Assembly (NCBI GenBank): GCA_016125135.1
Contig: WGMJ01000003.1
Location: 372,001-436,000 of the forward strand
Direction of reading: 5' to 3'
Source: Alphaproteobacteria bacterium
Lineage (GTDB): Bacteria > Pseudomonadota > Alphaproteobacteria > Micavibrionales > Micavibrionaceae
Length of the DNA: 64,000 nucleotides
This document shows, in pieces, positions 1 to 64,000 of the stretch (position 1 is its first letter; every line of letters starts with the position of its first letter). A program made the position numbers and the translations under genes. Below the pieces are notes generated by a model. The model saw only the letters and a list, made by a program, of their open reading frames with translations. It searched no databases and had not been told where the DNA came from.

Positions 1-548
1 AGAATTTTACCGCTGCACAGAATTTTGCGAAAAACCACCCGCAAGAATTTACTGCGTTAATCGACAAACTCACAGACGCAGTGATCTGGTATCTGAAAGA
101 GCAAATCAAAGCCGGGGCGGAAGCTGTGCAGCTTTTTGACAGCTGGGCGGGGATTGTTCCACGTGAATCCTTTAACGCCTATATCACAACACCTGCACAA
201 AAAATTGTTGCGAGCCTGAAGGCCGAATTTCCGGAGGTGCCTGTCATCGGGTTTCCACGCGGGGCGGCCACAAATTATGAAGCCTATGCAAGGACAACAA
301 AAGTTGACGGGCTTGGTGTTGATGAAAGTGCAGATATTACAAAACTTGATGTTTCCTGTGTATTACAGGGCAATTTAAGCCCTGAAGTTTTACTGGGTGA
401 TGAAGCTGTGCAGGATAAAAAAATAAAGGAAATACTGGAGAAAATGCGGGGCCGGCCCTATATTTTCAACCTCGGGCACGGCGTTATCAAGGAAACAGAC
501 GAAGCGCGCGTGCAAAGACTGGTTGATACAGTAAGGCAAAAATTATGA
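1..548 (+). CDS. hemE: Uroporphyrinogen decarboxylase, C-terminal half (cut by window edge)
   Basis: The reading frame is open from base 3, so the start lies outside the window and 181 residues are visible, about half of the usual 340-350. The enzyme removes the four acetate carboxyls of uroporphyrinogen III to give coproporphyrinogen III in the cytoplasm. The visible part has family hallmarks: VQLFDSWAG, the GFPRGA segment and the end GHGVIKETD, which matches the usual GHG.....P..N region. A GTG at 81 could be mistaken for a start, but homology continues upstream of it. The stop overlaps the start of hemH (ATGA), so the two are probably translationally coupled in a haem operon. Confidence 0.95.
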   Translation, partial: NFTAAQNFAKNHPQEFTALIDKLTDAVIWYLKEQIKAGAEAVQLFDSWAGIVPRESFNAYITTPAQKIVASLKAEFPEVPVIGFPRGAATNYEAYARTTKVDGLGVDESADITKLDVSCVLQGNLSPEVLLGDEAVQDKKIKEILEKMRGRPYIFNLGHGVIKETDEARVQRLVDTVRQKL

Positions 549-1615
549 GCAAAACAGCTGTTGTTCTTCTTAATCTCGGTGGGCCTGATTCAAAAGAGGC
601 GATAGCCCCCTTCCTGAAGAATTTCTTCATGGATAAAAACATTGTGCGTTTGCCGTTGCCATTTCGCTTTATGCTTTCACGCCTCATCGCCTGGCGGCGT
701 TCGCGTAAAGAAGCGGGAAACTCTTATGCGGCGCTGGGGAATAAATCACCGCTGCTGGAAAATTCAGAGGCGCAAGCAAAAGCACTTGAAGCCGCGCTTA
801 ACGGTGGTGGCACAGGGCAGGATTATAAATGCTTTATTGCTATGCGTTATTGGCACCCGTTCTCAAGCGAAACCGCAAAACTGGTGCAGGATTATGCGCC
901 CGACCGCGTTATTTTACTGCCCCTTTACCCGCAATATTCAACGACCACAACGCGCTCATCCTTTCAGGAATGGGTCAAAACAAACATCACACAAAACACA
1001 TCACTGATTTGTTGTTATCCGTTTGATGACGGGTTTATCACAGCGTCTGTTGAAAACATCAAACGCATTTACGAGAGTGCACAAAAAGACGGGCACGAAA
1101 ATATCCGCGTTCTGTTTTCTGCGCATGGCCTGCCTGAAAGTATCATCAAGGACGGTGACCCGTACCAATGGCAGTGCGAAGAGTCTGCACGTAAAATTGT
1201 GCAAGCGCTCGAAGATTATAATGGGGGGCCTCGCCTCGATTGGCAAGTTTGTTACCAGTCACGCGTGGGCGCACAAAAATGGATTGGCCCGTCAACTGAA
1301 GAAGCGCTCGAAAAAGCAGCGCATGACAAAGTATCCGTTGTTATTTATCCGCACGCCTTCGTGAGCGAACATGTAGAAACGCTTGTTGAGATTGAAGAAG
1401 AATACCGCGAAATAGCTGAAAAAATGGGGATTCACGGCTTTTACCGTGTGCCGACCGTGATGACACACCCCGCTTTTATTGAAGGTTTGCGACGCCTTGT
1501 GAAAAAACACGAGAAAGAGATTGGAACAATTCTGCCGCCTACGGGTTATGCATTATGCCCACCACATTTCAGACGTTGCGCTTGCCGCGATAACTTGGTA
1601 CAGGGGTTAGTATGA
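545..1615 (+). CDS. hemH: Ferrochelatase
   Basis: Inserts Fe(II) into protoporphyrin IX, the last step of haem synthesis. It has 356 residues, normal for bacterial ferrochelatases. The N-terminus VVLLNLGGPD and the SAHGLP motif around residues 192-197, with the metal-site His194, identify the family. The C-terminal tail contains Cys338, Cys345 and Cys347 in CPPHFRRCAC. Cys-rich C-termini of some alphaproteobacterial ferrochelatases, such as that of Caulobacter, are reported to bind a [2Fe-2S] cluster, so a cluster here is a reasonable inference. It overlaps hemE and the following MscS gene by four bases each. Confidence 0.95.
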   Translation: MSKTAVVLLNLGGPDSKEAIAPFLKNFFMDKNIVRLPLPFRFMLSRLIAWRRSRKEAGNSYAALGNKSPLLENSEAQAKALEAALNGGGTGQDYKCFIAMRYWHPFSSETAKLVQDYAPDRVILLPLYPQYSTTTTRSSFQEWVKTNITQNTSLICCYPFDDGFITASVENIKRIYESAQKDGHENIRVLFSAHGLPESIIKDGDPYQWQCEESARKIVQALEDYNGGPRLDWQVCYQSRVGAQKWIGPSTEEALEKAAHDKVSVVIYPHAFVSEHVETLVEIEEEYREIAEKMGIHGFYRVPTVMTHPAFIEGLRRLVKKHEKEIGTILPPTGYALCPPHFRRCACRDNLVQGLV

Positions 1616-2610
1616 CTTTATTTGGCAAAATCGTGCCGCACAAGCGCTGGGCCAAATGGCTTTTGCTTCTTGTTTTGATGACGGCACTCGGTTTAAGCGG
1701 AACGGGTTATCTGCTCGATCTGCAAAAATTTCTCTCGCAGGATTATCTGACGCTCGAGTTTGGCGCGGAGACAAAAATCACTGCCTGGATGGCACTCAAA
1801 ACACTTCTTGCTGTGATTGTTGTATTCTGGTGTGCGCAGGCGCTCAACGAATTTATCGATAAGCGCCTCAATAACATGGTGACGATGAAGCCGCAAAGCC
1901 GCGTGTTGTTTGGCAAGGCTTCGCAAATTGCAGTTTATGGTGTTGCGGCGATTACAGGCCTGAATCTACTCGGCATCAGCCTGACATCACTCGCGTTTCT
2001 CGGCGGTGCTGTTGGTATTGGCCTTGGTTTTGGCTTGCAGAAAATCGCGTCCAATTTCATTTCCGGCTTTATTCTCCTTTTTGAAAATTCCGTCGGGATT
2101 GATGATGTTATTCAAATCGAAGAAGGGACCGTTGGTGTCGTGAAGCGCATCCGCGCGCGCTTCACCCTTGTTGAAGGGTATGACGGGCGCGAAATTATGG
2201 TGCCGAACGAAGAATTTATTGCAAGCCGCGTGACGAACCTGACCTATAGTTCGAAACGTGCACGGCTGCAGCTGAATGTGGGTGTTTCCTATGATAGTGA
2301 TCTGGCGCTTGTCAAAACGCTTCTCATGGAATCCATTACCTCATGCGAGTTGGTTGCAACCGACCCTGCTCCTGCCGTGTTTCTTGTCGAGTTTGCCGAC
2401 AACTCGGTGAATTTCGTGCTTTATTTCTGGGTGCCAGACCGCACAAAGGCCTATCTGAACGTGAAAGATGAAGTCTTGATGAATGTCTGGAACCGCTTCA
2501 AGGCGCATAATATCGAGATTCCGTTCCCGCAGCGGACTGTGCGCGTGGTGACTGATGAAGCACTGACAAAAGAGGATCTTGTAAAAGCAGGGGCTGTTGG
2601 CGGTGCTTGA
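1612..2610 (+). CDS. MscS-family small-conductance mechanosensitive channel
   Basis: 332 residues. Two hydrophobic segments (about residues 15-35 and 58-80) precede the pore-lining region GGAVGIGLGFGLQKIASN around residues 123-140. This Gly/Ala-rich helix is diagnostic of MscS, and is followed by the beta domain (ENSVGIDDVIQIEE, NEEFIASRVTNL). Such channels open under membrane tension and release solutes at hypo-osmotic shock in the inner membrane. It sits between hemH and hemJ with an ATGA overlap upstream and overlaps the hemJ start downstream, so it is co-transcribed with haem genes although no functional link is known. Confidence 0.9.
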   Translation: MTLFGKIVPHKRWAKWLLLLVLMTALGLSGTGYLLDLQKFLSQDYLTLEFGAETKITAWMALKTLLAVIVVFWCAQALNEFIDKRLNNMVTMKPQSRVLFGKASQIAVYGVAAITGLNLLGISLTSLAFLGGAVGIGLGFGLQKIASNFISGFILLFENSVGIDDVIQIEEGTVGVVKRIRARFTLVEGYDGREIMVPNEEFIASRVTNLTYSSKRARLQLNVGVSYDSDLALVKTLLMESITSCELVATDPAPAVFLVEFADNSVNFVLYFWVPDRTKAYLNVKDEVLMNVWNRFKAHNIEIPFPQRTVRVVTDEALTKEDLVKAGAVGGA

Positions 2611-3049
2611 GGCGCTTCATCTTTATTACCCGTGGCTCCGTGCGCTCCATATTATTTCCGTGATCGCGTGGATGGCCGGTATGCTTTATTTGCCGCGCCT
2701 GTTTGCATACCACGCCGAAGCTGCGAAGGGGTCTGATAAAAGTGAAACCTTCAAGGTGATGGAGCGCAAGCTTCTTAAAATTATTATTAACCCTGCAATG
2801 ATCTCTACATTTCTGTTCGGGATATTGATGGTCGTGGCAAACCCCGCAATGTTGCAGCAAGGCTGGCTGCACGGTAAATTGCCGCTGGTGTTATTGCTGG
2901 CGGGTATGCATGGAATGTTTGCGAAATGGCGCAAAATTTTCGAGCGCGATGAAAATACACGCTCGGCTAAATTCTATAAAATCTGGAACGAAGTGCCCGC
3001 CGTGCTGATGATTATTATTGTCATTCTTGCGGTTGTGAAACCGTTTTAA
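2603..3049 (+). CDS. hemJ: Protoporphyrinogen oxidase HemJ
   Basis: Small four-helix membrane protein of the HemJ family, which oxidises protoporphyrinogen IX to protoporphyrin IX in bacteria lacking HemG/HemY. The N-terminal LRALHIISVIAWMAGMLYLP stretch holds the conserved His and the AWMAG motif. Four hydrophobic segments follow and the C-terminus is VILAVVKPF. I place the start at GTG 2603 (148 residues) because AGGGG at 2589-2593 is nine bases upstream; a TTG at 2597 would be too close to it. It overlaps the end of the MscS gene. The product supplies the substrate for hemH, two genes upstream in the same operon. Confidence 0.9.
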   Translation: MLEALHLYYPWLRALHIISVIAWMAGMLYLPRLFAYHAEAAKGSDKSETFKVMERKLLKIIINPAMISTFLFGILMVVANPAMLQQGWLHGKLPLVLLLAGMHGMFAKWRKIFERDENTRSAKFYKIWNEVPAVLMIIIVILAVVKPF

Positions 3050-3674
3050 GCAGCGTCCATAAGTATAGGCTTACAAAATAGAAAAGATAGACTTCCTCGA
3101 CTTCCTTGGGGCGCTCGAATTGTAGCGGCAGAATGGCTCCCATATGTTTGGCAAAATGGAAGAAGATCACGAAAACAGCAATCAACCAGAAACTGGCGGG
3201 CGGGCGGATGCGCTCGAGTAGTTTGGGGTAACGCAAGCTAAAACGCGGGCCGAGTGGTAGTAATAATGCACCGCCAACAACACCCAGAAACAGGATGAGT
3301 CGCGGGATCTGGTCGAACAATGCCGAAGTGTTGTGCAGGTTGGTTTCGTTCTGGTTATTAACACCAGCCCAGAATTCCGGTGTGTGCCACTCGAAAATAT
3401 GCTGGCCCCAGCTGAGCTCTTCGCCACATGTGTAGAAACAGCCCAAGAACGCAAGCAAGAACCAGATAAAGAGCGGCTTATCACCTTGCTTGTGTGAAAG
3501 CATCATGCCTTTAGCGGCAAAAAGAATACCCCCCAGCAAAAGCAGAGCTTCAAAAGTTTCATGCGGGCCGCCTTCGTTATGGAAGGCTGCTATATGCGTT
3601 TGTGGCACGAGCAACTCAATCGCAATTTGTGCGATAAAAAGTAGGATTGGCAGGGCGTAAAGGAAAAACCACAT
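3021..3674 (-). CDS. Conserved multi-pass membrane protein, function unknown
   Basis: 217 residues with about six hydrophobic segments. A central loop contains GEELSWGQHIF, a motif I associate with a widespread uncharacterised bacterial membrane family. No catalytic assignment is possible. It runs convergently to hemJ and overlaps its 3' end by 29 bases. It is last in a minus-strand block after the MBOAT and SGNH-like genes, separated from the latter by 14 bases, so it may belong to the same transcript. Confidence 0.7.
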   Translation of the reverse strand: MWFFLYALPILLFIAQIAIELLVPQTHIAAFHNEGGPHETFEALLLLGGILFAAKGMMLSHKQGDKPLFIWFLLAFLGCFYTCGEELSWGQHIFEWHTPEFWAGVNNQNETNLHNTSALFDQIPRLILFLGVVGGALLLPLGPRFSLRYPKLLERIRPPASFWLIAVFVIFFHFAKHMGAILPLQFERPKEVEEVYLFYFVSLYLWTLLKTVSQPQE

Positions 3675-3688
3675 AGGGCGAGACTATG

Positions 3689-4654
3689 CTATTGCAGCGC
3701 GCGCTTCAAGCTTTCCAGATAGGCACGGGCTTTTAAGGGGCGGCCCTGCAGATTCATATGGTAGGCAGTATCAAAGAAATAATCACGGCTCAGGCATAAA
3801 TCATCAATCACAGGCGGCTTGGCGGGGGCGGTTGAGAGCGCAACAAGCGCCTGCTGCATTTCAAGAATTTTCTCTTTGTCCTTACAGAAATCTTCAGAAA
3901 TAGAAACGGGCACTAGCAGCATTTTATAACCCGGCCCCGTAATTTCATGCCTCACGAAGGCCTCGTACTGCGCCAAGCCTTTTGCGTCATAGGGTTCGAA
4001 CCGCGCAATATCGCGCGCATTGATACGACGGTTCGGTAGGCCCAGATGTGACACCATATCGCCATGCGCGTTAAAACCTGTGCGGAAATAAACATCTTTC
4101 GGGTGGGTTTGATGAAGTGATAGCTGGATAAGATTCAAACCTGTTTTCACGGCAAGGTTCGGCCAGCAGCCGAGCGGCATTTTTTCGAGTGTTTGTATGT
4201 TTTGCGAGAGGAACAACACATCGCAATATTCATTCGAGCGGCGGCTCGTCTTTTTTATAAACTCGTATTCAGGCGAAAGGACAATCAGATCTGTTTCTTT
4301 ATTCAAATAGGGTTTGTAGAAGTCCCATAAATTCGCGTAGCCGATGCCCGCATGCACACCCAAATTGATAACGGGCCTGTTGAGCTGTTTTGACAGGGTT
4401 TCTGCCGATACAGAAAGCCCCATACTGGAGCCGCCGAGCAGCACAATACGCTTCTCACCTGCATGTTTTTCAAGCCGTTCGATATTATCAAGTGGCGCAA
4501 AGAAAAGGTTTTCCTTGTTGCGTTCCGAAAGCGGCATGGATAGCCACACAGCAACACTTGCCGCATAAAGCAGCGCTGCAACAACGATATAAAGTGCGAG
4601 CGTTACGGGCGGGCTAGAACTGGAAATAGATGAACGCATTATTCCCTCCCGCAA
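3689..4654 (-). CDS. Membrane-anchored SGNH-like protein, partner of the MBOAT acyltransferase
   Basis: 321 residues with one N-terminal transmembrane segment (about 17-39) and a large domain probably in the periplasm. The segment IVLLGGSSMGLSVSAETLS resembles block I of SGNH/GDSL hydrolases (GxSxS), and the layout recalls AlgJ/AlgX- and DltD-type acetylation partners. A clear C-terminal DxxH block was not seen, though SRDYFFDTAYHMNLQGR near the end is a candidate (D and H followed by N). It starts inside the end of the MBOAT gene (about 40 bases of overlap; an alternative ATG at 4639 reduces this). Inference: it transfers or trims acyl groups on an exported polysaccharide. Confidence 0.65.
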   Translation of the reverse strand: MREGIMRSSISSSSPPVTLALYIVVAALLYAASVAVWLSMPLSERNKENLFFAPLDNIERLEKHAGEKRIVLLGGSSMGLSVSAETLSKQLNRPVINLGVHAGIGYANLWDFYKPYLNKETDLIVLSPEYEFIKKTSRRSNEYCDVLFLSQNIQTLEKMPLGCWPNLAVKTGLNLIQLSLHQTHPKDVYFRTGFNAHGDMVSHLGLPNRRINARDIARFEPYDAKGLAQYEAFVRHEITGPGYKMLLVPVSISEDFCKDKEKILEMQQALVALSTAPAKPPVIDDLCLSRDYFFDTAYHMNLQGRPLKARAYLESLKRALQ

Positions 4655-6038
4655 TCAGTGAAAAAAGAACAAACACAAGCATGATATTCAGTAGTAACGC
4701 CTCAAGTGTGAGGTTGAGGTTCTTACAAAATGGTACAAGTGTGATTTTGGTGAGGCGCACATCCTTGTGCCAGATAATATCAAGCACAAACAGGATAAAG
4801 AGATAAAGAACACCAGCGCGCAAACTCTCGGGCATTGTAAAGTTTTGCGGCATAAGCGTTAAATAATGAAGCGCATCATCAAAAGAAACGCTACGGAAAA
4901 ACACCCAGCCTATACCAACAATGGCCAGCATCCAGACGCGCCCCAAGACCCATTTAAGGATGCGCGGAATATGTGCGGCAACGGGTGCAAAAACACGTTC
5001 CAGCACTAACGCTACGCCATGCATAAAGCCCCAGAACAGGAAGGTCCAGTTTGCGCCGTGCCATAGACCGCTGAGCGTAAAGGTGACGATGAGATTGCGG
5101 ATTGTTTTCGCTTCACCGCCACGTGAGCCGCCTAAAGGGATATACACATAGTCTTTAAAGAAAGTGCTGAGCGATATATGCCAGCGGTGCCAGAATTCGC
5201 GCAAGCTCCCTGCCAGATAAGGGGTTTCGAAGTTTGTCATCAGGCGGAAGCCCATAATGCAGGCCACACCAATGGCAATGGTCGAGTAGCCGCAAAAATC
5301 AGCGTAAATTTGTCCTGCAAAATAAAGCATCCCGAGGAAAAGCACACTGCCTTTTTGTGTTTCGTAACTTGCAAAAATTTCATCGGTTAAGGGCGCAAGA
5401 TGGTCGGCAATCACAGCTTTGAGAAACAACCCGAAAATGATAAGGCGTATGCCCTGCACAAAATTTTCAAGTGTGTAGTTTTGCACGCTATCGAACTGCG
5501 GCAAGAGCGCCCGCGCGCGTTCAATAGGCCCTGCAACTAGCTGCGGGAAAAAGGCAATATAGGTGGCATAACGCAGTAAATGCGGGCTTGGCGGCATTTT
5601 CTTAAAATAAACATCAAGCGTGTAGGTCAGGCTCTGGAATGTATAAAAAGAAATGCCGACAGGCAGCAAAATATGCAGCGTTGGCCATGAGGCCTGCACG
5701 CCAAGTGCGGTGAGGAGATGTTGTAACTCAGCGGAAAAGAAATTCATATATTTGAAGAAACACAACACACCCATACTGGCGATGACAGAAAACCACATGG
5801 CGGTTTTACGTTTTATGCCTGTGCTTTCATGAATAACGCGTGCGCTCAAGTAGCTTGTGAGCGTTACAAAAATAATAAGACCTAAAAAGCGCCAGTCCCA
5901 TGCGCCGTAGAAATAATAGCTGGCTGCCAGCAGGGTAATGTTTTGAAAGGTAAGTGATTTAACGGTGCGGCTATTCAGAAACAGCGCGAGCGCCACCACG
6001 CAAAAGAAAACCCAGAAAATGCCGGCTGTAAATAACAT
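4614..6038 (-). CDS. MBOAT-family membrane-bound O-acyltransferase (AlgI/DltB type)
   Basis: 474 residues and around ten transmembrane segments. Family signatures are SYYFYGAWDWRFLGLI near the N-terminus, LPVGISFYTFQSL in the middle, FWHRWHISLSTFF with YVYIPLGGSR, and the catalytic-type His in LSGLWHGANWTF. These proteins move acyl groups (usually acetyl) across the inner membrane onto exported polysaccharides such as alginate. No polysaccharide synthase is nearby, so the substrate is unknown. It starts four bases after the small DUF3147-like gene and overlaps its SGNH-like partner. Confidence 0.88.
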   Translation of the reverse strand: MLFTAGIFWVFFCVVALALFLNSRTVKSLTFQNITLLAASYYFYGAWDWRFLGLIIFVTLTSYLSARVIHESTGIKRKTAMWFSVIASMGVLCFFKYMNFFSAELQHLLTALGVQASWPTLHILLPVGISFYTFQSLTYTLDVYFKKMPPSPHLLRYATYIAFFPQLVAGPIERARALLPQFDSVQNYTLENFVQGIRLIIFGLFLKAVIADHLAPLTDEIFASYETQKGSVLFLGMLYFAGQIYADFCGYSTIAIGVACIMGFRLMTNFETPYLAGSLREFWHRWHISLSTFFKDYVYIPLGGSRGGEAKTIRNLIVTFTLSGLWHGANWTFLFWGFMHGVALVLERVFAPVAAHIPRILKWVLGRVWMLAIVGIGWVFFRSVSFDDALHYLTLMPQNFTMPESLRAGVLYLFILFVLDIIWHKDVRLTKITLVPFCKNLNLTLEALLLNIMLVFVLFSLIAGGNNAFIYFQF

Positions 6039-6041
6039 GGG

Positions 6042-6392
6042 CTATAGCGTAATCCCGAAAAATTTCAGCACCCAGACCATCGCAAGGTAAAGCGCTGCGG
6101 TGAGTACGCAGCAAAGCCCCAGCGCAGGGTAAAAATGCATGCCGCTGCGTAGTAATGCGGGCAATACAAGGAACATGGGAAGGGAAGGCAGTACGTACCA
6201 GAAAGTTGCTTCGGCATGCGCGGCAATGCGGGGCGCGTCTTTCGTTTCATGCCAGAGCCAGATCATCCCGAGGATGGAGATAACAGGCAATGACGCAATC
6301 AACGCGCCCAAGGCGGGCGAACGTTTCGCGGTTTCAGAAATAAGAGCAACTAACAGGCCCGATATGGCGGCCTTTAACGCGGCGAATAACAT
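6042..6392 (-). CDS. Small four-helix membrane protein, DUF3147-like
   Basis: 116 residues with four hydrophobic helices and the run SPALGALIASLPVISILGMI, which I recognise as typical of DUF3147 membrane proteins. Function unknown. It lies immediately upstream of the MBOAT gene (three-base gap) and directly downstream of the stray glmS tail at 6402-6434. Family assignment rests on recall of the motif only. Confidence 0.65.
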   Translation of the reverse strand: MLFAALKAAISGLLVALISETAKRSPALGALIASLPVISILGMIWLWHETKDAPRIAAHAEATFWYVLPSLPMFLVLPALLRSGMHFYPALGLCCVLTAALYLAMVWVLKFFGITL

Positions 6393-6401
6393 GCCCTTAG
6401 G

Positions 6402-6434
6402 TTATTCTACCGTCACGGACTTCGCAAGATTACG
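6402..6434 (-). pseudogene. Detached copy of the last ten codons of glmS
   Basis: The minus strand reads RNLAKSVTVE followed by TAA, exactly the C-terminus of GlmS encoded at 7010-7042. Over these 30 coding bases there are six differences from the real glmS end, all at third codon positions, so the peptide is unchanged. Upstream of the Arg codon the similarity stops and the frame runs into the peroxiredoxin gene in another frame. No start codon or further glmS homology is present. It is probably the tail of an older glmS displaced by insertion or replacement. The same stretch is where TnsD of Tn7 binds in other bacteria. Confidence 0.75.
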
Positions 6435-6439
6435 TGTAA

Positions 6440-7000
6440 TCAGGCAGTCTTCTTTTGCAGATAAGCTATGACCCATGCGGGGTCACTATCGCTTGGGAAA
6501 ATCGGATAATGAACCGCTGCGATTTTTCCGTCTTCAACAATAAGCGTCAGGCGTTTGAGCAATGTTATGCCCGCAGCAACAAAAACAGGTAAATTTAGTG
6601 CTTTTTGAAATAAAAAATCCTTATCGCTGAGAACAGGAAACGGCAAATGCAGCCGCTCGACCATTTCCTGCTGATAGTCGGTTGTCTGGACGCTAAGGCC
6701 CACAACATCGGCGTTCAGGTCCTTTAGTTCTTTATAGTGGTCACGGAATGCACAGCTTTGCGGCGTGCAGCCGCGTGCACCGGGGATCTGGTCCCAGCCT
6801 TCGGGCAAGGGCACATCGGGTCGTCCTGTCATGGGGTAGCAGTAAATAACCAGATTTTTTGCGTGTGTGCGTAGGTTAACCATGTCGCCCGCTGTGGAGG
6901 CAAGTTGAATGTCGGGGAGTGCCATGCCCACAAGGTGGTTGGCTGCACCATCATCTATCGGGCGGGGCAAGTCATCGGGTGTTTTGGAGAGGTCCTGCAT
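6440..7000 (-). CDS. Peroxiredoxin of the AhpC/TSA superfamily
   Basis: 186 residues with a thioredoxin-like fold signature. The block CYPMTGRPDVPLPEGWDQIP followed by GARGCTPQSCAFRD contains the probable peroxidatic Cys in GCTPQSC and a second Cys four residues on, as in the peroxiredoxin subfamily that has a long loop before the active site. It should reduce hydrogen or organic peroxides in the cytoplasm. It lies between the real glmS end (nine-base gap) and the detached glmS tail, and its stop codon is next to that tail, so it may have arrived with the event that displaced the tail. Confidence 0.8.
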   Translation of the reverse strand: MQDLSKTPDDLPRPIDDGAANHLVGMALPDIQLASTAGDMVNLRTHAKNLVIYCYPMTGRPDVPLPEGWDQIPGARGCTPQSCAFRDHYKELKDLNADVVGLSVQTTDYQQEMVERLHLPFPVLSDKDFLFQKALNLPVFVAAGITLLKRLTLIVEDGKIAAVHYPIFPSDSDPAWVIAYLQKKTA

Positions 7001-7009
7001 AAGCAGATT

Positions 7010-8836
7010 CTACTCCACCGTCACAGACTTTGCAAGGTTGCGGGGTTGGTCAACATCCGTGCCTTTAATAACGGCTGTATGGTAGGCTAGCAGCTGCACG
7101 GGGATAGCGTAGAGGATCGGCGCCACGAAATCATGCACATGAGGCAACGTCACAGCCCAGCGTGCGGATGATTTCAGCCTTGTGCCGCCTTCAGTATCGG
7201 TAATCAGTAATATTTGTCCGCCCCGCGCTGCGGTTTCCTGAATATTCGAGGCGGTTTTCTCGAACAGATTATCATGCGGAGCCAGCACAACAACGGGCAC
7301 AGTATCATCAATAAGCGCAATCGGGCCGTGCTTCATTTCGCCGGCCGCGTAACCCTCAGCGTGGATATAGGAAATTTCTTTCAGTTTCAGCGCGCCTTCA
7401 AGGGCGAGCGGGTAAAGTGTGCCGCGGCCAAGATAAAGCACATCACGCGCTTCGGCGATATCATGCGCGATTTTCTTGATGTTGCTGCCATGCCCGAGAA
7501 TATCGGCAGCAACTTTGGGGAGACCACGCAGGGCCTCAACTTTTTTCGCAAGTTTTGCACCGTCACATAATTTCTTGGCTTGGGCCGCGCCGAGCGCAAT
7601 ACAGGCCAGCGTTGTGAGTTGTGTCGTAAAGGCTTTTGTGGAGGCGACGCCGATCTCTGGTCCTGCGAGCGTATGCACAACAAAGTCACTCTCGCGCTCG
7701 ATTGTGCTTTCGATTGTATTCACAATCGAAAGGATCTTTTGCCCCTGGCGCTTGCAGTAACGCAAGGCTTCAAGTGTATCGAGTGTTTCACCGGATTGGG
7801 ACACGAACACAGCCACGCCACCTTCTGGCATTGGTGCTTCGCGGTAACGGAATTCAGAGGCGATATCAACCTCGCATGAAATGCGCGCGGTTTGCTCGAG
7901 CCAGTATTTGGCAACCATACAGGCTAAATAAGCAGTGCCACAGGCAACAAGCGTCACGCGCGGCGCTTTCACAAGCGCTTCAATAATTTCAGGGCTGATG
8001 CTGATATTCCCAGTTGCGGGGTTGATGAGTGTATTCAGCGTATCAGCAATAACGCTGGGCTGTTCGTAAATTTCTTTCAGCATGAAATGCTTGTATTCGC
8101 CCTTGTCGGTGGTGGTGCCGCTTTGTGCGGTCATACGGATGGGGCGTTGCACAGGCTTGTTATCATTCGTGTAAATATTCGCGCCCTCATGGGTGATGAC
8201 AACGCGGTCACCATCTTCAAGGAAGGTGATTTTGCGTGTTAAGGGCGCAAGTGCGTATGAGTCAGAGGCGAGGAACATTTCCCCTTCACCGTAACCCACA
8301 GCCAAAGGCGTACCCTGACGCACGCCGATCAGCATATTATTTTCACCTGCGAATAAAAGGACAACCGCGTAAGCACCTTCAAGCTTGTTAAAGGTAGATG
8401 TTGCGGCTTCCTGCGGGCTTTGGCCTTGCGTCAAATAATGCGTGACAAGATGCGCAATGACTTCTGTATCAGTATCGGTTTCAAACCGCACTTGGTGTTG
8501 TTGCAGTTCTTCCTTGAGTGCCGCGTAATTCTCAACAATGCCATTATGAACAACCGCGACTTTTTCTGTGGCGTGCGGGTGCGCGTTTTTCTCGGAAGGG
8601 CCACCATGTGTTGCCCAGCGTGTATGGCCAATACCGGCGGTGCCTGAAAGTGGCTCCTGCTTGATACGGTTTTCCAGGTTAACGAGCTTGCCTTCGGCGC
8701 GGCGGCGCTCGATTTTACCGTCGACTAGCGTGGCAATGCCCGCGGAATCGTATCCGCGATATTCAAGCCTGCGAAGGCCCTCAACCAGATTTTGGGCAAC
8801 ATGATCCTTGCCGAGAATTCCTACAATTCCGCACAT
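7010..8836 (-). CDS. glmS: Glutamine-fructose-6-phosphate aminotransferase (isomerizing)
   Basis: Makes glucosamine-6-phosphate from fructose-6-phosphate and glutamine, the entry to UDP-GlcNAc, peptidoglycan and lipid A. 608 residues from the ATG at 8836. This start is required because Cys2 (MCGIVGILG) is the N-terminal nucleophile; an upstream in-frame extension to 8953 would bury it and overlaps glmU. The glutaminase domain includes HTRWATHG and HNGIVENY. Two SIS sugar-isomerase domains follow (TLVACGTAY, SQSGETLDT) and the end is DVDQPRNLAKSVTVE. It starts one base after the glmU stop, so the pair is one transcript. Confidence 0.97.
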   Translation of the reverse strand: MCGIVGILGKDHVAQNLVEGLRRLEYRGYDSAGIATLVDGKIERRRAEGKLVNLENRIKQEPLSGTAGIGHTRWATHGGPSEKNAHPHATEKVAVVHNGIVENYAALKEELQQHQVRFETDTDTEVIAHLVTHYLTQGQSPQEAATSTFNKLEGAYAVVLLFAGENNMLIGVRQGTPLAVGYGEGEMFLASDSYALAPLTRKITFLEDGDRVVITHEGANIYTNDNKPVQRPIRMTAQSGTTTDKGEYKHFMLKEIYEQPSVIADTLNTLINPATGNISISPEIIEALVKAPRVTLVACGTAYLACMVAKYWLEQTARISCEVDIASEFRYREAPMPEGGVAVFVSQSGETLDTLEALRYCKRQGQKILSIVNTIESTIERESDFVVHTLAGPEIGVASTKAFTTQLTTLACIALGAAQAKKLCDGAKLAKKVEALRGLPKVAADILGHGSNIKKIAHDIAEARDVLYLGRGTLYPLALEGALKLKEISYIHAEGYAAGEMKHGPIALIDDTVPVVVLAPHDNLFEKTASNIQETAARGGQILLITDTEGGTRLKSSARWAVTLPHVHDFVAPILYAIPVQLLAYHTAVIKGTDVDQPRNLAKSVTVE

Positions 8837-8837
8837 G

Positions 8838-10154
8838 CTATTTCTTCTTCCAGTTTTCTTTAGTTGTTTGTTTCTCGCGCGCAATCGCCAGCGCGTCTTT
8901 CGGCACTGTTTCGGTGATTGTACTGCCTGCTGCAAGGTACGCGTTATCTTCAACAGTCACAGGCGCAACAAGGTTAACGTTACAACCCACCATCACATCT
9001 TTACCGATAATGGTTTTATGTTTGTTTTTACCGTCGTAATTCACAGTGACAGCGCCGCAACCGAAATTTGTATTCGCGCCGATTTCCGCGTCACCGACAT
9101 AGGCAAGGTGCGAAACCTTCACACCCTTCTCGAGTTTTGAATTTTTAATTTCAACAAAGTTACCAATCTTGGCATCAGCGCCAATTTCAGCGCCCGGGCG
9201 CAGCCTCACAAACGGACCGACCGTTGCATTCGCTTTAATATGTGCGCCTTCAATATGCGAGAAGGCTTTTAAAATAACATTTTCTTCAATTACTACACCT
9301 GCACCAAAAACAACATGCTGGCCAATAACCGCATCTGCCGCAATTTTTGTATCATGTGCGAAATAAACCGTGTTCGGGTCTTGCAAGGTTACGCCGTTTT
9401 GCATCATTTCAAGGCGTTTTAAATGCTGCCACGCAAGTTCCATCTCTGCCAGTTGTGCGCGGTCGTTCACGCCGCGGAGTTCGTAATAATCACCGCGTGT
9501 TACGCCGCATTGTTCACCTTCAGCCTGCATGATGGGCGGCAAATCTGTGACGTAAAACTCTGCTTTCGCGTTTTCATTTTTAATTTGCGCAAGGCGGTCC
9601 ATCAGCTTCTCGAAGCGGTAAACCGCTAAACCGCTATTGCAGATACGCACGGCGCGTTGCTCGGCGCTCGCGTCCTTCTCTTCAATAATTTCCTTTAACG
9701 TACCGTCACCATTTTGAAAGATACGGCCATAACCTGTTGGCTCGGGCGGTACGAAGGCCAGTATTGTTGCTGCAACATCAAAAGCACGGTGATGTGTTAC
9801 CAGCGCGTTTAATGTATGCGTGCTGACAAGCGGTGTATCGCCGTAAATCATCAGGACGTCACCTGTAAAATCATCAGGGAGTGCGCGTGTGCCGCATTTC
9901 AGCGCGTCGGCCGTCCCCATGGCTTGCGGCTGCACAGTCGAGAAATGGGGCTTTGCCGTTTCTGCAACTTCATCTTGTGAGGGCGCACGAACAACCACAA
10001 TATGCGAGGGCTTCAGGCCTTCGGCAGCCTTGATAACATGTTTGATCATCGGTAGGCCTGCAATTTCATGCATGACCTTGGGCTTTGCGGATTTCATGCG
10101 CGTGCCTTGACCGGCGGCCAGAATAACAACAGCGAGGTTTCTTTTGCTCATCAC
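8838..10154 (-). CDS. glmU: Bifunctional UDP-GlcNAc pyrophosphorylase / GlcN-1-P acetyltransferase
   Basis: 438 residues. The N-terminal nucleotidyltransferase domain has LAAGQGTRMKSAKPKVMH (about residues 12-29) and GDTPLVS. The C-terminal left-handed beta-helix has hexapeptide repeats and KIGNFVEIKNSKL, SHLAYVGDAEIG and NFGCGAVTVNYDG, the acetyltransferase active site. It acetylates glucosamine-1-phosphate and then forms UDP-GlcNAc. It is directly upstream of glmS, so two of the three enzymes from fructose-6-P to UDP-GlcNAc are coupled (glmM not seen). Start MMSK is ambiguous between 10154 and 10151. Confidence 0.97.
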   Translation of the reverse strand: MMSKRNLAVVILAAGQGTRMKSAKPKVMHEIAGLPMIKHVIKAAEGLKPSHIVVVRAPSQDEVAETAKPHFSTVQPQAMGTADALKCGTRALPDDFTGDVLMIYGDTPLVSTHTLNALVTHHRAFDVAATILAFVPPEPTGYGRIFQNGDGTLKEIIEEKDASAEQRAVRICNSGLAVYRFEKLMDRLAQIKNENAKAEFYVTDLPPIMQAEGEQCGVTRGDYYELRGVNDRAQLAEMELAWQHLKRLEMMQNGVTLQDPNTVYFAHDTKIAADAVIGQHVVFGAGVVIEENVILKAFSHIEGAHIKANATVGPFVRLRPGAEIGADAKIGNFVEIKNSKLEKGVKVSHLAYVGDAEIGANTNFGCGAVTVNYDGKNKHKTIIGKDVMVGCNVNLVAPVTVEDNAYLAAGSTITETVPKDALAIAREKQTTKENWKKK

Positions 10155-10184
10155 ATAAGCCTAGCTGTGTTCGCAAAAACGGCA

Positions 10185-10213
10185 ATAACAAAAAATATGA
10201 CGTATTATTGCAA
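10185..10213 (-). promoter_or_regulatory. Possible sigma-70 promoter for glmU-glmS
   Basis: On the minus strand TTGCAA (10213-10208) and TGTTAT (10190-10185) are separated by 17 bases, each matching four of six consensus positions. It lies 31 bases upstream of glmU. Position fits; the match is modest. Confidence 0.3.
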
Positions 10214-10227
10214 AGAGATCTGATAAA

Positions 10228-10380
10228 TCAGGCAGCTTCCGCCATCTGGGCTTTCATTTGTTTTGCGGCCAGCGCATAGCCGCCATCGGCCGCGTCCACG
10301 AAATGGAAATGGTCACGGTCATAGTCAAAAATCAGGCAGGTCATCAAAGCGGCCGGCGCGGTGTGAAGTCCGTAAAATAT
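10228..10380 (-). CDS. C-terminal part of the DUF3095 protein in the -1 frame
   Basis: Fifty codons in the -1 frame relative to the upstream gene, entered at the A8 run (10387-10380 on the minus strand). They read IFYGLHTAPAALMTCLIFDY and then a segment with HFHFVDAADGGYALAA, ending in AQMAEAA. This matches my recall of the usual end of DUF3095 proteins (H.HF.DGA.GGYA.AA). If translated on its own, ATG 10344 would give 38 residues and overlaps the upstream stop (TGATG). If fused through a -1 slip, the joined protein is 397 residues, close to the family's usual length. No other gene fits this stretch. Confidence 0.7.
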   Translation of the reverse strand: MFYGLHTAPAALMTCLIFDYDRDHFHFVDAADGGYALAAKQMKAQMAEAA

Positions 10381-11420
10381 TTTTTTTGTCCGCGCATATC
10401 TTCCAGATAGGCGCTGAGGCGCTCTTTGCTCTCGGGTGTAATATCCATTGTGATGCGGAGCGCGTTATCGAATTTTATAAAATCAGAATGGGCAACAACC
10501 TCATCCTTGTAAGTGCGGCCGTCAAACCCGCCCATTTTAAAGCCCAAACCTGTTGCTGCGCGCCCGAACGTTGTAATTGCTTGTAGGAAAAAACCATAAA
10601 GAAAACGCTTTGCATCTTTGCGCCCGTAGGTTTTTACCTTTCGCTCACCATCTAACTGGCGGTTATTATTCGAGATTGTGAGTTGTGAAGTGCTCACAGG
10701 TTTCCAGTTTTCTTTTGCGCCGCAAATCGTTGGTAGATGATTGAGTATATCGCGGAAGAGTGCACTATCGCGCGTTACATCACCGGTGCGTCCCGTCACG
10801 ATCAGGCTCACATCAATACCGTTGCGGCTTTTTACAGGTTCCCAGCGACATTCAAATCCTTCAAAACTTGGCGGGTATTGTGCAAGTGAAGCCACATCAA
10901 AATGCGTGGTAGCAGCATAGTGTGTGCCGTTTTGCGGGCATTTGATCCATTGTTCCGCAAGCGAGACTCCTGCACCTGAAAGCGATGTTTGTGACATCAA
11001 GTCAGTTGTTGCGACTTTCGCAATGCGGATATCCCCCCCAGCCTTGCGCGAGGTGCCAACATTCACAAGGCCAACACGCATTTCGAGATCAAAGCAATCA
11101 CGCACCATGTTTGCTGTGCCGTATAAAGCTGCTGCGACTTTTAATTTAAACGACGGGGGAATAAGAAATGTTGCGCCGTCACCACCGAAAATATAACCGA
11201 TTTTCGTTTTATCAACAGCATTGATGACAGCTGTAATTGCACAAGCGCTTGCAATATTCACATCCTTGTAACGCCCTTCGGAGATTGCTTTTGTAGAGCC
11301 TGCAATATCAGCAACCGCAATATACCAGTCATCAGGGACGGGCTCATGCTTTGCAATGTCGCAAAGACCTTCATCAAGTGGAACTGCAGAAAGTGTGGCG
11401 TAAAAGTCTTCGTTTGGCAC
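10344..11420 (-). CDS. DUF3095 protein (adenylate-cyclase-like annotation in the family), ends early in frame 0
   Basis: 358 residues in frame 0. The N-terminal region has WYIAVADIAGSTKAISEGRY and GYIFGGDGATFLIPPS, which fit DUF3095 proteins and resemble class III nucleotide cyclase folds (Asp in VADIAGST, GGDG turn). Enzymatic activity is unproven. After residue 347 (GQKK) frame 0 runs into YFTDFTPRRPL and a stop, which does not look like a conserved end. The homologous end continues in the -1 frame across A AAA AAA (see 10228-10380). Either the gene is frameshifted, the assembly missed one A, or a programmed slip joins the parts. Eleven bases separate it from the DUF3108 gene upstream. Confidence 0.8.
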   Translation of the reverse strand: MPNEDFYATLSAVPLDEGLCDIAKHEPVPDDWYIAVADIAGSTKAISEGRYKDVNIASACAITAVINAVDKTKIGYIFGGDGATFLIPPSFKLKVAAALYGTANMVRDCFDLEMRVGLVNVGTSRKAGGDIRIAKVATTDLMSQTSLSGAGVSLAEQWIKCPQNGTHYAATTHFDVASLAQYPPSFEGFECRWEPVKSRNGIDVSLIVTGRTGDVTRDSALFRDILNHLPTICGAKENWKPVSTSQLTISNNNRQLDGERKVKTYGRKDAKRFLYGFFLQAITTFGRAATGLGFKMGGFDGRTYKDEVVAHSDFIKFDNALRITMDITPESKERLSAYLEDMRGQKKYFTDFTPRRPL

Positions 11421-11430
11421 GGGCGTAATT

Positions 11431-12231
11431 TTAGCGGATACGGTGCATAAAGAAAGTGCCGTAATCGGTTTTTACACGCACTTTGACGGGGAGTTGCAAC
11501 GTGCCTTTATCGGCGGGGTTAAAATTGGCGTACCAAAGTGTCGGGATCGTTCCGTTACGCTTGCCCTGGTCTTGTATATTCATCCAGCCGCGCGCCTTTT
11601 CGTGCCATGCGCCGCCTGTGGGTGTGACCTCGATTGTGCATTCAACCGCATCACCTTCGTAAGCGGCGTATTTATCGGATTTCAGGCGGGTTTGTGCGAC
11701 CGGATTAAAGCCAAGCGCAAAGCGGCGCTTGCCATCAAAAACCTCGTCTTTTACACCACATTCATTTTGCTGCGCCAGTTGTAAAATCTGGTGCAGGGTC
11801 ACAGACAGCATATCAACTGTGCCGTGGCCCAGCTCTTTATCGAGTTTACGATTATCTTTTGGTTTGCCGTTTTCTTCTTCGATGAGGGAAACAAAAGTGC
11901 CGTCTTTCTTGTAGTTATAAATATGGCTCTCGGTATCCTCTTTCCATGTCGCCCATGATTTATGTTGTTCAGGGCGCGGCTTTTCTTTGGTGAGCCATCC
12001 TTTTGTCGCAAACCCGCCTGACCAGGGCACAAGTCTAGCGAGAAAGCCTTTCGTCTGTACCAGTAGTTTGACGTCGTAAAGCTTCTTCGTTTTATCAAGC
12101 TTCAAATCAAGTTCGGCAATGGCGGCGTTAATACCGCCTGCATAAAGTTCGTAAATCGCTTTTTGTGTTTCGGCCTGTGCGGGGGATGCAAATACAAAAC
12201 TGCAAAGCGCAAGGAGGATAAATTTTTTCAT
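11431..12231 (-). CDS. Secreted DUF3108 protein
   Basis: 266 residues with a clear signal peptide ending SPAQA-ET near residue 20. The mature part has a repeated beta pattern typical of DUF3108 periplasmic proteins (YELYAGGINAAIAELDLKL, then KGFLARLVPWSGGFATKGWL), which are thought to be exported beta-rich proteins of unknown role. It starts three bases downstream of the amidase gene, in the same orientation, suggesting a shared transcript and an envelope role. Confidence 0.8.
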   Translation of the reverse strand: MKKFILLALCSFVFASPAQAETQKAIYELYAGGINAAIAELDLKLDKTKKLYDVKLLVQTKGFLARLVPWSGGFATKGWLTKEKPRPEQHKSWATWKEDTESHIYNYKKDGTFVSLIEEENGKPKDNRKLDKELGHGTVDMLSVTLHQILQLAQQNECGVKDEVFDGKRRFALGFNPVAQTRLKSDKYAAYEGDAVECTIEVTPTGGAWHEKARGWMNIQDQGKRNGTIPTLWYANFNPADKGTLQLPVKVRVKTDYGTFFMHRIR

Positions 12232-12234
12232 GCT

Positions 12235-13470
12235 CTATCTATTCTCCAATTTGGTGAAATATCCGTTAATCGCGTTTTTCAGCGCAGCCGCCACTTTTTG
12301 CTGGTGCGCAGGGCTTGCCAGAAGATCGGCCTCCGACCGGTTCGAGAGGAAGCCTGTCTCAACAAGAACAGACGGGATATCAGCGGCTTTTAGAACAGCA
12401 AAGCCTGCGGAGCGGTGTGGGCGCTCGAGGATACGTACACTATTGCCCTTAAAGGCGTTGACCACGTTTAGCGCCAGAAAATTCGACTGATTCATTTTGT
12501 CACGCATCGCCAGATCAATCAGGATATTGGCAACATCTGCGCTCTCGTGGCTCAGATCATAACCAGCGATTACATCGGACAGGTTTTCACGCTCGGCCAG
12601 TTTGGCGGATTGTTCATCAGAAGCTTTTTCGGAAAGTGTATAAACAGATGCGCCACGCGCTTCACCATCCATTGAATCGGCGTGAATGGACACAAACAAA
12701 TCTGCTTTATGTTTACGTGCGAATTTCACACGGTCACCGAGTTTGATAAATGTGTCATCACTGCGCGTCATGACCACTTTATATTTTTCTTCCTGTTCAA
12801 GCGCGCGGCGTAATTGTTTGGCAAGGGAGAGAACAATATTCTTTTCCCATACGCCGTTTTTACCTTTTGCGCCGGGGTCCTGCCCGCCATGACCGGGGTC
12901 TATAACAACAACATATTGTTTTTTCGGTGCGTTTGTAGGGGTGTCATCATAAATAGGGGATGTGTTGGCAGCGGCAGGCTCGATTGTCTGTGGTGCGATT
13001 GAAGGCTGCATTTGCCGGGGCGGCGCATGTGGTGTTGCCTGTGCAACAACACTGCCTTCAGTGCGGTAATCAATCACGATCCGTGGTGGTAATTTTCCTT
13101 CTGCCGTGTTCGCGCTCGCTAAAGAAAAATCAGAAAGCCTTTCAACCGGCGTGCGGAATTGAAATACGATTGCGCGACGCCCCGATTTATCAGGCTGTAC
13201 ACTGATACCTTTCAAATTTGCAGGGTAGGGCTTCTGGATCCTCGAACCCTGAATGTCGGAAAAATAGGGCAGCGAGAGGCGTGCTTCATAGCCCTGATTA
13301 TCCCAGCGGAGCTGATAATCAGCTGCGGGCCCTGCCAGCTCGATAACAATCCGGCTTTTTTCTGCTCCGCCGCCGAAACGGATGCCATTCACGGCAAAAC
13401 CGGCCCCAGCATGGGCTAACACACTGAAGGAAAACAGAAAAACAAGAAAAAGGGCGAGAAAACGACGCAT
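12235..13470 (-). CDS. N-acetylmuramoyl-L-alanine amidase (AmiC type, AMIN + Amidase_3)
   Basis: 411 residues from ATG 13470, which gives a proper signal peptide (MRRFLALFLVFLFSFSVLAHA). The longer reading to 13512 would precede the signal with unlikely residues. An AMIN-like beta domain (about 25-130) directs the enzyme to the septum, a Pro-rich linker follows, then Amidase_3 with VVIDPGHGGQDPGAKGKNG, the Zn-ligand Glu in VWEKN and SIHADSMDGEARG. It cleaves the amide between muramic acid and the stem peptide during daughter-cell separation. Alphaproteobacteria commonly have this gene near rne, as here. Confidence 0.92.
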   Translation of the reverse strand: MRRFLALFLVFLFSFSVLAHAGAGFAVNGIRFGGGAEKSRIVIELAGPAADYQLRWDNQGYEARLSLPYFSDIQGSRIQKPYPANLKGISVQPDKSGRRAIVFQFRTPVERLSDFSLASANTAEGKLPPRIVIDYRTEGSVVAQATPHAPPRQMQPSIAPQTIEPAAANTSPIYDDTPTNAPKKQYVVVIDPGHGGQDPGAKGKNGVWEKNIVLSLAKQLRRALEQEEKYKVVMTRSDDTFIKLGDRVKFARKHKADLFVSIHADSMDGEARGASVYTLSEKASDEQSAKLAERENLSDVIAGYDLSHESADVANILIDLAMRDKMNQSNFLALNVVNAFKGNSVRILERPHRSAGFAVLKAADIPSVLVETGFLSNRSEADLLASPAHQQKVAAALKNAINGYFTKLENR

Positions 13471-13560
13471 TATTAATAAAACGTAGTATGCCAGATTGAA
13501 CCCGCCTGCCAAAAATAATTTGCAATAAAGCCAAGGAATTTTGTATGGTCATTATCCATA

Positions 13561-14016
13561 ATGACAGAAGTAGAGGCCCTCAAGAAAAAATTTAAGACTG
13601 TGCATGCACTTATGCCTGAAAAAAGGCGTGCCGAGCAGTTCGAGATTTTGCAGGCAGAAATTCTGCCGCTTCTACAGATGCAATTCCGCATGAAAGCAGA
13701 GCAGGAGCTCTTGCGCGATGTTTACAATGCCCGTGTTGAAGCCCTGCCTACAACACTTCCTTCGCGAGAGGAAATCGAAGCAAGTATATATGCTAGTCAA
13801 GAAGCAGTTGAAAATGCTGGCCGTGACAGCGTGCACTGGCAAGGGCTTGGTGCTGTCTACGAGACACACGCTAACTTTACTGAAGCGGCTATTGCCTTTT
13901 TCGAGACTGTCGAGCGTGATCTGTACTCAACCTTTGCCAGTTTCAACCAATGGAAGGCCGATCAATACGAAGCGCTGGAAAAGGCACACCGTTTGGCGCA
14001 TCCCACCATTTTCTAA
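13561..14016 (+). CDS. Hypothetical protein, 151 residues
   Basis: Soluble, helix-rich and charged, with no signal peptide or membrane segment. Repeated Glu/Lys/Gln patterns suggest helical bundles. I do not recognise a family. The divergent 90-base gap to the amidase contains TTGCAA (13520-13525) and TATGGT (13544-13549) spaced 18, which would start transcription a few bases before the ATG, and no Shine-Dalgarno sequence is visible. A leaderless message is possible. Confidence 0.6.
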   Translation: MTEVEALKKKFKTVHALMPEKRRAEQFEILQAEILPLLQMQFRMKAEQELLRDVYNARVEALPTTLPSREEIEASIYASQEAVENAGRDSVHWQGLGAVYETHANFTEAAIAFFETVERDLYSTFASFNQWKADQYEALEKAHRLAHPTIF

Positions 14017-14398
14017 TAGACATAACATAAAATCCAGTGAATTTTCTTGCACTTTGAGACGCGACAACTTACATTCAGTGTTGCATAAACGACACACGTG
14101 GTTTTAGCAGCGTATCAGCCAAATGGTCTGGCACATACAGTTTGCCAAGAAACAGGTTTCGCTAGCCGCGATGACGTTGAAACAAAGCGATTAACAGGAT
14201 TATCAACAGGCTTTAACCGGAATTATTTTTTGTGAATCAACCTTTTAACAGATTTACTCTACAGGACTTACGCGACGGTGAAGATATTCGCGCGCGCCTG
14301 TCTTACATTCCGCTCGCCCGATGATCCTCGACTAGCTTTGGTTTTTGACGCCGCGTCGCGAATGCGAACGTAACAAAAGCTATATAAGGATTATACAA
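14017..14398. other. Gene-poor region and probable long rne leader
   Basis: 382 bases between the hypothetical gene and rne. No tRNA, terminator or gene over 60 codons was seen. A possible promoter at 14047-14075 would give a leader of about 315 bases. Inside it lies a 30-codon GTG-started frame (14232-14324) ending with GEDIRARLSYIPLAR. AAGGA at 14386-14390 is the rne ribosome-binding site. RNase E messages in other bacteria have long leaders used for autoregulation, so this leader may do the same. Confidence 0.45.
14047..14075 (+). promoter_or_regulatory. Possible sigma-70 promoter for rne
   Basis: TTGCAC (14047-14052) and TACATT (14070-14075) with a 17-base spacer, each a four-of-six match. 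It is the best pair I found in the region upstream of rne, but not strong. Confidence 0.3.
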
Positions 14399-17095
14399 AT
14401 GAAAAAGATGCTCATCGATGCAACGCACGCAGAAGAAACGCGCGTTGCCGTTATTGATAATGATTGCCGCCTGATCGAATATGATTATGAAAGCGCGGCA
14501 CGCCGCCCTCTCAAAGGCAATATCTTCCTCGCTAAAGTCACCCGTGTTGAACCGTCCCTGCAGGCGGCTTTCGTGAATTTTGGTGGCAACCGCCATGGCT
14601 TCCTGCCTTTCTCTGAAATCCACCCCGATTATTTCCGCATCCCTGTTGCTGACAAGCAGGCGATTCTTGATGAACAAAAACGTGAAATGGAAGAACGCCG
14701 CGCTGCCGAAGAAGAGGAAGAGGCAGAAGAAGAAGCCCGCCTGCTTGCATTACAAGAAGCGCGTAACAAAGCCAGCGAAGAAACCGCAAATGAAGAAGAA
14801 GTAACAGAATTGAGTGGCGCTGAAGAACTTATCAGCACTGATACACCGCAGCCTGATGTTGCACCGGAAGCTTTCGAAGAGCCTGAAGAAGACGAGGCCG
14901 AGGAAGGTGAGGACGCGCAAGTGAGTGAAGAAGCCGCTGAAGAATCTGATGATGAAGATGACGGCGATGAAGATGAATCTGATGATGAACTCGTTGCTGA
15001 AGGCAATACCGAAGATGGTGATGAAGCTGTAGGTGAGGTGGCCGAAGGTGCAGAAGGGAGTACCGAAGAAGGTGCCGAGGGCGAAAATGAAGGCGAGAAT
15101 AATGGGCGCCGTCGTCGCGGTGGTCGTGGTCGCTGGCGCGGCCGTGATAATCGCCGCGGTGGTGGTGGCCGTGGTGGTCGCTCGAGCTTCCATTCGCGCC
15201 GTGTAGAAATGGTTGGTGGTGATGGCGTTGAGGGTGATCAGGTTTACCGTCCGTCTTTACGCAAACATTACAAAATTCAAGAAGTGATCAAGCGCGGACA
15301 AATCATGCTTGTGCAGATTGTAAAAGAAGAGCGCGGTAATAAAGGTGCAGCTGTAACAACCTATCTTTCACTCCCTGGCCGTTACTGTGTTTTGATGCCA
15401 AACAGTCCGCGCGCCGGTGGTGTGAGCCGCAAGATTGCGAATTTCGAAGAGCGTCGCCGCATGCGCCACTTGTTGCGCGAGCTGGAAGTACCAGACGGTA
15501 TGTCGACAATTGTGCGCACGGCCGGTATGTCGCGCGACAAACAGGAGATCAAGCGTGACCTTGATTACCTGATGCGGCTTTGGGATACAATCCGCGAATT
15601 GACGCTCAAATCAACTGCACCGTCCCTTGTTTATGAAGAGGGGGACCTTATCAAGAAAGCGATCCGTGATATTTACGGGCCGGAGATTGAAGAGATTATG
15701 GTGTCGGGCAAAGACGGTTATGATGAAGCGAAAAACTTCATGAAACTGTTGATGCCGTCAAATGTGAAGGACGTGAAGGACTATAAAGACGAGCGCTTGC
15801 CGCTTTTCCACAAATACAAGGTTGAAAGCCAGATTGTTGATATTTCTGAATCAACCGTGCGCTTGCGCTCAGGTGGGTATCTGGTGATTAACCCGACTGA
15901 AGCGCTTGTTTCAATTGATGTGAACTCGGGCCGCGCGACAAAAGAGCGCCATATCGAGGAAACAGCCTTGAAAACAAACCTTGAAGCAGCCAGCGAAGTT
16001 GCACGTCAATTGAAATTGCGTGACCTTGGCGGGCTTGTGGTGATCGACTTTATCGATATGGAAGATTTCCGCAATAACGGTAAGGTTGAGCGCCGCTTGC
16101 GTGATGCGCTTTCGAATGACCGCGCGCGTATTCAGGTGGGCCGTATTTCATCCTTCGGGTTGCTCGAGCTTTCACGACAGCGCTTGAACCCGAGTTTGAC
16201 CGAGTCACAATTCCAGAAATGTGAATATTGTGAAGGGTCAGGGCATACACGTACCGTTGATGCCGCTGCTGTTATAGCCTTGCGTGCATTGGAAGCAGAA
16301 GCGCTGAAAAGCAGCGCGATCCGCCAGCTTGTGCTCACACTGCCTTCAGCAACAGCTGTGTATATTCTCAATCATAAAAAAGCAATGTTGACCGACATCG
16401 AGAAGCGTTTCGATTTCAAAGTGCTGATACAGGTTGATGAAGATTTCGCGCCGGATGGTTATGAGATTAATGTTTCAGCCATGAAGCAGAATGACGAGGA
16501 TGACGAGGAAGGTGCATCACAGCGCCGCCCTGTGCGCCAGCCGCGTAACTACAGTAACAACGCCGAAGAGCAAGATGCAGGCGATAAAGCTGAAGAGGCG
16601 CAAGAAGCACAGCCAGCCTACGCCGGCGATGACGCTGAAGAAGATGAAGACGATGTGATGCCAGAAGATAATTCAGGCAATGTCGAGCGCGAGTTGCGTG
16701 ATGGGGGCCGTGGTGGTCGCAACCGCAACCGTGGCGGCAGAAACCGGAACCGTAATAATAATCGCCGCGGGGGTCGTGGCGGTAAAGGTGGTTTCCGTGG
16801 TGACCGTGAAGGAAATAGCAACGGGAATGGTAATGGCGGTGGCGATGATTTCAGCCAGATGCTTGATGAAACCGTTTCCGACTTCCGCCCACAGCAACAA
16901 AGCCAGCAACAGGCGCAAAGCGCACCTGCGCAGGATAAGCCAAAAGTAGCTGCGAAATACTTCACATCACGCCGGAGTGCGTCAGCCAGTGTTGCAGACA
17001 CACCACCACCTGTGGCTGATGAGCCAGCCCCCGCCAATGACGGCGCTGATGGCGACCCGAAGAAAAGCGGCTGGTGGAATAAAATTCTCGACTAA
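14399..17095 (+). CDS. rne: Ribonuclease E/G with acidic and RG-rich S1 insertion
   Basis: 898 residues. It cuts single-stranded AU-rich RNA and starts mRNA decay and rRNA/tRNA processing. The S1 domain begins at about residue 38 (NIFLAKVTRVEP) but is split after HPDYF (residue 79) by an insertion up to about 280 that is Glu/Asp-rich and then Arg-Gly-rich. It resumes at YRPSLRKHYKI. The catalytic DNase I-like domain has Asp507 (SIDVNSG) and Asp550 (VVIDFIDME), 43 apart as in E. coli, and the Zn-link CEYC at 608-611. The tail is again acidic and RG-rich. ATG 14399 is chosen for its Shine-Dalgarno and because MLIDATHAEETRV is the conserved start. A terminator follows. Confidence 0.95.
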   Translation: MKKMLIDATHAEETRVAVIDNDCRLIEYDYESAARRPLKGNIFLAKVTRVEPSLQAAFVNFGGNRHGFLPFSEIHPDYFRIPVADKQAILDEQKREMEERRAAEEEEEAEEEARLLALQEARNKASEETANEEEVTELSGAEELISTDTPQPDVAPEAFEEPEEDEAEEGEDAQVSEEAAEESDDEDDGDEDESDDELVAEGNTEDGDEAVGEVAEGAEGSTEEGAEGENEGENNGRRRRGGRGRWRGRDNRRGGGGRGGRSSFHSRRVEMVGGDGVEGDQVYRPSLRKHYKIQEVIKRGQIMLVQIVKEERGNKGAAVTTYLSLPGRYCVLMPNSPRAGGVSRKIANFEERRRMRHLLRELEVPDGMSTIVRTAGMSRDKQEIKRDLDYLMRLWDTIRELTLKSTAPSLVYEEGDLIKKAIRDIYGPEIEEIMVSGKDGYDEAKNFMKLLMPSNVKDVKDYKDERLPLFHKYKVESQIVDISESTVRLRSGGYLVINPTEALVSIDVNSGRATKERHIEETALKTNLEAASEVARQLKLRDLGGLVVIDFIDMEDFRNNGKVERRLRDALSNDRARIQVGRISSFGLLELSRQRLNPSLTESQFQKCEYCEGSGHTRTVDAAAVIALRALEAEALKSSAIRQLVLTLPSATAVYILNHKKAMLTDIEKRFDFKVLIQVDEDFAPDGYEINVSAMKQNDEDDEEGASQRRPVRQPRNYSNNAEEQDAGDKAEEAQEAQPAYAGDDAEEDEDDVMPEDNSGNVERELRDGGRGGRNRNRGGRNRNRNNNRRGGRGGKGGFRGDREGNSNGNGNGGGDDFSQMLDETVSDFRPQQQSQQQAQSAPAQDKPKVAAKYFTSRRSASASVADTPPPVADEPAPANDGADGDPKKSGWWNKILD

Positions 17096-17114
17096 TAATT
17101 GCGAGAAACCTTAG

Positions 17115-17140
17115 AAAAAGGCCCGTTCCGGGCCTTTTTT
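17115..17140 (+). terminator. Rho-independent terminator of rne
   Basis: Perfect 11-base stem (AAAAAGGCCCG and its complement) around a TTC loop, ending in a T run, 20 bases after the rne stop. Confidence 0.9.
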
Positions 17141-17217
17141 ATTAACCATATTCTTTGTTGCTATAACGTTGCAAGAAAGCTAGTGTACGCACATAAATTT
17201 AAAAAAATGGAGGGAAA

Positions 17218-18219
17218 ATGCATACAGAAGAAAAAATAAAGGCTGTGTTCTGGAGCGCAGTTGCGGTGGGGGCTTTTAGCCTTTTAGCCATGAATGGTTC
17301 GGATGAGAGTCAGGAAGCCGAGCGTGTCGCCGCACTTCAACAAATAGCTGATACAGAGTGTGATTATACGCCCGAAATTGCTGCGATGACTTTTGATGAA
17401 AAGAAAAGCTTTGATCAACAACTAGCTACCGACTGCCATGAAAGCGCCGAAATCGCTTTGTCCCGCCTCGAAGATGAAGATTATTTCCGCCCGACTGGCA
17501 GCTGGAGTCTTTTGGCGAGATGGCTCAGCCACCCTATTGACGGTGACGCCCATTTTGAAAGTGTTAGCGAAAATATAGACGCGGACGTGCAGAGATTATT
17601 GCCGCAAATGCGCGCAGCGCGGCTCGCCCGATTGGAAGAGCAGGAAGCCCTCCGTGAAGCATATGCAGAGATCCGTGCGGCCGTGGAAGCTACGACGATC
17701 CGCGGGATCGAGATGTTCAATAATGCAGAGATCCAGCTGGAGTTGCAATCACTACAGATTCACGACGGTGTTCGTGTTGGTTCATTTGGTGTTACAACAA
17801 CAGATGCCGGCACAAGCTTTACGAACACATTTACCTACAACCATATCACAGGGCGTGGTACGCAACCGGAAGGCACAAGTACAACGGATTTCGAATTTTT
17901 CATCTCGGGCTACGTCTCGAGCTTCCTGAGCTCAGGCGAAACATCCCTTTCAGGGAGTGGTCGGGCACGCACCAATTATAATGGTGCTTTACGCTGCCTC
18001 AACAGGGAAGACCGTGGCGAGGCGGGTTGTACGGTTGCGGTCGCGGTGCTTGATGCGTTTAACCGCCTTGATCAACGACATTTTGATATACTTGTGCGCG
18101 ATATTCGCGAGAAAACCGAAGGCGACTATGTCGAGGACCAGTATGGTTACCACACGAGAAGAAGAGATGATCATATTTCTTCTACACCAACATTCCCCGT
18201 TCTGCGTATTACGCTTTAG
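17218..18219 (+). CDS. Membrane-anchored protein of unknown function
   Basis: 333 residues. A short N-terminal hydrophobic segment (about 8-24) probably anchors or exports the protein. A helical Ala/Glu/Arg-rich part (about 110-165) is followed by a Ser/Thr/Gly-rich part with beta character (residues 180-250) and four scattered Cys (DTECDY, ATDCHE, LRCLN, AGCTV) that could form disulfides. No family recognised. GGAGGG eight bases upstream of ATG 17218 is a strong ribosome-binding site. It overlaps the convergent thpR by four bases. Confidence 0.65.
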   Translation: MHTEEKIKAVFWSAVAVGAFSLLAMNGSDESQEAERVAALQQIADTECDYTPEIAAMTFDEKKSFDQQLATDCHESAEIALSRLEDEDYFRPTGSWSLLARWLSHPIDGDAHFESVSENIDADVQRLLPQMRAARLARLEEQEALREAYAEIRAAVEATTIRGIEMFNNAEIQLELQSLQIHDGVRVGSFGVTTTDAGTSFTNTFTYNHITGRGTQPEGTSTTDFEFFISGYVSSFLSSGETSLSGSGRARTNYNGALRCLNREDRGEAGCTVAVAVLDAFNRLDQRHFDILVRDIREKTEGDYVEDQYGYHTRRRDDHISSTPTFPVLRITL

Positions 18220-18764
18220 GAGAACTGCTTGTTAAGCGGGTAAGAAGACAGAGCCTCGTAGCGCTTGGAAGCGGCGAGACCTTTTTCTGGTACGCCACCT
18301 GACTCATATAGAAAAAATTCATCAGCCTGCCATGAGCCGCGCAATGCGCTGCGGTTCTTCTTCATAAAATCGGCAATGTCGCGTTTGTTACGTGCACGGG
18401 CGAGTGTAATATGCGGCACGTAAGGCCGTGTGCCAAAATCAAACCCGAGTGGCATAACTTTATCGGCAATTTCAGCAACCAGATTATTGAGCTTTCGTGT
18501 GCTGTGCACCGGGCAGTAAAGAATACCGCTATCTTTGTCGAACATATCAAAACCTTCCGCTTCAAGGCCAAAACTATTCACACGCACACGGGCAAGGCGT
18601 TCCTGAATGTCAGGGAGGAGGGCATCATCAACATCACCCAAGAAACGCAATGTAATATGTAGATCATCAGGCAAATGCCATTTTAGTTGCGGATATAGGG
18701 GCGCAGTTTTCGCGAGATCATTCTTGAAAGAAGGGGGGACAGCAAGGCCTGTAAAAAGCCGCAT
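18216..18764 (-). CDS. thpR: RNA 2',3'-cyclic phosphodiesterase
   Basis: 182 residues, the normal size. The two HxT motifs that define the 2H phosphoesterase superfamily are present: HITLRF around residue 36 and HITLAR around residue 119. The family (LigT/ThpR) opens 2',3'-cyclic phosphates on RNA to 2'-phosphates. Its ATG overlaps the stop of the upstream secreted-protein gene (TAATG), so they are coupled. Confidence 0.9.
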   Translation of the reverse strand: MRLFTGLAVPPSFKNDLAKTAPLYPQLKWHLPDDLHITLRFLGDVDDALLPDIQERLARVRVNSFGLEAEGFDMFDKDSGILYCPVHSTRKLNNLVAEIADKVMPLGFDFGTRPYVPHITLARARNKRDIADFMKKNRSALRGSWQADEFFLYESGGVPEKGLAASKRYEALSSYPLNKQFS

Positions 18765-19252
18765 TAATAAAGGTCCAGCCCTTTTTGTGTACGGACACCA
18801 ATGACCTCATCGGTTTTCCAGTCATAAAGGAAAAGTGTTTGCGGTGTTTCAGCACTTGTCATGCTGAAAGCGGCATCCATAAATTCGATGATGCGGGATT
18901 GATCCGCGAGGCCAAGGTGATAAAAATTCGGGCCGACTGTAATAGCGGGCGCGCCGTCTGCTGTGCCGCGGTCGCGGATAATATCGGCAGCATAAAACTG
19001 GCGCACATGATGCTCCATCACTTCGGGGCTGGTCATCCAGTTTTTCGGGGTCCAGTTTTTATCCGCATCCATCAACGGGTAAGGGTTTTTTCCATTGCTT
19101 TCGTAATAGGGCTGGAAATCCTGTGGGACGCCCCAAGCGGGGTCCCAGTGGGACCATTTCCAGGTGAGGGGCCATGGTTTCGGATCAGCCTGTACGGGGG
19201 CTGAAAAACCCAAGGAAAAACAAAGAGATAAAAGAAGTACCAAAATGCGCAT
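18764..19252 (-). CDS. Secreted protein of unknown function
   Basis: 162 residues with a signal peptide ending near VQADP (about residue 22). The mature part is rich in Trp and Pro at its start (KPWPLTWKWSHWDPAWGVP) and ends TDEVIGVRTQKGLDLY. No catalytic motif recognised. Translation is likely coupled to thpR. Confidence 0.65.
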   Translation of the reverse strand: MRILVLLLSLCFSLGFSAPVQADPKPWPLTWKWSHWDPAWGVPQDFQPYYESNGKNPYPLMDADKNWTPKNWMTSPEVMEHHVRQFYAADIIRDRGTADGAPAITVGPNFYHLGLADQSRIIEFMDAAFSMTSAETPQTLFLYDWKTDEVIGVRTQKGLDLY

Positions 19253-19293
19253 TTTTTCAACGTTCCTTAAGGTAATTAAGATACACTAAAGGG

Positions 19294-19707
19294 ATGGTCG
19301 GTGGAATAGGGCAGGCAATCGGGACCGCGTTAAGTGGTTTGACGGCACAGAGTAAAAAACTCGGGGTCGCTGCATCGAATATCGCCAATGCACATACCAC
19401 CGGCCACCTTGATAAAGACGAACTTCCACATCCCTATATTGCACTTGAAACAGTTATCGTCGGCAGTGGCGATGGCTCTGTGCGCACATCTGTGGTTGCG
19501 CGCGACCCGGGCACGGTCGAGGCCTACGACCCTGACTCACCCTATGCCGATGAAGACGGTATGGTTGGCGCACCGAGTGTAAATATCGACGAAGAGATGA
19601 TTACAACCCTGCAGGCCGCACAGGCTTATAAAGCGAACGCTGCGCTGATAAGAACAGCGAAAGAAATGCAGGAAGAATTGCGCGAAGCAATTAACGTCAA
19701 AGCTTAA
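19294..19707 (+). CDS. FlgC-like flagellar basal-body rod protein
   Basis: 137 residues, the size of FlgC. The N-terminal LGVAASNIANAHTTGH matches the rod/hook-family motif (N.ANa.T.g), and the C-terminal half VNIDEEMITTLQAAQAYKAN matches the conserved FlgC end. Rod proteins lack cleaved signals and are exported by the flagellar type III system. No other flagellar gene is in the window, so either it is a scattered gene or has another role. It meets the next gene tail to tail with a four-base overlap. Confidence 0.8.
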   Translation: MVGGIGQAIGTALSGLTAQSKKLGVAASNIANAHTTGHLDKDELPHPYIALETVIVGSGDGSVRTSVVARDPGTVEAYDPDSPYADEDGMVGAPSVNIDEEMITTLQAAQAYKANAALIRTAKEMQEELREAINVKA

Positions 19708-20564
19708 AGCACGTATCTATTATAATAATTTTGCAAACGTTCCGCGGCTTCTTCCATGGGCGCAGTGACAATTCCAAGAGCCCGCATCGTATCCCCGATA
19801 AGCGGGTTTATATTGTCAGGGCTACTTGAAAGGAAACTGGCTTCAACACTGCTATGGGCATAACCTATAACAGCGCTTGTTCGTGTGGGAGACCAAAGGC
19901 CGCGATGTAATGTTTGTACATCGTGAGAGCTTATGTCGTAAGGCTCGAAACTTCTGATATCGCGATCAACAACAGGCCTGCGTGTTAAATCGCGCAGATC
20001 TGTTGCGCGGATCATTTTTTGGGTTGGTTTCAAGCCTTGTGTTGCCTGCGTGAAAGCGGTTCCCAACTGTCGGTAAGGATGGTCCCAGAGGTATTCTGTC
20101 GGATATTTGTCTGAACCCACAAATGTCACGTTCGGGTAGGTTACGCGTGGTCTGCGCACGGTATCAAAGTGCCAGCCGGAAGGCACCCATCCGCCTTGAA
20201 CAACACTAATGAAGGCGGCGCGTGTAAACGCCAGCGGAGTCCTGTTGTGTGTATAATCAGCAGTCGTTTGAATAAACTCGCGAAACTGCCCGAGTTCTGC
20301 CGGCACATGATAGACATGTGATTGTGGTAGCTTTAAAAGAACATGCATTCTCTCTATTGGCCGTTCGGGCCAGTGGCTGAACATTTCCTGATCTTGCAAT
20401 GTGCCAACAAAATCGGGCCGGTGTGTCCGTTTATCAATAGCGGCATCAAAAAGACGGTCTTCCGGGGCTAATTCAGTTGGTGGCCCGTTTCGACCATATA
20501 CAGGCGAGAGTTTGAACCCCCGTCCGGATAAATCTCGTGCTTTTAGAAAATCCCCTTTAGCCAT
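19704..20564 (-). CDS. Conserved hypothetical protein with an HxD motif
   Basis: 286 residues, soluble, no signal peptide. The central segment GGWVPSGWHFDTVRRPRV holds an HxD motif of the kind that binds iron in 2-oxoglutarate oxygenases, but a clear distal His/Arg pair could not be assigned, so this is only a hint. The gene has the same orientation as the next upstream unknown gene, 79 bases away. Confidence 0.55.
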   Translation of the reverse strand: MAKGDFLKARDLSGRGFKLSPVYGRNGPPTELAPEDRLFDAAIDKRTHRPDFVGTLQDQEMFSHWPERPIERMHVLLKLPQSHVYHVPAELGQFREFIQTTADYTHNRTPLAFTRAAFISVVQGGWVPSGWHFDTVRRPRVTYPNVTFVGSDKYPTEYLWDHPYRQLGTAFTQATQGLKPTQKMIRATDLRDLTRRPVVDRDIRSFEPYDISSHDVQTLHRGLWSPTRTSAVIGYAHSSVEASFLSSSPDNINPLIGDTMRALGIVTAPMEEAAERLQNYYNRYVL

Positions 20565-20643
20565 AGGGGGACGCTAGCAGGAGGGCTATTATTATGCAAT
20601 ATAAATATGACTAGAGTGACATTGTTGACGCGAATTCAATAGG

Positions 20644-21420
20644 TTATTTCCGGGGAACAACCAGTTTTGCAGGTCGGCGCTTTTCAGCCCGCGGGAACAG
20701 TGAATAGGTGCGGTTCACGTAGTTGGTAACGCCTGAAACAGAATCAATATAGCGCTTCACCTCAGGCGTGATCTCCGATTCAACCAGTCTGACATTGCGT
20801 GATGGGTCTTCTGCCTCGAAACGGACGTAGAACCACGGCTTGCCTTTTTGCAGCACAATGTCACGGCTTGTATCAAACCATTCAAAAGCCCACATCAATG
20901 GCCGCGGCCAGATATGCGCAGGGAAACGGCCTGCAATCATAGCGCCGGGCAAAGCTTCACGCGCGTAATCAAGATAGGGCGGTAGTTGGTTGATATAGAC
21001 GGGCTCGTCAGCCATAAACACATAGGGCGTTATAAATTGTACAATCGGGCGGTCAGGATGCCGCCATTCAACGCGGTTTATCAAGACGGCCATCTGGCCA
21101 AGATGTTTGGGCCGAATGGTACTTTTGGCGCCTTCGGGGTTCATCAAAACGGGATTGCCTTTATCATCCTTACCCAAGCGCAAGGTTACATCAATCGGGC
21201 AGGGCACAACAAAGTGGCGCGCGTCAAAATCAATTGCTGCAGGGCAAAGCTGGACAGATTTTGCAGAGGCAGGTTTGGGGTCATCCCGCCGGTAGGGGGT
21301 GGGGTCATCCCAGATGAGCGAGGCTTTATCATCTGTAATTGCCCAGCCAATTTCGGCAACGCGACCCTGTTTTTGCTTTTTATTTTCCGATGAGAAGAGA
21401 GATTGAAATGGACATTTCAT
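20644..21420 (-). CDS. Conserved hypothetical protein, 258 residues
   Basis: From ATG 21420 the protein starts MKCPFQSLFSSENKK; a TTG at 21462 would add 14 residues, and neither has a clear ribosome-binding site. Soluble, with aromatic-rich blocks IWPRPLMWAFEWFDTSRD and KPWFYVRFEAEDPSRNVRL. I recall similar hypothetical proteins in other proteobacteria but know no function. It lies 53 bases downstream of truA on the same strand. Confidence 0.55.
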   Translation of the reverse strand: MKCPFQSLFSSENKKQKQGRVAEIGWAITDDKASLIWDDPTPYRRDDPKPASAKSVQLCPAAIDFDARHFVVPCPIDVTLRLGKDDKGNPVLMNPEGAKSTIRPKHLGQMAVLINRVEWRHPDRPIVQFITPYVFMADEPVYINQLPPYLDYAREALPGAMIAGRFPAHIWPRPLMWAFEWFDTSRDIVLQKGKPWFYVRFEAEDPSRNVRLVESEITPEVKRYIDSVSGVTNYVNRTYSLFPRAEKRRPAKLVVPRK

Positions 21421-21473
21421 AGTATAAGGAGACCATGATTTCCGCACGCGGGCAAGGCCCAATCGGGGAGGGC

Positions 21474-22265
21474 TTAATAATCAACCCGTACCAGATAAAG
21501 CCCATCAGGTGGTGCTGTGACGGCGTTTTCCTTGCGGTCCCTTGCCTCCAGAACGCGCTGCAAATCAGCTTCGTTCCATTCACCTGTGCCGACTTCCATC
21601 AAAGCGCCTGCCATGTTGCGCACCTGATGATGCAGGAAGGAACGTCCCTCGGTCTCGATAATAATTTCGATACCGCCACCTTCATAATTGCGTGCAAAAA
21701 CATCAAGCCGGTCGAGTGTTTTGACGGGTGATTTTGACTGGCATTCGGCTGCGCGGAAGCTTGTAAAATCATGCGTGCCAAGAAGGACTTTTGCGCAGCG
21801 GTTCATTGCATCTACATTTAATTCATGGCGTGTATGCCATACACGCTTGGCATCCAGCACGGGCACGGCCACACGCGAAAGAATGCGGTAGCGGTATAAT
21901 TTGTTCTTGGCTGAAAAACGTGCATGGAATGCTGGATCTGCAATTTCGGCCTTTAAAACAACAACAGCCTTGTTGCGTAAATGTGCGTTCAGCGCATTTA
22001 CAAGCTGCCATCCCTCCAGTTTGCGGTCGCCGTAATCAAGGTCGAAATGGGCAACCTGCCCTTGGGCGTGCACACCGGCATCTGTTCTCCCCGCTGCATG
22101 GATACGGATATCAAGCTGGCAAAAAGCCGTGATGGCGCTTTCAATATCTTCCTGAACGGAGGGAATGCCGCCATCTTGCCGCTGCCAGCCAGAAAAACAC
22201 GTGCCGTCATACTCGACCATGATTTTCCACCTGTTAGTCGTGGTGCTGGCGGGGCTAGATTCCAT
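21474..22265 (-). CDS. truA: tRNA pseudouridine(38-40) synthase
   Basis: Converts U38-U40 of tRNA anticodon stems to pseudouridine. The catalytic Asp is in AAGRTDAGVHAQGQ, and the N-terminal EYDGTCFSGWQRQ and RSFLHHQVRNM are conserved. I set the start at ATG 22265 (MESSPAST, 263 residues); ATG 22286 is an alternative, and the longer open frame to 22373 would run into the divergent sdhC. The 56-base gap to sdhC must carry both promoters. Confidence 0.93.
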   Translation of the reverse strand: MESSPASTTTNRWKIMVEYDGTCFSGWQRQDGGIPSVQEDIESAITAFCQLDIRIHAAGRTDAGVHAQGQVAHFDLDYGDRKLEGWQLVNALNAHLRNKAVVVLKAEIADPAFHARFSAKNKLYRYRILSRVAVPVLDAKRVWHTRHELNVDAMNRCAKVLLGTHDFTSFRAAECQSKSPVKTLDRLDVFARNYEGGGIEIIIETEGRSFLHHQVRNMAGALMEVGTGEWNEADLQRVLEARDRKENAVTAPPDGLYLVRVDY

Positions 22266-22321
22266 TGCCTTTTTGTAACGAAGCATTATGCTGGAAGCCA
22301 GAAAAATCAGAGGTTTACTAC

Positions 22322-22729
22322 ATGGCAGCATCTGGCCCAACGCCCAAGAACGCCCCCGAGCGCCCTTTATCACCCCATTTACAGGTCTATCGCATGTCGA
22401 ATTTGACCTCCCTGACTTCTATTTTACATAGAATAACTGGTGTGGGGCTTTGTTTAGGGTTACTGATTGCTGTGTGGCTGGTTTTTGCAGCAGCAACAGG
22501 CGAGGAAGCCTTTGCGCAAGCTGTGACATGTCTCTCATCCTCTGCAGGGCAGGTCGTGCTCATTGGTCTTTCATGGGCGGGTTTTTATCATTTGCTCACT
22601 GGCATTCGTCATTTGTTTTTCGATATGGGCTACCTGTTTAAAATCCAGCACGCGGAAACAAGCGGTGTGCTGATTATTCTTGGATCAATTTTTTTCACAG
22701 CCGCAACATGGTTGTATCTTTGGGGTTAA
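22322..22729 (+). CDS. sdhC: Succinate dehydrogenase cytochrome b556 subunit
   Basis: 135 residues from ATG 22322, giving the typical cytosolic N-terminus RPLSPHLQVYR. Three transmembrane helices follow. HRITGVGL and the haem-ligand region GIRHLFFDMG are family hallmarks. It anchors complex II and takes part in ubiquinone reduction in the inner membrane. First gene of sdhCDA. Confidence 0.95.
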   Translation: MAASGPTPKNAPERPLSPHLQVYRMSNLTSLTSILHRITGVGLCLGLLIAVWLVFAAATGEEAFAQAVTCLSSSAGQVVLIGLSWAGFYHLLTGIRHLFFDMGYLFKIQHAETSGVLIILGSIFFTAATWLYLWG

Positions 22730-22733
22730 TAAC

Positions 22734-23135
22734 ATGACGATGAAATGGCAAGAAGGCGGAATGAAAACACCCATGGCGCGCGCGCGCGGTCTTGGGTCTT
22801 CAGGCACGGGTACACATCACTGGTTGCAAGAGCGTATTTCATCGGTTGCGCTTATTCCGCTTTTTATCTGGGCGATCTGGTCAGCCGTATTTCTGGCGGG
22901 TGCTGATTATTTCATTTTCACAGGCTGGCTGAGCGAGCCGATTAATTCTGTTTTGATGATCTTGCTGATTATCTTAACGGCCTACCATGCGGCCCTTGGT
23001 TTGGGTGTGGTGATTGAAGATTACGTGCATCATGAAGGCGCAAAAATGATCATGCTGATTGCGCAAAAACTGTTCTTCTTTGCCCTTGCGATTGCGGGCC
23101 TGTTTAGCGTTTGTAAAATTGCGTTCGGAGCATAA
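22734..23135 (+). CDS. sdhD: Succinate dehydrogenase membrane anchor subunit
   Basis: 133 residues from ATG 22734, four bases after the sdhC stop. Three hydrophobic helices. The segments [18 protein letters not shown] and the haem-side [19 protein letters not shown] match SdhD. Works with SdhC to bind haem b and quinone. Confidence 0.94.
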
Positions 23136-23137
23136 AA

Positions 23138-24928
23138 ATGAGTGAAGCTTACAAAATTATCGACCACGAATATGATGTCGTTGTTGTTGGCGGCGGCGGT
23201 GCCGGTTTGCGCGCCGTTATGGGCCTCGCTGAAAAAGGCTTGAAAACAGCTTGTATTACAAAAGTATTCCCGACGCGTTCACATACGGTGGCCGCACAAG
23301 GCGGTATCTCGGCAGCGCTTGGCAATATGGGCGAAGATGATTGGCGCTTCCATATGTACGATACAATCAAAGGGTCTGACTGGCTGGGTGACCAAGACGC
23401 AATCGAATATATGTGCCGTGAAGCGATCCCTGCCATTATCGAGCTCGAGCATTTCGGTGTGCCGTTCTCGCGCACAGCAGAAGGAAAAATTTACCAACGT
23501 GCGTTCGGCGGTATGACAACCCATTACGGCAAGGGCACGGCGCAGCGCACCTGCGCAGCCGCTGACCGCACCGGCCACGCGATATTGCATACGCTTTACC
23601 AGCAGGCATTGAAACACCACGCAGAATTTTTTGTCGAATATTTCGCGCTGGATCTCATCATGAGCGACGAGGGCGAGTGCGTTGGTGTGATGGCATGGAA
23701 TCTGGCAGATGGCTCAATCCACCGTTTCCGTGCGCATCAAACAGTTTTAGCTACAGGCGGTTATGGCCGCGCTTATTTTTCATGTACCTCTGCGCATACC
23801 TGCACAGGTGACGGGAACGCGATGGTGCAACGTGCTGGCTTGCCGCTACAGGATATGGAGTTTGTACAATTCCACCCGACAGGGATTTACGGCTCGGGCT
23901 GTTTGATCACTGAAGGCTCACGCGGTGAAGGTGGCTACCTGACAAACTCGGAAGGCGAGCGCTTTATGGAGCGTTATGCGCCGTCCGCTAAAGATCTGGC
24001 TTCACGTGATGTTGTTTCACGCTCGATGACAATTGAAATCCGCGAAGGGCGCGGTGTGGGGGCCGAGAAAGACCATATTCATTTGCATCTTGAACATTTG
24101 GCACCTGATATTATTCATTCACGCCTACCCGGTATTGCTGAAACAGCAAAAATTTTTGCGGGCGTTGATGTTACGAAAGAGCCAATCCCCGTGCTTCCAA
24201 CCGTGCATTATAATATGGGCGGCATCCCGACCAATTACCGTACTGAAGTTGTCAGTCCAATTTCAGCCGACCCGAACCGTGTGGTGCCGGGGTTGATGGC
24301 TGTGGGTGAAGCGGCTTGTGTATCCGTTCACGGGGCAAACCGTTTGGGGTCAAACTCGTTGCTTGATCTTGTTGTGTTTGGTCGCGCTGCTGCTATACGC
24401 GCTGCTGAAACGGTGACAGCGGGCGCAAAACATAAAAAACTGGGCCGCGATAATGGTGACCGCGCGCTTGCCCGACTTGATAAAATCCGTAACGCAAAAG
24501 GCGGCACGTCGGTTGCTGATCTGCGCAATAAAATGCAGAGGACAATGCAAAACCACGCGGCCGTATTCCGTACCACGCAATCACTTGCCGAGGGCTGCGC
24601 AATGATTGATAAGGTTCATGCTGGTGCTGCTGATTTGAAACTCAGCGACCGTTCGATGATCTTTAATACAGATCTCGCGGAAGCTTTAGAGCTTGATAAT
24701 CTGCTTTCACAGGCTGTGGTGACGCTGCATGCGGCCTCAAACCGCAAGGAAAGCCGTGGCGCCCACGCGCATGAAGACCACCCCGCGCGTGATGATGCCG
24801 GCTGGATGAAGCACACAATCATCCATATTGATGAAAAGGGCAAAACAGATATTTCGTACCGCCCTGTCATCATGAAAACACTCACCGATGAGGTTGATGT
24901 GGTGCCGCCGAAAGCGCGCGTTTATTAA
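23138..24928 (+). CDS. sdhA: Succinate dehydrogenase flavoprotein subunit
   Basis: 596 residues, full length. An N-terminal FAD-binding fold ([20 protein letters not shown]) is followed by the flavinylation site [17 protein letters not shown], the active-site region [15 protein letters not shown] with the catalytic Arg further on, and the C-terminal [15 protein letters not shown]. It oxidises succinate to fumarate in the TCA cycle. It directly follows sdhD (two-base gap). The iron-sulfur subunit gene sdhB, normally next, is absent. Confidence 0.97.
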
Positions 24929-24929
24929 T

Positions 24930-25373
24930 ATGGAGCATCTTTATAGGAACTGGCTGTTCTTTGCTGTATTGGCGGCTTGTATGCTGACAATACACGGGCT
25001 TGTGATGAAGATGAGTAGCGGGCGCATTGACGGGTTGTTTTTTACAGGCGCGTTTAATCTGGTTGCGGCTATTGTTTTATTGGGCGGTTATTTCATCGCC
25101 AAAGCCTATGGCCTTGCCGCGCCCGTAAAGCTTGATGCATCACTTGCCATTTTTATTATTATTTTGGGGCTTTCCGTTGGCGGTTATGATTTCTTTCTCT
25201 TCAACATGTTCAAAGCCGGCGCCCCGCTGAGTATTTCCCTACCACTCGTTTATACGCTTATTTTTGTGCTGACCGTCACGGCTGGGCTTCTCTTTTTTAA
25301 AGACAAGCTCGCGCTTCACCATATTATCGGGCTTATTCTGGGCGCAGCGTCCATTTTCCTGCTAAATAAGTAG
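24930..25373 (+). CDS. Short EamA-like membrane transporter
   Basis: 147 residues from ATG 24930, one base after the sdhA stop. Four to five hydrophobic helices with Gly-rich packing and the end GLILGAASIFLL, as in half-size drug/metabolite transporters. Substrate unknown. It occupies the position where sdhB usually sits. Confidence 0.7.
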   Translation: MEHLYRNWLFFAVLAACMLTIHGLVMKMSSGRIDGLFFTGAFNLVAAIVLLGGYFIAKAYGLAAPVKLDASLAIFIIILGLSVGGYDFFLFNMFKAGAPLSISLPLVYTLIFVLTVTAGLLFFKDKLALHHIIGLILGAASIFLLNK

Positions 25374-25383
25374 GTGGAGCGAT

Positions 25384-26091
25384 TTATGATGGCTGGTTTT
25401 GTGCTGCCAGCACTTTGTCCTTGAGCGGGTTCGCGGCCCAAGCATGGTATAACGCTGAAAACTCTTCTCGCGTTGTGCCAGGCGGCTCTTCTTCAACCCG
25501 AACATACTGTGTGCTACGTAGTGCATCCAGTAGTTGCTGTGATTGTGTTTCCACAAAGAAGCCGCCTGCAGTTTCATTATCGATTTCGTGAAGAAGGGCA
25601 GTTGGCTCAATACTATTAATAAGGCTTCTGATTTTGTCTTTTGTTTCGGGCCAGATAACAGCTTTGAATTTAGAGACAAGGGCGTCAAAATGTGCGCTAA
25701 CTTCTTCGCGTTCTGCTTCTTGTATAAGGCGGGTATGTTCAGTTAGTTCCGCTTCATTGCCAATAACGGCTGAAACCAGATAGAGGTTTGAGGGCCCAAC
25801 TTCTTGTACTGTAACGTTCGGCAATGCTTTTATCTGTTCTATAAAATCGTGCCTGTCTGTTTTGATGCTATATTCGCGGTGATCCGCTTCATCCGAATAA
25901 GAAAAAATTGCATCGGGGTTTGACCCTATGATAGCGACCGCTGAACTCTCATCTTTCATTTCAACTGGTTCAACGATAAGCCCATTCCATTGAAGGTTGT
26001 TGATTTGCTGGATGGTTGGATGATCGTCTCGCGCCTGCTCATCGATATTTTCAAGACCTGTAACTTCGGCAATATAGTATTTTATTGTCAT
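25384..26091 (-). CDS. Hypothetical protein, 235 residues
   Basis: Soluble, acidic, no signal peptide or recognised motif. Start at ATG 26091 (MTIKYYIAEVTG) is preferred over 26124 because AGGGAG lies about ten bases upstream. It is convergent with the EamA-like gene. It sits downstream of the porin terminator and so has its own transcript. Confidence 0.6.
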   Translation of the reverse strand: MTIKYYIAEVTGLENIDEQARDDHPTIQQINNLQWNGLIVEPVEMKDESSAVAIIGSNPDAIFSYSDEADHREYSIKTDRHDFIEQIKALPNVTVQEVGPSNLYLVSAVIGNEAELTEHTRLIQEAEREEVSAHFDALVSKFKAVIWPETKDKIRSLINSIEPTALLHEIDNETAGGFFVETQSQQLLDALRSTQYVRVEEEPPGTTREEFSALYHAWAANPLKDKVLAAQNQPS

Positions 26092-26142
26092 GAATATGTC
26101 TCCCTTATTGAAGACAATAGACAATTAATAAATTTAGGCAAC

Positions 26143-26168
26143 AAAAAAGGGCGCCGTGAAGCGCCCTT
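26143..26168 (-). terminator. Rho-independent terminator of the porin gene
   Basis: Stem AAGGGCGC with its complement (26147-26154 and 26161-26168), six-base loop, and on the minus strand a run of T directly after the stem. It lies 24 bases after the porin stop. Confidence 0.85.
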
Positions 26169-26191
26169 CTTGTTGTTCAAATCCGTAAGGA

Positions 26192-27358
26192 TTAGAAGCG
26201 GAAGATCGAGCCAACGAGTACTGCTGTACCGTCTGTATCTTCGTCACCTGCACCAGCGCCTGTGATGTCGTGCTCAACGTGCTGGATTGTACCTGAGAAG
26301 GTAACGCCAGGAGCGTATGAGTATGTCACACCACCAGTCATGCGGTCTGAGTTAACGTGGTCGTTAACGCCGATGTCAATTGACTTATCAAGGTATGATA
26401 CGCCGATTGTGTAAGGACCAGTTGTGTAGTCTGCACCAACAACCCAAGTCTCTTCATCACCGTTAGCTGAAACACCACCGTTGTTTTCTGTGTAAGCAGC
26501 ACCAATGCCGAAAGCACCGATGTTCAGGTCAAGACCTACGTTCCACTCATCGAAATCATCGAATGCAACGGGACCGAATACATCGTTTTCCATGTCAACT
26601 GTTGTGTAGCCACCACCAACGTTGATACCAACGTTGTTGAATGTGCCTTCCCAACGAGCGCCAACTTCCCATGCTTGACCAAATTCGTCTCCTTGGTCAT
26701 CAAGGTTGAAGCCGCCGAGGCTGTTAGAAATGTCAGCAAAGTTGTCAACATCTGGAGTCCATGACAAACCAGCTTGGAAGCCGGAGAATACTGGAGTCAA
26801 GTATGTCAGTTTATCAACGCCTGATGTCAGATCGTTATCGTAGTCAAACTCACCTGAAAGGTAAGTAGAAACTGCGCCACCACGTGTCAGAGCTTGACCG
26901 GCGAGGTCTGTCTGGCTGTACGCGAATGGGTTTACGAATTGACGAAGACCGTCGATGTTTGTGTCAGCTGAAGGAGCAGCAACTTGGAGAAGGTAGGCAG
27001 CGCCGTCTTCTGTACCAAAGTTTACACGACCCCATGAGCCTGAAACGTAGCCGTATGACTCGTCAACACCTGAACCGTCACCGTTATCGACTTCTAGTTC
27101 GATTTGGGCACCGAATGTCAGGCCGTTGCTTGTAACTTGCTCGAAGTTAACATGCAGTTCTGTATCACGAACCATATCAACGTCTTGTTGTTCAGCTACA
27201 CCAGGAGCTGGGAGAGAGCCTTCATCAAGACCTGCCCAACCAAGGTAAGCTTTCATGTAGCCACCTACTGTTGCTGTAAAGCCACCATCTTGCGCGAGCG
27301 CAGGTGTAGCAGCGAACAACATACCGAGAGCAGCTGTGCTTAAGAGAACTTTTTTCAT
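26192..27358 (-). CDS. Outer-membrane porin
   Basis: 388 residues from ATG 27358, with GGAGG just upstream. Signal peptide MKKVLLSTAALGMLFAATPA-LAQ. The mature protein alternates short amphipathic beta strands and acidic loops, and ends VLVGSIFRF: the C-terminal Phe is the beta-barrel assembly signal. It fits a 16-strand trimeric general porin. Codon use is strongly biased to a small set (GGT, GTT, GCT, CGT, AAC), unlike most neighbours, which points to very high expression. A terminator follows and an unusual inverted repeat lies upstream (27501-27528). Confidence 0.9.
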   Translation of the reverse strand: MKKVLLSTAALGMLFAATPALAQDGGFTATVGGYMKAYLGWAGLDEGSLPAPGVAEQQDVDMVRDTELHVNFEQVTSNGLTFGAQIELEVDNGDGSGVDESYGYVSGSWGRVNFGTEDGAAYLLQVAAPSADTNIDGLRQFVNPFAYSQTDLAGQALTRGGAVSTYLSGEFDYDNDLTSGVDKLTYLTPVFSGFQAGLSWTPDVDNFADISNSLGGFNLDDQGDEFGQAWEVGARWEGTFNNVGINVGGGYTTVDMENDVFGPVAFDDFDEWNVGLDLNIGAFGIGAAYTENNGGVSANGDEETWVVGADYTTGPYTIGVSYLDKSIDIGVNDHVNSDRMTGGVTYSYAPGVTFSGTIQHVEHDITGAGAGDEDTDGTAVLVGSIFRF

Positions 27359-27500
27359 TTGTTTTGCCTCCAGAAAAAAAGTTTGTTTTACGCTGACCAA
27401 AAAATGGCCAGTTGAAGCCCGAAGCGGACTTCCTGAAACGAATATGCCTACGGAAAGACGGGAAAGATAGCAAAGCGGGACGGGGGTCGCCATTTTGTGA

Positions 27501-27528
27501 ATATGCGTTGCAGATGTGCAACACATAT
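27501..27528. repeat. 28-base inverted repeat between divergent genes
   Basis: ATATGCGTTGCA, four-base loop GATG, then TGCAACACATAT: twelve-base arms with one mismatch, of which the inner six are perfect. It is 142 bases upstream of the porin start and 102 upstream of the DUF3576 lipoprotein start. It may be an operator or a hairpin in the porin leader. There is no T run, so it is not a terminator. Confidence 0.6.
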
Positions 27529-27546
27529 TTTCATAATGCAGATATA

Positions 27547-27575
27547 TTGCGCGAGGACATTTTCTTCACTATATA
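27547..27575 (+). promoter_or_regulatory. Probable promoter of the DUF3576-leuS operon
   Basis: TTGCGC (27547-27552), 17-base spacer, TATATA (27570-27575), overlapping a perfect TATAAT at 27574-27579. Another TATAAT lies at 27613-27618 without a good -35. Confidence 0.45.
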
Positions 27576-27630
27576 TAATGCGTCCTAAACAGTCAGGCCC
27601 TAAAGCCGACTATATAATAGAGAGACCATT

Positions 27631-28164
27631 ATGAGTTTACGTAACTTGATTATCCTGTCTTTATTCCCGATTTTACTGTTAGCTGCTTGTGGCTCGATGC
27701 CCGAAGGCGAGCAAAAATACCCGACGAGTATCAATAAAGAATTGAACCGCGATGGGGACCCTTACAAAAAGCCACCAAGCCTGCTTGGCAAAGATGGCTG
27801 GAATGTGCTGGGTGGAAATTCCAATGATAAGGATGGAGCTGATGGTGTGCGCGTAAACGGATTCTTGTGGCGTGCGGCACTTGATACAGTTTCCTTTATG
27901 CCACTGGCCAGCGCTGATCCATTCGGCGGTGTGATTCTCACAGATTGGTATGTCACGCCCGATAACCAGAGCGAACGCACAAAACTGAATGTCTTTATTC
28001 TCGATCGCCAGTTGAAATCGACCGGCGTGAGCGTGAAAGTGTTCCGTCAGTTGAAAAAAGGCGGCAATTGGGTTGATGCGCAAGTGGCACCTGAAACCGC
28101 AACGAAGCTTGAAGATACAATTCTGACGCGCGCGCGCCAACTCCGTGTTGCCGCAGAAGAGTAA
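27631..28164 (+). CDS. DUF3576 lipoprotein
   Basis: 177 residues. The lipobox LLLAAC places the lipidated Cys at residue 20. The mature part has GFLWRAALDTVSFMPLASAD and the segment GGVILTDWYVTPDNQSERTK, characteristic of DUF3576, a family largely confined to Alphaproteobacteria and commonly just upstream of leuS, as here (three-base gap). Function unknown; likely an envelope protein. Confidence 0.9.
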   Translation: MSLRNLIILSLFPILLLAACGSMPEGEQKYPTSINKELNRDGDPYKKPPSLLGKDGWNVLGGNSNDKDGADGVRVNGFLWRAALDTVSFMPLASADPFGGVILTDWYVTPDNQSERTKLNVFILDRQLKSTGVSVKVFRQLKKGGNWVDAQVAPETATKLEDTILTRARQLRVAAEE

Positions 28165-28167
28165 ACC

Positions 28168-30762
28168 ATGAGCAACACAACAGCAGTAGGTCAGCGTTAT
28201 GCTGTGCGCGCCACCGAGGAAAAATGGCGCGCCAAGTGGGATGCGCAAAAATGCTTTGATGTGAAGCTTGATAAAAGCAAACCGAAATATTACGTGCTCG
28301 AGATGTTTCCCTATCCGTCAGGCCGTATTCATATGGGCCACGTGCGGAATTACACGCTTGGTGATGTTGTTGCCCGCTACCACAAACTACAAGGCTATAA
28401 CGTGATGCACCCGATGGGCTGGGATGCGTTTGGTTTGCCAGCGGAGAACGCAGCTATTGAAAAAGGGGCGCACCCTGCAGAATGGACATACGCGAATATC
28501 AAGGATATGCGCGCGCAGTTGAAAACCATGGGCTTGTCATTTGACTGGAGCCGCGAGATTGCGACCTGCCACCCCGGCTATTACAAGCACGAACAGAAAA
28601 TGTTCCTCGATTTCTACAAACGCGGCCTCGCCTACCGCAAAGAAGCCTATGTGAACTGGGACCCTGTTGAAAATACAGTGCTCGCGAACGAACAAGTGGT
28701 TGATGGCAAGGGCTGGCGCTCGGGCGCCCCTGTTGAACGTCGCAAGTTGAATCAATGGGCGCTCAAAATTACGCATTACGCAGAAGAGTTACTGCAAGCC
28801 ATTACAACATTGAATGGCTGGCCCGACAAAGTACGCCTGATGCAGGAAAACTGGATCGGTAAATCAGAAGGCGCTTTCTTCTCGTTCAAGCTCGAGGATG
28901 GCGACAAACAAATCGAGGTGTTCTCAACGCGTCCTGATACACTTTTTGGGGCATCTTTTGTGGCACTCGCGCCCGACCACCCGCTTGCCAAAGAATTGGT
29001 GGGCAACAAAGCGGGTTACGCAGAATTTGTAAAAGAATGCCAAGCGCTTGGCACATCGGAAGCGGCGATTGAACAGGCCGAGAAGATTGGTTTTGATACA
29101 GGCTTAAAAGTTATTCACCCGTTTGATAATACAAAAACACTGCCTGTTTATCTTGCAAATTTCATTTTGATGGATTATGGCACCGGCGCGATTTTTGGTT
29201 GCCCTGCACATGATGTGCGCGATTATGCTTTCGCTACAAAATATAAATTGCCTATTCTGCCAGTTGTCTTACCAGAAGGTGCTGATGCCGCTTCGTTTAA
29301 ACTTGATGGCGAGGCATTTACAGGTGATGGCAAAATATTCAACTCGGAATTTTTGAATGGACTCGAGGTAGAGCCCGCTAAAAAAGCGGCGATCAAGAAA
29401 CTGCAAGAACTTGGTGTTGGTAAAGGTGTCACACAATACCGCATCCGTGATTGGGGTGTATCACGCCAGCGTTACTGGGGTTGCCCGATCCCGATTATCC
29501 ATTGCGATGCTTGCGGCGTTGTACCCGTGCCGGATGACCAATTGCCGGTAACTTTACCGGAAGATGTCAACTTCGATAAGCCCGGCAACCCGATTGCCAA
29601 CCACCCGACATGGAAAAATTGCAAATGCCCGTCTTGCGGCAAGGATGCGCAACGTGAAACCGATACGTTTGATACATTCTTTGAATCAAGCTGGTATTTC
29701 GCACGTTTCTGTGACCCGCGTAACGAGAATGAAGCTTTTGCCCGCGATATCGTGAATTATTGGCTGCCTGTTGACCAATATATCGGCGGTGTCGAGCACG
29801 CAGTGATGCATTTGTTATATGCACGTTTCTTTACGCGCGCTTTAAAAGATTGTGGTTATCTTGATCTCGATGAGCCGTTTGCCGCGCTTTACACGCAAGG
29901 CATGGTCAATCACATGACTTTCAAGGACGCGCAAGGCAAATGGGTTCTGCCGGCTGATGTTGTAAAGAACGACAAGGGCGACTGGGTTTTATTGGCCTCA
30001 CAGGAAAAGGTGACGGCAGGCCGCGTCGAGAAAATGTCGAAATCGAAAAAGAACGTGATCGACCCGCAGGAAATTCTTGAAACATATGGTGCTGACTCGG
30101 CGCGTTTGTTTATTCTCTCGGACTCACCACCAGATCGTGATCTCGAATGGACAGAGAGTGGTTTAGAGGGTGCATGGCGCTTCATCAATCGTCTTTACCG
30201 CCTTGTGAATGACAACATCGATGCTTTGCGTGCGGTAAAGCTTGAGAATATTCCGAATAAATTCTCGGATGAAGCTTTAACGCTTCGCCGCAAATCACAC
30301 CAAAGCTTGCACGGTGTTGCAAAAGATATTGAAGCTTTCCATTTAAACAAAGCCGTTGCCCGTTTGCGCGAGCTTGCGAATATGGCGGAAGGGTTTAACT
30401 TGCAAGGCGAAGGTAATTTATGGGCCTTCCGTGAAGCGGTGGAATTTTTACTGCAGGGTTTCAACCCGATGATCCCGCATATTACCGAAGAATGCTGGGA
30501 TGTGCTGGGCCACGCAGAAATTCTGGCAGAAGCCACATGGCCAGAACTGCAAGAAGATTTGCTTGCGAATGATACAGTCACAATTGCTGTGCAGGTGAAC
30601 GGGAAATTGCGTGCAACCATTACACTGCCAGCCAATACCGATAAAACAGAGGCCGAGAAGGCAGCGCTTGCAGAAGAAAACGTCAAACGTGCGCTGGAAG
30701 GCAAGGATATCAAGAAGGTCGTCGTTGTGCCGAATAAAATTGTGAATGTGGTGGTGGCGTAA
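28168..30762 (+). CDS. leuS: Leucyl-tRNA synthetase
   Basis: 864 residues, full length class I enzyme. The HIGH motif appears as HMGH in [16 protein letters not shown] (about residue 50), KMSKS as KMSKSKKNV, and an editing domain sits between. The Zn-ribbon-like CDACG and CPSCG segments are present. It charges tRNA-Leu. Its stop overlaps the lptE start by one base (TAATG). Confidence 0.98.
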
Positions 30763-31259
30763 TGAAATATTTTCTTACCGCGTCGCTTTTGCTTCTGGCT
30801 GCTTGTGGTTTTACCCCGCTTTACGGCGAGAAAATACAAGGGGCCTCGGCCAAGGACTTTTTTTCACAGATTGATATTATGCTGATCCCGGATCGTGAAG
30901 GGCAGCAGCTCCGTAATGCACTTCTGGACCAGTTGAATATGAGCGGTGTACCGTCGCAGCCGCGCTACCGCCTACATATTCAGGAAATTGCCGAAGAAAA
31001 ACGCGAGCTTGATATTACAAAAGAAGCAGATACAACGCGCAGCCAGCTACGTTTGCGGACATCTTTCAAACTTGTTGATCTGGAATCTCAGCAAACTGTT
31101 TTGGGCCGCAGCGTTTATGCCATTACAAGCTATAACGAGCTGGCGAGCGAGTTTTCCACGCGTGTAACGGAGCAAAACGCCCGTGATAACGCGATTACCG
31201 AGCTTGCACGGCAGATCGAGCGTGACCTTGCCCTCTACGCGAACACGTTGGAAAAATGA
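30762..31259 (+). CDS. lptE: LPS-assembly lipoprotein LptE
   Basis: 165 residues with lipobox LLLAACGFTPLYG (Cys16). LptE plugs the LptD barrel that inserts LPS in the outer membrane. The sequence is divergent beyond the lipobox, as is normal for LptE. The context leuS-lptE-holA is the standard proteobacterial arrangement and supports the call. Confidence 0.9.
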   Translation: MKYFLTASLLLLAACGFTPLYGEKIQGASAKDFFSQIDIMLIPDREGQQLRNALLDQLNMSGVPSQPRYRLHIQEIAEEKRELDITKEADTTRSQLRLRTSFKLVDLESQQTVLGRSVYAITSYNELASEFSTRVTEQNARDNAITELARQIERDLALYANTLEK

Positions 31260-32269
31260 AGCTAACCTGGCGCGATATTGATTCTTTTCTGAAAAAACCG
31301 CCTGCGCATATAAAGGCTATTCTTGTTTACGGGCCCGATACAGGCTTGATTGCCGAGCGTGTGCAAATGCTGGCCAAAACCCAAGTGGCTGATGTGAATG
31401 ACCCGTTCTCGGTTTCAGCGCTTGATGCCGATAATGTAGCCTCCGATAAAGCGCTGCTTGTCGATGAGGCGAGTGCGATTTCAATGTTTGGCGGCAAGCG
31501 GCTTGTGAAGGTTGCAGGTGTCACCGATAAAACAGCGGTGAGTATCAAACATTATTTGCAAAACGCTCCCGCGGAATCGTTTGTGCTTTGTGATGGTGGC
31601 GATCTGGGTGCGCGGTCTGCCCTTCGCCTACTCTTCGAAAAATCTGAAAATGCTGCTGCGCTGCCGTGCTACGCGGATGATGCGAAGGGCGCCTCCATGG
31701 TGATCAGGAATATGCTACGCGACCAGCAATTCACAATTGAAAATGACGCGCTTTCATATTTGGCCGAGCAAACAGCAGGGAACCGCCTGCGCTTGCGCAG
31801 TGAAATTGATAAATTGATGGTCTATATGGGGGATGACAAACGTATCACCCTTGCCCATGCGCTTGCGAATACGGGCAATATCGAAGACGAAAGTATTGAT
31901 GATCTTGTTTACGCATTGGGTGATCGTAATTTTGCCGAAGCTGAAGCTTCATATAAACGGTTATTACAAGAGGGTGTTGCACCGATACAGGTCACACGGG
32001 CCTGCACGTCACATTTTCGTCGTTTGCATCAGGTGCTTTCATTCATCGCACAAGGCGCAAGTATTGATGATGCGATGAAATCCCTCACGCCGATCGTATT
32101 CTTCAAGCTCGAGCCGCGTTTCCGCGCACAACTTAACAGGTGGAATATGCCTGCACTTGCACGGGCCATTGATGCTGTTCAAAAGCTGGAGTCAGCGTGT
32201 AAAAAAACAGGCTCCCCTGTAGAGAGCCTGATTTCCCATTCTTTTTATGATATCAGCCGCGCGGCTTAA
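31256..32269 (+). CDS. holA: DNA polymerase III delta subunit
   Basis: 337 residues. Delta opens the beta clamp within the clamp loader. AILVYGPDTGLIAERVQ at the start and KRLVKVAGVTDKTAV fit the family's AAA+-like fold without a functional Walker A site, and the C-terminal helical collar is present. ATGA overlap with lptE. Convergent with the DUF1150 gene (four-base overlap). Confidence 0.93.
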   Translation: MKLTWRDIDSFLKKPPAHIKAILVYGPDTGLIAERVQMLAKTQVADVNDPFSVSALDADNVASDKALLVDEASAISMFGGKRLVKVAGVTDKTAVSIKHYLQNAPAESFVLCDGGDLGARSALRLLFEKSENAAALPCYADDAKGASMVIRNMLRDQQFTIENDALSYLAEQTAGNRLRLRSEIDKLMVYMGDDKRITLAHALANTGNIEDESIDDLVYALGDRNFAEAEASYKRLLQEGVAPIQVTRACTSHFRRLHQVLSFIAQGASIDDAMKSLTPIVFFKLEPRFRAQLNRWNMPALARAIDAVQKLESACKKTGSPVESLISHSFYDISRAA

Positions 32270-32502
32270 TGCAGCGTCACGGGCTCCAGCTCGTTCTGGC
32301 GTGCAAGCACGGCAGCCGCCGCCGGTGTTTCAGCCATCGCAAGTGGTGTTCCGTCAGCTGCGTGCACAGCATAAAGCGTATGCCCGATGACTTGGAGTGG
32401 CTTGATATAAGCGACCTCCGCAACCCCTAAGCGCAAGAAGTCTTGCGTCGTGATTGTTTTTAAAGAAAGCTCGCGTGATTGATTGATGTTTTCTGATTGC
32501 AT
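32266..32502 (-). CDS. DUF1150 protein
   Basis: 78 residues. LGVAEVAYIKPLQVIG and the end RQNELEPVTLH fit DUF1150, small alphaproteobacterial proteins commonly encoded right after an Hsp20 gene, as here (31-base gap). Role unknown, presumably with the heat-shock partner. Confidence 0.85.
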   Translation of the reverse strand: MQSENINQSRELSLKTITTQDFLRLGVAEVAYIKPLQVIGHTLYAVHAADGTPLAMAETPAAAAVLARQNELEPVTLH

Positions 32503-32533
32503 TGTAATAGGATACCCTTTCCTGTCACGCTTA

Positions 32534-33004
32534 TCAAATTTTAACCTTCTCTTTACTTTTTACTTCAATCGCCTCGACATGCTTTGCGTTTTCAAGCCCT
32601 TGATTGATCGGGATTTTACGCGAAAGTGTTTCAGGGACAACGCGTTGCATATCAACATGCAACAAGCCGTTATCAAGTGATGCACCGAGAATTTCGATGC
32701 TATCTGCAAGCACAAACGCACGCTGGAACTGGCGTGCCGCAATGCCGCGATGCAGGTAAATTTTCTCGGCATCTTCCTGTTGCTTGCCGCGGATAACAAG
32801 CTGGTTTTGCTCGAGCTGGACATCAAGTTCGTCCATCGAAAAACCGGCAACAGCAATGGTAATGCGCAGTCCGTTCTCGCCAATCTGTTCAATATTGTAA
32901 GGGGGGTAGCCTTCGGAGGCTGATTTTTTCAAACGGTCAAAAGTCCGTTCGAAATGGTCAAAACCAAGGAAAAGGGGGTTATCAAGAAATAAAGTACGTG
33001 TCAT
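32534..33004 (-). CDS. Small heat-shock protein, Hsp20 family
   Basis: 156 residues with an alpha-crystallin domain (about residues 40-130). It has YPPYNIEQIGENGLRITIAV near its start, ENQLVIRGKQQ in the middle, and IAARQFQRAFVLAD, the conserved beta8-9 region. It is an ATP-independent holdase for unfolded proteins, IbpA-like. A strong RpoH-type promoter lies upstream (33071-33098). Confidence 0.93.
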   Translation of the reverse strand: MTRTLFLDNPLFLGFDHFERTFDRLKKSASEGYPPYNIEQIGENGLRITIAVAGFSMDELDVQLEQNQLVIRGKQQEDAEKIYLHRGIAARQFQRAFVLADSIEILGASLDNGLLHVDMQRVVPETLSRKIPINQGLENAKHVEAIEVKSKEKVKI

Positions 33005-33070
33005 GTGTCAAACTCCTCATTGAGCAAGTTAAGTTAAAGCGGAACCCCTTATGGGCATTCCTTCAATAAT

Positions 33071-33098
33071 ATATAGGAGAGCTTAAACCGATTTCAAG
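33071..33098 (-). promoter_or_regulatory. RpoH (sigma-32) promoter of the Hsp20 gene
   Basis: Minus strand: CTTG (33098-33095), 17-base spacer, CCTATAT (33077-33071). This matches the alphaproteobacterial heat-shock consensus CTTG-N17/18-CYTATNT almost completely. It overlaps the end of the upstream hypothetical gene. Confidence 0.6.
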
Positions 33099-33579
33099 AC
33101 GGGCGGCGTTCGAAAAGAGCACGGGCCGCGGGTGTTGGCACATCTGTCAGAAATAACAGGCTTTTTTCGTTTTCTGTGAAATCAAGCACTCGCGCACTCA
33201 GCTTATTTTCTGTCATAAAACCTGTAATGGCTTCTACCCAGCAGTTACGCAAGTTTGCAAGGTTATGATTCAAACCGAGGCACGGGTTTGGCGTTGTATT
33301 TTTCGGTGGCGACCGGAATGCCAGAATCTGGCTGACCTGCAAGAGGCTTTTGCGCATGGAAAGTATTGCTAATTGCGCACCGGCATCCTGTAATTCGCGT
33401 GCCTCACGCTCGCGCATAGCGTTCCTTTGCTTGTTTACTTGCGCAACAAGTAATTCCTGCGTTCCTGGTGCATAGGCTTCAAGCTTGTGAATGAGGGGGA
33501 TCAGCGCAACACTATTGATTTCGGCTGGCGAGAATTTTCGGCTTATATTCGGATGCACCGAATGTTGTGATGGCCCCAT
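33094..33579 (-). CDS. Hypothetical protein, 161 residues
   Basis: Soluble, helix-rich with a charged central stretch (NKQRNAMREREARELQDAG). No signal peptide or recognised motif. Its 3' end overlaps the heat-shock promoter of the Hsp20 gene. Confidence 0.55.
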   Translation of the reverse strand: MGPSQHSVHPNISRKFSPAEINSVALIPLIHKLEAYAPGTQELLVAQVNKQRNAMREREARELQDAGAQLAILSMRKSLLQVSQILAFRSPPKNTTPNPCLGLNHNLANLRNCWVEAITGFMTENKLSARVLDFTENEKSLLFLTDVPTPAARALFERRPS

Positions 33580-33639
33580 TTTTATTTTTAGTCCCTGTTA
33601 TTGTTTTTCTTTAAGGATACCAGAAGGGGGGTGGTCAGA

Positions 33640-33837
33640 TCAAACAGTCTTGGCTTTTACGAAAACGCGGTCGCAATAGCCGCATTCCACAACGCTTTTA
33701 CCGTCAAAGCTATAATAGACAATCGGGTGGCCGAGCGGGCCATTGCCACCATCGCAAGCCACGGAATCTGCCGAATCTTCGACCAAAATGGTCTCGGGCG
33801 TTGTCATAGAGGGGTTAGAGGGCTGTTTATTAAGCAT
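33640..33837 (-). CDS. Zinc-finger domain protein (NDUFS6-like, zf-CHCC)
   Basis: 65 residues. The pattern ACDGG...GHP.VYY....VVECGYCDRVF supplies the C-H-C-C zinc ligands typical of the short zf-CHCC proteins related to the NDUFS6 accessory subunit of complex I. Start could also be the internal ATG at 33807; neither has a ribosome-binding site. Confidence 0.85.
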   Translation of the reverse strand: MLNKQPSNPSMTTPETILVEDSADSVACDGGNGPLGHPIVYYSFDGKSVVECGYCDRVFVKAKTV

Positions 33838-33893
33838 TTTTTTTACTTTTTCGCGTAATTTTTAAGAATATATCACGACGTTTTTATATTGTC

Positions 33894-34289
33894 ATGAGCC
33901 CTTTTGAACCAGACCAGTTTAACGATCACCCTGTTGCAGTGAAGGCAAACGGGAAATTCACCAGCGTCATGGTGGATGTTGATGCTGTTGTAAAGAGCTG
34001 GAAAAAATCACTCTTTAGTTATGAATGGCTAACGCCTGAAGGTGCGATCAAACCCATTGATGCCCTGAATGATGCTGAAATGCAGAAGCGCGCACTCGTT
34101 GAAGAGCGCATCACAAAAGGCGACAAGCTTGAAAAACCAATTCTTGGTATCGGCATGCTGGACAATGTCGAGATCGGCTCGGGCCGTGAAATACTTCTTA
34201 CGCTCGCAGCGCACGGCACGAAGAAAATGCCCGTGCATGTGCCTGCTTCGCAGGTCGCCGAGTTTAAAAAATTCCGTGTTGATTTGTAA
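33894..34289 (+). CDS. Hypothetical protein, 131 residues
   Basis: Soluble, no signal. Conserved-looking blocks SYEWLTPEGAIKPIDALND and ILGIGMLDNVEIGSGREILL. I do not recognise a family. It is convergent with the Zur gene with no bases between the two stops. Confidence 0.6.
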   Translation: MSPFEPDQFNDHPVAVKANGKFTSVMVDVDAVVKSWKKSLFSYEWLTPEGAIKPIDALNDAEMQKRALVEERITKGDKLEKPILGIGMLDNVEIGSGREILLTLAAHGTKKMPVHVPASQVAEFKKFRVDL

Positions 34290-34724
34290 TTAGTGGCCTT
34301 TGCAACAGGCGCTGCATGTCCCGTGCAGCTCTGTGAGCGCGCGGTTGATGTGGAAATGCTGATGTTTGGCCAGTGTTTCAAGCGCGTTTGATATTTTCCG
34401 GTCGTGAATTTCTTCTACATTTTCGCATTCACTGCACACAAGAAAAAGCGCATCGGCATGGTCATGTGTTTCAGCACAGAACACAAAGGCATTCTTGCTA
34501 TCCAGTTTGTGCACAAAACCTGTTTCCACCCAGAATTCAAGGGCGCGGTAAACAGTCGGGGGTTTTGCGCCCAATTCATCGATGATTTCGTAGGCTGTTA
34601 GCGGCTTACCTGCTTTTACAAGTGTTTCAATCACCTCTTGCCGTGGTGCGGTCACGTTCCAGCCGCGCTGCTCGCAAGCGCTCCAGACGGATGCGAGCTG
34701 TTTGTCATTTTTTCTTTGCATCAT
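34290..34724 (-). CDS. Fur-family regulator, probably Zur
   Basis: 144 residues. A winged helix (TAPRQEVIETLVKAGKPLTA; PPTVYRALEFWVETG) is followed by a metal domain with HDHADALFLVCSEC and a second CSACC near the end: the two CxxC pairs that hold structural zinc in Fur proteins. Its place at the end of a six-gene operon with an ABC transporter and Zur-like operators at the promoter favours Zur over Fur. Start lies 20 bases inside the upstream DUF3299 gene. Confidence 0.85.
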   Translation of the reverse strand: MMQRKNDKQLASVWSACEQRGWNVTAPRQEVIETLVKAGKPLTAYEIIDELGAKPPTVYRALEFWVETGFVHKLDSKNAFVFCAETHDHADALFLVCSECENVEEIHDRKISNALETLAKHQHFHINRALTELHGTCSACCKGH

Positions 34725-35235
34725 TTAACCTGTAGAAAATACCATACTCCATATCTTCTGGCACAAGTTCAAGTGTGCCTTCAAGTGTAATTGCATCATA
34801 AGTGAATTTAATTGGTTTGACGGGGTGCGCTTCAACAATCAGTGACGGCCCGACATGGTAATGATAAGGGCAAGTCATCGGGTAGGGGCCAAAAAGAAAC
34901 AGCTTTTGTTTTTCATCTTCATCAAGCGGGAACATATAGCCGCGCATTTTGACCGTTTTTCTGTCATATGACTTCATTTCAGTGGAAAAATCAGGTTTTG
35001 CATAGTCGGAGCGCATGCCATCCCCATCAACCAGCGAGAACACTTTCTCTTTCGTCTGCGCAAATATATCCCAGCTCAGAGCGCCCTTGGGTACATCAAC
35101 ATAATCTTTCCATGCCCCTAAAATGCGTGTCTCGGAAAATTCGATCGTGCTTTCTTCAAGAGGTTGTTCTTCCAGCGCCAGTGCTGGTATGGCGACAAGA
35201 GAGACGGCAAGGAGAAGCAGTAAACTAAGCCGCAT
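34705..35235 (-). CDS. Secreted DUF3299 protein
   Basis: 176 residues from ATG 35235, which gives the signal peptide MRLSLLLLLAVSLVAIPALA. The mature domain has KTVKMRGYMFPLDEDEKQKL and FGPYPMTCPYHYHVGPSLIV, a Cys-His-rich block that could bind metal. DUF3299 proteins are periplasmic and, as I recall, one (PA4066) belongs to the zinc-starvation operon PA4063-PA4066 of Pseudomonas aeruginosa. It overlaps both neighbours, so it is in the transporter operon. Confidence 0.8.
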   Translation of the reverse strand: MRLSLLLLLAVSLVAIPALALEEQPLEESTIEFSETRILGAWKDYVDVPKGALSWDIFAQTKEKVFSLVDGDGMRSDYAKPDFSTEMKSYDRKTVKMRGYMFPLDEDEKQKLFLFGPYPMTCPYHYHVGPSLIVEAHPVKPIKFTYDAITLEGTLELVPEDMEYGIFYRLNDAKKK

Positions 35236-36427
35236 GATACTCTCCGCTGAGGGGCGATAGTTTATGTGATTTAAGTGCTGGCAAGAGAGCCGCCAAAGTT
35301 GCAATTACCCACACGAGCGCAACGATATAAAGCTGCTCGAAAGTGAACGTCAGATGCCCGAGACCCATTTCACGGAAAAAAGATATTTGTTTCGCTGCCA
35401 TTGATAACAGGGGGGGTGTAAATGCGAAACCGAGAAGAAGGCCTGTAAAGCCAACGAGATAACTTTCAATCAGTGGCAATAATGCCACCTTGTAAGAGGG
35501 GAGGCCCATAATTTTAAGAAGCGCCATATCATAAAGCCGGCCTTGCAAATGGGCTGAAAGCCCTGCCCAGAGTGAAAGCCCGACCAGAGCACCCAGTAAA
35601 AGCGCGAAACCCAGCATGACAGACTGACCCAGTCCGAAAATATTCATCATCCGTAAAACTTCTAGCGCTGGCAATGCTGCCTGGAAATCCGTATTGCGGT
35701 TGATGTATTGCATGAAATTCATCCGCATAGCGGGTGATTTCAATTTCACCAGATAGGCCGTGATTTCCGGTGGACCATGGTGGTCGTGATCTTCTTCGTG
35801 GCCACCGTCGTCATGATGCTGCTGTCCATGGATTTCGAGTACGCTTTCAACCGATGTCAGTACAAGCCGATCCAATACTGTGCCGGTATAGGTCAGGCGA
35901 CCTGTCACGATATATTTTTCGTGGTGGTGGTGTCCCTCGGTTTCGCCAAGCCCGTGCGAACCCTGAAATGTATCACCGATTTCCAATCTCTCAACATCAG
36001 CGCCTATTACAGCCTCAAACGGTCTCACAAAGACAGCGCCTGCTTCAATCTTGCCTTTGTAAAGATCAATGTAATCTGGATTCGTCCCTACAATGCGATA
36101 AGCGCCAGCGCGATCACCAAGCGCAAGAGGAATTGCCTGTTTTATTTCACCACGTTTTAACAGTTTTTGCGCTTCTGCATACGGCATATTGCCAGTCGGG
36201 ATATCGGCTTGAAGTAGTGTGGAGAGGACAAGCTGTAATCCGCTCCCTTTTGCGCCTACCACCATATCAACACCTGCGAGATCCTTTTTCAGGCGCTTAT
36301 CAAGCTGGGTTGATATTTGTATAAAACTTAATGCTGCGGTCACGGCAAAAGCACAAAGCAGTACCGAAAGTATGACCGCGACTTTGCGGAAACGAAAGGA
36401 CGCCAGAACAAGCGAAAACAAATTCAT
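35225..36427 (-). CDS. FtsX/MacB-like ABC transporter permease with His-rich loop
   Basis: 400 residues. One N-terminal transmembrane helix (about 15-35), a large periplasmic domain, then three helices near the C-terminus: the FtsX/MacB/LolE layout. The periplasmic domain carries two His-rich stretches, EGHHHHEKY (about residue 165) and HHDDGGHEEDHDHHGPPE (about 202-219), likely metal-binding. Overlaps the ATPase gene by four bases. With the Zur gene and operators, it probably acts in zinc homeostasis; direction and substrate are unproven. Confidence 0.85.
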   Translation of the reverse strand: MNLFSLVLASFRFRKVAVILSVLLCAFAVTAALSFIQISTQLDKRLKKDLAGVDMVVGAKGSGLQLVLSTLLQADIPTGNMPYAEAQKLLKRGEIKQAIPLALGDRAGAYRIVGTNPDYIDLYKGKIEAGAVFVRPFEAVIGADVERLEIGDTFQGSHGLGETEGHHHHEKYIVTGRLTYTGTVLDRLVLTSVESVLEIHGQQHHDDGGHEEDHDHHGPPEITAYLVKLKSPAMRMNFMQYINRNTDFQAALPALEVLRMMNIFGLGQSVMLGFALLLGALVGLSLWAGLSAHLQGRLYDMALLKIMGLPSYKVALLPLIESYLVGFTGLLLGFAFTPPLLSMAAKQISFFREMGLGHLTFTFEQLYIVALVWVIATLAALLPALKSHKLSPLSGEYHAA

Positions 36428-37032
36428 GCTAGTGCCCGCCCTTCTTTCAACACGAGGGACGACGAGAAATAAGGTTTAAGCCGTGCATCGTGCGTCACCA
36501 CAACAAGTGCGGCATTCGTCGCGCCAGCAGTTTCTTGCAGTAATCTTATGACGGCTTCGCAATTAACATCATCCAGCGCTGCGGTTGGCTCGTCGGCCAG
36601 TATCAGCTGCGGTTTGTGCACAAGTGCACGGGCAATGGCCAGTCTTTGTGCCTCTCCTGTGCTGAGATGAGCCGCATAAGCGCCGGTTTTTTCTACCAGT
36701 TCTAATTTGGTAAGTAGATGATCTGCCCAATGCGCGTCATATGTTTTCTGTGTGGCATAGCAAGCAAGCCTTAATTGTTCTTGCACGCGCAGATAAGGCA
36801 ACAAATGAAGCGTCTGGAAAACAAAGCCGGTCTCGGCAAGTGTCAGAGTTGTTTCGCGCGTGCCTCTTGTCGGGGCAAGAAACCCCGCGATGACAGAGAG
36901 AAGTGTTGTTTTACCGCTGCCCGACGGGCCGGTCACAAGCAAGCTGGCTTTCTCGGCGATGGAAAGATGAACCGCTTGCAGAACGGGTTTCCCGCCCAGC
37001 TGCACCCCCACATCGCGAAGGGAGAGAAGCAT
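36424..37032 (-). CDS. ABC transporter ATP-binding protein
   Basis: 202 residues. Walker A GPSGSGKTTLL (about residue 36), signature LSTGEAQRLAIARAL, Walker B LILADEPTAALDD and the switch His in VVVTHDARL. It is of the MacB/LolD type and pairs with the FtsX-like permease downstream. Overlaps both neighbours by one to four bases. Confidence 0.93.
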   Translation of the reverse strand: MLLSLRDVGVQLGGKPVLQAVHLSIAEKASLLVTGPSGSGKTTLLSVIAGFLAPTRGTRETTLTLAETGFVFQTLHLLPYLRVQEQLRLACYATQKTYDAHWADHLLTKLELVEKTGAYAAHLSTGEAQRLAIARALVHKPQLILADEPTAALDDVNCEAVIRLLQETAGATNAALVVVTHDARLKPYFSSSLVLKEGRALA

Positions 37033-37643
37033 TACGCGCCAGAAGGTGTGTATTGCAGGCGTGTGTGGCTACGGCAGTCATGCGGCACTTTTGTCACGTC
37101 TTGTAGTGCGTGCAGAAGCACTTCATGGGAGGCGGGGTTTGTTGCAACGTAAACCTTGCCATCAAGGGCACCAATCTGTGCTGCCATTGTACCGCTTCTG
37201 CTCGGCAGAATTTTCATTTTCGGCGTGATGCTTTTATCGGCATTGGTTACCTGCCATGACAGAACCGCGATTGGCCCTGTGCAACAGCTCATCTGGTAGA
37301 GCATGATGAATTTCGCGGCAGAGCCGCGCAAAATGCTTTCAGGTTGCACGGTTAGCTGTTCCCCTTGTTGGTCAATATCAGCATAAAGTGCAACGATTCC
37401 GCGCGGATCGCCATCTGGTGCAGCGGGATGTTGCCAAGCGTAAAGGCGCTGCCGCTGGCCGTTGTCGCCCGTTACAATGGTAGCTTCGCTTAGATTATCA
37501 AGCCGCTTGTAAGGGCGCTCTTTTGCTTCTGCTAAAATAGCTTCTGTATGTGCAGGTTCCAGATATTCCGCATTTGCAAGTTCTGGCCCCAATTTCGGGT
37601 CAAGTGGAATAACGGCAAGAATTGTCGGCTGCTTGATGCTCAT
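37032..37643 (-). CDS. Unknown protein of the Zur-box operon
   Basis: 203 residues, no signal peptide seen. The middle contains MLYQMSCCTGPIAVLSWQV with a Cys pair and the C-terminus has a further Cys and His (VPHDCRSHTRL), so metal binding is possible. No family recognised. One-base overlap with the ATPase gene and 24 bases after the 718-residue gene, hence co-transcribed with the transporter. Confidence 0.7.
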   Translation of the reverse strand: MSIKQPTILAVIPLDPKLGPELANAEYLEPAHTEAILAEAKERPYKRLDNLSEATIVTGDNGQRQRLYAWQHPAAPDGDPRGIVALYADIDQQGEQLTVQPESILRGSAAKFIMLYQMSCCTGPIAVLSWQVTNADKSITPKMKILPSRSGTMAAQIGALDGKVYVATNPASHEVLLHALQDVTKVPHDCRSHTRLQYTPSGA

Positions 37644-37667
37644 ATTAATATCTCCTGTTTATGGTTT

Positions 37668-39824
37668 CTATCGTAATCCGTAGCTTCTTGTCACTTTATT
37701 TTTGTCATCTTCAGGGGCTTCTAGTGATGTTTCTTGGCGCCAATCACTTGAAAAATCATCATCTCCGCTTGTTTCAAATTCACTGGCTTCGGCCTTTGTA
37801 ACCGTTTCCGACCTGTTTGCATCCTTTTTTATTTCCGGTGGCCTGCTGTGGGCACAACTACCGCTTTTACAGCAATCATTAAAGACAGCCGCATTGCTGT
37901 TTGGATTTGTGGGTACGTTTTTATTTGCCGCAGCGAGGCCGCGTAATAAAGCAGTATCATCATGGCTGCTTAGTGTAGCGGTAACATATTTCTGAATAAC
38001 AGCATCTTGCGCCTTCTTGTCGGCTTGTTGCACTTCTATAGAAGGGACTACCGGTAAATTGACGGGCGTGCCAGCGGCTTCTTTGAAGGTAGGCCCGCAA
38101 TGACAATCAGTATTTCCGCATGGCCCGCCACCAGTTTTTATAACGGGCGTTTCCACTTTAGCTTCCTGTAAAGCCGGATTTCGTACTTCGGCAATTTCTT
38201 GCGCGATAGCAATTTGCGCCACCTCTTGTGTAACTGGCGCAGCTGCTGTTTGTGCAGGTATTGTTGGTTGAACTACTTGTGCTGTGTTGCCATTTTGTGT
38301 TGGCTGCGTAACGCTGGCTGCTACGACTACATTTTCCTTTGGTGACAAAGTAGCAGTTTTAATTTCAATGCCTACCTGTGGCGCAGTAGGTGTAGCAGGT
38401 GCTTGTGCTAACGACACCAGAATGTGTTTCACTGGTGCTGGCAGTGAGGCAGCTATAGCAGGTGTAGAAACAGCCGCATTTATTAGGGCAGGATTGTTTG
38501 TTGTAACGGCCTGTAGAATACGGTCGCGTAGAGCAGGCTGTGCTTCAAGCGGCTTTGCAATAATTTCACTCAAACGAGGTTGCTCTCGCAAAATAACTGA
38601 AAGCGCTTCAATCGTAGATGTGGGAGCGGGAGATGAAAGAGAAACTGTTTCAGCTATTGCCAGCAAAGCTTTCGGCGCTTCTTTATCAATCTTTGTATTG
38701 ATAGTTTCAAGTTTTGCAATAAGGGTTGGCGAGATATTTGTGACCTCACGCACAGGCGCAATAATATCCTGAACAGAAAGAAGAAGGGAGAGTGTTTCAG
38801 GTGTAATGCCTTCTGTTATTGCTTCGCGCAAGCTTTCCATTTTTTCTTTCAGCGCGTCAATTTGTTCAGCGGGAAGTGCGCTTTCAGCTTCCAGTAGGGG
38901 TAATAATGCCTCGAGTTCGGCAACAAGCACTTCAAGGTCAAGGCTCTCAATTGTTGTTTCATTTGTATCAAGAATGGCTGCCATGCGTGTAATCAAAGCT
39001 TCGCCGCCCATCTCGGAAAATATGGCTTGTATTTGTGCTGTGAGGCCTGCTGGTAATGGGATCTCAACCTCACCCAGTATTGCCTGTAAGGCAACCACCT
39101 GCTGAAGAAGCGCTGGGATACTGGCTTCATTCTTGTTCAGGTAATAATCGGCCATCAGCGATACAAGAAGCTGTAATTCGGCATTGTCGGGGTTGTCGGC
39201 AAGAAGTTGTAAAATTTCTTCCTGCAAGGCAGGGTCCATGCCTGCTGCGGCCAAAGCTTCCAGCGCGCTACCCATGTCTACGCCGAGCATTTGCGCATCA
39301 TCATTTTTGCGCGTGCCGACAATTAAAATCAGGCGTTTATCTTTTCCGCTTTCAAAGAGGGCACCAATATCAGTTCCGCTCTGAACCGATGTTCTGGTGC
39401 CGTAAATTGTACTTGTGCGCACAGCCTGTAAAAAATCATCGCCGTGTCTGCGTGTGCCATCATACACTTTAATATGTAGCGGGTTATAATCAGGCTGTGG
39501 TGGTTTGGTGTCGGTAATAAACAGCCGCGCATAAAGTTGTTCAGCCGGCACAAGACGTGCGAAATACATCATTTGCCGCGCTATATCCCGTTTTAAATCT
39601 TCTGTTCCAAGGCCTTTGAGCGCGGCATAATCATCAAGCGCACAGCCGATTGATAATAAGGCATCAACAGGGGTATCGGTGACTTCGATATCAAGCTTCT
39701 GGCCCGTGTCATCAAGCGCAATCAAATCAGCAATCAGGCGTTGTGCGGCAGGGTCAACAAGGTCGGGCATCCCGTCTTCAACGGGGGTTTCAAATTCATC
39801 AAACTGGCGGGCGATCTGGCGCAT
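37668..39824 (-). CDS. Large uncharacterised protein with Cys motifs, first gene of the Zur-box operon
   Basis: 718 residues, no signal peptide or membrane segment. The first 200 residues look globular (YDGTRRHGDDFLQAVRTS; ILIVGTRKNDDAQMLG). A long Leu/Ala/Glu-rich helical part (200-400) follows, then a Pro/Ala/Thr/Val-rich low-complexity part. Two Cys clusters sit near the C-terminus: GGGPCGNTDCHCGPTF and NDCCKSGSCAHSR, both good candidates for zinc ligation. No family recognised. It directly follows the double operator, so it should be the most strongly zinc-controlled gene in the operon. Confidence 0.75.
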   Translation of the reverse strand: MRQIARQFDEFETPVEDGMPDLVDPAAQRLIADLIALDDTGQKLDIEVTDTPVDALLSIGCALDDYAALKGLGTEDLKRDIARQMMYFARLVPAEQLYARLFITDTKPPQPDYNPLHIKVYDGTRRHGDDFLQAVRTSTIYGTRTSVQSGTDIGALFESGKDKRLILIVGTRKNDDAQMLGVDMGSALEALAAAGMDPALQEEILQLLADNPDNAELQLLVSLMADYYLNKNEASIPALLQQVVALQAILGEVEIPLPAGLTAQIQAIFSEMGGEALITRMAAILDTNETTIESLDLEVLVAELEALLPLLEAESALPAEQIDALKEKMESLREAITEGITPETLSLLLSVQDIIAPVREVTNISPTLIAKLETINTKIDKEAPKALLAIAETVSLSSPAPTSTIEALSVILREQPRLSEIIAKPLEAQPALRDRILQAVTTNNPALINAAVSTPAIAASLPAPVKHILVSLAQAPATPTAPQVGIEIKTATLSPKENVVVAASVTQPTQNGNTAQVVQPTIPAQTAAAPVTQEVAQIAIAQEIAEVRNPALQEAKVETPVIKTGGGPCGNTDCHCGPTFKEAAGTPVNLPVVPSIEVQQADKKAQDAVIQKYVTATLSSHDDTALLRGLAAANKNVPTNPNSNAAVFNDCCKSGSCAHSRPPEIKKDANRSETVTKAEASEFETSGDDDFSSDWRQETSLEAPEDDKNKVTRSYGLR

Positions 39825-39830
39825 ATTACT

Positions 39831-39843
39831 GTTACTTTATAAC
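39831..39843 (-). promoter_or_regulatory. Zur-like operator, proximal box
   Basis: GTTACTTTATAAC on the plus strand, arms matching four of five, seven bases upstream of the first operon start codon. It resembles the Zur consensus GTTAT-n3-ATAAC. Confidence 0.6.
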
Positions 39844-39845
39844 GC

Positions 39846-39874
39846 TATTAATGTTATTTTATAACACTTGTCAA
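39846..39874 (-). promoter_or_regulatory. Promoter of the Zur-box operon
   Basis: Minus strand has a perfect TTGACA (39874-39869), overlapping the stop codon of the upstream gene, then a 17-base spacer and TTAATA (39851-39846). The distal Zur-like box fills the spacer and the proximal box lies just after the -10. Confidence 0.6.
39853..39865 (-). promoter_or_regulatory. Zur-like operator, distal box
   Basis: GTTATTTTATAAC on the plus strand: perfect five-base arms GTTAT and ATAAC around TTT. It is centred 22 bases (two helical turns) from the proximal box and sits between -35 and -10. Confidence 0.7.
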
Positions 39875-40287
39875 GGGGTGGCCGGAATTTGGCCGTTCCG
39901 GCACATGCCCAGATAGGTCGTGCAATCAACACCAAGCTGTGCGGCCTCACTATTTTGCTCGTCCGTACAAATTGCGCCTTCAGGCACGACGCGGTGATGG
40001 CGGCCTGTGATCTCGTTGAACCCTGCTGATAATATCAAGCCTGCTGCAATTGATGCGCCCGTCATGATGAGCGCGTTTTTGCCCTGCCGCCAGGCGAGTA
40101 CTAGTCCACCTGCAGCGGCAGAGATGCCGACAATCGCAAGGTTTTGTGATGTTTCAGGCGAGATAACACTTGCGCCTGTAAAAGCAAGCACTGCGTTGGT
40201 AACACAGAAGATATGGGGGGCTGCAAGCCCGACAGCTGTTGAAGCTGTTCCGCAGCATGCAGCTGCAATCGCATTTGTTTTAGACAT
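39871..40287 (-). CDS. Small membrane protein with N-terminal Cys pair
   Basis: 138 residues, three to four hydrophobic helices. The Cys pair in AAACCGTAS at the start of the first helix recalls MerT/MerC-type metal transporters, and two further Cys are near the C-terminus (GVDCTTYLGMCRNG). I cannot confirm that family. Its stop codon overlaps the -35 of the zinc operon promoter, so read-through from this gene could also feed the operon. Confidence 0.6.
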   Translation of the reverse strand: MSKTNAIAAACCGTASTAVGLAAPHIFCVTNAVLAFTGASVISPETSQNLAIVGISAAAGGLVLAWRQGKNALIMTGASIAAGLILSAGFNEITGRHHRVVPEGAICTDEQNSEAAQLGVDCTTYLGMCRNGQIPATP

Positions 40288-40319
40288 GAAAATTCCTTCA
40301 GCTTGATTCTAATGAATGG

Positions 40320-40339
40320 ATCCCGATTTTCATCGGGAT
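40320..40339. repeat. Perfect 8-bp hairpin, resembles dispersed palindromic repeat
   Basis: ATCCCGAT, loop TTTC, ATCGGGAT. The surrounding sequence reads MDPDFHRDD on the plus strand, like the spurious peptides of dispersed intergenic palindromes in other proteobacteria. Only one copy seen in the window. Confidence 0.45.
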
Positions 40340-40351
40340 GACGCATTCGCG

Positions 40352-40690
40352 TCAGCTGAGGAATGGTGGCGCCCGTGCGTTGAAAGAAGTGAGATTGTAA
40401 GAAGCGTCCACACTGGCAATGATTACATCGTAAACAGTAAGGGGCTCGGCCACATGTGCTATAACGGGCATGTAGGTAAAGGGAGATGCAGCGCCAAACT
40501 GGAACACACAAGGTTTTTCACTTTTCTGGTGCTGGTCGCCTGCGGGGGTGCTGATTTCCTTCTCGCCATAAGCTGTACAGATAATTATTTTTTCGTCTGC
40601 ACTTGCAGACACCATAAACCCAGCCGGAATAAAGGCCTGTAAGAACAGGGCCATAAAAAGGAAAGCGGCAAGGGCGTATTTAGAATTCAT
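40352..40690 (-). CDS. DUF2946-like secreted or membrane protein
   Basis: 112 residues. Hydrophobic N-terminus with ALFLQAFIPAGFMVSAS, then IICTAYGEKEIS and a single further Cys (KPCVFQFG), a pattern I associate with DUF2946 proteins found near metal-uptake genes. The family assignment is tentative. It is the first of three minus-strand units leading into the Zur-box operon. Confidence 0.55.
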   Translation of the reverse strand: MNSKYALAAFLFMALFLQAFIPAGFMVSASADEKIIICTAYGEKEISTPAGDQHQKSEKPCVFQFGAASPFTYMPVIAHVAEPLTVYDVIIASVDASYNLTSFNARAPPFLS

Positions 40691-40761
40691 CTTTTTTATT
40701 GCGGGCCTAATGCGGTTTCAGCTACTCTATAAAAAAAAGAACCATTAAGAAACAGGGAAAT

Positions 40762-41253
40762 ATGGGACAAGTCGTCAGACTGCAGGAATTTCATGCTGCT
40801 TCAAGGGGTGAGGAGCAGGCAGACCAATCTGCCCAAATTTCTATTCCCGTTATTGATATCAAAGCAGCAAAAGCCAAGCGGCTGGAAAAGCTATACCCAC
40901 CAGCAAAAGCGCCTGCTGCGCCCGCAGCATATTTTACAGAATTGGAAATCCAGCGCGTTCGTGACCTGTATGCCCGTCTACGTGTTGCTGGTGTCGCCCA
41001 GGTTGGTAGAAGTGACGCAGCCAATTTTTACATGACCTGGTCCCGGCCTGAAGGTCTGGACTCTATAAAGTTCAAGAAATTTGCCGAAAAAGGCCGAGAC
41101 ATTTACGAACTCTCGCGCAATGGTCATATTGTTTCGTCTGGTCCGAATTTCGACAAGGTTTTTGCCGCCGCCCGCGATGAAGGGCTGGCATATCATGCAT
41201 TAAATGCACGTTCCAGAGGCGTACAAAATAGTGCTCTTCGTATTGTCAGCTAA
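40762..41253 (+). CDS. Hypothetical protein, 163 residues
   Basis: Soluble and basic. An N-terminal Ala/Pro/Lys-rich part is followed by a domain with LEIQRVRDLYARLRVAGVA and NFYMTWSRPEGLDSIKF. No family recognised. AGGGAAA just upstream of ATG 40762 is a fair ribosome-binding site. The promoter of icd overlaps its last codons. Confidence 0.55.
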   Translation: MGQVVRLQEFHAASRGEEQADQSAQISIPVIDIKAAKAKRLEKLYPPAKAPAAPAAYFTELEIQRVRDLYARLRVAGVAQVGRSDAANFYMTWSRPEGLDSIKFKKFAEKGRDIYELSRNGHIVSSGPNFDKVFAAARDEGLAYHALNARSRGVQNSALRIVS

Positions 41254-41270
41254 TATTCAGTCCCTATAAT
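41243..41270 (+). promoter_or_regulatory. Strong sigma-70 promoter of icd
   Basis: TTGTCA (41243-41248, five of six) and a perfect TATAAT (41265-41270) with a 16-base spacer. Transcription would begin near 41277. Confidence 0.65.
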
Positions 41271-41272
41271 AC

Positions 41273-41289
41273 CCTCGTGATTAACGAGG
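41273..41289 (+). promoter_or_regulatory. Hairpin overlapping the icd ribosome-binding site
   Basis: CCTCGT (41273-41278) can pair with ACGAGG (41284-41289), whose GAGG is part of the GAGGAG ribosome-binding site of icd. The expected start at about 41277 would remove most of the left arm, so it may matter only for upstream transcripts. Confidence 0.35.
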
Positions 41290-41299
41290 AGAAAAATCC

Positions 41300-42511
41300 A
41301 TGACCAAAATTAAAGTAAAGAACCCGATTGTTGAAATCGATGGCGATGAAATGACGCGTATCATCTGGGCGTGGATCAAGGAAAAATTCATTCATCCGTA
41401 TCTTGATGTTGATCTGAAATATTTTGACCTTGGTATCGAGAGCCGCGACAAAACGGAAGATAAAATTACGATTGAAGCAGCAAATGCGATCAAGCAATAT
41501 GGCGTTGGCGTTAAATGCGCGACCATTACGCCTGATGAAGCACGCGTGAAAGAGTTTAACCTCAAGAAAATGTGGAAGTCACCAAACGGGACTATCCGCA
41601 ATATTCTTGATGGCACAGTGTTCCGTGAACCTATTATCTGCAGCAATATTCCGCGCTATGTGCAAGGCTGGCAGAAGCCAATTATCATCGGCCGTCACGC
41701 ATTCGGTGACCAGTACAAAGCAACGGATTTGAAAATCCCCGGCGCCGGCAAACTCACACTTACCTATCAGCCTGCTGACGGCTCACCTGCCGAAACGCAT
41801 GAGGTTTATGATTTCACAGGCCCAGGTGTTGCACTGGGCATGTATAACACAGAGAGCTCGATTGAGGGTTTTGCACGTTCCTGCTTTGCCTATGCGCTGG
41901 CACGCAATTACCCGCTTTATATGTCGACCAAGAATACAATTCTGAAGGGTTATGACGGAAAATTCATCGAGATTTTCGCGCGCGTTTACGAACAGGAATT
42001 CAAGGCGAAGTTTGAAGCTGCCAAACTCTGGTATGAGCACCGTTTGATCGACGATATGGTCGCGTTTGCGATTAAATCAAATGGCGGCTTTGCGTGGGCC
42101 TGTAAAAATTATGATGGTGATGTGCAGTCAGACGTTGTAGCGCAAGGCTATGGCTCGCTCGGCCTGATGACGTCTGTGCTTTTAAGCCCCGATGGAAAAA
42201 CTGTGGAAGCCGAGGCGGCGCATGGAACTGTGACGCGACACTATCGCCAGTTCCAGAAAGGTGAGCAAACCTCAACCAACCCGATTGCGTCGATTTTCGC
42301 GTGGACTCAAGGGCTTAAGTATCGCGGTCAGTTTGATAACACGCCCGATGTTGTCGCTTTCGCCGACAAGCTCGAGAAAGCCTGTGTGGCAACGGTTGAA
42401 GCAGGCTTCATGACCAAGGACCTTGCACTGTTGGTTGGCGACAAACAACCCTACCTGAATACGCAAGAATTTATGGATAAGGTAGTTGAAACGCTTCAGA
42501 AAAGCCTATAA
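41300..42511 (+). CDS. icd: NADP-dependent isocitrate dehydrogenase
   Basis: 403 residues, the size of the eukaryote-like homodimeric type common in Alphaproteobacteria. [34 protein letters not shown] and the NADP-site [16 protein letters not shown] identify it. It oxidises isocitrate to 2-oxoglutarate in the TCA cycle. It has its own strong promoter, ribosome-binding site GAGGAG and no close partner gene. Confidence 0.97.
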
Positions 42512-42555
42512 TAGTTAGGCACGGCGGCAATAAAGCCCCCTTTCCGGTGCCCGAT

Positions 42556-43518
42556 ATGAAAAAACTAGGTTTTTTACTCGTATTAATGCTCTCAGTACCC
42601 GCTTTTGCGGCGGTTGCCGAGCCGAAGCAGGATATTTCTGCTGCGAAAACCGCATCTGTAAATGCGATCGGCGAGATGGAAACATTCCGCACAAAATACG
42701 AAGACACACTCGTACACATTGCGCGTAAATACAAACTTGGCTTCGTCGAGATGGTTGCTGCAAACCCCGAGCTTGATCCGTGGATGCCTGGGTCGGGTTC
42801 AAAAGTAATACTGCCGACAAAACATTTGTTACCCAATGGCCCGCGCCAAGGCGTTGTAATTAATCTTTCTGAAATGCGGCTTTACGTTTACCCGAAAAGC
42901 GGCGGTGAACCAACAAGCTATCCGATTGGTATTGGCCGCGATGGTTTGGCAACGCCAATCGGCTCTACAACAGTGGTCAGAAAAGTTGATGGCCCTGTCT
43001 GGCGCCCAACAGAACGCATGAGAAAAGAAGACCCCAAATTGCCGGCAGAAGTACCGCCCGGTATTGAAAACCCGATGGGTTCACATGCGCTTTATCTTGG
43101 CTGGCCAACATACGCGATCCACGGCACAAACAAACCTTATGCCATTGGGCGCCGTGTTTCTTCAGGCTGTATCCGTATGTACCCTGAAGATATTGTTGAA
43201 GTTTACAAACTTGTGCCGAATGGATCGAAAGTTACCGTTATCGACCAGCCTGTGAAAGTGCAGTGGCTGGGCAATGACCTCTATATGGAAGCGCACCCGA
43301 CACAAGAACATGCGAACATGATCGAGAAAAACACAGGCAAACCTGTATATGAAGTCACCGAAGCTGAAACAAGCCGTATTACAAAGGCGGCAGGGAAAGA
43401 TGCAGAAGCGCTTGACTGGCGCGCTGTGCGTAAAGCGCTTCTCGAGCGCAAAGGCTACCCTGTAAAAATAGGTACACGTGCAAGCGGCAGTGTGCATCAG
43501 GTTTCGACAGCACCTTAA
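42556..43518 (+). CDS. L,D-transpeptidase with LysM (ErfK/YbiS family)
   Basis: 320 residues from ATG 42556 (a GTG at 42547 would only add MPD before the signal peptide). Signal peptide ends near VPAFA. A LysM-like segment (about 44-95: VHIARKYKLGFVEMVAANPE) is followed by a YkuD domain with His192 (IHGTN) and the catalytic Cys205 in RVSSGCIRM. Such enzymes make 3-3 peptidoglycan cross-links or attach proteins to peptidoglycan. The gene lies 44 bases after icd and may share its transcript. Confidence 0.92.
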   Translation: MKKLGFLLVLMLSVPAFAAVAEPKQDISAAKTASVNAIGEMETFRTKYEDTLVHIARKYKLGFVEMVAANPELDPWMPGSGSKVILPTKHLLPNGPRQGVVINLSEMRLYVYPKSGGEPTSYPIGIGRDGLATPIGSTTVVRKVDGPVWRPTERMRKEDPKLPAEVPPGIENPMGSHALYLGWPTYAIHGTNKPYAIGRRVSSGCIRMYPEDIVEVYKLVPNGSKVTVIDQPVKVQWLGNDLYMEAHPTQEHANMIEKNTGKPVYEVTEAETSRITKAAGKDAEALDWRAVRKALLERKGYPVKIGTRASGSVHQVSTAP

Positions 43519-43528
43519 ATAAATCTAC

Positions 43529-44140
43529 TTAAGCGAAGTGTGGGATTTTAGCCGCTTCTTCTTCAAAGCGAAGCTGGCTGATGCGGTCTTTCAATGCAGG
43601 GATCACAGATTTCGCACGGTTCGCGCGGCCCCACTGAACAGCCCCGCGCCATGCGCTCACCAGAGCGCCGAAGCCGACAATGGCCCCTATCAGCGCTAGA
43701 CCATTCTTGGCCATACGGTGGGCGTTTTCCAGTGTGACAATATGGTCGGCCGCTGCAGTCTCAAAATTTCCACGTAGGGCTATAGGGTCCTCTGTGCCAC
43801 TCTCTGCGATGGCTGCTTCATAAAGAGCGCGTGTTGTCGCGCGGGACGCTGGTGAAGCCAGTTCCGCGGCCTCATCTACAGAGGGCGTTGCGCCGGCCTC
43901 GAAGGCTGCGCCAATACGCTCGGCATCAACACGTATTTGCTGTGCACGGGGCTCTTGTAACAGCAGCTCCTGCACAGGGTCCCGTGTTGCCACATAGATC
44001 ATCGTAGACAGTGCCGCCGTCGTAAAAAATGAAACAACCGAGGCTGCGCGCAAGCTCAGGCTTTTTTCGCGTGCAGCTTTTATATCAGCTTCAACGCTTT
44101 CTATTGTCTGTGGTTGTTGTGTTTCGTCTATTTCTGTCAT
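43529..44140 (-). CDS. Hypothetical two-helix membrane protein
   Basis: 203 residues with two hydrophobic helices (about residues 30-50 and 146-162) and a helical Ala/Glu-rich segment between. No recognised family. Convergent with the L,D-transpeptidase gene (10-base gap). A CCATATA/TATATGG inverted repeat (44160-44166 and 44181-44187) lies just upstream. Confidence 0.6.
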   Translation of the reverse strand: MTEIDETQQPQTIESVEADIKAAREKSLSLRAASVVSFFTTAALSTMIYVATRDPVQELLLQEPRAQQIRVDAERIGAAFEAGATPSVDEAAELASPASRATTRALYEAAIAESGTEDPIALRGNFETAAADHIVTLENAHRMAKNGLALIGAIVGFGALVSAWRGAVQWGRANRAKSVIPALKDRISQLRFEEEAAKIPHFA

Positions 44141-44231
44141 AATCCCGCCCTAAGACCAACCATATATAGTGCGGCTCCCTTATATGGTCAATGCTATAGA
44201 TCGTAATGCAAAAAGCCGGAAAACAGGCAAC

Positions 44232-44259
44232 AAAAAAGGTGGCCGGATAAGCCACCTTT
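44232..44259 (-). terminator. Rho-independent terminator of the small lipoprotein gene
   Basis: Nine-base stem (44235-44243 with 44251-44259), seven-base loop, followed on the minus strand by a run of T. It lies 24 bases after the stop. Confidence 0.8.
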
Positions 44260-44283
44260 ATGTTTGTTCGATTGGCGAACGAA

Positions 44284-44457
44284 TTACTTCGTTACGCGAC
44301 GCTCGAATACAGGCTCAGCTGAACGAACATCGTTACCAACTGTGCGCTCGTCACCGTAAGGACCTTGTGAGTCTACGTAGTTGCCGCCTGTTGATTCGCA
44401 AGCTGCGAGTGTAACAGTTGCTACGGCTACTAGAGCCAGTGCTAACAGTTTTTTCAT
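44284..44457 (-). CDS. Small lipoprotein, 57 residues
   Basis: Starts MKKLLALALVAVATVTLAAC, a textbook lipoprotein signal with Cys20 as the lipidated residue. The mature part of 38 residues is polar (GGNYVDSQGPYGDERTVGND) and ends FERRVTK. AAGGAAG lies seven bases upstream of the ATG. Codon choice is biased like the porin's (GTA, GCT, GTT, CGT), suggesting high expression, and a strong terminator follows. Function unknown. A C-terminal Lys recalls peptidoglycan-linked Braun lipoprotein, but there is no coiled coil. Confidence 0.8.
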   Translation of the reverse strand: MKKLLALALVAVATVTLAACESTGGNYVDSQGPYGDERTVGNDVRSAEPVFERRVTK

Positions 44458-44629
44458 GATCATCTTCCTTTATAAAGGTTTGTTGTTAAACTAGTCGTGA
44501 AGGACACGCTTCGTCCCGTTACATTGCCATGACCCACTGATTTTGCAAGTTTTTTTTCTATGTAATCCAGAAGGGGGAAATATATGTACGTGGCAGAAAA
44601 CTGCGATTCGTACGACTGGAAAAATAATT

Positions 44630-45271
44630 ATGTCATTAGGCGCGCATTACAAAGAAATAAAAAAATTTCTGGAACTTTTTGGCACTTCGCTTGTCGCTGT
44701 TACGAAGCAACAAAGTGAAGAAAAGGTCGACGAAATTCTTGCATTGGGCCATCGGCTTTTCGGCGAGAACAAAGTGCAAGAAGCAAAACAGCGTTGGCGT
44801 GATTCTGACAGGCTTCAGAAATGTCCTGATATCAGGCTTCATCTAATCGGCGGTTTACAAACCAACAAGGTAAAAGAGGCAGTCGCGCTTTTTGATGTCA
44901 TCGAAACGCTGGATAGCGAGAAGCTGGTAGCAGCGTTGGCCAAAGAAATACAAAAGCAAAAAAAGAATATTGAATGTTTTATTCAGGTGAATACAGGGCG
45001 GGAACTACAAAAGAACGGTGTGATGCCGGATGTGCTTGAGAGTTTATTGCATAGCGCAATACAAGAACATGGCCTGCGGGTTACTGGGCTGATGTGCATA
45101 CCACCCGTTGATGAAGACCCTGTGCCACATTTCATTTTATTGCGCAACCTCGCAAAACAACACGGTTTACAGCATCTTAGCATGGGTATGAGTGGTGATT
45201 ACAAACAAGCTGCCGAACAGGGCGCAACCTTTGTGCGTGTAGGCACTGCGTTGTTCGGGGAACGTATATGA
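44630..45271 (+). CDS. YggS-family PLP homeostasis protein
   Basis: 213 residues from ATG 44630. PLP-binding Lys lies in LVAVTKQQSEEK; GENKVQEA, HLIGGLQTNKVKEAV, LMCIPPV and the phosphate loop MGMSGDYKQAAEQGATFVRV are all family hallmarks. YggS/PLPBP proteins bind pyridoxal phosphate without known catalysis and control vitamin B6 and amino-acid balance. ATGA overlap with the following exporter gene. Confidence 0.93.
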   Translation: MSLGAHYKEIKKFLELFGTSLVAVTKQQSEEKVDEILALGHRLFGENKVQEAKQRWRDSDRLQKCPDIRLHLIGGLQTNKVKEAVALFDVIETLDSEKLVAALAKEIQKQKKNIECFIQVNTGRELQKNGVMPDVLESLLHSAIQEHGLRVTGLMCIPPVDEDPVPHFILLRNLAKQHGLQHLSMGMSGDYKQAAEQGATFVRVGTALFGERI

Positions 45272-46191
45272 AGCTCAAATTACCAGCACTACAGGCCTTA
45301 CAAAAAGCCATTTTCCTTTCGGCCACATCGGTGTTTTTCATCGTGCTAATGAATGCTTTTGCCAAGGTGGTGACAACAGAACAATCGGTTATCTCGGCTA
45401 TTTTTTACCGTGCGCTTGTCGGGCTTTTTCTAACCGCTGGCATCATGATGCTCGTGCATAAAAAACTGGTGATTAAAACAACACGCATGAAGGATCATAT
45501 TATCCGTTGTTTCGTAGGGAATATTGGCCTCAGCCTGATTTTCTGGGCGTACTCGCTGATGCCGATGGCCGATGTAACAGCGATCATGTTTCTAGCACCC
45601 ATCATTGTGACGGTACTTTCTATTTTTATTCTGAAGGAGCAAGTCAAGGCGACGCGCTGGATCGCCGTTATTGCCGGACTTATCGGTGTCAGTATTGTTA
45701 TTGGCCCGCGGCTTGATATGGGGTGGTCAGCACTTGGTGTTGGCGTCACGCTTGCAGCAACAGTTACAGTATCGCTTGTTGCGGTGATGGTGCGTGAACT
45801 CGGAAAAACGGAAGATCCGCTAATGAGTGTGCTATTTTTCTTTTTTTTCGGTGCGTGTTTTACTTTTCCCTTTATGTTGTTCTGGGGCGAGGGGCTGACA
45901 AACGATATGCTTTTGCCACTCGTAACAGCTTCAGGCGCTGCAGTTGTTGCACAAATTGCTAAAACGGAAGCTGCAACCATTGCCGAAGCCTCGCAACTGG
46001 GGCCGATACAATATACCGCAATTATCTGGTCAACCCTGTTCGGCTTCTTACTGTTTCAGGAAACACCGGCTCCAACAACTTTTATAGGGGCAGGGATTAT
46101 TATTGCCGCGAATATCTATCTACTCTGGGCCGAGCGCGATAAAAAACTGAAAAAGCTGGAAGCAGAAGCAGTGCCAACTCAACTGTTATAG
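45268..46191 (+). CDS. EamA-family drug/metabolite transporter
   Basis: 307 residues with ten hydrophobic helices in two EamA repeats (FWAYSLMPMADVTAIMFLAP in the first half; GPIQYTAIIWSTLFGFLLF in the second). Likely exports an amino acid or other small metabolite. Coupled to the YggS gene, which may hint at amino-acid metabolism. Confidence 0.88.
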   Translation: MKLKLPALQALQKAIFLSATSVFFIVLMNAFAKVVTTEQSVISAIFYRALVGLFLTAGIMMLVHKKLVIKTTRMKDHIIRCFVGNIGLSLIFWAYSLMPMADVTAIMFLAPIIVTVLSIFILKEQVKATRWIAVIAGLIGVSIVIGPRLDMGWSALGVGVTLAATVTVSLVAVMVRELGKTEDPLMSVLFFFFFGACFTFPFMLFWGEGLTNDMLLPLVTASGAAVVAQIAKTEAATIAEASQLGPIQYTAIIWSTLFGFLLFQETPAPTTFIGAGIIIAANIYLLWAERDKKLKKLEAEAVPTQLL

Positions 46192-46730
46192 ACAGGCTCT
46201 TTGCGCAAATTGGCTTTGGCAATCACGGTGCCTGTATTGTCCCAGTAACGCTCGGGCTTGAGGGATGCAACCAGATCAATATGGTTTTGATAGCTGGCAG
46301 AATTTTGCGTTTGTGTTTTTTCACCCGTAACGAGCGCCACCACATTGCCAGCAAGATCGCGTCCTGTTTCCACTTCAGCGACTGTATTAACCGTGCCTGC
46401 GATAGCTCCAACCGGCCCGCCAAACAGTGCCCCGCCAATAATCCGGCCTGGTGCTTTGATTGTATCGCCTGTTACAGCACGGTAAATATGGCTAACAATA
46501 GGCAAATGTTGCAGGGGGTTCACAATATCCAGAATATCCCAGAAACTGAAGGAATCATCCGGCTTTTGTTCGGTCCCTTTAAACGACAATGCATTGTTAT
46601 TATTAGTATTTTCGCCCTTTCCCCACACAGCCATGCGCCCAGCGGTGCGGTCATCATAGCTGGTCCGCCAGCTGAGATTGGCCTGTTTCTGCCCTGTATT
46701 TGCAGGTGTCTGGAAACTTTGTATTTGCAT
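46179..46730 (-). CDS. Conserved hypothetical protein, 183 residues
   Basis: A Gln/Asn-rich, probably disordered N-terminus (about 1-60) is followed by a conserved-looking block DILDIVNPLQHLPIVSHIYR and GGALFGGPVGAIAGTVN. I recall this block in alphaproteobacterial hypothetical proteins, with no known function. Gly-rich hydrophobic run suggests membrane association. Convergent with the exporter (13-base overlap). Confidence 0.65.
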   Translation of the reverse strand: MQIQSFQTPANTGQKQANLSWRTSYDDRTAGRMAVWGKGENTNNNNALSFKGTEQKPDDSFSFWDILDIVNPLQHLPIVSHIYRAVTGDTIKAPGRIIGGALFGGPVGAIAGTVNTVAEVETGRDLAGNVVALVTGEKTQTQNSASYQNHIDLVASLKPERYWDNTGTVIAKANLRKEPVYNS

Positions 46731-46764
46731 GGTTTTTTACCCTGCTTCTATTATTGCAATCACT

Positions 46765-47235
46765 ATGCCAGAAACCGCTATACGTGAAATTCTTCAAAAG
46801 GCGCTGAAATATTACCCGCAAATCAGCGCGGGCGATATTGTGTTACCTGTACAATTGCCGGTGCGTGTTGGTGCATGGTTACAAATGATGCGCGCCGCGC
46901 ATGACAAAGAACAGAATCCGTTTCTTGCCAATGATGTTGTGACCTTCGGTGATTTCAAACTGGAAAGTGCAACTGGCCGCCTCGAAAATATAAAAACGGG
47001 TGATGTGCAAACACTCACTGAAAAAGAACGGGCTTTTATTGTAACGCTTGCACGTGCTGAAGGCCGTAAACTGGAACGCAGTGAAATGCTTTTGCGCGTG
47101 TGGGGTTACAAGGAAGATCTGGAAACGCATACGCTGGAAACGCATCTTTACCGCTTACGGCAAAAAATAGAAGCCGACCCCGCAAACCCTGTAAATCTTG
47201 TAACGCGGGATAGTGTTTATTATCTGGCTACTTAA
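46765..47235 (+). CDS. Winged-helix (OmpR/PhoB-type) DNA-binding protein without receiver
   Basis: 156 residues from ATG 46765. The C-terminal two thirds form a transcriptional-regulatory C domain: LTEKERAFIVTLARAEGRKL, then SEMLLRVWGYKEDLETHTLE and HLYRLRQKIEADP. The usual phospho-receiver is missing; the N-terminal 60 residues have no Asp pocket. It may be a constitutive or protein-regulated DNA-binding factor. Convergent with serB (eight-base overlap). Confidence 0.85.
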   Translation: MPETAIREILQKALKYYPQISAGDIVLPVQLPVRVGAWLQMMRAAHDKEQNPFLANDVVTFGDFKLESATGRLENIKTGDVQTLTEKERAFIVTLARAEGRKLERSEMLLRVWGYKEDLETHTLETHLYRLRQKIEADPANPVNLVTRDSVYYLAT

Positions 47236-48040
47236 TGATATGCAGCACGCTTGTGAGCGGTGTGAACATGATCACATTATCAATAGAATCAGCCACAATT
47301 TGCTTCGCGCGGTAGCCGATGGGGCAGCCTGATGCCGCAAACATATCAAGGTCGTTTGCCCCGTCTCCGATACTGATAATTTGCGCTGGCGTGATATCTA
47401 GCGTGAGGCAGTAATCCTCAAGAATTTTCTTTTTCTCGGCACGGCCCAGTAATGGCGGGCGTGCTTCGCCACTCAATGATCCATCTGTATTTTTATGCAA
47501 TGTATTGCCATGATGGTAATCAAAACCTGCGCGTTCTGCAGCGCGCGTTGTAAAATCTGTCGGGCCACCAGAGACAATCGCTGTAAATATTTTCATGCGC
47601 TTGAGGGCCTGCACCAATTCAGCTGCGCCTTCGTTCAATTGCATTTCGTCAAGCAACTCGTTCAACATGTCCGCGCTAAAACCTGTAAGTAAGTTGAGAC
47701 GCTCGAAAAAAGCCGCACGGAAATTGATTTCGCCAGCCATGGCGCGGCGTGTAATCTCCTCGACCTTGGCGCCGATCCCCATTTTTTCAGCCATCACATC
47801 AAGACTTTCATGGGCCACAATGGTACTGTCCATATCAGCTAGAAACAGGCGGTAAGGCAGGGCGGGGGGCATTTTGATAAAGATATCAATCTCGCGCTCC
47901 CAGAATTTCTTGCGGATTTCACGGAAATTGTCGGGTTTATCGTCCGAGGTGAAAACGCCGTCTTTTTCAATAAAGCGGCAACCCGATATGTCGTAGAGGG
48001 TTTCTTGGATCACAGGGCGCGGGGCAACAGCAACGAGCAT
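47228..48040 (-). CDS. serB: Phosphoserine phosphatase
   Basis: 270 residues. HAD motif I FLADMDSTIVAHESLD carries the nucleophile Asp; motif II TAIVSGG and motif III/IV ISIGDGANDLDM follow. Last step of serine synthesis. It is divergent from serC-serA, with a 54-base gap holding both promoters. Confidence 0.95.
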   Translation of the reverse strand: MLVAVAPRPVIQETLYDISGCRFIEKDGVFTSDDKPDNFREIRKKFWEREIDIFIKMPPALPYRLFLADMDSTIVAHESLDVMAEKMGIGAKVEEITRRAMAGEINFRAAFFERLNLLTGFSADMLNELLDEMQLNEGAAELVQALKRMKIFTAIVSGGPTDFTTRAAERAGFDYHHGNTLHKNTDGSLSGEARPPLLGRAEKKKILEDYCLTLDITPAQIISIGDGANDLDMFAASGCPIGYRAKQIVADSIDNVIMFTPLTSVLHIIK

Positions 48041-48094
48041 ATAGACAGCCTATGTGAAAACCTTATGATGGAATAGCAAAAAAAGGTGCGTCCA

Positions 48095-49261
48095 ATGAAC
48101 AAACCAACAATAAAGCCTCAAGGTTCCTGTTTTTCTTCCGGCCCGTGCGCAAAACGCCCCGGCTGGTCGTGGGAGAATTTGAAAGGCGCTATGCTGGGCC
48201 GCTCGCACCGCGCGGGCGATGTGAAAAAGAAGCTCAAGGAAGTTATTGATTTACATCGCGAACTTTTAGCCATTCCGGCCGATTATCGCATTGCTATTAC
48301 GCCCGCCTCCGATACAGGCGCAGTTGAAGCCGCGCTCTGGACGCTTTTGGGTGCGCGCCCTGTGGAAGTGCTGGCATGGGAAGCCTTTGGCGGTGAATGG
48401 TTGACTGACATTGCTGATGAATTGAAGTTAAACCCGACCGTGCATAAAGCGGCCTACGGTGAATTGCCGGACCTTAGCAAAGTTAACACCGATAATGACG
48501 TTGTTTTTACATGGAACGGCACAACATCGGGTGTAAGAATTCCCAATACAGACTGGATCAAGGATGACCGCAAGGGCCTGACAATTTGTGATGCGACATC
48601 AGCCATATTCGCCTACAAGATGGATTGGAACAAATTCGATGTCACGACATGGTCGTGGCAGAAAGTTTTAGGCGGTGAAGCTGCGCACGGGATGATCGTA
48701 CTCTCGCCACGCGCGGTCGAAAGATTGCTCACACATAAAACTCCATGGCCAGTGCCGCGCATTTTCCGCATGGTCAATAAAGGCAAATTACTGGAAGGTT
48801 ATTTCGAAGGTGACACACTGAACACACCTAGCATGATGGCAGTTGAAGATTGTCTGGACGCGTTAAAATGGGTGCAAGGGCTTGGCGGGCAGGCGGCTGT
48901 ACAAAAACGCTGCGAGAAAAATCTGGCGGCCCTCAAAAAATGGGTGAATGAAACACACTGGATTGATTTCCTGCCGCAAGACCATACAGCGCTTTCGCAT
49001 ACATCACCCTGTTTGAAAATCTCTGACCCATGGTTTGAAGCACAGGACACGGACCGTAAGCAGGAATTGCTAAAGGCGATGGCGAAGCTTCTTTCGACTG
49101 AAAAGGTTGCTTATGATATTGTGGGCCACCGCTCGGCCCCTGCAGGGCTACGCATCTGGTGCGGCGGGACTATAGAAACAAGTGATATCGAAGCGCTCGG
49201 CCCGTGGCTGGAATGGGCGTTTTTAGAGATTAAAAAGCAAAATCAGGCCCAAGCGGCTTAG
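48095..49261 (+). CDS. serC: Phosphoserine aminotransferase
   Basis: 388 residues from ATG 48095, with AAAAAGG eight bases upstream (a GTG at 48086 is too close). PLP fold-type I; the Lys-containing segment TWSWQKVLGGEAAHGM follows the Asp of TICDATSAIFAYKM. Its N-terminus CFSSGPCAKRPGWSWENL matches the alphaproteobacterial SerC type. It makes phosphoserine from 3-phosphohydroxypyruvate. Thirteen bases before serA. Confidence 0.95.
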   Translation: MNKPTIKPQGSCFSSGPCAKRPGWSWENLKGAMLGRSHRAGDVKKKLKEVIDLHRELLAIPADYRIAITPASDTGAVEAALWTLLGARPVEVLAWEAFGGEWLTDIADELKLNPTVHKAAYGELPDLSKVNTDNDVVFTWNGTTSGVRIPNTDWIKDDRKGLTICDATSAIFAYKMDWNKFDVTTWSWQKVLGGEAAHGMIVLSPRAVERLLTHKTPWPVPRIFRMVNKGKLLEGYFEGDTLNTPSMMAVEDCLDALKWVQGLGGQAAVQKRCEKNLAALKKWVNETHWIDFLPQDHTALSHTSPCLKISDPWFEAQDTDRKQELLKAMAKLLSTEKVAYDIVGHRSAPAGLRIWCGGTIETSDIEALGPWLEWAFLEIKKQNQAQAA

Positions 49262-49274
49262 AAGAGGGTTTGTC

Positions 49275-50849
49275 ATGCCGAAGGTTTTAATTGCCGATAA
49301 AATGGATGAAGTGGCCAGCGAGATATTCAAACAGCGTGGCATTACAGTTGATAGCAAGGCGGGTCTTACGCCTGAAGAAATTATCAAGATTGTGAAGGAT
49401 TATGACGGCATTGCTGTGCGCTCAAGCACAAAAATAAATGCTGACATTATTGGCGCTGCGACAAACTGCAAGGTCATTGGCCGTGCCGGTATCGGCGTTG
49501 ATACAATCGATGTGCCAGCTGCCACCAACAAGGGTGTGGTGGTGATGAATACGCCTTTTGGCAATTCCATTACAACGGCCGAACATACAATTGCGATGAT
49601 GATGGCCTGCGCGCGCCAAATTCCACAAGCGAATGCTTCGACCCATGCCGGTAAATGGGAAAAAAGCAAATTTATGGGTGTCGAGCTGTTTGGCAAAACA
49701 CTTGGTGTGATTGGCTGCGGAAATATTGGTGCCATCGTTGCGAGTCGTGCCATCGCCTTGCAAATGCGTGTTGTCGCGTTTGACCCGTTCCTGACTGAGG
49801 AACGTGCGGTTGAGCTGGGTGTCAAACGTGTAACGCTGGATGAATTATTGGTGCAGGCTGATTTTATTACACTCCATGTGCCCAAAACAACCGAGACAGC
49901 AAATATGCTGAACAAGGAAACGCTCGCGAAAACCAAAAAAGGTGTGCGCATCATTAACTGCGCCCGTGGCGGGTTGGTTGTTGAAGAAGATTTGAAAGCG
50001 CTCCTTGATAGTGGCCATGTGGCCGCCGCTGCTTTTGATGTGTTCTCGGTTGAACCAGCTACAGAAAACGTTCTTTTCAACCACCCGAATATTATTTGTA
50101 CACCGCACCTTGGCGCTTCAACCGGTGAAGCACAGGTGAATGTGGCGATACAGGTTGCAGAACAGATGAGTGATTTTCTGCTGAGCGGCGCTGTTGCCAA
50201 TGCTGTTAACATGCCGAGCATTTCTGCAGAGGAGGCGCCACGCCTGCGCCCTTATATGGCGCTTGTTACGCAGCTTGGTAAAATGCTGGGGCAGATCAAT
50301 AAAGGTGCCGCGACAGAATTCGCAATCGAATATCTGGGGCATGCTGCGCAGCTGAACCCGCGCCCACTGACAGCCTGTGCGCTTGCGGCCTATCTCTCAT
50401 GCCATTCCGACAGTGTTAACATGGTCAATGCGCCGCAAATTGCAAAAACCAACAAGCTGGCTGTGCGTGAAACGCGCGAGGATTCACTTGATGAGCTTTT
50501 AACAGCCGTCAGACTTTCGATTAAAACCGAAAACGGGGAAGCAAGCGTCACCGGCACTCTCTTCGGTGGTGGCGCACCGCGTCTGGTGGCGATTAACGAT
50601 GTGCCATGCGAGGCGGCTTTAACCGAGCATATGCTTTTTATTCTGAATGAAGACAAGCCGGGCTTGATTGGCCGTGTAGGAACAATTTTAGGTGAAGCGA
50701 AGCAGAATATTGCCGATTTTCGCTTGGGTCGCCAGCGTGGCGGCACAGCGATCGCGCTTATTTCGCTTGATGTTGCACTCTCTGATAAACTAGTCAAAGA
50801 AATTGCCGCGCTCCCGCAAGTGAAGCAGGTTAATTATCTGAAATTCTGA
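49275..50849 (+). CDS. serA: D-3-phosphoglycerate dehydrogenase
   Basis: 524 residues, the long form with an extra intervening domain and C-terminal ACT domain. The NAD-binding segment GKTLGVIGCGNIGAIVASRA, the ARGGLVVEEDL block and the catalytic His in TPHLGAST are present. The ACT-like end is MLFILNEDKPGLIGRVGTIL. First and regulated step of serine synthesis. The stop overlaps the start of the permease gene (TGATG). Confidence 0.96.
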   Translation: MPKVLIADKMDEVASEIFKQRGITVDSKAGLTPEEIIKIVKDYDGIAVRSSTKINADIIGAATNCKVIGRAGIGVDTIDVPAATNKGVVVMNTPFGNSITTAEHTIAMMMACARQIPQANASTHAGKWEKSKFMGVELFGKTLGVIGCGNIGAIVASRAIALQMRVVAFDPFLTEERAVELGVKRVTLDELLVQADFITLHVPKTTETANMLNKETLAKTKKGVRIINCARGGLVVEEDLKALLDSGHVAAAAFDVFSVEPATENVLFNHPNIICTPHLGASTGEAQVNVAIQVAEQMSDFLLSGAVANAVNMPSISAEEAPRLRPYMALVTQLGKMLGQINKGAATEFAIEYLGHAAQLNPRPLTACALAAYLSCHSDSVNMVNAPQIAKTNKLAVRETREDSLDELLTAVRLSIKTENGEASVTGTLFGGGAPRLVAINDVPCEAALTEHMLFILNEDKPGLIGRVGTILGEAKQNIADFRLGRQRGGTAIALISLDVALSDKLVKEIAALPQVKQVNYLKF

Positions 50850-51883
50850 TGCTGAAAATCTCTCCCATCACAGCGCGGCGTGTTGCGCAATTCAAGAATA
50901 ACAAGCGCGGCTTTTATGCGTTCTGGATTTTTCTGGTGGTGCTGCTGCTTGTGAGTGCGGCCGAATTTGTAGCCAACGACAAACCACTTTTTATTCTGCA
51001 TAACGGTAAACCCTACGCGCCGGTTATTTTTAATTACCCCGAAACAGAATTCGGCGGAGACTTTGATACCGAAGCTGATTACCGTGATACTTATGTGCAG
51101 GATCTCATTAAACAAGACGGGTTTATGATATGGCCACCGATCCGCTATTCTTACGACACAATCAATTATAATTTAACGGTGCCTACGCCTGCGCCACCTT
51201 CGGCGGATAACTGGCTGGGCACGGATGACCAAGGGCGCGATGTGATGGCGCGTGTTATTTATGGTTTGCGATTGTCGGTCTTTTTCGGGCTTATCCTGAC
51301 GCTGGCAAGCACTGTTATAGGCGTTTTTGTGGGCGCGTTACAAGGATATTACGCAGGTAAAACAGATCTCGTCATGCAACGTGTGATCGAGATTTGGTCG
51401 AGTTTGCCAAGCCTTTATATTCTGATTATTTTCTCGGCGATTTTTGCGCCCGGCTTCTGGACACTCCTCTGGATTTTGTTGCTCTTCTCGTGGATGGGGT
51501 TGGTTGATGTTGTGCGTGCGGAATTTTTAAAAACAAGAAATCTTGATTATGTGCGCGCTGCAAAAGCGCTCGGCGTTTCGCACCCCGTGATTATGTGGCG
51601 GCACGTGCTTCCGAACGCGGTGGTGGCCACCATGACGATGATGCCTTTTGTGCTGACGGGCGCGATTACTGCCCTTACAAGCCTTGATTTTCTGGGCCTT
51701 GGCATGCCTCCTGGCTCGGCATCACTGGGCGAGATGCTGGCGCAGGGGAAAAATAATTTACAGGCGCCATGGCTCGGCATGACGGCTTTTGTTGCCCTTG
51801 CTGGTCTGCTGGTATTACTCACCTTTATTGGTGAAGCAGTGCGGGATGCGTTTGACCCGCGGAAAACACTCAGCGCCCGCTGA
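50849..51883 (+). CDS. YejE-like ABC transporter permease
   Basis: 344 residues with six transmembrane helices. A long periplasmic part (45-120) resembles YejE (SYDTINYNL, PPSADNWLGTDDQGRDVM). The EAA motif is YVRAAKALGVSHPVIMWRHV. YejABEF imports oligopeptides, but no yejA, yejB or yejF is nearby. Its coupling to serA is odd; other components would have to be encoded elsewhere. Confidence 0.88.
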   Translation: MLKISPITARRVAQFKNNKRGFYAFWIFLVVLLLVSAAEFVANDKPLFILHNGKPYAPVIFNYPETEFGGDFDTEADYRDTYVQDLIKQDGFMIWPPIRYSYDTINYNLTVPTPAPPSADNWLGTDDQGRDVMARVIYGLRLSVFFGLILTLASTVIGVFVGALQGYYAGKTDLVMQRVIEIWSSLPSLYILIIFSAIFAPGFWTLLWILLLFSWMGLVDVVRAEFLKTRNLDYVRAAKALGVSHPVIMWRHVLPNAVVATMTMMPFVLTGAITALTSLDFLGLGMPPGSASLGEMLAQGKNNLQAPWLGMTAFVALAGLLVLLTFIGEAVRDAFDPRKTLSAR

Positions 51884-51940
51884 TACCCCTTGTTTTTAGC
51901 TATGTAAGTGCCTATGTTGAGCAAAACAAGGGAGAGAATA

Positions 51941-52243
51941 ATGGCAGCACAAGAAAGATTAAAAGAAGTATTCGGGCAATTTGTCGGGCAGGAATTTCCA
52001 ATCACGCTGACGCCAACAGAAAAAGGCGCGCATATACAACTAACAGATAGAGAGCATCCAACGCTTCAAGGTATTTTGCAAGCGGCTTACGAGCATGGTC
52101 TTGGTGTCCAGGTCACATTAAAGCCTTGGGGTGTCGGGTATAATTTTTGTGATCCGGATGATAACAAAGTGCATTTTATGCTTGATGTAGGTGATGACGA
52201 CAAATGGCGCGTCATCGACGAAATAACTTATAGACCCGCTTAA
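51941..52243 (+). CDS. Hypothetical protein, 100 residues
   Basis: From ATG 51941, with AAGGGAG eight bases upstream; the longer frame from 51908 is less likely. Soluble, with YEHGLGVQVTLKPWGVGYNF and VHFMLDVGDDDKWRVIDE. No recognised family. It overlaps the convergent TPR gene by four bases. Confidence 0.6.
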   Translation: MAAQERLKEVFGQFVGQEFPITLTPTEKGAHIQLTDREHPTLQGILQAAYEHGLGVQVTLKPWGVGYNFCDPDDNKVHFMLDVGDDDKWRVIDEITYRPA

Positions 52244-52983
52244 TTATTTGTTTTTGCTTCGTCCGCTGCTGCGCCGGCTTTTTCTTTTGTCGGGGCGCTT
52301 GTTGATGGCACGTAAGGTCCAGCCTTCTCATTCAATGTTGAAATGATGCGTAAGTTACGCTCAACCTCTGTGCGGTTTGGCGCCATGCGCTTGGCTTCGC
52401 GTAATATTTCAATCGCTTCATCAACCTTCTCCTGTGCCGCCAATGACAGCGCAAGGTTATTCATCAGGGGCACTTTGTCGCCTTTCGCATGTTCGAGCGC
52501 TTTGCGGAACGCGGTTTCGGATTGCTCATGGAAGGTTTGTGCATCAAGTGAAATACCCAATACCTGCCATGCCTCGTAATTATTTTCATCAAGCTTGATC
52601 AGTTTGCGGGCTGTTGTTTCAGCGGCTTTGAATTCGCCACGGTCCATTTGCAGCATGGCGTATTCATTCAAAACAGCGGCGCTGGCTTTTGCGTCTTTGG
52701 CAAAGGGCCCGAGAACAAGATTGGCTTTATTCAGTTCACCGTTCGCGCGAAGTGATTTGGCAAAGCGCAAAGCCACCTCAGGGTTTTGCGGGTTGCGTGC
52801 ATAATATTTTTCCATCAGCGCGAGCGCTTCGGCATTATTACCACCGGCTTCGGCGCGTGCGGCAGCTGATTCCAAAGCACTATCAAGCCCTGCATTGCCT
52901 GACGTTGCAGGGCCTGTGGCACAGCCGGAAAGTGTAAGCGCAGCGATTGCGAAAAAAGCAAGAAGCGGAAGATGTTTGATCAT
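52240..52983 (-). CDS. TadD-like TPR lipoprotein
   Basis: 247 residues. Lipobox TLSGC (Cys21), then at least three TPR units (ALALMEKYYARNPQNPEVAL; AAETTARKLIKLDENNYEAW; AIEILREAKRMAPNRTEVE). The size and layout resemble TadD of Tad pilus systems. It overlaps the upstream CpaC-N-like gene by one base. Inference: part of a pilus or secretion assembly. Confidence 0.8.
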   Translation of the reverse strand: MIKHLPLLAFFAIAALTLSGCATGPATSGNAGLDSALESAAARAEAGGNNAEALALMEKYYARNPQNPEVALRFAKSLRANGELNKANLVLGPFAKDAKASAAVLNEYAMLQMDRGEFKAAETTARKLIKLDENNYEAWQVLGISLDAQTFHEQSETAFRKALEHAKGDKVPLMNNLALSLAAQEKVDEAIEILREAKRMAPNRTEVERNLRIISTLNEKAGPYVPSTSAPTKEKAGAAADEAKTNN

Positions 52984-53567
52984 TATTGTAAATCCTGTTG
53001 TTCTGCAGTGTCAGCCGCGGCAGGTTCCCTCGCGAATGTTTCTGAAGACAACGGGAGAGGCTCGGCCCCTATATCTGTAGCGTTTACAGAAGCTTCTGGC
53101 AAGGCACCCACAGGCGTTTCGATGCTGGCAGTCGCAGGATCGTGCGGGACAAAAACCTCATGGCACATATCAGGGCAGTAATACATGCTATAGGGCACAC
53201 AATCCGGCTTATTGGGTGGGCAGGCACGGCGCACACGGATATAATCCTGCCGCGGGCTTGCGACAATCACGGTACGTTCCATAATAATGCTGCCATCTGT
53301 TCCAATAAGACTAAAACTCGTTGCGCCAGGCTGACGCGGAATAACCACAACCGAGCGCGCGGTATCAGGCATCACACTGATATTTTTTTCATTACCGATA
53401 ATAATATTCGCTACATCCTGCTCGAGCTTCAGAATGGCTGGTTTATCGGGTGTTAGCTGGAGGGGAGGCATGGCGTTGCCGCCATGCTGCGCTGCGGGCA
53501 CATAATCGGCAGCCGACACAGGAAAGGCAATAAAAGCCATAAAAAGAAAAAGAGCAAAAAAGCGCAT
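52983..53567 (-). CDS. Pilus-assembly N-terminal-like (CpaC/RcpA N domain) secreted protein
   Basis: 194 residues with signal peptide ending VSAADY. The segment KPAILKLEQDVANIIIGNEK and VVVIPRQPGATSFSLIGTDG resemble the N-terminal domain of CpaC secretins, here without the secretin barrel. A Cys-rich end (RRACPPNKPDCVPYSMYYCP) suggests disulfides. Paired with the TadD-like gene and facing the pseudopilin cluster. Confidence 0.75.
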   Translation of the reverse strand: MRFFALFLFMAFIAFPVSAADYVPAAQHGGNAMPPLQLTPDKPAILKLEQDVANIIIGNEKNISVMPDTARSVVVIPRQPGATSFSLIGTDGSIIMERTVIVASPRQDYIRVRRACPPNKPDCVPYSMYYCPDMCHEVFVPHDPATASIETPVGALPEASVNATDIGAEPLPLSSETFAREPAAADTAEQQDLQ

Positions 53568-53700
53568 AGATAAAACGGATATAAGAGGCTTTGCGGAAAT
53601 AACAAGACGACCTATCTCCCATTTTAATGGTTTTTTCTGAAAAAAGAAATAAAGCTTTAACGCATTTTAATTAAATACTTTTCTGTTATAATTGGCAGAT

Positions 53701-54822
53701 ATGGGAATGGCACGGCAGCACACTCTCCGCAGCGCAAAAAACAGCGGTTTTACAATGGTCGAACTGGCCATTGTGGTGGCTGTTATTTCTGTTTTGCTGG
53801 CTGGCGCACTCGTCATGACGGCCCCCCTCATGAAAACCGCGCAAGTGAATGATACGCGCGAAAAACTGAACCGTATTGCCAAGGCGCTTTCACTCTACGC
53901 CGTTACAAATTACCGGATACCATGTCCTGCTAAACCAAATCGGACTATGGGCGGTACGCCTCCTCCTTTCGGGTATGAAAATGGTAGCGGGGCGACAGGC
54001 GCGGCTACTCCTGACGGGTGCCCTGCTGGTCTCAATTCTCGCGAAGGCATTGTGCCCTTTAAAACTCTCGGGCTTTCAGAAGCCATGGTAAAAGATGCGT
54101 GGGGAAATTTTTTCACCTACGCGGTTTCTCCTGCTTTCACATGGAACACAAAACTCGGGACAAACCCTGCAACCATTCACCCTACCTGCAGAACGCAGGA
54201 ATGGATGTTTGATTCCTATATTGATGCTGATGGCGATGTCCAGCTCAGAAACCGCAGCCCCGACAAGGCCCGTTTTTGCTGTCCGGGTGTGCCAGATACA
54301 GCTGATGCAACTGATGGTGATTTAATCATTAATGAAGGTGATCCGCCTACATGGGTAGGCCTTACAAGGGTTTCTGGAGCTGCCCCAACTGATTTGGGAT
54401 ATGATACGGTCGATGAGTTAACGCCGCGCGTACTTGAAGATGATGCCGAGAGCAATCCTGCGGGGGACACAATCTTGAATTGTCCGGCGGCTAATCCCGC
54501 AGACCCCTGTTGGGACGATTATTATATTTCAGCCCCGCGCCCCCCGAAATATGTTACAAGCAACGTACCAGCCTTTGTTATTGTCAGCCATGGCGCCAAT
54601 GGACGCGGCGTCTACATTGTTGACGGCGGCGCTGCTGGAACCAAGGCCAATACAACTTCATCTGCAAGCCAGCGTGAGTATGATAATATGACCGCCGATA
54701 AATCCTTTTCCGATTACCCCTATTTCTTCAATGATACAGCTAACCCTTATGATGATTTAATGATATGGCGTACACAAGAACAGATGTTCGCGGAGTATGG
54801 AGGATCATGCAACCTTCCATAA
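53701..54822 (+). CDS. Pseudopilin-like protein 1 with large C-terminal domain
   Basis: 373 residues from ATG 53701. Prepilin peptidase site SAKNSG-FTMVE: cleavage after Gly16, mature Phe1 and Glu5, then a hydrophobic helix. The rest (about 60-373) has the blocks YRIPCPAKP, GIVPFKTLGL, DAWGNFFTYAV, ARFCCPG, VIVSHGANGRG and DDLMIWRTQ, also found in the next two proteins. Six or more Cys suggest disulfides. A perfect TATAAT at 53687-53692 is about nine bases before the ATG, so the message may be nearly leaderless. It starts a three-gene set. Confidence 0.85.
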   Translation: MGMARQHTLRSAKNSGFTMVELAIVVAVISVLLAGALVMTAPLMKTAQVNDTREKLNRIAKALSLYAVTNYRIPCPAKPNRTMGGTPPPFGYENGSGATGAATPDGCPAGLNSREGIVPFKTLGLSEAMVKDAWGNFFTYAVSPAFTWNTKLGTNPATIHPTCRTQEWMFDSYIDADGDVQLRNRSPDKARFCCPGVPDTADATDGDLIINEGDPPTWVGLTRVSGAAPTDLGYDTVDELTPRVLEDDAESNPAGDTILNCPAANPADPCWDDYYISAPRPPKYVTSNVPAFVIVSHGANGRGVYIVDGGAAGTKANTTSSASQREYDNMTADKSFSDYPYFFNDTANPYDDLMIWRTQEQMFAEYGGSCNLP

Positions 54823-56009
54823 CCAAAAACAAAAAGGAACAAGGCTTCACATTGATGGAGCTTGCGGTTGGCTTGCTGGTTGCAAGCCTTATTATGGCGG
54901 CGGGCCTCGCTGTTTATAACGCAGGCAAACAACAAGATGCGATTATGCTAACACAGCAAAGGATGGACAGGCTCACGCAAGTGCTGGCGCAATACGCAAA
55001 CGCCAATGGCCGGTTGCCGTGCCCTGCAGACCCTTCTGTTGATACCGTGTTGTTTGGCTGGGAGCGTGGTGTCAATCAAGCGCGGCTTAGTGATACACAT
55101 ACGCCGCGCCCCGCTGCGGGCAGTACCTGCGCCTTGTGGGACAATGATTTGAGTGTAACCGAGAATGTGGGCATTGTGCCGTATCTCAGTCTGGGTTTGA
55201 AGGATGAAGATGCGCGCGATGGTTGGGGCCGTTATTTCACCTATGCTGTTCCTCCCGTGCTGGCACAAATTAACGATGACACAAATGAAGCTACCGACAC
55301 CGCTGCCTTGAGAGAGGATGAGGGTAAAGTATACCTGCGTTGTATGACGCCTGAATGGGTACAGCTGGATGAGACGGAGGCGGCCGCTAGCAATAATGCC
55401 TACGATGATCCTGCGGATTTTTATAATAATATTAATAGTATAAAAGCAAAATTCTGTTGCCTGAAAGGGGGATATGACTCTCCTTATAGCGATACTGACG
55501 ACATTGTTATGCATTTTACCCAGACGCCGGGCGGGTATGATGAAAGCACCTTGATTGATGCACTTCACCCCCGTAATGCTGATAATGAATTTTACAACAG
55601 CTTACGGGATGGGACCGAGAATTACTTTTTTTCTATTGCCCAGGATCCTGCGGATATGGATCCTGTTGTCGAGGTTCCCATGACAGCGCCGCAAGGGCCC
55701 ATAGCGGGGTATGCCGCCGCCGCCGCGCGTCCGTACGAAAACCTCCATCGCCTGCAAAGAATGGCAGTAGTAGCTTACGTGATTGTTAGCCATGGCAAGA
55801 ACGGTTATGGTGCGTATCTGGCGAATAATGCCTTTGACATTTATCTGCCTTCTGCCAGAAGTGTGGCCGAAGAAGAAAATAGTGATGGTGACAAATTCTT
55901 TGTCGAAGGCCCTGCTGGTGGTCCTGCGGGCCGCTTTGATGACATAGTAATCTGGCGTACACAGATCAGTTTAATGGCGGATGCGGGCGCATCCTGCGCG
56001 CTACCATGA
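54807..56009 (+). CDS. Pseudopilin-like protein 2 with large C-terminal domain
   Basis: 400 residues from ATG 54807 (GGAGGA just upstream, inside the previous gene). Prepilin site KKEQG-FTLME: cleavage after Gly13, Glu5 present. Shared blocks: GRLPCPADP, GIVPYLSLGL, DGWGRYFTYAV, KAKFCC, VIVSHGKNGYG and DDIVIWRTQ. Overlaps the first gene by 16 bases, so the set is one operon. Confidence 0.87.
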   Translation: MQPSITKNKKEQGFTLMELAVGLLVASLIMAAGLAVYNAGKQQDAIMLTQQRMDRLTQVLAQYANANGRLPCPADPSVDTVLFGWERGVNQARLSDTHTPRPAAGSTCALWDNDLSVTENVGIVPYLSLGLKDEDARDGWGRYFTYAVPPVLAQINDDTNEATDTAALREDEGKVYLRCMTPEWVQLDETEAAASNNAYDDPADFYNNINSIKAKFCCLKGGYDSPYSDTDDIVMHFTQTPGGYDESTLIDALHPRNADNEFYNSLRDGTENYFFSIAQDPADMDPVVEVPMTAPQGPIAGYAAAAARPYENLHRLQRMAVVAYVIVSHGKNGYGAYLANNAFDIYLPSARSVAEEENSDGDKFFVEGPAGGPAGRFDDIVIWRTQISLMADAGASCALP

Positions 56010-56995
56010 GGACGGGAATGGGTATAAAAAATATTCCAGCTGGGCGTCACAATGAAGCGGGTATCGCATTGATTATTGCGGCTGTTGCATTGCTTGCGGT
56101 CAGTTCCTTTGTTGTATTTGGCACTGGTTTCATTAAAGGGAAAGACAGGGACGATTCCAACCTCATGACGCGTCAAAAAATGGAGCGCATCATGACGCAG
56201 GCAGCGGCTTTCGCACAAATGTATAACCGCCTACCCTGTGCAGCTGATCCGAAGGATGACAGGTTTGATATTGATTTTGGAGCAGAAGATAGAGATGGTG
56301 CGGGTGAGGTTTGCGATAGTTACGATGGCATTGTCCCCTTCCGCGCTTTCGGGATTCAGGAGCGTGATGTGAAGGATGCCTATGGCCGGTACATTACCTA
56401 CCATGTGAGTCCTGTTTTCACCGATCTGGACAGGTATGAAGATGAGGGTGTGGATGTGGGCGATCGATGCCGGTATAGCGAAGACGAAATATGGATAGGC
56501 GATATGCCCCTTGACGGGAACGCGGGGCCTAATGCAGATGTGCGGAATTTGAACCCTGCAAAAGCAAAATTCTGCTGTCCTGATATTAGTGTTCATGCAC
56601 CAGGCACTGATATTTCTGTGACAAAACAAGGTGCTGCCCTTGTTATTCGGGTGGGAACGGCTGACATCACCGCGCGCTCAAATGGGAATGTGGGCGGTAT
56701 TGATGCGGGTATTAATTACGTTGATGTCAACGAGGACGTGAACCATGAAGCGGTTGCCGTGATGCTGGTAAGTCATGGTTATAATGGTGTCGGCGCCTAT
56801 CTGGGCGGCAATGCGCAGGTTGCTGGCGATGGAGGTAATGATGAGGATGCCAATAGTGATGGTGACGCTGCTTTTATCGATAAATCATTTATCTACGCAT
56901 CGGGAAATGCTTACTTTGACGATATTCTTCTTTATAAAACGCAGAACCAGCTTTACGCCATGTTGGGTGGCACATGTGTAAAGCCTTTCAGATAA
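56006..56995 (+). CDS. Pseudopilin-like protein 3, GspK-like start without Glu5
   Basis: 329 residues. N-terminus has NEAG-IALIIAAVALLAV: Gly19 could be the cleavage site, but the fifth mature residue is Ile, not Glu, as in GspK/PilX-type minor pilins that cap the fibre. Shared blocks: NRLPCAADP, GIVPFRAFGI, DAYGRYITYHV, KAKFCCPD, LVSHGYNGVG and DDILLYKTQ. ATGA overlap with the second gene. Confidence 0.83.
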   Translation: MRTGMGIKNIPAGRHNEAGIALIIAAVALLAVSSFVVFGTGFIKGKDRDDSNLMTRQKMERIMTQAAAFAQMYNRLPCAADPKDDRFDIDFGAEDRDGAGEVCDSYDGIVPFRAFGIQERDVKDAYGRYITYHVSPVFTDLDRYEDEGVDVGDRCRYSEDEIWIGDMPLDGNAGPNADVRNLNPAKAKFCCPDISVHAPGTDISVTKQGAALVIRVGTADITARSNGNVGGIDAGINYVDVNEDVNHEAVAVMLVSHGYNGVGAYLGGNAQVAGDGGNDEDANSDGDAAFIDKSFIYASGNAYFDDILLYKTQNQLYAMLGGTCVKPFR

Positions 56996-57005
56996 TTTGA
57001 CAGCA

Positions 57006-57869
57006 ATGCGTTCAATCAGAAAAATCGGGTACGACAGTGGCTGGGGCAACAAGGATTATGGTTGTCAGGACGGACCGCTGGCACTAGAAAAAAAATTAGG
57101 CGTTGAATCAATTGGCGCATCGATGCTGGCTCAGCGCGCCGCCTACCAGACAAAAGAATCATGCTTGCCTTTGCTTCTTGCCAGTCTTGGGTTGCTGAAA
57201 GAGGCGGTAACCGACGCGCTTCAGAAAAAGGAAATTCCTGTTGTATTTGGTGGTGACCATACATGCGCTGTTGCGACATGGTCAGCCGTGGCAGAGTTTT
57301 ATGCTGGCAAGGAGTGTGGTCTTCTCTGGCTGGATGCCCATCTGGATGCGCATACTGCAGCCACCGCGCATGAAGGCAAATGGGGAGGCTGGTGGCATGG
57401 CATGCCGATTGCAGCGCTGACAGGTGGCGAGAAAGACGTTTTTAAGGATATCGCAGGCGGTAAACAACAAATAAAGCCTAAGAATTTAGAGCAGATCGGC
57501 ATACGCAGCTTCGAGCCTGCTGAAGAAAAATATGTGCAGGCGCATAATATTGCCGTGACCTACGCGCAGGACATCGCAGCGGGTGGATTTGTACAATGCT
57601 TTCATGACAAGCTTGAACGGATTGTAGCCAGCACGGACATTTTTGGCATTTCAATTGATCTTGACGGGTTTGATCCGCGTGATGTCCCCGGTGTTGGTAC
57701 GCCGGAAGAGGGCGGCATCAGACTAGCAGAAGCGCTGGAGACTTTAAAAGACTTAGGGCGTCATGAAAAACTGGTAGCGGTTGAAATAGTTGAATTTAAT
57801 CCGCATCATGACGAAAATAATAAAACGCTTGATGCCATAGAAAAATTACTGGATACAATTTTCTCATGA
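57006..57869 (+). CDS. Arginase-family hydrolase
   Basis: 287 residues from ATG 57006 (a TTG at 56997 is an alternative). Metal-site motifs GGDHTCAVATWS, LWLDAHLDAHT and SIDLDGFDPRDVPGVGTPE are all present, as in manganese-dependent arginases. The first and third carry the Asp and His ligands. Probably cleaves arginine to ornithine and urea, though agmatinase-type substrates cannot be excluded. Ten bases after the pseudopilin genes. Confidence 0.9.
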   Translation: MRSIRKIGYDSGWGNKDYGCQDGPLALEKKLGVESIGASMLAQRAAYQTKESCLPLLLASLGLLKEAVTDALQKKEIPVVFGGDHTCAVATWSAVAEFYAGKECGLLWLDAHLDAHTAATAHEGKWGGWWHGMPIAALTGGEKDVFKDIAGGKQQIKPKNLEQIGIRSFEPAEEKYVQAHNIAVTYAQDIAAGGFVQCFHDKLERIVASTDIFGISIDLDGFDPRDVPGVGTPEEGGIRLAEALETLKDLGRHEKLVAVEIVEFNPHHDENNKTLDAIEKLLDTIFS

Positions 57870-58588
57870 GATTTTTTCTTCTTTATTTCCTATTTCTTTT
57901 TATCACATCCCCTGTTTGGGCCGAACCAGCAACAACAAACAGCATGAAGCATATGCAGGTGACGCAGCCTGCTCCCGACCCTGTGCAAAAAAAGGAAATT
58001 ACACCCGCGCCGGAGAAAACATCTCCGCTTCCAGAAGAGGATAAAACCGCGCCACAGCTGGAACCGGAAAAAGAAACAACAAAAGAAAATTATTTTATGC
58101 CGCTCGAGAAAACGGCGCCTTGGGCAATGATGGATGAGATTATCAGTGAAAATAAAGAGCAGCAGCAAATAGCCATCAATGCTGCCGAGAAAGATGCAAG
58201 CATTGTTCCACCAATGGGACTGTTATTTGTTTCCAAAAGGCTTGCCGCACAGAACAAGATTGACGACGCCGCGCTGTTTTTCTTTCTGGCACAATTACGT
58301 GCACAGTTTGATGCCAAACGCTTGAGCCGGAAAACGCCTGATGTTGCCTTTATACAAAGCTCGCAAGGGACCGGCACGCGTGTAACGAAATGGTTGCTCG
58401 CTGATAGTAACCGCATTAAGCGGCTGATGGAGCGCTTGAGTGTGATGGAAGCACAAACTGCCTATGCTTATGACCCTGGTTTTAATTCCCAGAACCCGCA
58501 ACCGATGGAAGAATGGGAAAAATTACGGGCGCGCGTTGAAAATGATGTGATGCTTATGCTGCAATCACTTGCCGGCGTGACAGAATAA
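57866..58588 (+). CDS. Secreted protein of unknown function
   Basis: 240 residues. Signal peptide ends SPVWAEP. A Pro/Glu/Lys-rich linker (about 30-75) is followed by a helical domain (IVPPMGLLFVSKRLAAQNKI; DDAALFFFLAQLRAQFD). No family recognised. ATGA overlap with the arginase gene. It overlaps the convergent ribF by 35 bases. Confidence 0.65.
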   Translation: MRFFLLYFLFLFITSPVWAEPATTNSMKHMQVTQPAPDPVQKKEITPAPEKTSPLPEEDKTAPQLEPEKETTKENYFMPLEKTAPWAMMDEIISENKEQQQIAINAAEKDASIVPPMGLLFVSKRLAAQNKIDDAALFFFLAQLRAQFDAKRLSRKTPDVAFIQSSQGTGTRVTKWLLADSNRIKRLMERLSVMEAQTAYAYDPGFNSQNPQPMEEWEKLRARVENDVMLMLQSLAGVTE

Positions 58589-59492
58589 AACGTATTTTCT
58601 GGCAATCTGTTTCTATCTGTTCTTTAAGTGCATCAAGTGATTCAAACTTCTCTTCAGCACGAATGCGCAATAAAGGCCGTATGCTGATATTCTTGTCGTA
58701 AATATCACCTGTAAAATCAAGGATATGCGCCTCCAGCAAGGCTTCCGCTGTTTTAAACATCGGGCGGATACCGATATTCAGCGCAGCTTGTCGCCATTCT
58801 TTTTCGCCTTCAATTCTCACGAGCCCTGCGTAAATCCCGTAAGCCGGGTGAATTGTTTCGCGTAGCGGCACGTTTGCTGTCGGGTAGCCTAATGTCCGTC
58901 CGCGCTTGTCACCATGGCAAACAATGCCCTTTACCGTCCATGTCCAGCCTAGCATACTGCTTGCTTCTTCAATTTCACCCGCGGCAATCAGGCTACGTAT
59001 ATGTGACGAGGAATAGGGCTTGCCATCGGCTGTTGTAACCGGTGCAAGTGTGGTCAAAGCAAAGCCGTTTTCCCGCAAGGTTTCAGCCGAGCCGGTGCGC
59101 ATATGGCCGAAATGGAAATTCTCGCCAACAACAAGGTTGTCCGTGCCAAGATCATGGCGTAAAACGCGGTTCATGAAATCATCGGCACTTGTATGCGCCA
59201 ATTTCTCGTTGAAATTCATTGTAAAAATGAAATCGGGTTTTGCATAGGCAAGCTGTTCGAGGCGATGTCCGCCCGGTGTAATGCGAAAGGGCGCTGTACT
59301 TTTCGAGAAATAACTGCGCGGGTGCGGGTCAAACGTCAGGATGCCGAAGGGCCGACCTGCGGCGAGGGCGCGTTTGCGGGCAAGTTCCAGCAAAGCCTGA
59401 TGCCCACGGTGAACGCCATCAAAATTACCAATTGCCAGCACTGCGCCTTTGGCTGTGTCGGGTATTGTTTGTGGTGCGGTAAAGATTTGCAT
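58554..59492 (-). CDS. ribF: Riboflavin kinase / FAD synthetase
   Basis: 312 residues from ATG 59492 (MQIFTAPQ). N-terminal FAD synthetase domain with GNFDGVHRGHQALL and SSSHIRSLIAAGEIEEA. C-terminal riboflavin kinase with GKRRG-type HGDKRGRTLGYPTANV and PAYGIYAGLV. It makes FMN and FAD. Fits the role of sdhA in the same window only in being a flavin user. Confidence 0.95.
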   Translation of the reverse strand: MQIFTAPQTIPDTAKGAVLAIGNFDGVHRGHQALLELARKRALAAGRPFGILTFDPHPRSYFSKSTAPFRITPGGHRLEQLAYAKPDFIFTMNFNEKLAHTSADDFMNRVLRHDLGTDNLVVGENFHFGHMRTGSAETLRENGFALTTLAPVTTADGKPYSSSHIRSLIAAGEIEEASSMLGWTWTVKGIVCHGDKRGRTLGYPTANVPLRETIHPAYGIYAGLVRIEGEKEWRQAALNIGIRPMFKTAEALLEAHILDFTGDIYDKNISIRPLLRIRAEEKFESLDALKEQIETDCQKIRFILSRRQVIAA

Positions 59493-59514
59493 GAAAAAGT
59501 ACAGGGCGGAGTTA

Positions 59515-60483
59515 TCAGGGAGAGCCAAGGCCCTTCTTCTGTCCGGGCGCGTTTTGCTCAAGTGCTTTTAGTTCGGGCATGAGCATAGGCACTACACGGT
59601 CTGCCAATATACCCTCCCGTAAACCGGTCCGCGAGAAGACAATCTGTTTGGGCTGCAAATCATCAATCATCACTTGCAAAAGTTCAGATGCATAGCGCAT
59701 CTGCTCGGCACGGTCATGGACCTTAATGCCATATTCTTTCATAATTTGCTCGGGCGTTTTGCCTGCAAAATCATCAAGCAGTTTCATGAACTTTTCGGGG
59801 CTAAAACTGAGCCCATGCAGATCTTCTTTGTTATCACGCTGGGCAAGGCAGGCGCGCCCGATAGCACGGAAGGTGCCGCCAACAATGTATAAATTCTCAG
59901 GGTCTATGTATCTGTAATCAAGTGTATCCAGCTCTTCACCTATTTGGCGGGCGCGCTCACCGTCCCCCATCGCTTTCAGGCGTAAATTCCCGAGCTGGAA
60001 ACTATAGGTGTTCTCTTTGACATGGCCGTCTTTCACACGTGCCATGTCAAGGCTGCCGCCACCTTGGTCTGCAACAATACCATCTGCTTTCTTAAAGCCA
60101 GAGCAAACACCAAGCGCTGAGAGCCGTGCTTCTGTATCGCCGTCAATGACGTTAATTTCCAGTCCGTGCTTTTGCTTCATTTCAGCACAAAACTCAGCGC
60201 CATCAGTTGCATCACGCAATGCGGCGGTGCCGACTGCATAAATGCGTGCACCCAGCTCTTCCGCGCGTTTTACAAATTCAGCCAGCACGGCCCGCGCCTT
60301 GTCTTTACCTTCAACGCTCAGCTTACCGGTTTTCTGGATATCAGCACCAAGCTTACAGAGTGTTTTATATTCTTCTTTAGGGAGGGCGCGCCATGTGCCG
60401 TCGGAATAAACATCATAGAAAACAGCCCGCACGGAATTGGAGCCGATATCGACGACACAGCAGGGAAGCTTAGCAAGCGCCAT
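59515..60483 (-). CDS. Ppx/GppA-family phosphatase
   Basis: 322 residues from ATG 60483, with AGGAAG eight bases upstream. ASKHA fold: CVVDIGSNSVRAVFYD at the start, VGTAALRDATDG, and VADQGGGSLDMARVKDG. It corresponds to the N-terminal catalytic part of exopolyphosphatase/pppGpp phosphohydrolase, without the C-terminal HD-like part. Substrate is therefore uncertain. Twenty-two bases before ribF. Confidence 0.9.
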   Translation of the reverse strand: MALAKLPCCVVDIGSNSVRAVFYDVYSDGTWRALPKEEYKTLCKLGADIQKTGKLSVEGKDKARAVLAEFVKRAEELGARIYAVGTAALRDATDGAEFCAEMKQKHGLEINVIDGDTEARLSALGVCSGFKKADGIVADQGGGSLDMARVKDGHVKENTYSFQLGNLRLKAMGDGERARQIGEELDTLDYRYIDPENLYIVGGTFRAIGRACLAQRDNKEDLHGLSFSPEKFMKLLDDFAGKTPEQIMKEYGIKVHDRAEQMRYASELLQVMIDDLQPKQIVFSRTGLREGILADRVVPMLMPELKALEQNAPGQKKGLGSP

Positions 60484-60583
60484 TTTTTTCTTCCTCATAC
60501 AAGGCTCCGTAACCAAAAGGTTCTTTGCCCTTGATAATGGCTTTATTCTAGGTTGTCCAGCGTAAAGGGAAGCTTAAAAATAG

Positions 60584-61144
60584 CTAAAGTTTTTTGTAAT
60601 AATAACGCCCGGCAATAACTTTGCCGTCAATTTTGGCATATTCGGGGTGGGTGCCAATCAACTGGTAGTGGGCGCTTTCATAAAGCTGGATAGCGGTTGT
60701 CTGGGTCTCGCGGACATCGAGGTTGATGATCTCGTAGCCTTCCTTGAAAGCTTCTTTCTCGACATAGTCGAGCAGCATGCGTGAAAGGCCATGACCACGG
60801 GCCCAGGGTGCGATAAACAGGTTTGTCAGGTTGACAGCAAAGCTTTGGGCTTCGTTATTTTTGGGTGGGCGCACGAGTTGCGCGGCGCCACAAATAACGC
60901 CATCAAGCCGCGCGACAAAAAGCGCACGGATGGGCATGGCAACAACACCTTCCCAGAAACGTTGCAGTGCTGCACGCGGCGGAATTTTCGTCCAGCCAAA
61001 ACCACCACCCGCATGAATTGCAGAGTCGGTGGCATCACACAGATCATTCAAATCAGCGGCCGAGAGTTTTGCCGTTATACGTTCAACGGCAAGCACGGGC
61101 TTGAGTGATGTGGCGGCATTATGCTGTTGCAAGGGCGTATCCAT
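60584..61144 (-). CDS. GNAT-family N-acetyltransferase
   Basis: 186 residues. The acetyl-CoA motif A is APWARGHGLSRMLLDYVEKE, followed by LDVRETQTTAIQLYESAHYQ, typical of GNAT enzymes. Substrate unknown. It is separated from the Ppx/GppA gene by 100 bases. Confidence 0.85.
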   Translation of the reverse strand: MDTPLQQHNAATSLKPVLAVERITAKLSAADLNDLCDATDSAIHAGGGFGWTKIPPRAALQRFWEGVVAMPIRALFVARLDGVICGAAQLVRPPKNNEAQSFAVNLTNLFIAPWARGHGLSRMLLDYVEKEAFKEGYEIINLDVRETQTTAIQLYESAHYQLIGTHPEYAKIDGKVIAGRYYYKKL

Positions 61145-61250
61145 TCATTTTCTGCGTATCTATCTATTCCAACAGACAAAAATAAACAAATAGAAAAAAT
61201 GTTGCGCGGCGCAAAAACGTGCTTTGATAAGTGCCTGAAATTTTTCAGAA

Positions 61251-62228
61251 TTATTGCTGGTTTTCGCTGTTCTTTGTTTTTAACAAAGAAAAAACGAGGC
61301 CCCCCAGAAGTGTGCCCACTGTTATCGCTAATGAGAGGGTGGGGTGAACATGGCCGACAAAATGTGAATAAAATACCTTCAGCCCGATAAAAATGAGCAC
61401 AAGCGAGAGGGCATATTTCAGATATTCAAACCGGTGCACAAGGGCCGCCAGTACAAAGTAAAGCGCCCGTAGGCCTAAAATGGCAAAAATATTGGCGGTG
61501 TAGATCACGTAAGTATCCTGCGTAATCGCAAGCGCGGCGGGGATACTATCAAGCGCAAAAATAAGGTCAGCCATCTCGATAATAATGAGGGCAACAAATA
61601 GTGGCGTCATACGGCGGACGAGTTTGCCGTTTTGCTCTTCTTTCACAAAAAACCGGTTTCCTTGAATTTGCGGGCTGACGTTGAAATGGCCCATAATAAA
61701 TTTGTAAAGCTTGCTGTCGCTGACATTAAACTCGGTGTCCTGACCCGTAAGAATTTTATAGCCTGTCCAGATCAGGAGGAGTGCGAAAAGGAAGAGAAGC
61801 CATTCAAACTGGGCAATGATAGCGGTGCCCGCACCAATCATGATAAAGCGGAAAACAATAACGCCGATAATCCCCCAGAAAAGAACGCGGTGCTGGTATT
61901 CGCGCGGTATGGCAAAGTAAGAGAAAATAATCGACATGACAAAAATATTGTCCATCGAAAGAGATTCCTCGAGGAAATAAACTGTATAATAAAGTGCTGC
62001 CCGTTCTGGCCCGTTCTCGACATAGAAATAGATAAAAATGCCATAGAGAAGCGCCAGCGAAATATAGAAGGAGCTAAGCTTCAGACTTTCCTTGAATGTG
62101 ACCTCGTGGTCTTTGCGGTTGAGTACACCAAGGTCAAAAACCAGCAGCGCAATAATGAATATAAAGAAACCGCCCCAGATCCATAATGGCTGTCCAACGA
62201 TTTCAGTGGTAAGCAGTGAAAAATCCAT
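61251..62228 (-). CDS. TerC-family membrane protein
   Basis: 325 residues with nine or so helices. The motifs FLEESLSMDNIFVMSIIFSY and IIEMADLIFALDSIPAALAI carry the conserved Asp/Glu of TerC, linked in other bacteria to manganese export and tellurite resistance. AAAGG lies before the ATG; a GC-rich hairpin (62243-62271) sits in its leader. Divergent from hslV. Confidence 0.9.
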   Translation of the reverse strand: MDFSLLTTEIVGQPLWIWGGFFIFIIALLVFDLGVLNRKDHEVTFKESLKLSSFYISLALLYGIFIYFYVENGPERAALYYTVYFLEESLSMDNIFVMSIIFSYFAIPREYQHRVLFWGIIGVIVFRFIMIGAGTAIIAQFEWLLFLFALLLIWTGYKILTGQDTEFNVSDSKLYKFIMGHFNVSPQIQGNRFFVKEEQNGKLVRRMTPLFVALIIIEMADLIFALDSIPAALAITQDTYVIYTANIFAILGLRALYFVLAALVHRFEYLKYALSLVLIFIGLKVFYSHFVGHVHPTLSLAITVGTLLGGLVFSLLKTKNSENQQ

Positions 62229-62295
62229 GGAGTACCTTTGTACAGCGCCAGCCTGATTCTGGCAAGCGCTGGCAGGCCTAAAAAGCCGTTAAACA

Positions 62296-62323
62296 CTTGA
62301 CGAAACAACGTTTCAAGCCATAT
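62296..62323 (+). promoter_or_regulatory. Possible heat-shock promoter of hslVU
   Basis: CTTGACG (62296-62302), 15-base spacer, CCATAT (62318-62323), 27 bases before hslV. A partial match to the RpoH consensus; hslVU is heat-induced in other bacteria. Confidence 0.35.
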
Positions 62324-62349
62324 GTTTCAACAAAACCAGAAAGATATAG

Positions 62350-62898
62350 ATGAACGTTTTTGATGCACATCAGTGGCATGCCACAACAATTCTGGCCTTG
62401 CGCCGTGGTGACGAGGTTGTTATCGCGGGTGATGGTCAGGTGTCCATGGGGCCGACAATTCTAAAAGGCACAGCGAAAAAAGTTCGCCGTTTAGGCAAGG
62501 GTAACATTATTGCAGGCTTTGCCGGCGCCACAGCCGATGCTTTTACTTTGTTTGAAAGACTGGAAGCAAAACTGGAAGCGCACCCGGGCCAGTTGATGCG
62601 TGCTTGTGTTGAACTTGCAAAAGATTGGCGCACCGATAAATATTTACGCCGCCTCGAAGCACTGATGGCGGTATGTGATAAAACAACATCACTGATACTC
62701 TCCGGCACAGGGGATGTTGTAGAGCCTGATGACGGTATTATCGGCATCGGGTCTGGCGGTCACTACGCGCTTGCAGCGGCGCGTGCGCTCATTGACCAGA
62801 AAGATATGGAGCTTGAAGCGATTGCCCGTAAGTCTATGGGGATTGCTGCAGATATCTGTGTTTATACAAACCATAATTTTGTTGTTGAGAAACTTTAA
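62350..62898 (+). CDS. hslV: ATP-dependent protease subunit HslV
   Basis: 182 residues. After an 11-residue leader ([11 protein letters not shown]) the catalytic Thr begins [20 protein letters not shown], the proteasome-type threonine protease core. [20 protein letters not shown] and [16 protein letters not shown] are conserved. It forms double hexamers with HslU and degrades misfolded proteins. Three bases before hslU. Confidence 0.96.
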
Positions 62899-62901
62899 TC
62901 C

Positions 62902-64000
62902 ATGACCGAGACTTCTTATTCCACAACTGCGATTGATTTTTCACACTTGCTTGAGATTCCAAACTTCTCTCCGCGCGAGATCGTTTCCGAGCTGGATCGC
63001 CATATTATCGGGCAGGGTGATGCAAAAAAAGCTGTCGCTGTTGCCTTGCGCAACCGCTGGCGCCGTATGCAGTTATCTGCCGACATGCAAGAAGAAGTGT
63101 ATCCGAAAAACATTTTAATGATTGGCCCCACGGGTGTTGGTAAAACCGAGATTGCCCGCAGGCTCGCCAAGCTGGCGCAAGCGCCGTTTATCAAGGTTGA
63201 GGCTACAAAATTCACCGAAGTGGGGTATGTCGGGAAAGACGTCGAGTCAATCATTCGTGATCTGGTCGAGGTCAGCATCCACATGACGCGCGACCGTATG
63301 CGCAAGATGGTTGTAGCGCAGGCGGAACTTGCAGCAGAAGACCGCGTGCTTGATGCACTTGTAGGCGCAGAAGCGGGGGATACAACCCGTCAGCTTTTCC
63401 GCAAGCAACTGCGTGAGGGTGCGCTCGATAAAAAAGAAATTGAAATCGAAGTCATGGATAACAGTAGCCCGATGCCGGCACTTGATATTCCGGGCATGCC
63501 GGGAGCCTCGATGAGTATGATCAGTATCGGTGATATGTTCGGTAAAGGCTTTGGCGAAAAGAAAAAGCGACGCAAGATGGCCGTCAAAGAAGCGCTTGAA
63601 GTGCTCACAACAGAAGAGTCGGATAAATTGCTGGATGATGAGAAGGTAACAACAACAGCACTCACGCTTGTCCAGCAAAACGGCATTGTGTTTCTGGACG
63701 AGATTGACAAAATTGCCACACGCAATGATATACGCGGCGGTGATGTAAGCCGTGAGGGCGTCCAGCGTGATTTGCTACCCCTGATCGAGGGAACGAACGT
63801 TTCAACAAAATACGGCAATGTGAAAACGGACCATATTCTTTTTATTGCGAGTGGTGCCTTCCATTACACAAAACCATCGGACTTGCTGGCAGAATTACAG
63901 GGCCGCTTGCCAATACGCGTAGAGCTAGCACCACTCACGCAGGCTGATTTCCGCCGTATTCTAACTGAAACCGATTATTGCTTGATCAAGCAATATAAAG
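62902..64000 (+). CDS. hslU: HslU ATPase subunit, truncated by window end
   Basis: 366 of about 430-450 residues are visible. AAA+ motifs: Walker [31 protein letters not shown], Walker [13 protein letters not shown] and sensor-type [15 protein letters not shown]. The I-domain (about 110-230) is present. It unfolds substrates for HslV. Confidence 0.96.

Follow-up and report, generated by a model that had tools for sequence, protein, structure and literature searches.

A DUF3095 gene is divided between two reading frames

The window analyzed here is a stretch of 64,000 nucleotides from a genome of the family Micavibrionaceae (GCA_016125135.1, contig WGMJ01000003.1, positions 372,001 to 436,000). 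On its minus strand, a DUF3095 (PF11294) open reading frame runs from a GTG start codon at 11420 to a TGA stop codon at 10344 (10344 to 11420) and encodes 358 amino acids, made up of 347 family residues and 11 out-of-family residues. The out-of-family residues, YFTDFTPRRPL, and the stop codon lie at 10344 to 10379 (minus strand), next to a run of eight adenines (A8) at 10380 to 10387, which on the minus strand is preceded by C and followed by TATTTTACGG. Frame 0 crosses the run as ...CAA AAA AAA TAT..., and the heptamer A AAA AAA at 10386-10380 stands in the X XXY YYZ phase of this frame, as originally predicted. The -1 frame carries the conserved DUF3095 C-terminus at 10228 to 10380 (minus strand). 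From 10380 it translates as IFYGLHTAPAALMTCLIFDYDRDHFHFVDAADGGYALAAKQMKAQMAEAA, with 50 codons (10380-10231) before a TGA that ends at 10228. An ATG of the -1 frame at 10345-10343 (minus strand) overlaps the frame-0 stop codon as TGATG, which also agrees with the original prediction, and would encode a 38-residue tail peptide.

In a six-frame Pfam search of the genome, frame 0 matched DUF3095 over positions 1-332 (E 1.2e-87) and the -1 frame over positions 332-378 (E 1.2e-16), and the two matches meet at the run. This search found no second DUF3095 copy in the genome. In a repeat search frame 0 scored 294.7 bits and the tail 61.7 bits (positions 336-378, E 8.8e-17), both above the PF11294 cut-off of 22.2 bits. 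The joined protein of 397 amino acids aligned over its full length with homologues that share 31-50% identity with it, and the eight-residue spacing between its YL-like motif and (I/V)(F/Y)YG was that of relatives (e.g. L008/L023 and L017). Homology confined the break to about 30 nt, where A8 is the sole long run, and one added A or a -1 slip recovered frame and spacing alike. The original prediction had proposed an unconserved frame-0 end 11 residues after A8, a family C-terminus reached by a -1 slip on A AAA AAA, and a joined length that fits the family, and all three parts held. Because the Pfam matches in two frames meet at the run and the joined protein is full-length with the spacing of its relatives, we take the split to be real in the sequence as given and not a matter of chance. 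An intact gene would be expected to keep one continuous frame through the C-terminus, an expectation that lies outside the Pfam definition, and here the frame is split at A8. Judged from the two profile matches on which the assignment rests, the gene is a broken or miscalled DUF3095 member.

Predicted fold of DUF3095 and effect of the truncation

The structure of an intact relative (L023, 1995-3185) was modeled with a pLDDT of 96.1 and a pTM of 0.93. The top Foldseek match of this model was a soluble adenylyl cyclase (E 4.1e-5), and VIA-align 2 placed 6yii first, an ATP-binding protein of P. aeruginosa that resembles class III adenylyl cyclases (Z 14.3, rmsd 4.1 over 280 aligned residues), in an alignment that covered both halves. 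DUF3095, whose function is unknown in Pfam, is thus predicted with high confidence to adopt a tandem (C1-C2 like) class III nucleotide-cyclase fold. Residues D36 (in VADVTNST) and D79 (in FGGDGA) of L023 were invariant in 55 homologues. They presumably occupy the metal-binding positions of class III cyclases and are candidate metal-binding aspartates. No match was found in the PDB by sequence, NCBIfam gave only a chance match far under its cut-off, PADLOC gave no match, and the literature search found no paper naming DUF3095.

The part missing from the frame-0 product corresponds in the L023 model to strands 346-353, 355-364 and 368-375 and helix 380-396. By this model, the frame-0 product is without the last three strands and the helix of the C-terminal cyclase-like half; it very likely has no folded second half and is probably non-functional. 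The predicted tandem cyclase fold may prove more useful than the frameshift.

Most homologues pass the site in one frame

Of 142 genomes examined from the order, 16 had the DUF3095 gene, including four in the family of the window; all 36 genomes of this family in the first sample lacked it. The gene is sporadic, and most relatives do without it. A further 80 loci came from one scan of the contigs of GTDB species, and a few of these repeat earlier ones. The tail was reached in one frame at 91 of the 95 loci compared, some of which are duplicates, and in three others (L013, L026 and L029) the contig ended ahead of the tail. In the remaining locus, L035 (a Nitrospina LS_NOB MAG, 2968-3168), a frameshift was found near GGGAGCATTATTTTATGG, within about ten residues of the break position of the window gene in the protein. 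It does not lie at an A-run, and the idea that L035 repeats the case of the window gene was rejected since the junction differs and the run is lacking. None of the homologous sites inspected carried an A-run, and the intact homologues examined passed through in one frame. The run occupies position 346, which is Lys here and Gly in 83% of homologues, and this difference suggests that the run arose in this lineage.

In the tail, one strongly conserved column out of 18 was altered (G377 to A), and the median among the other homologues was also one; in the body five of 57 such columns were altered, within the range of the others. By this comparison the tail is not decayed, which would mean that the real genome either acquired the shift recently or does not have it.

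The nearest homologue was about 48-50% identical and no closer ortholog was found. The comparison with relatives that the original prediction called for reached only to that identity, and a very recent origin of the split may still be compatible with a closest homologue at about 50%. Relatives were absent from viral contigs, and at E 1e-60 the class-wide sample of 385 genomes yielded no further match. Plasmids gave no close ortholog; all relatives on them were below 60% identity and the best was about 35%. Many plasmids of Rhizobium and Sinorhizobium carry a DUF3095 gene (records H1-H5), and a match was present in 249 plasmid records.

Homopolymer runs elsewhere in the genome

Some long-read assemblies are known to suffer from consensus indels in homopolymers, which break genes apart (PMC9262707). 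The genome was scanned for run-linked frameshifts by codon usage; the nine strongest flags at other runs proved to mark the starts, junctions or natural ends of genes, and the DUF3095 gene was the only clear run-linked frameshift in the scan. When 658 proteins drawn from 800 kb of G021, a genome of the same family, were searched against about 0.7 Mb of this genome, none of the 135 matched genes was split between frames, and a search of this kind that uses DUF3095 homologues as query does pick up the split here. Since none of these genes was frameshifted, the other flags were explained and in-frame A9 and A10 coding runs exist, a generally homopolymer-damaged assembly was rejected.

A/T homopolymers dropped sharply at length 8, from 127 runs of 7 to 13 of 8 in this genome (G000, 456 kb sampled) and from 186 to 14 in G021 (800 kb). 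In both, the fall from 7 to 8 was steeper than that from 4 to 6. This avoidance of A/T runs of at least 8 here and in G021 is consistent with instability of such runs.

An unprogrammed loss of one base is the best explanation

An unprogrammed loss of a single base in the unstable homopolymer of a sporadic and dispensable gene, either as a real recent mutation or strain variant or as a consensus error, is very probably the explanation of the locus. The ancestral sequence most likely read CAA AAA AAA ATA TTT TAC, with nine adenines, and the loss of one of them (A9 to A8) would put the last 50 codons out of frame. The cause may be a real slippage deletion, fixed or present as a strain variant in the sampled population, or it may be a consensus error at the run. 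Slippage of the ribosome or of RNA polymerase on A8 may incidentally yield some full-length protein, but nothing indicates selection for such leakage. A run of this kind makes an indel or a miscall likelier than it is at a random site, and the loss of one base explains everything seen. However, a well-kept tail would also be expected from functional recoding, and no close ortholog was found by which the event could be dated. The consensus-error half of the explanation is weakened because the assembly is not generally error-prone at runs and no other homopolymer frameshift was found in the genome. For the same reason, the clean record at other runs, the evidence leans slightly towards a real, recent deletion.

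In a prokaryote-wide survey, programmed transitions required a conserved site within the homologue cluster, and singletons confirmed by BLASTp and Pfam were considered likely sequencing errors or indels (PMC3711429). The window gene resembles those singletons in having one frameshifted member in a family whose other members keep a single frame, two halves that match one Pfam family and a poly-A site, and it differs from them in nothing of substance. The frameshift by itself matters little, being one more singleton at a homopolymer.

Rescue by slippage and phase variation

If the deletion is real, slippage of RNA polymerase or the ribosome on A8 could restore enough protein for the gene to be used and its tail kept. 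We consider this unlikely, although the tail is intact and coding-like. A cassette with seven adenines (A_AAA_AAA) gave about 10% frameshifting (PMC3711429), which makes some leakage at A8 plausible. Frameshifted genes rescued by slippage have been described, and productive slippage on eight adenines has been suggested for some IS elements (PMC1088944). However, avoidance of slippage runs is evident only at nine nucleotides in many genomes, where the slippage-prone length is A9 or longer as against A8 here, with a cut-off that differs among species (PMC1088944). Other coding A8 runs of this genome lie in intact frames, so A8 is tolerated, and a recent or artefactual deletion predicts an intact tail equally well. 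That A8 is real and fixed, and that the full-length cyclase-like DUF3095 protein is made only by slippage at a low set level, seems very unlikely. Homopolymer-frameshifted genes have been reported in Blochmannia (PMC3017870). Such pseudo-pseudogenes of Blochmannia and Buchnera (PMC3017870, PMC1088944) resemble the window gene in that a one-base indel in poly-A interrupts an otherwise intact frame that slippage could restore. However, the genomes of these endosymbionts are highly AT-rich, with many tracts of A9 or longer and several genes of this kind, whereas this genome has 48% GC and a single case was found.

On/off switching in the population through a change of run length between A8 and A9 is highly improbable. 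A homopolymer does lie at the break, and A/T runs of at least 8 are avoided here and in a relative, as unstable tracts would be. However, the tract is short, sits close to the 3' end and is not conserved in homologues, and the gene is predicted to encode a soluble cyclase-like protein and is not a surface or modification gene.

Programmed frameshifting and the phase of the heptamer

Programmed -1 ribosomal frameshifting at A AAA AAA, by which two products would be made at a fixed ratio as they are from dnaX and IS elements, was among the options first proposed for the locus. Its likeness to those systems lies in an A-rich heptamer in the X XXY YYZ phase, and the conserved tail does sit in the -1 frame. 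An upstream SD-like stimulator and a downstream stem-loop or pseudoknot are common at such sites, though not obligatory. In the 30 nt upstream of the heptamer, no GAGG, GGAG, AGGA, GGNGG or AGGKG was found (pattern set from PMC4066793). The 60 nt past a 5-nt spacer folded at -6.0 kcal/mol, weaker than about 95% of the coding windows of the 64,000-nucleotide stretch (mean -12.3), and a 75-nt stretch folded no better than shuffles (z +1.07), so that folding without pseudoknots gave no notable downstream structure. Unlike dnaX and the IS elements, the window gene showed neither stimulator in these searches, its run is missing from the homologous sites inspected, and it would have no sensible second product; the shift would yield the ordinary family protein, and the shorter product would contain a broken domain. 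Ordinary genes of this genome often carry the same heptamer, and the sporadic DUF3095 gene has no second copy frameshifted at this run. We consider programmed frameshifting most improbable. From the original list of options, an indel, A8/A9 variation and a sequencing error remain and are preferred, but a programmed frameshift found no support. Separate production of the truncated protein and the 38-residue peptide is scarcely credible, since the overlap of the ATG with the stop codon is offset by the lack of a ribosome-binding site seen upstream of 10345-10343 by inspection, by a peptide start within a core strand of the family domain and by the occurrence of this arrangement in no homologue seen.

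The canonical phase of the heptamer on its own is weak evidence for programmed frameshifting, because two thirds of coding A8 runs are expected by arithmetic to show it and most intact runs share it. Any coding A8 that starts at codon position 2 or 3 holds A AAA AAA in this phase. Of the 111 A8 matches in the genome, most (about 90) were retrieved with their flanks, and the runs counted were chosen for lying in sense orientation within long frames that stay open across them. A canonical-phase A AAA AAA alone should be treated as an uninformative sign of programmed frameshifting: the canonical heptamer was carried by 24 of the 31 intact coding runs of eight or more adenines, a set that includes one A9 and one A10.
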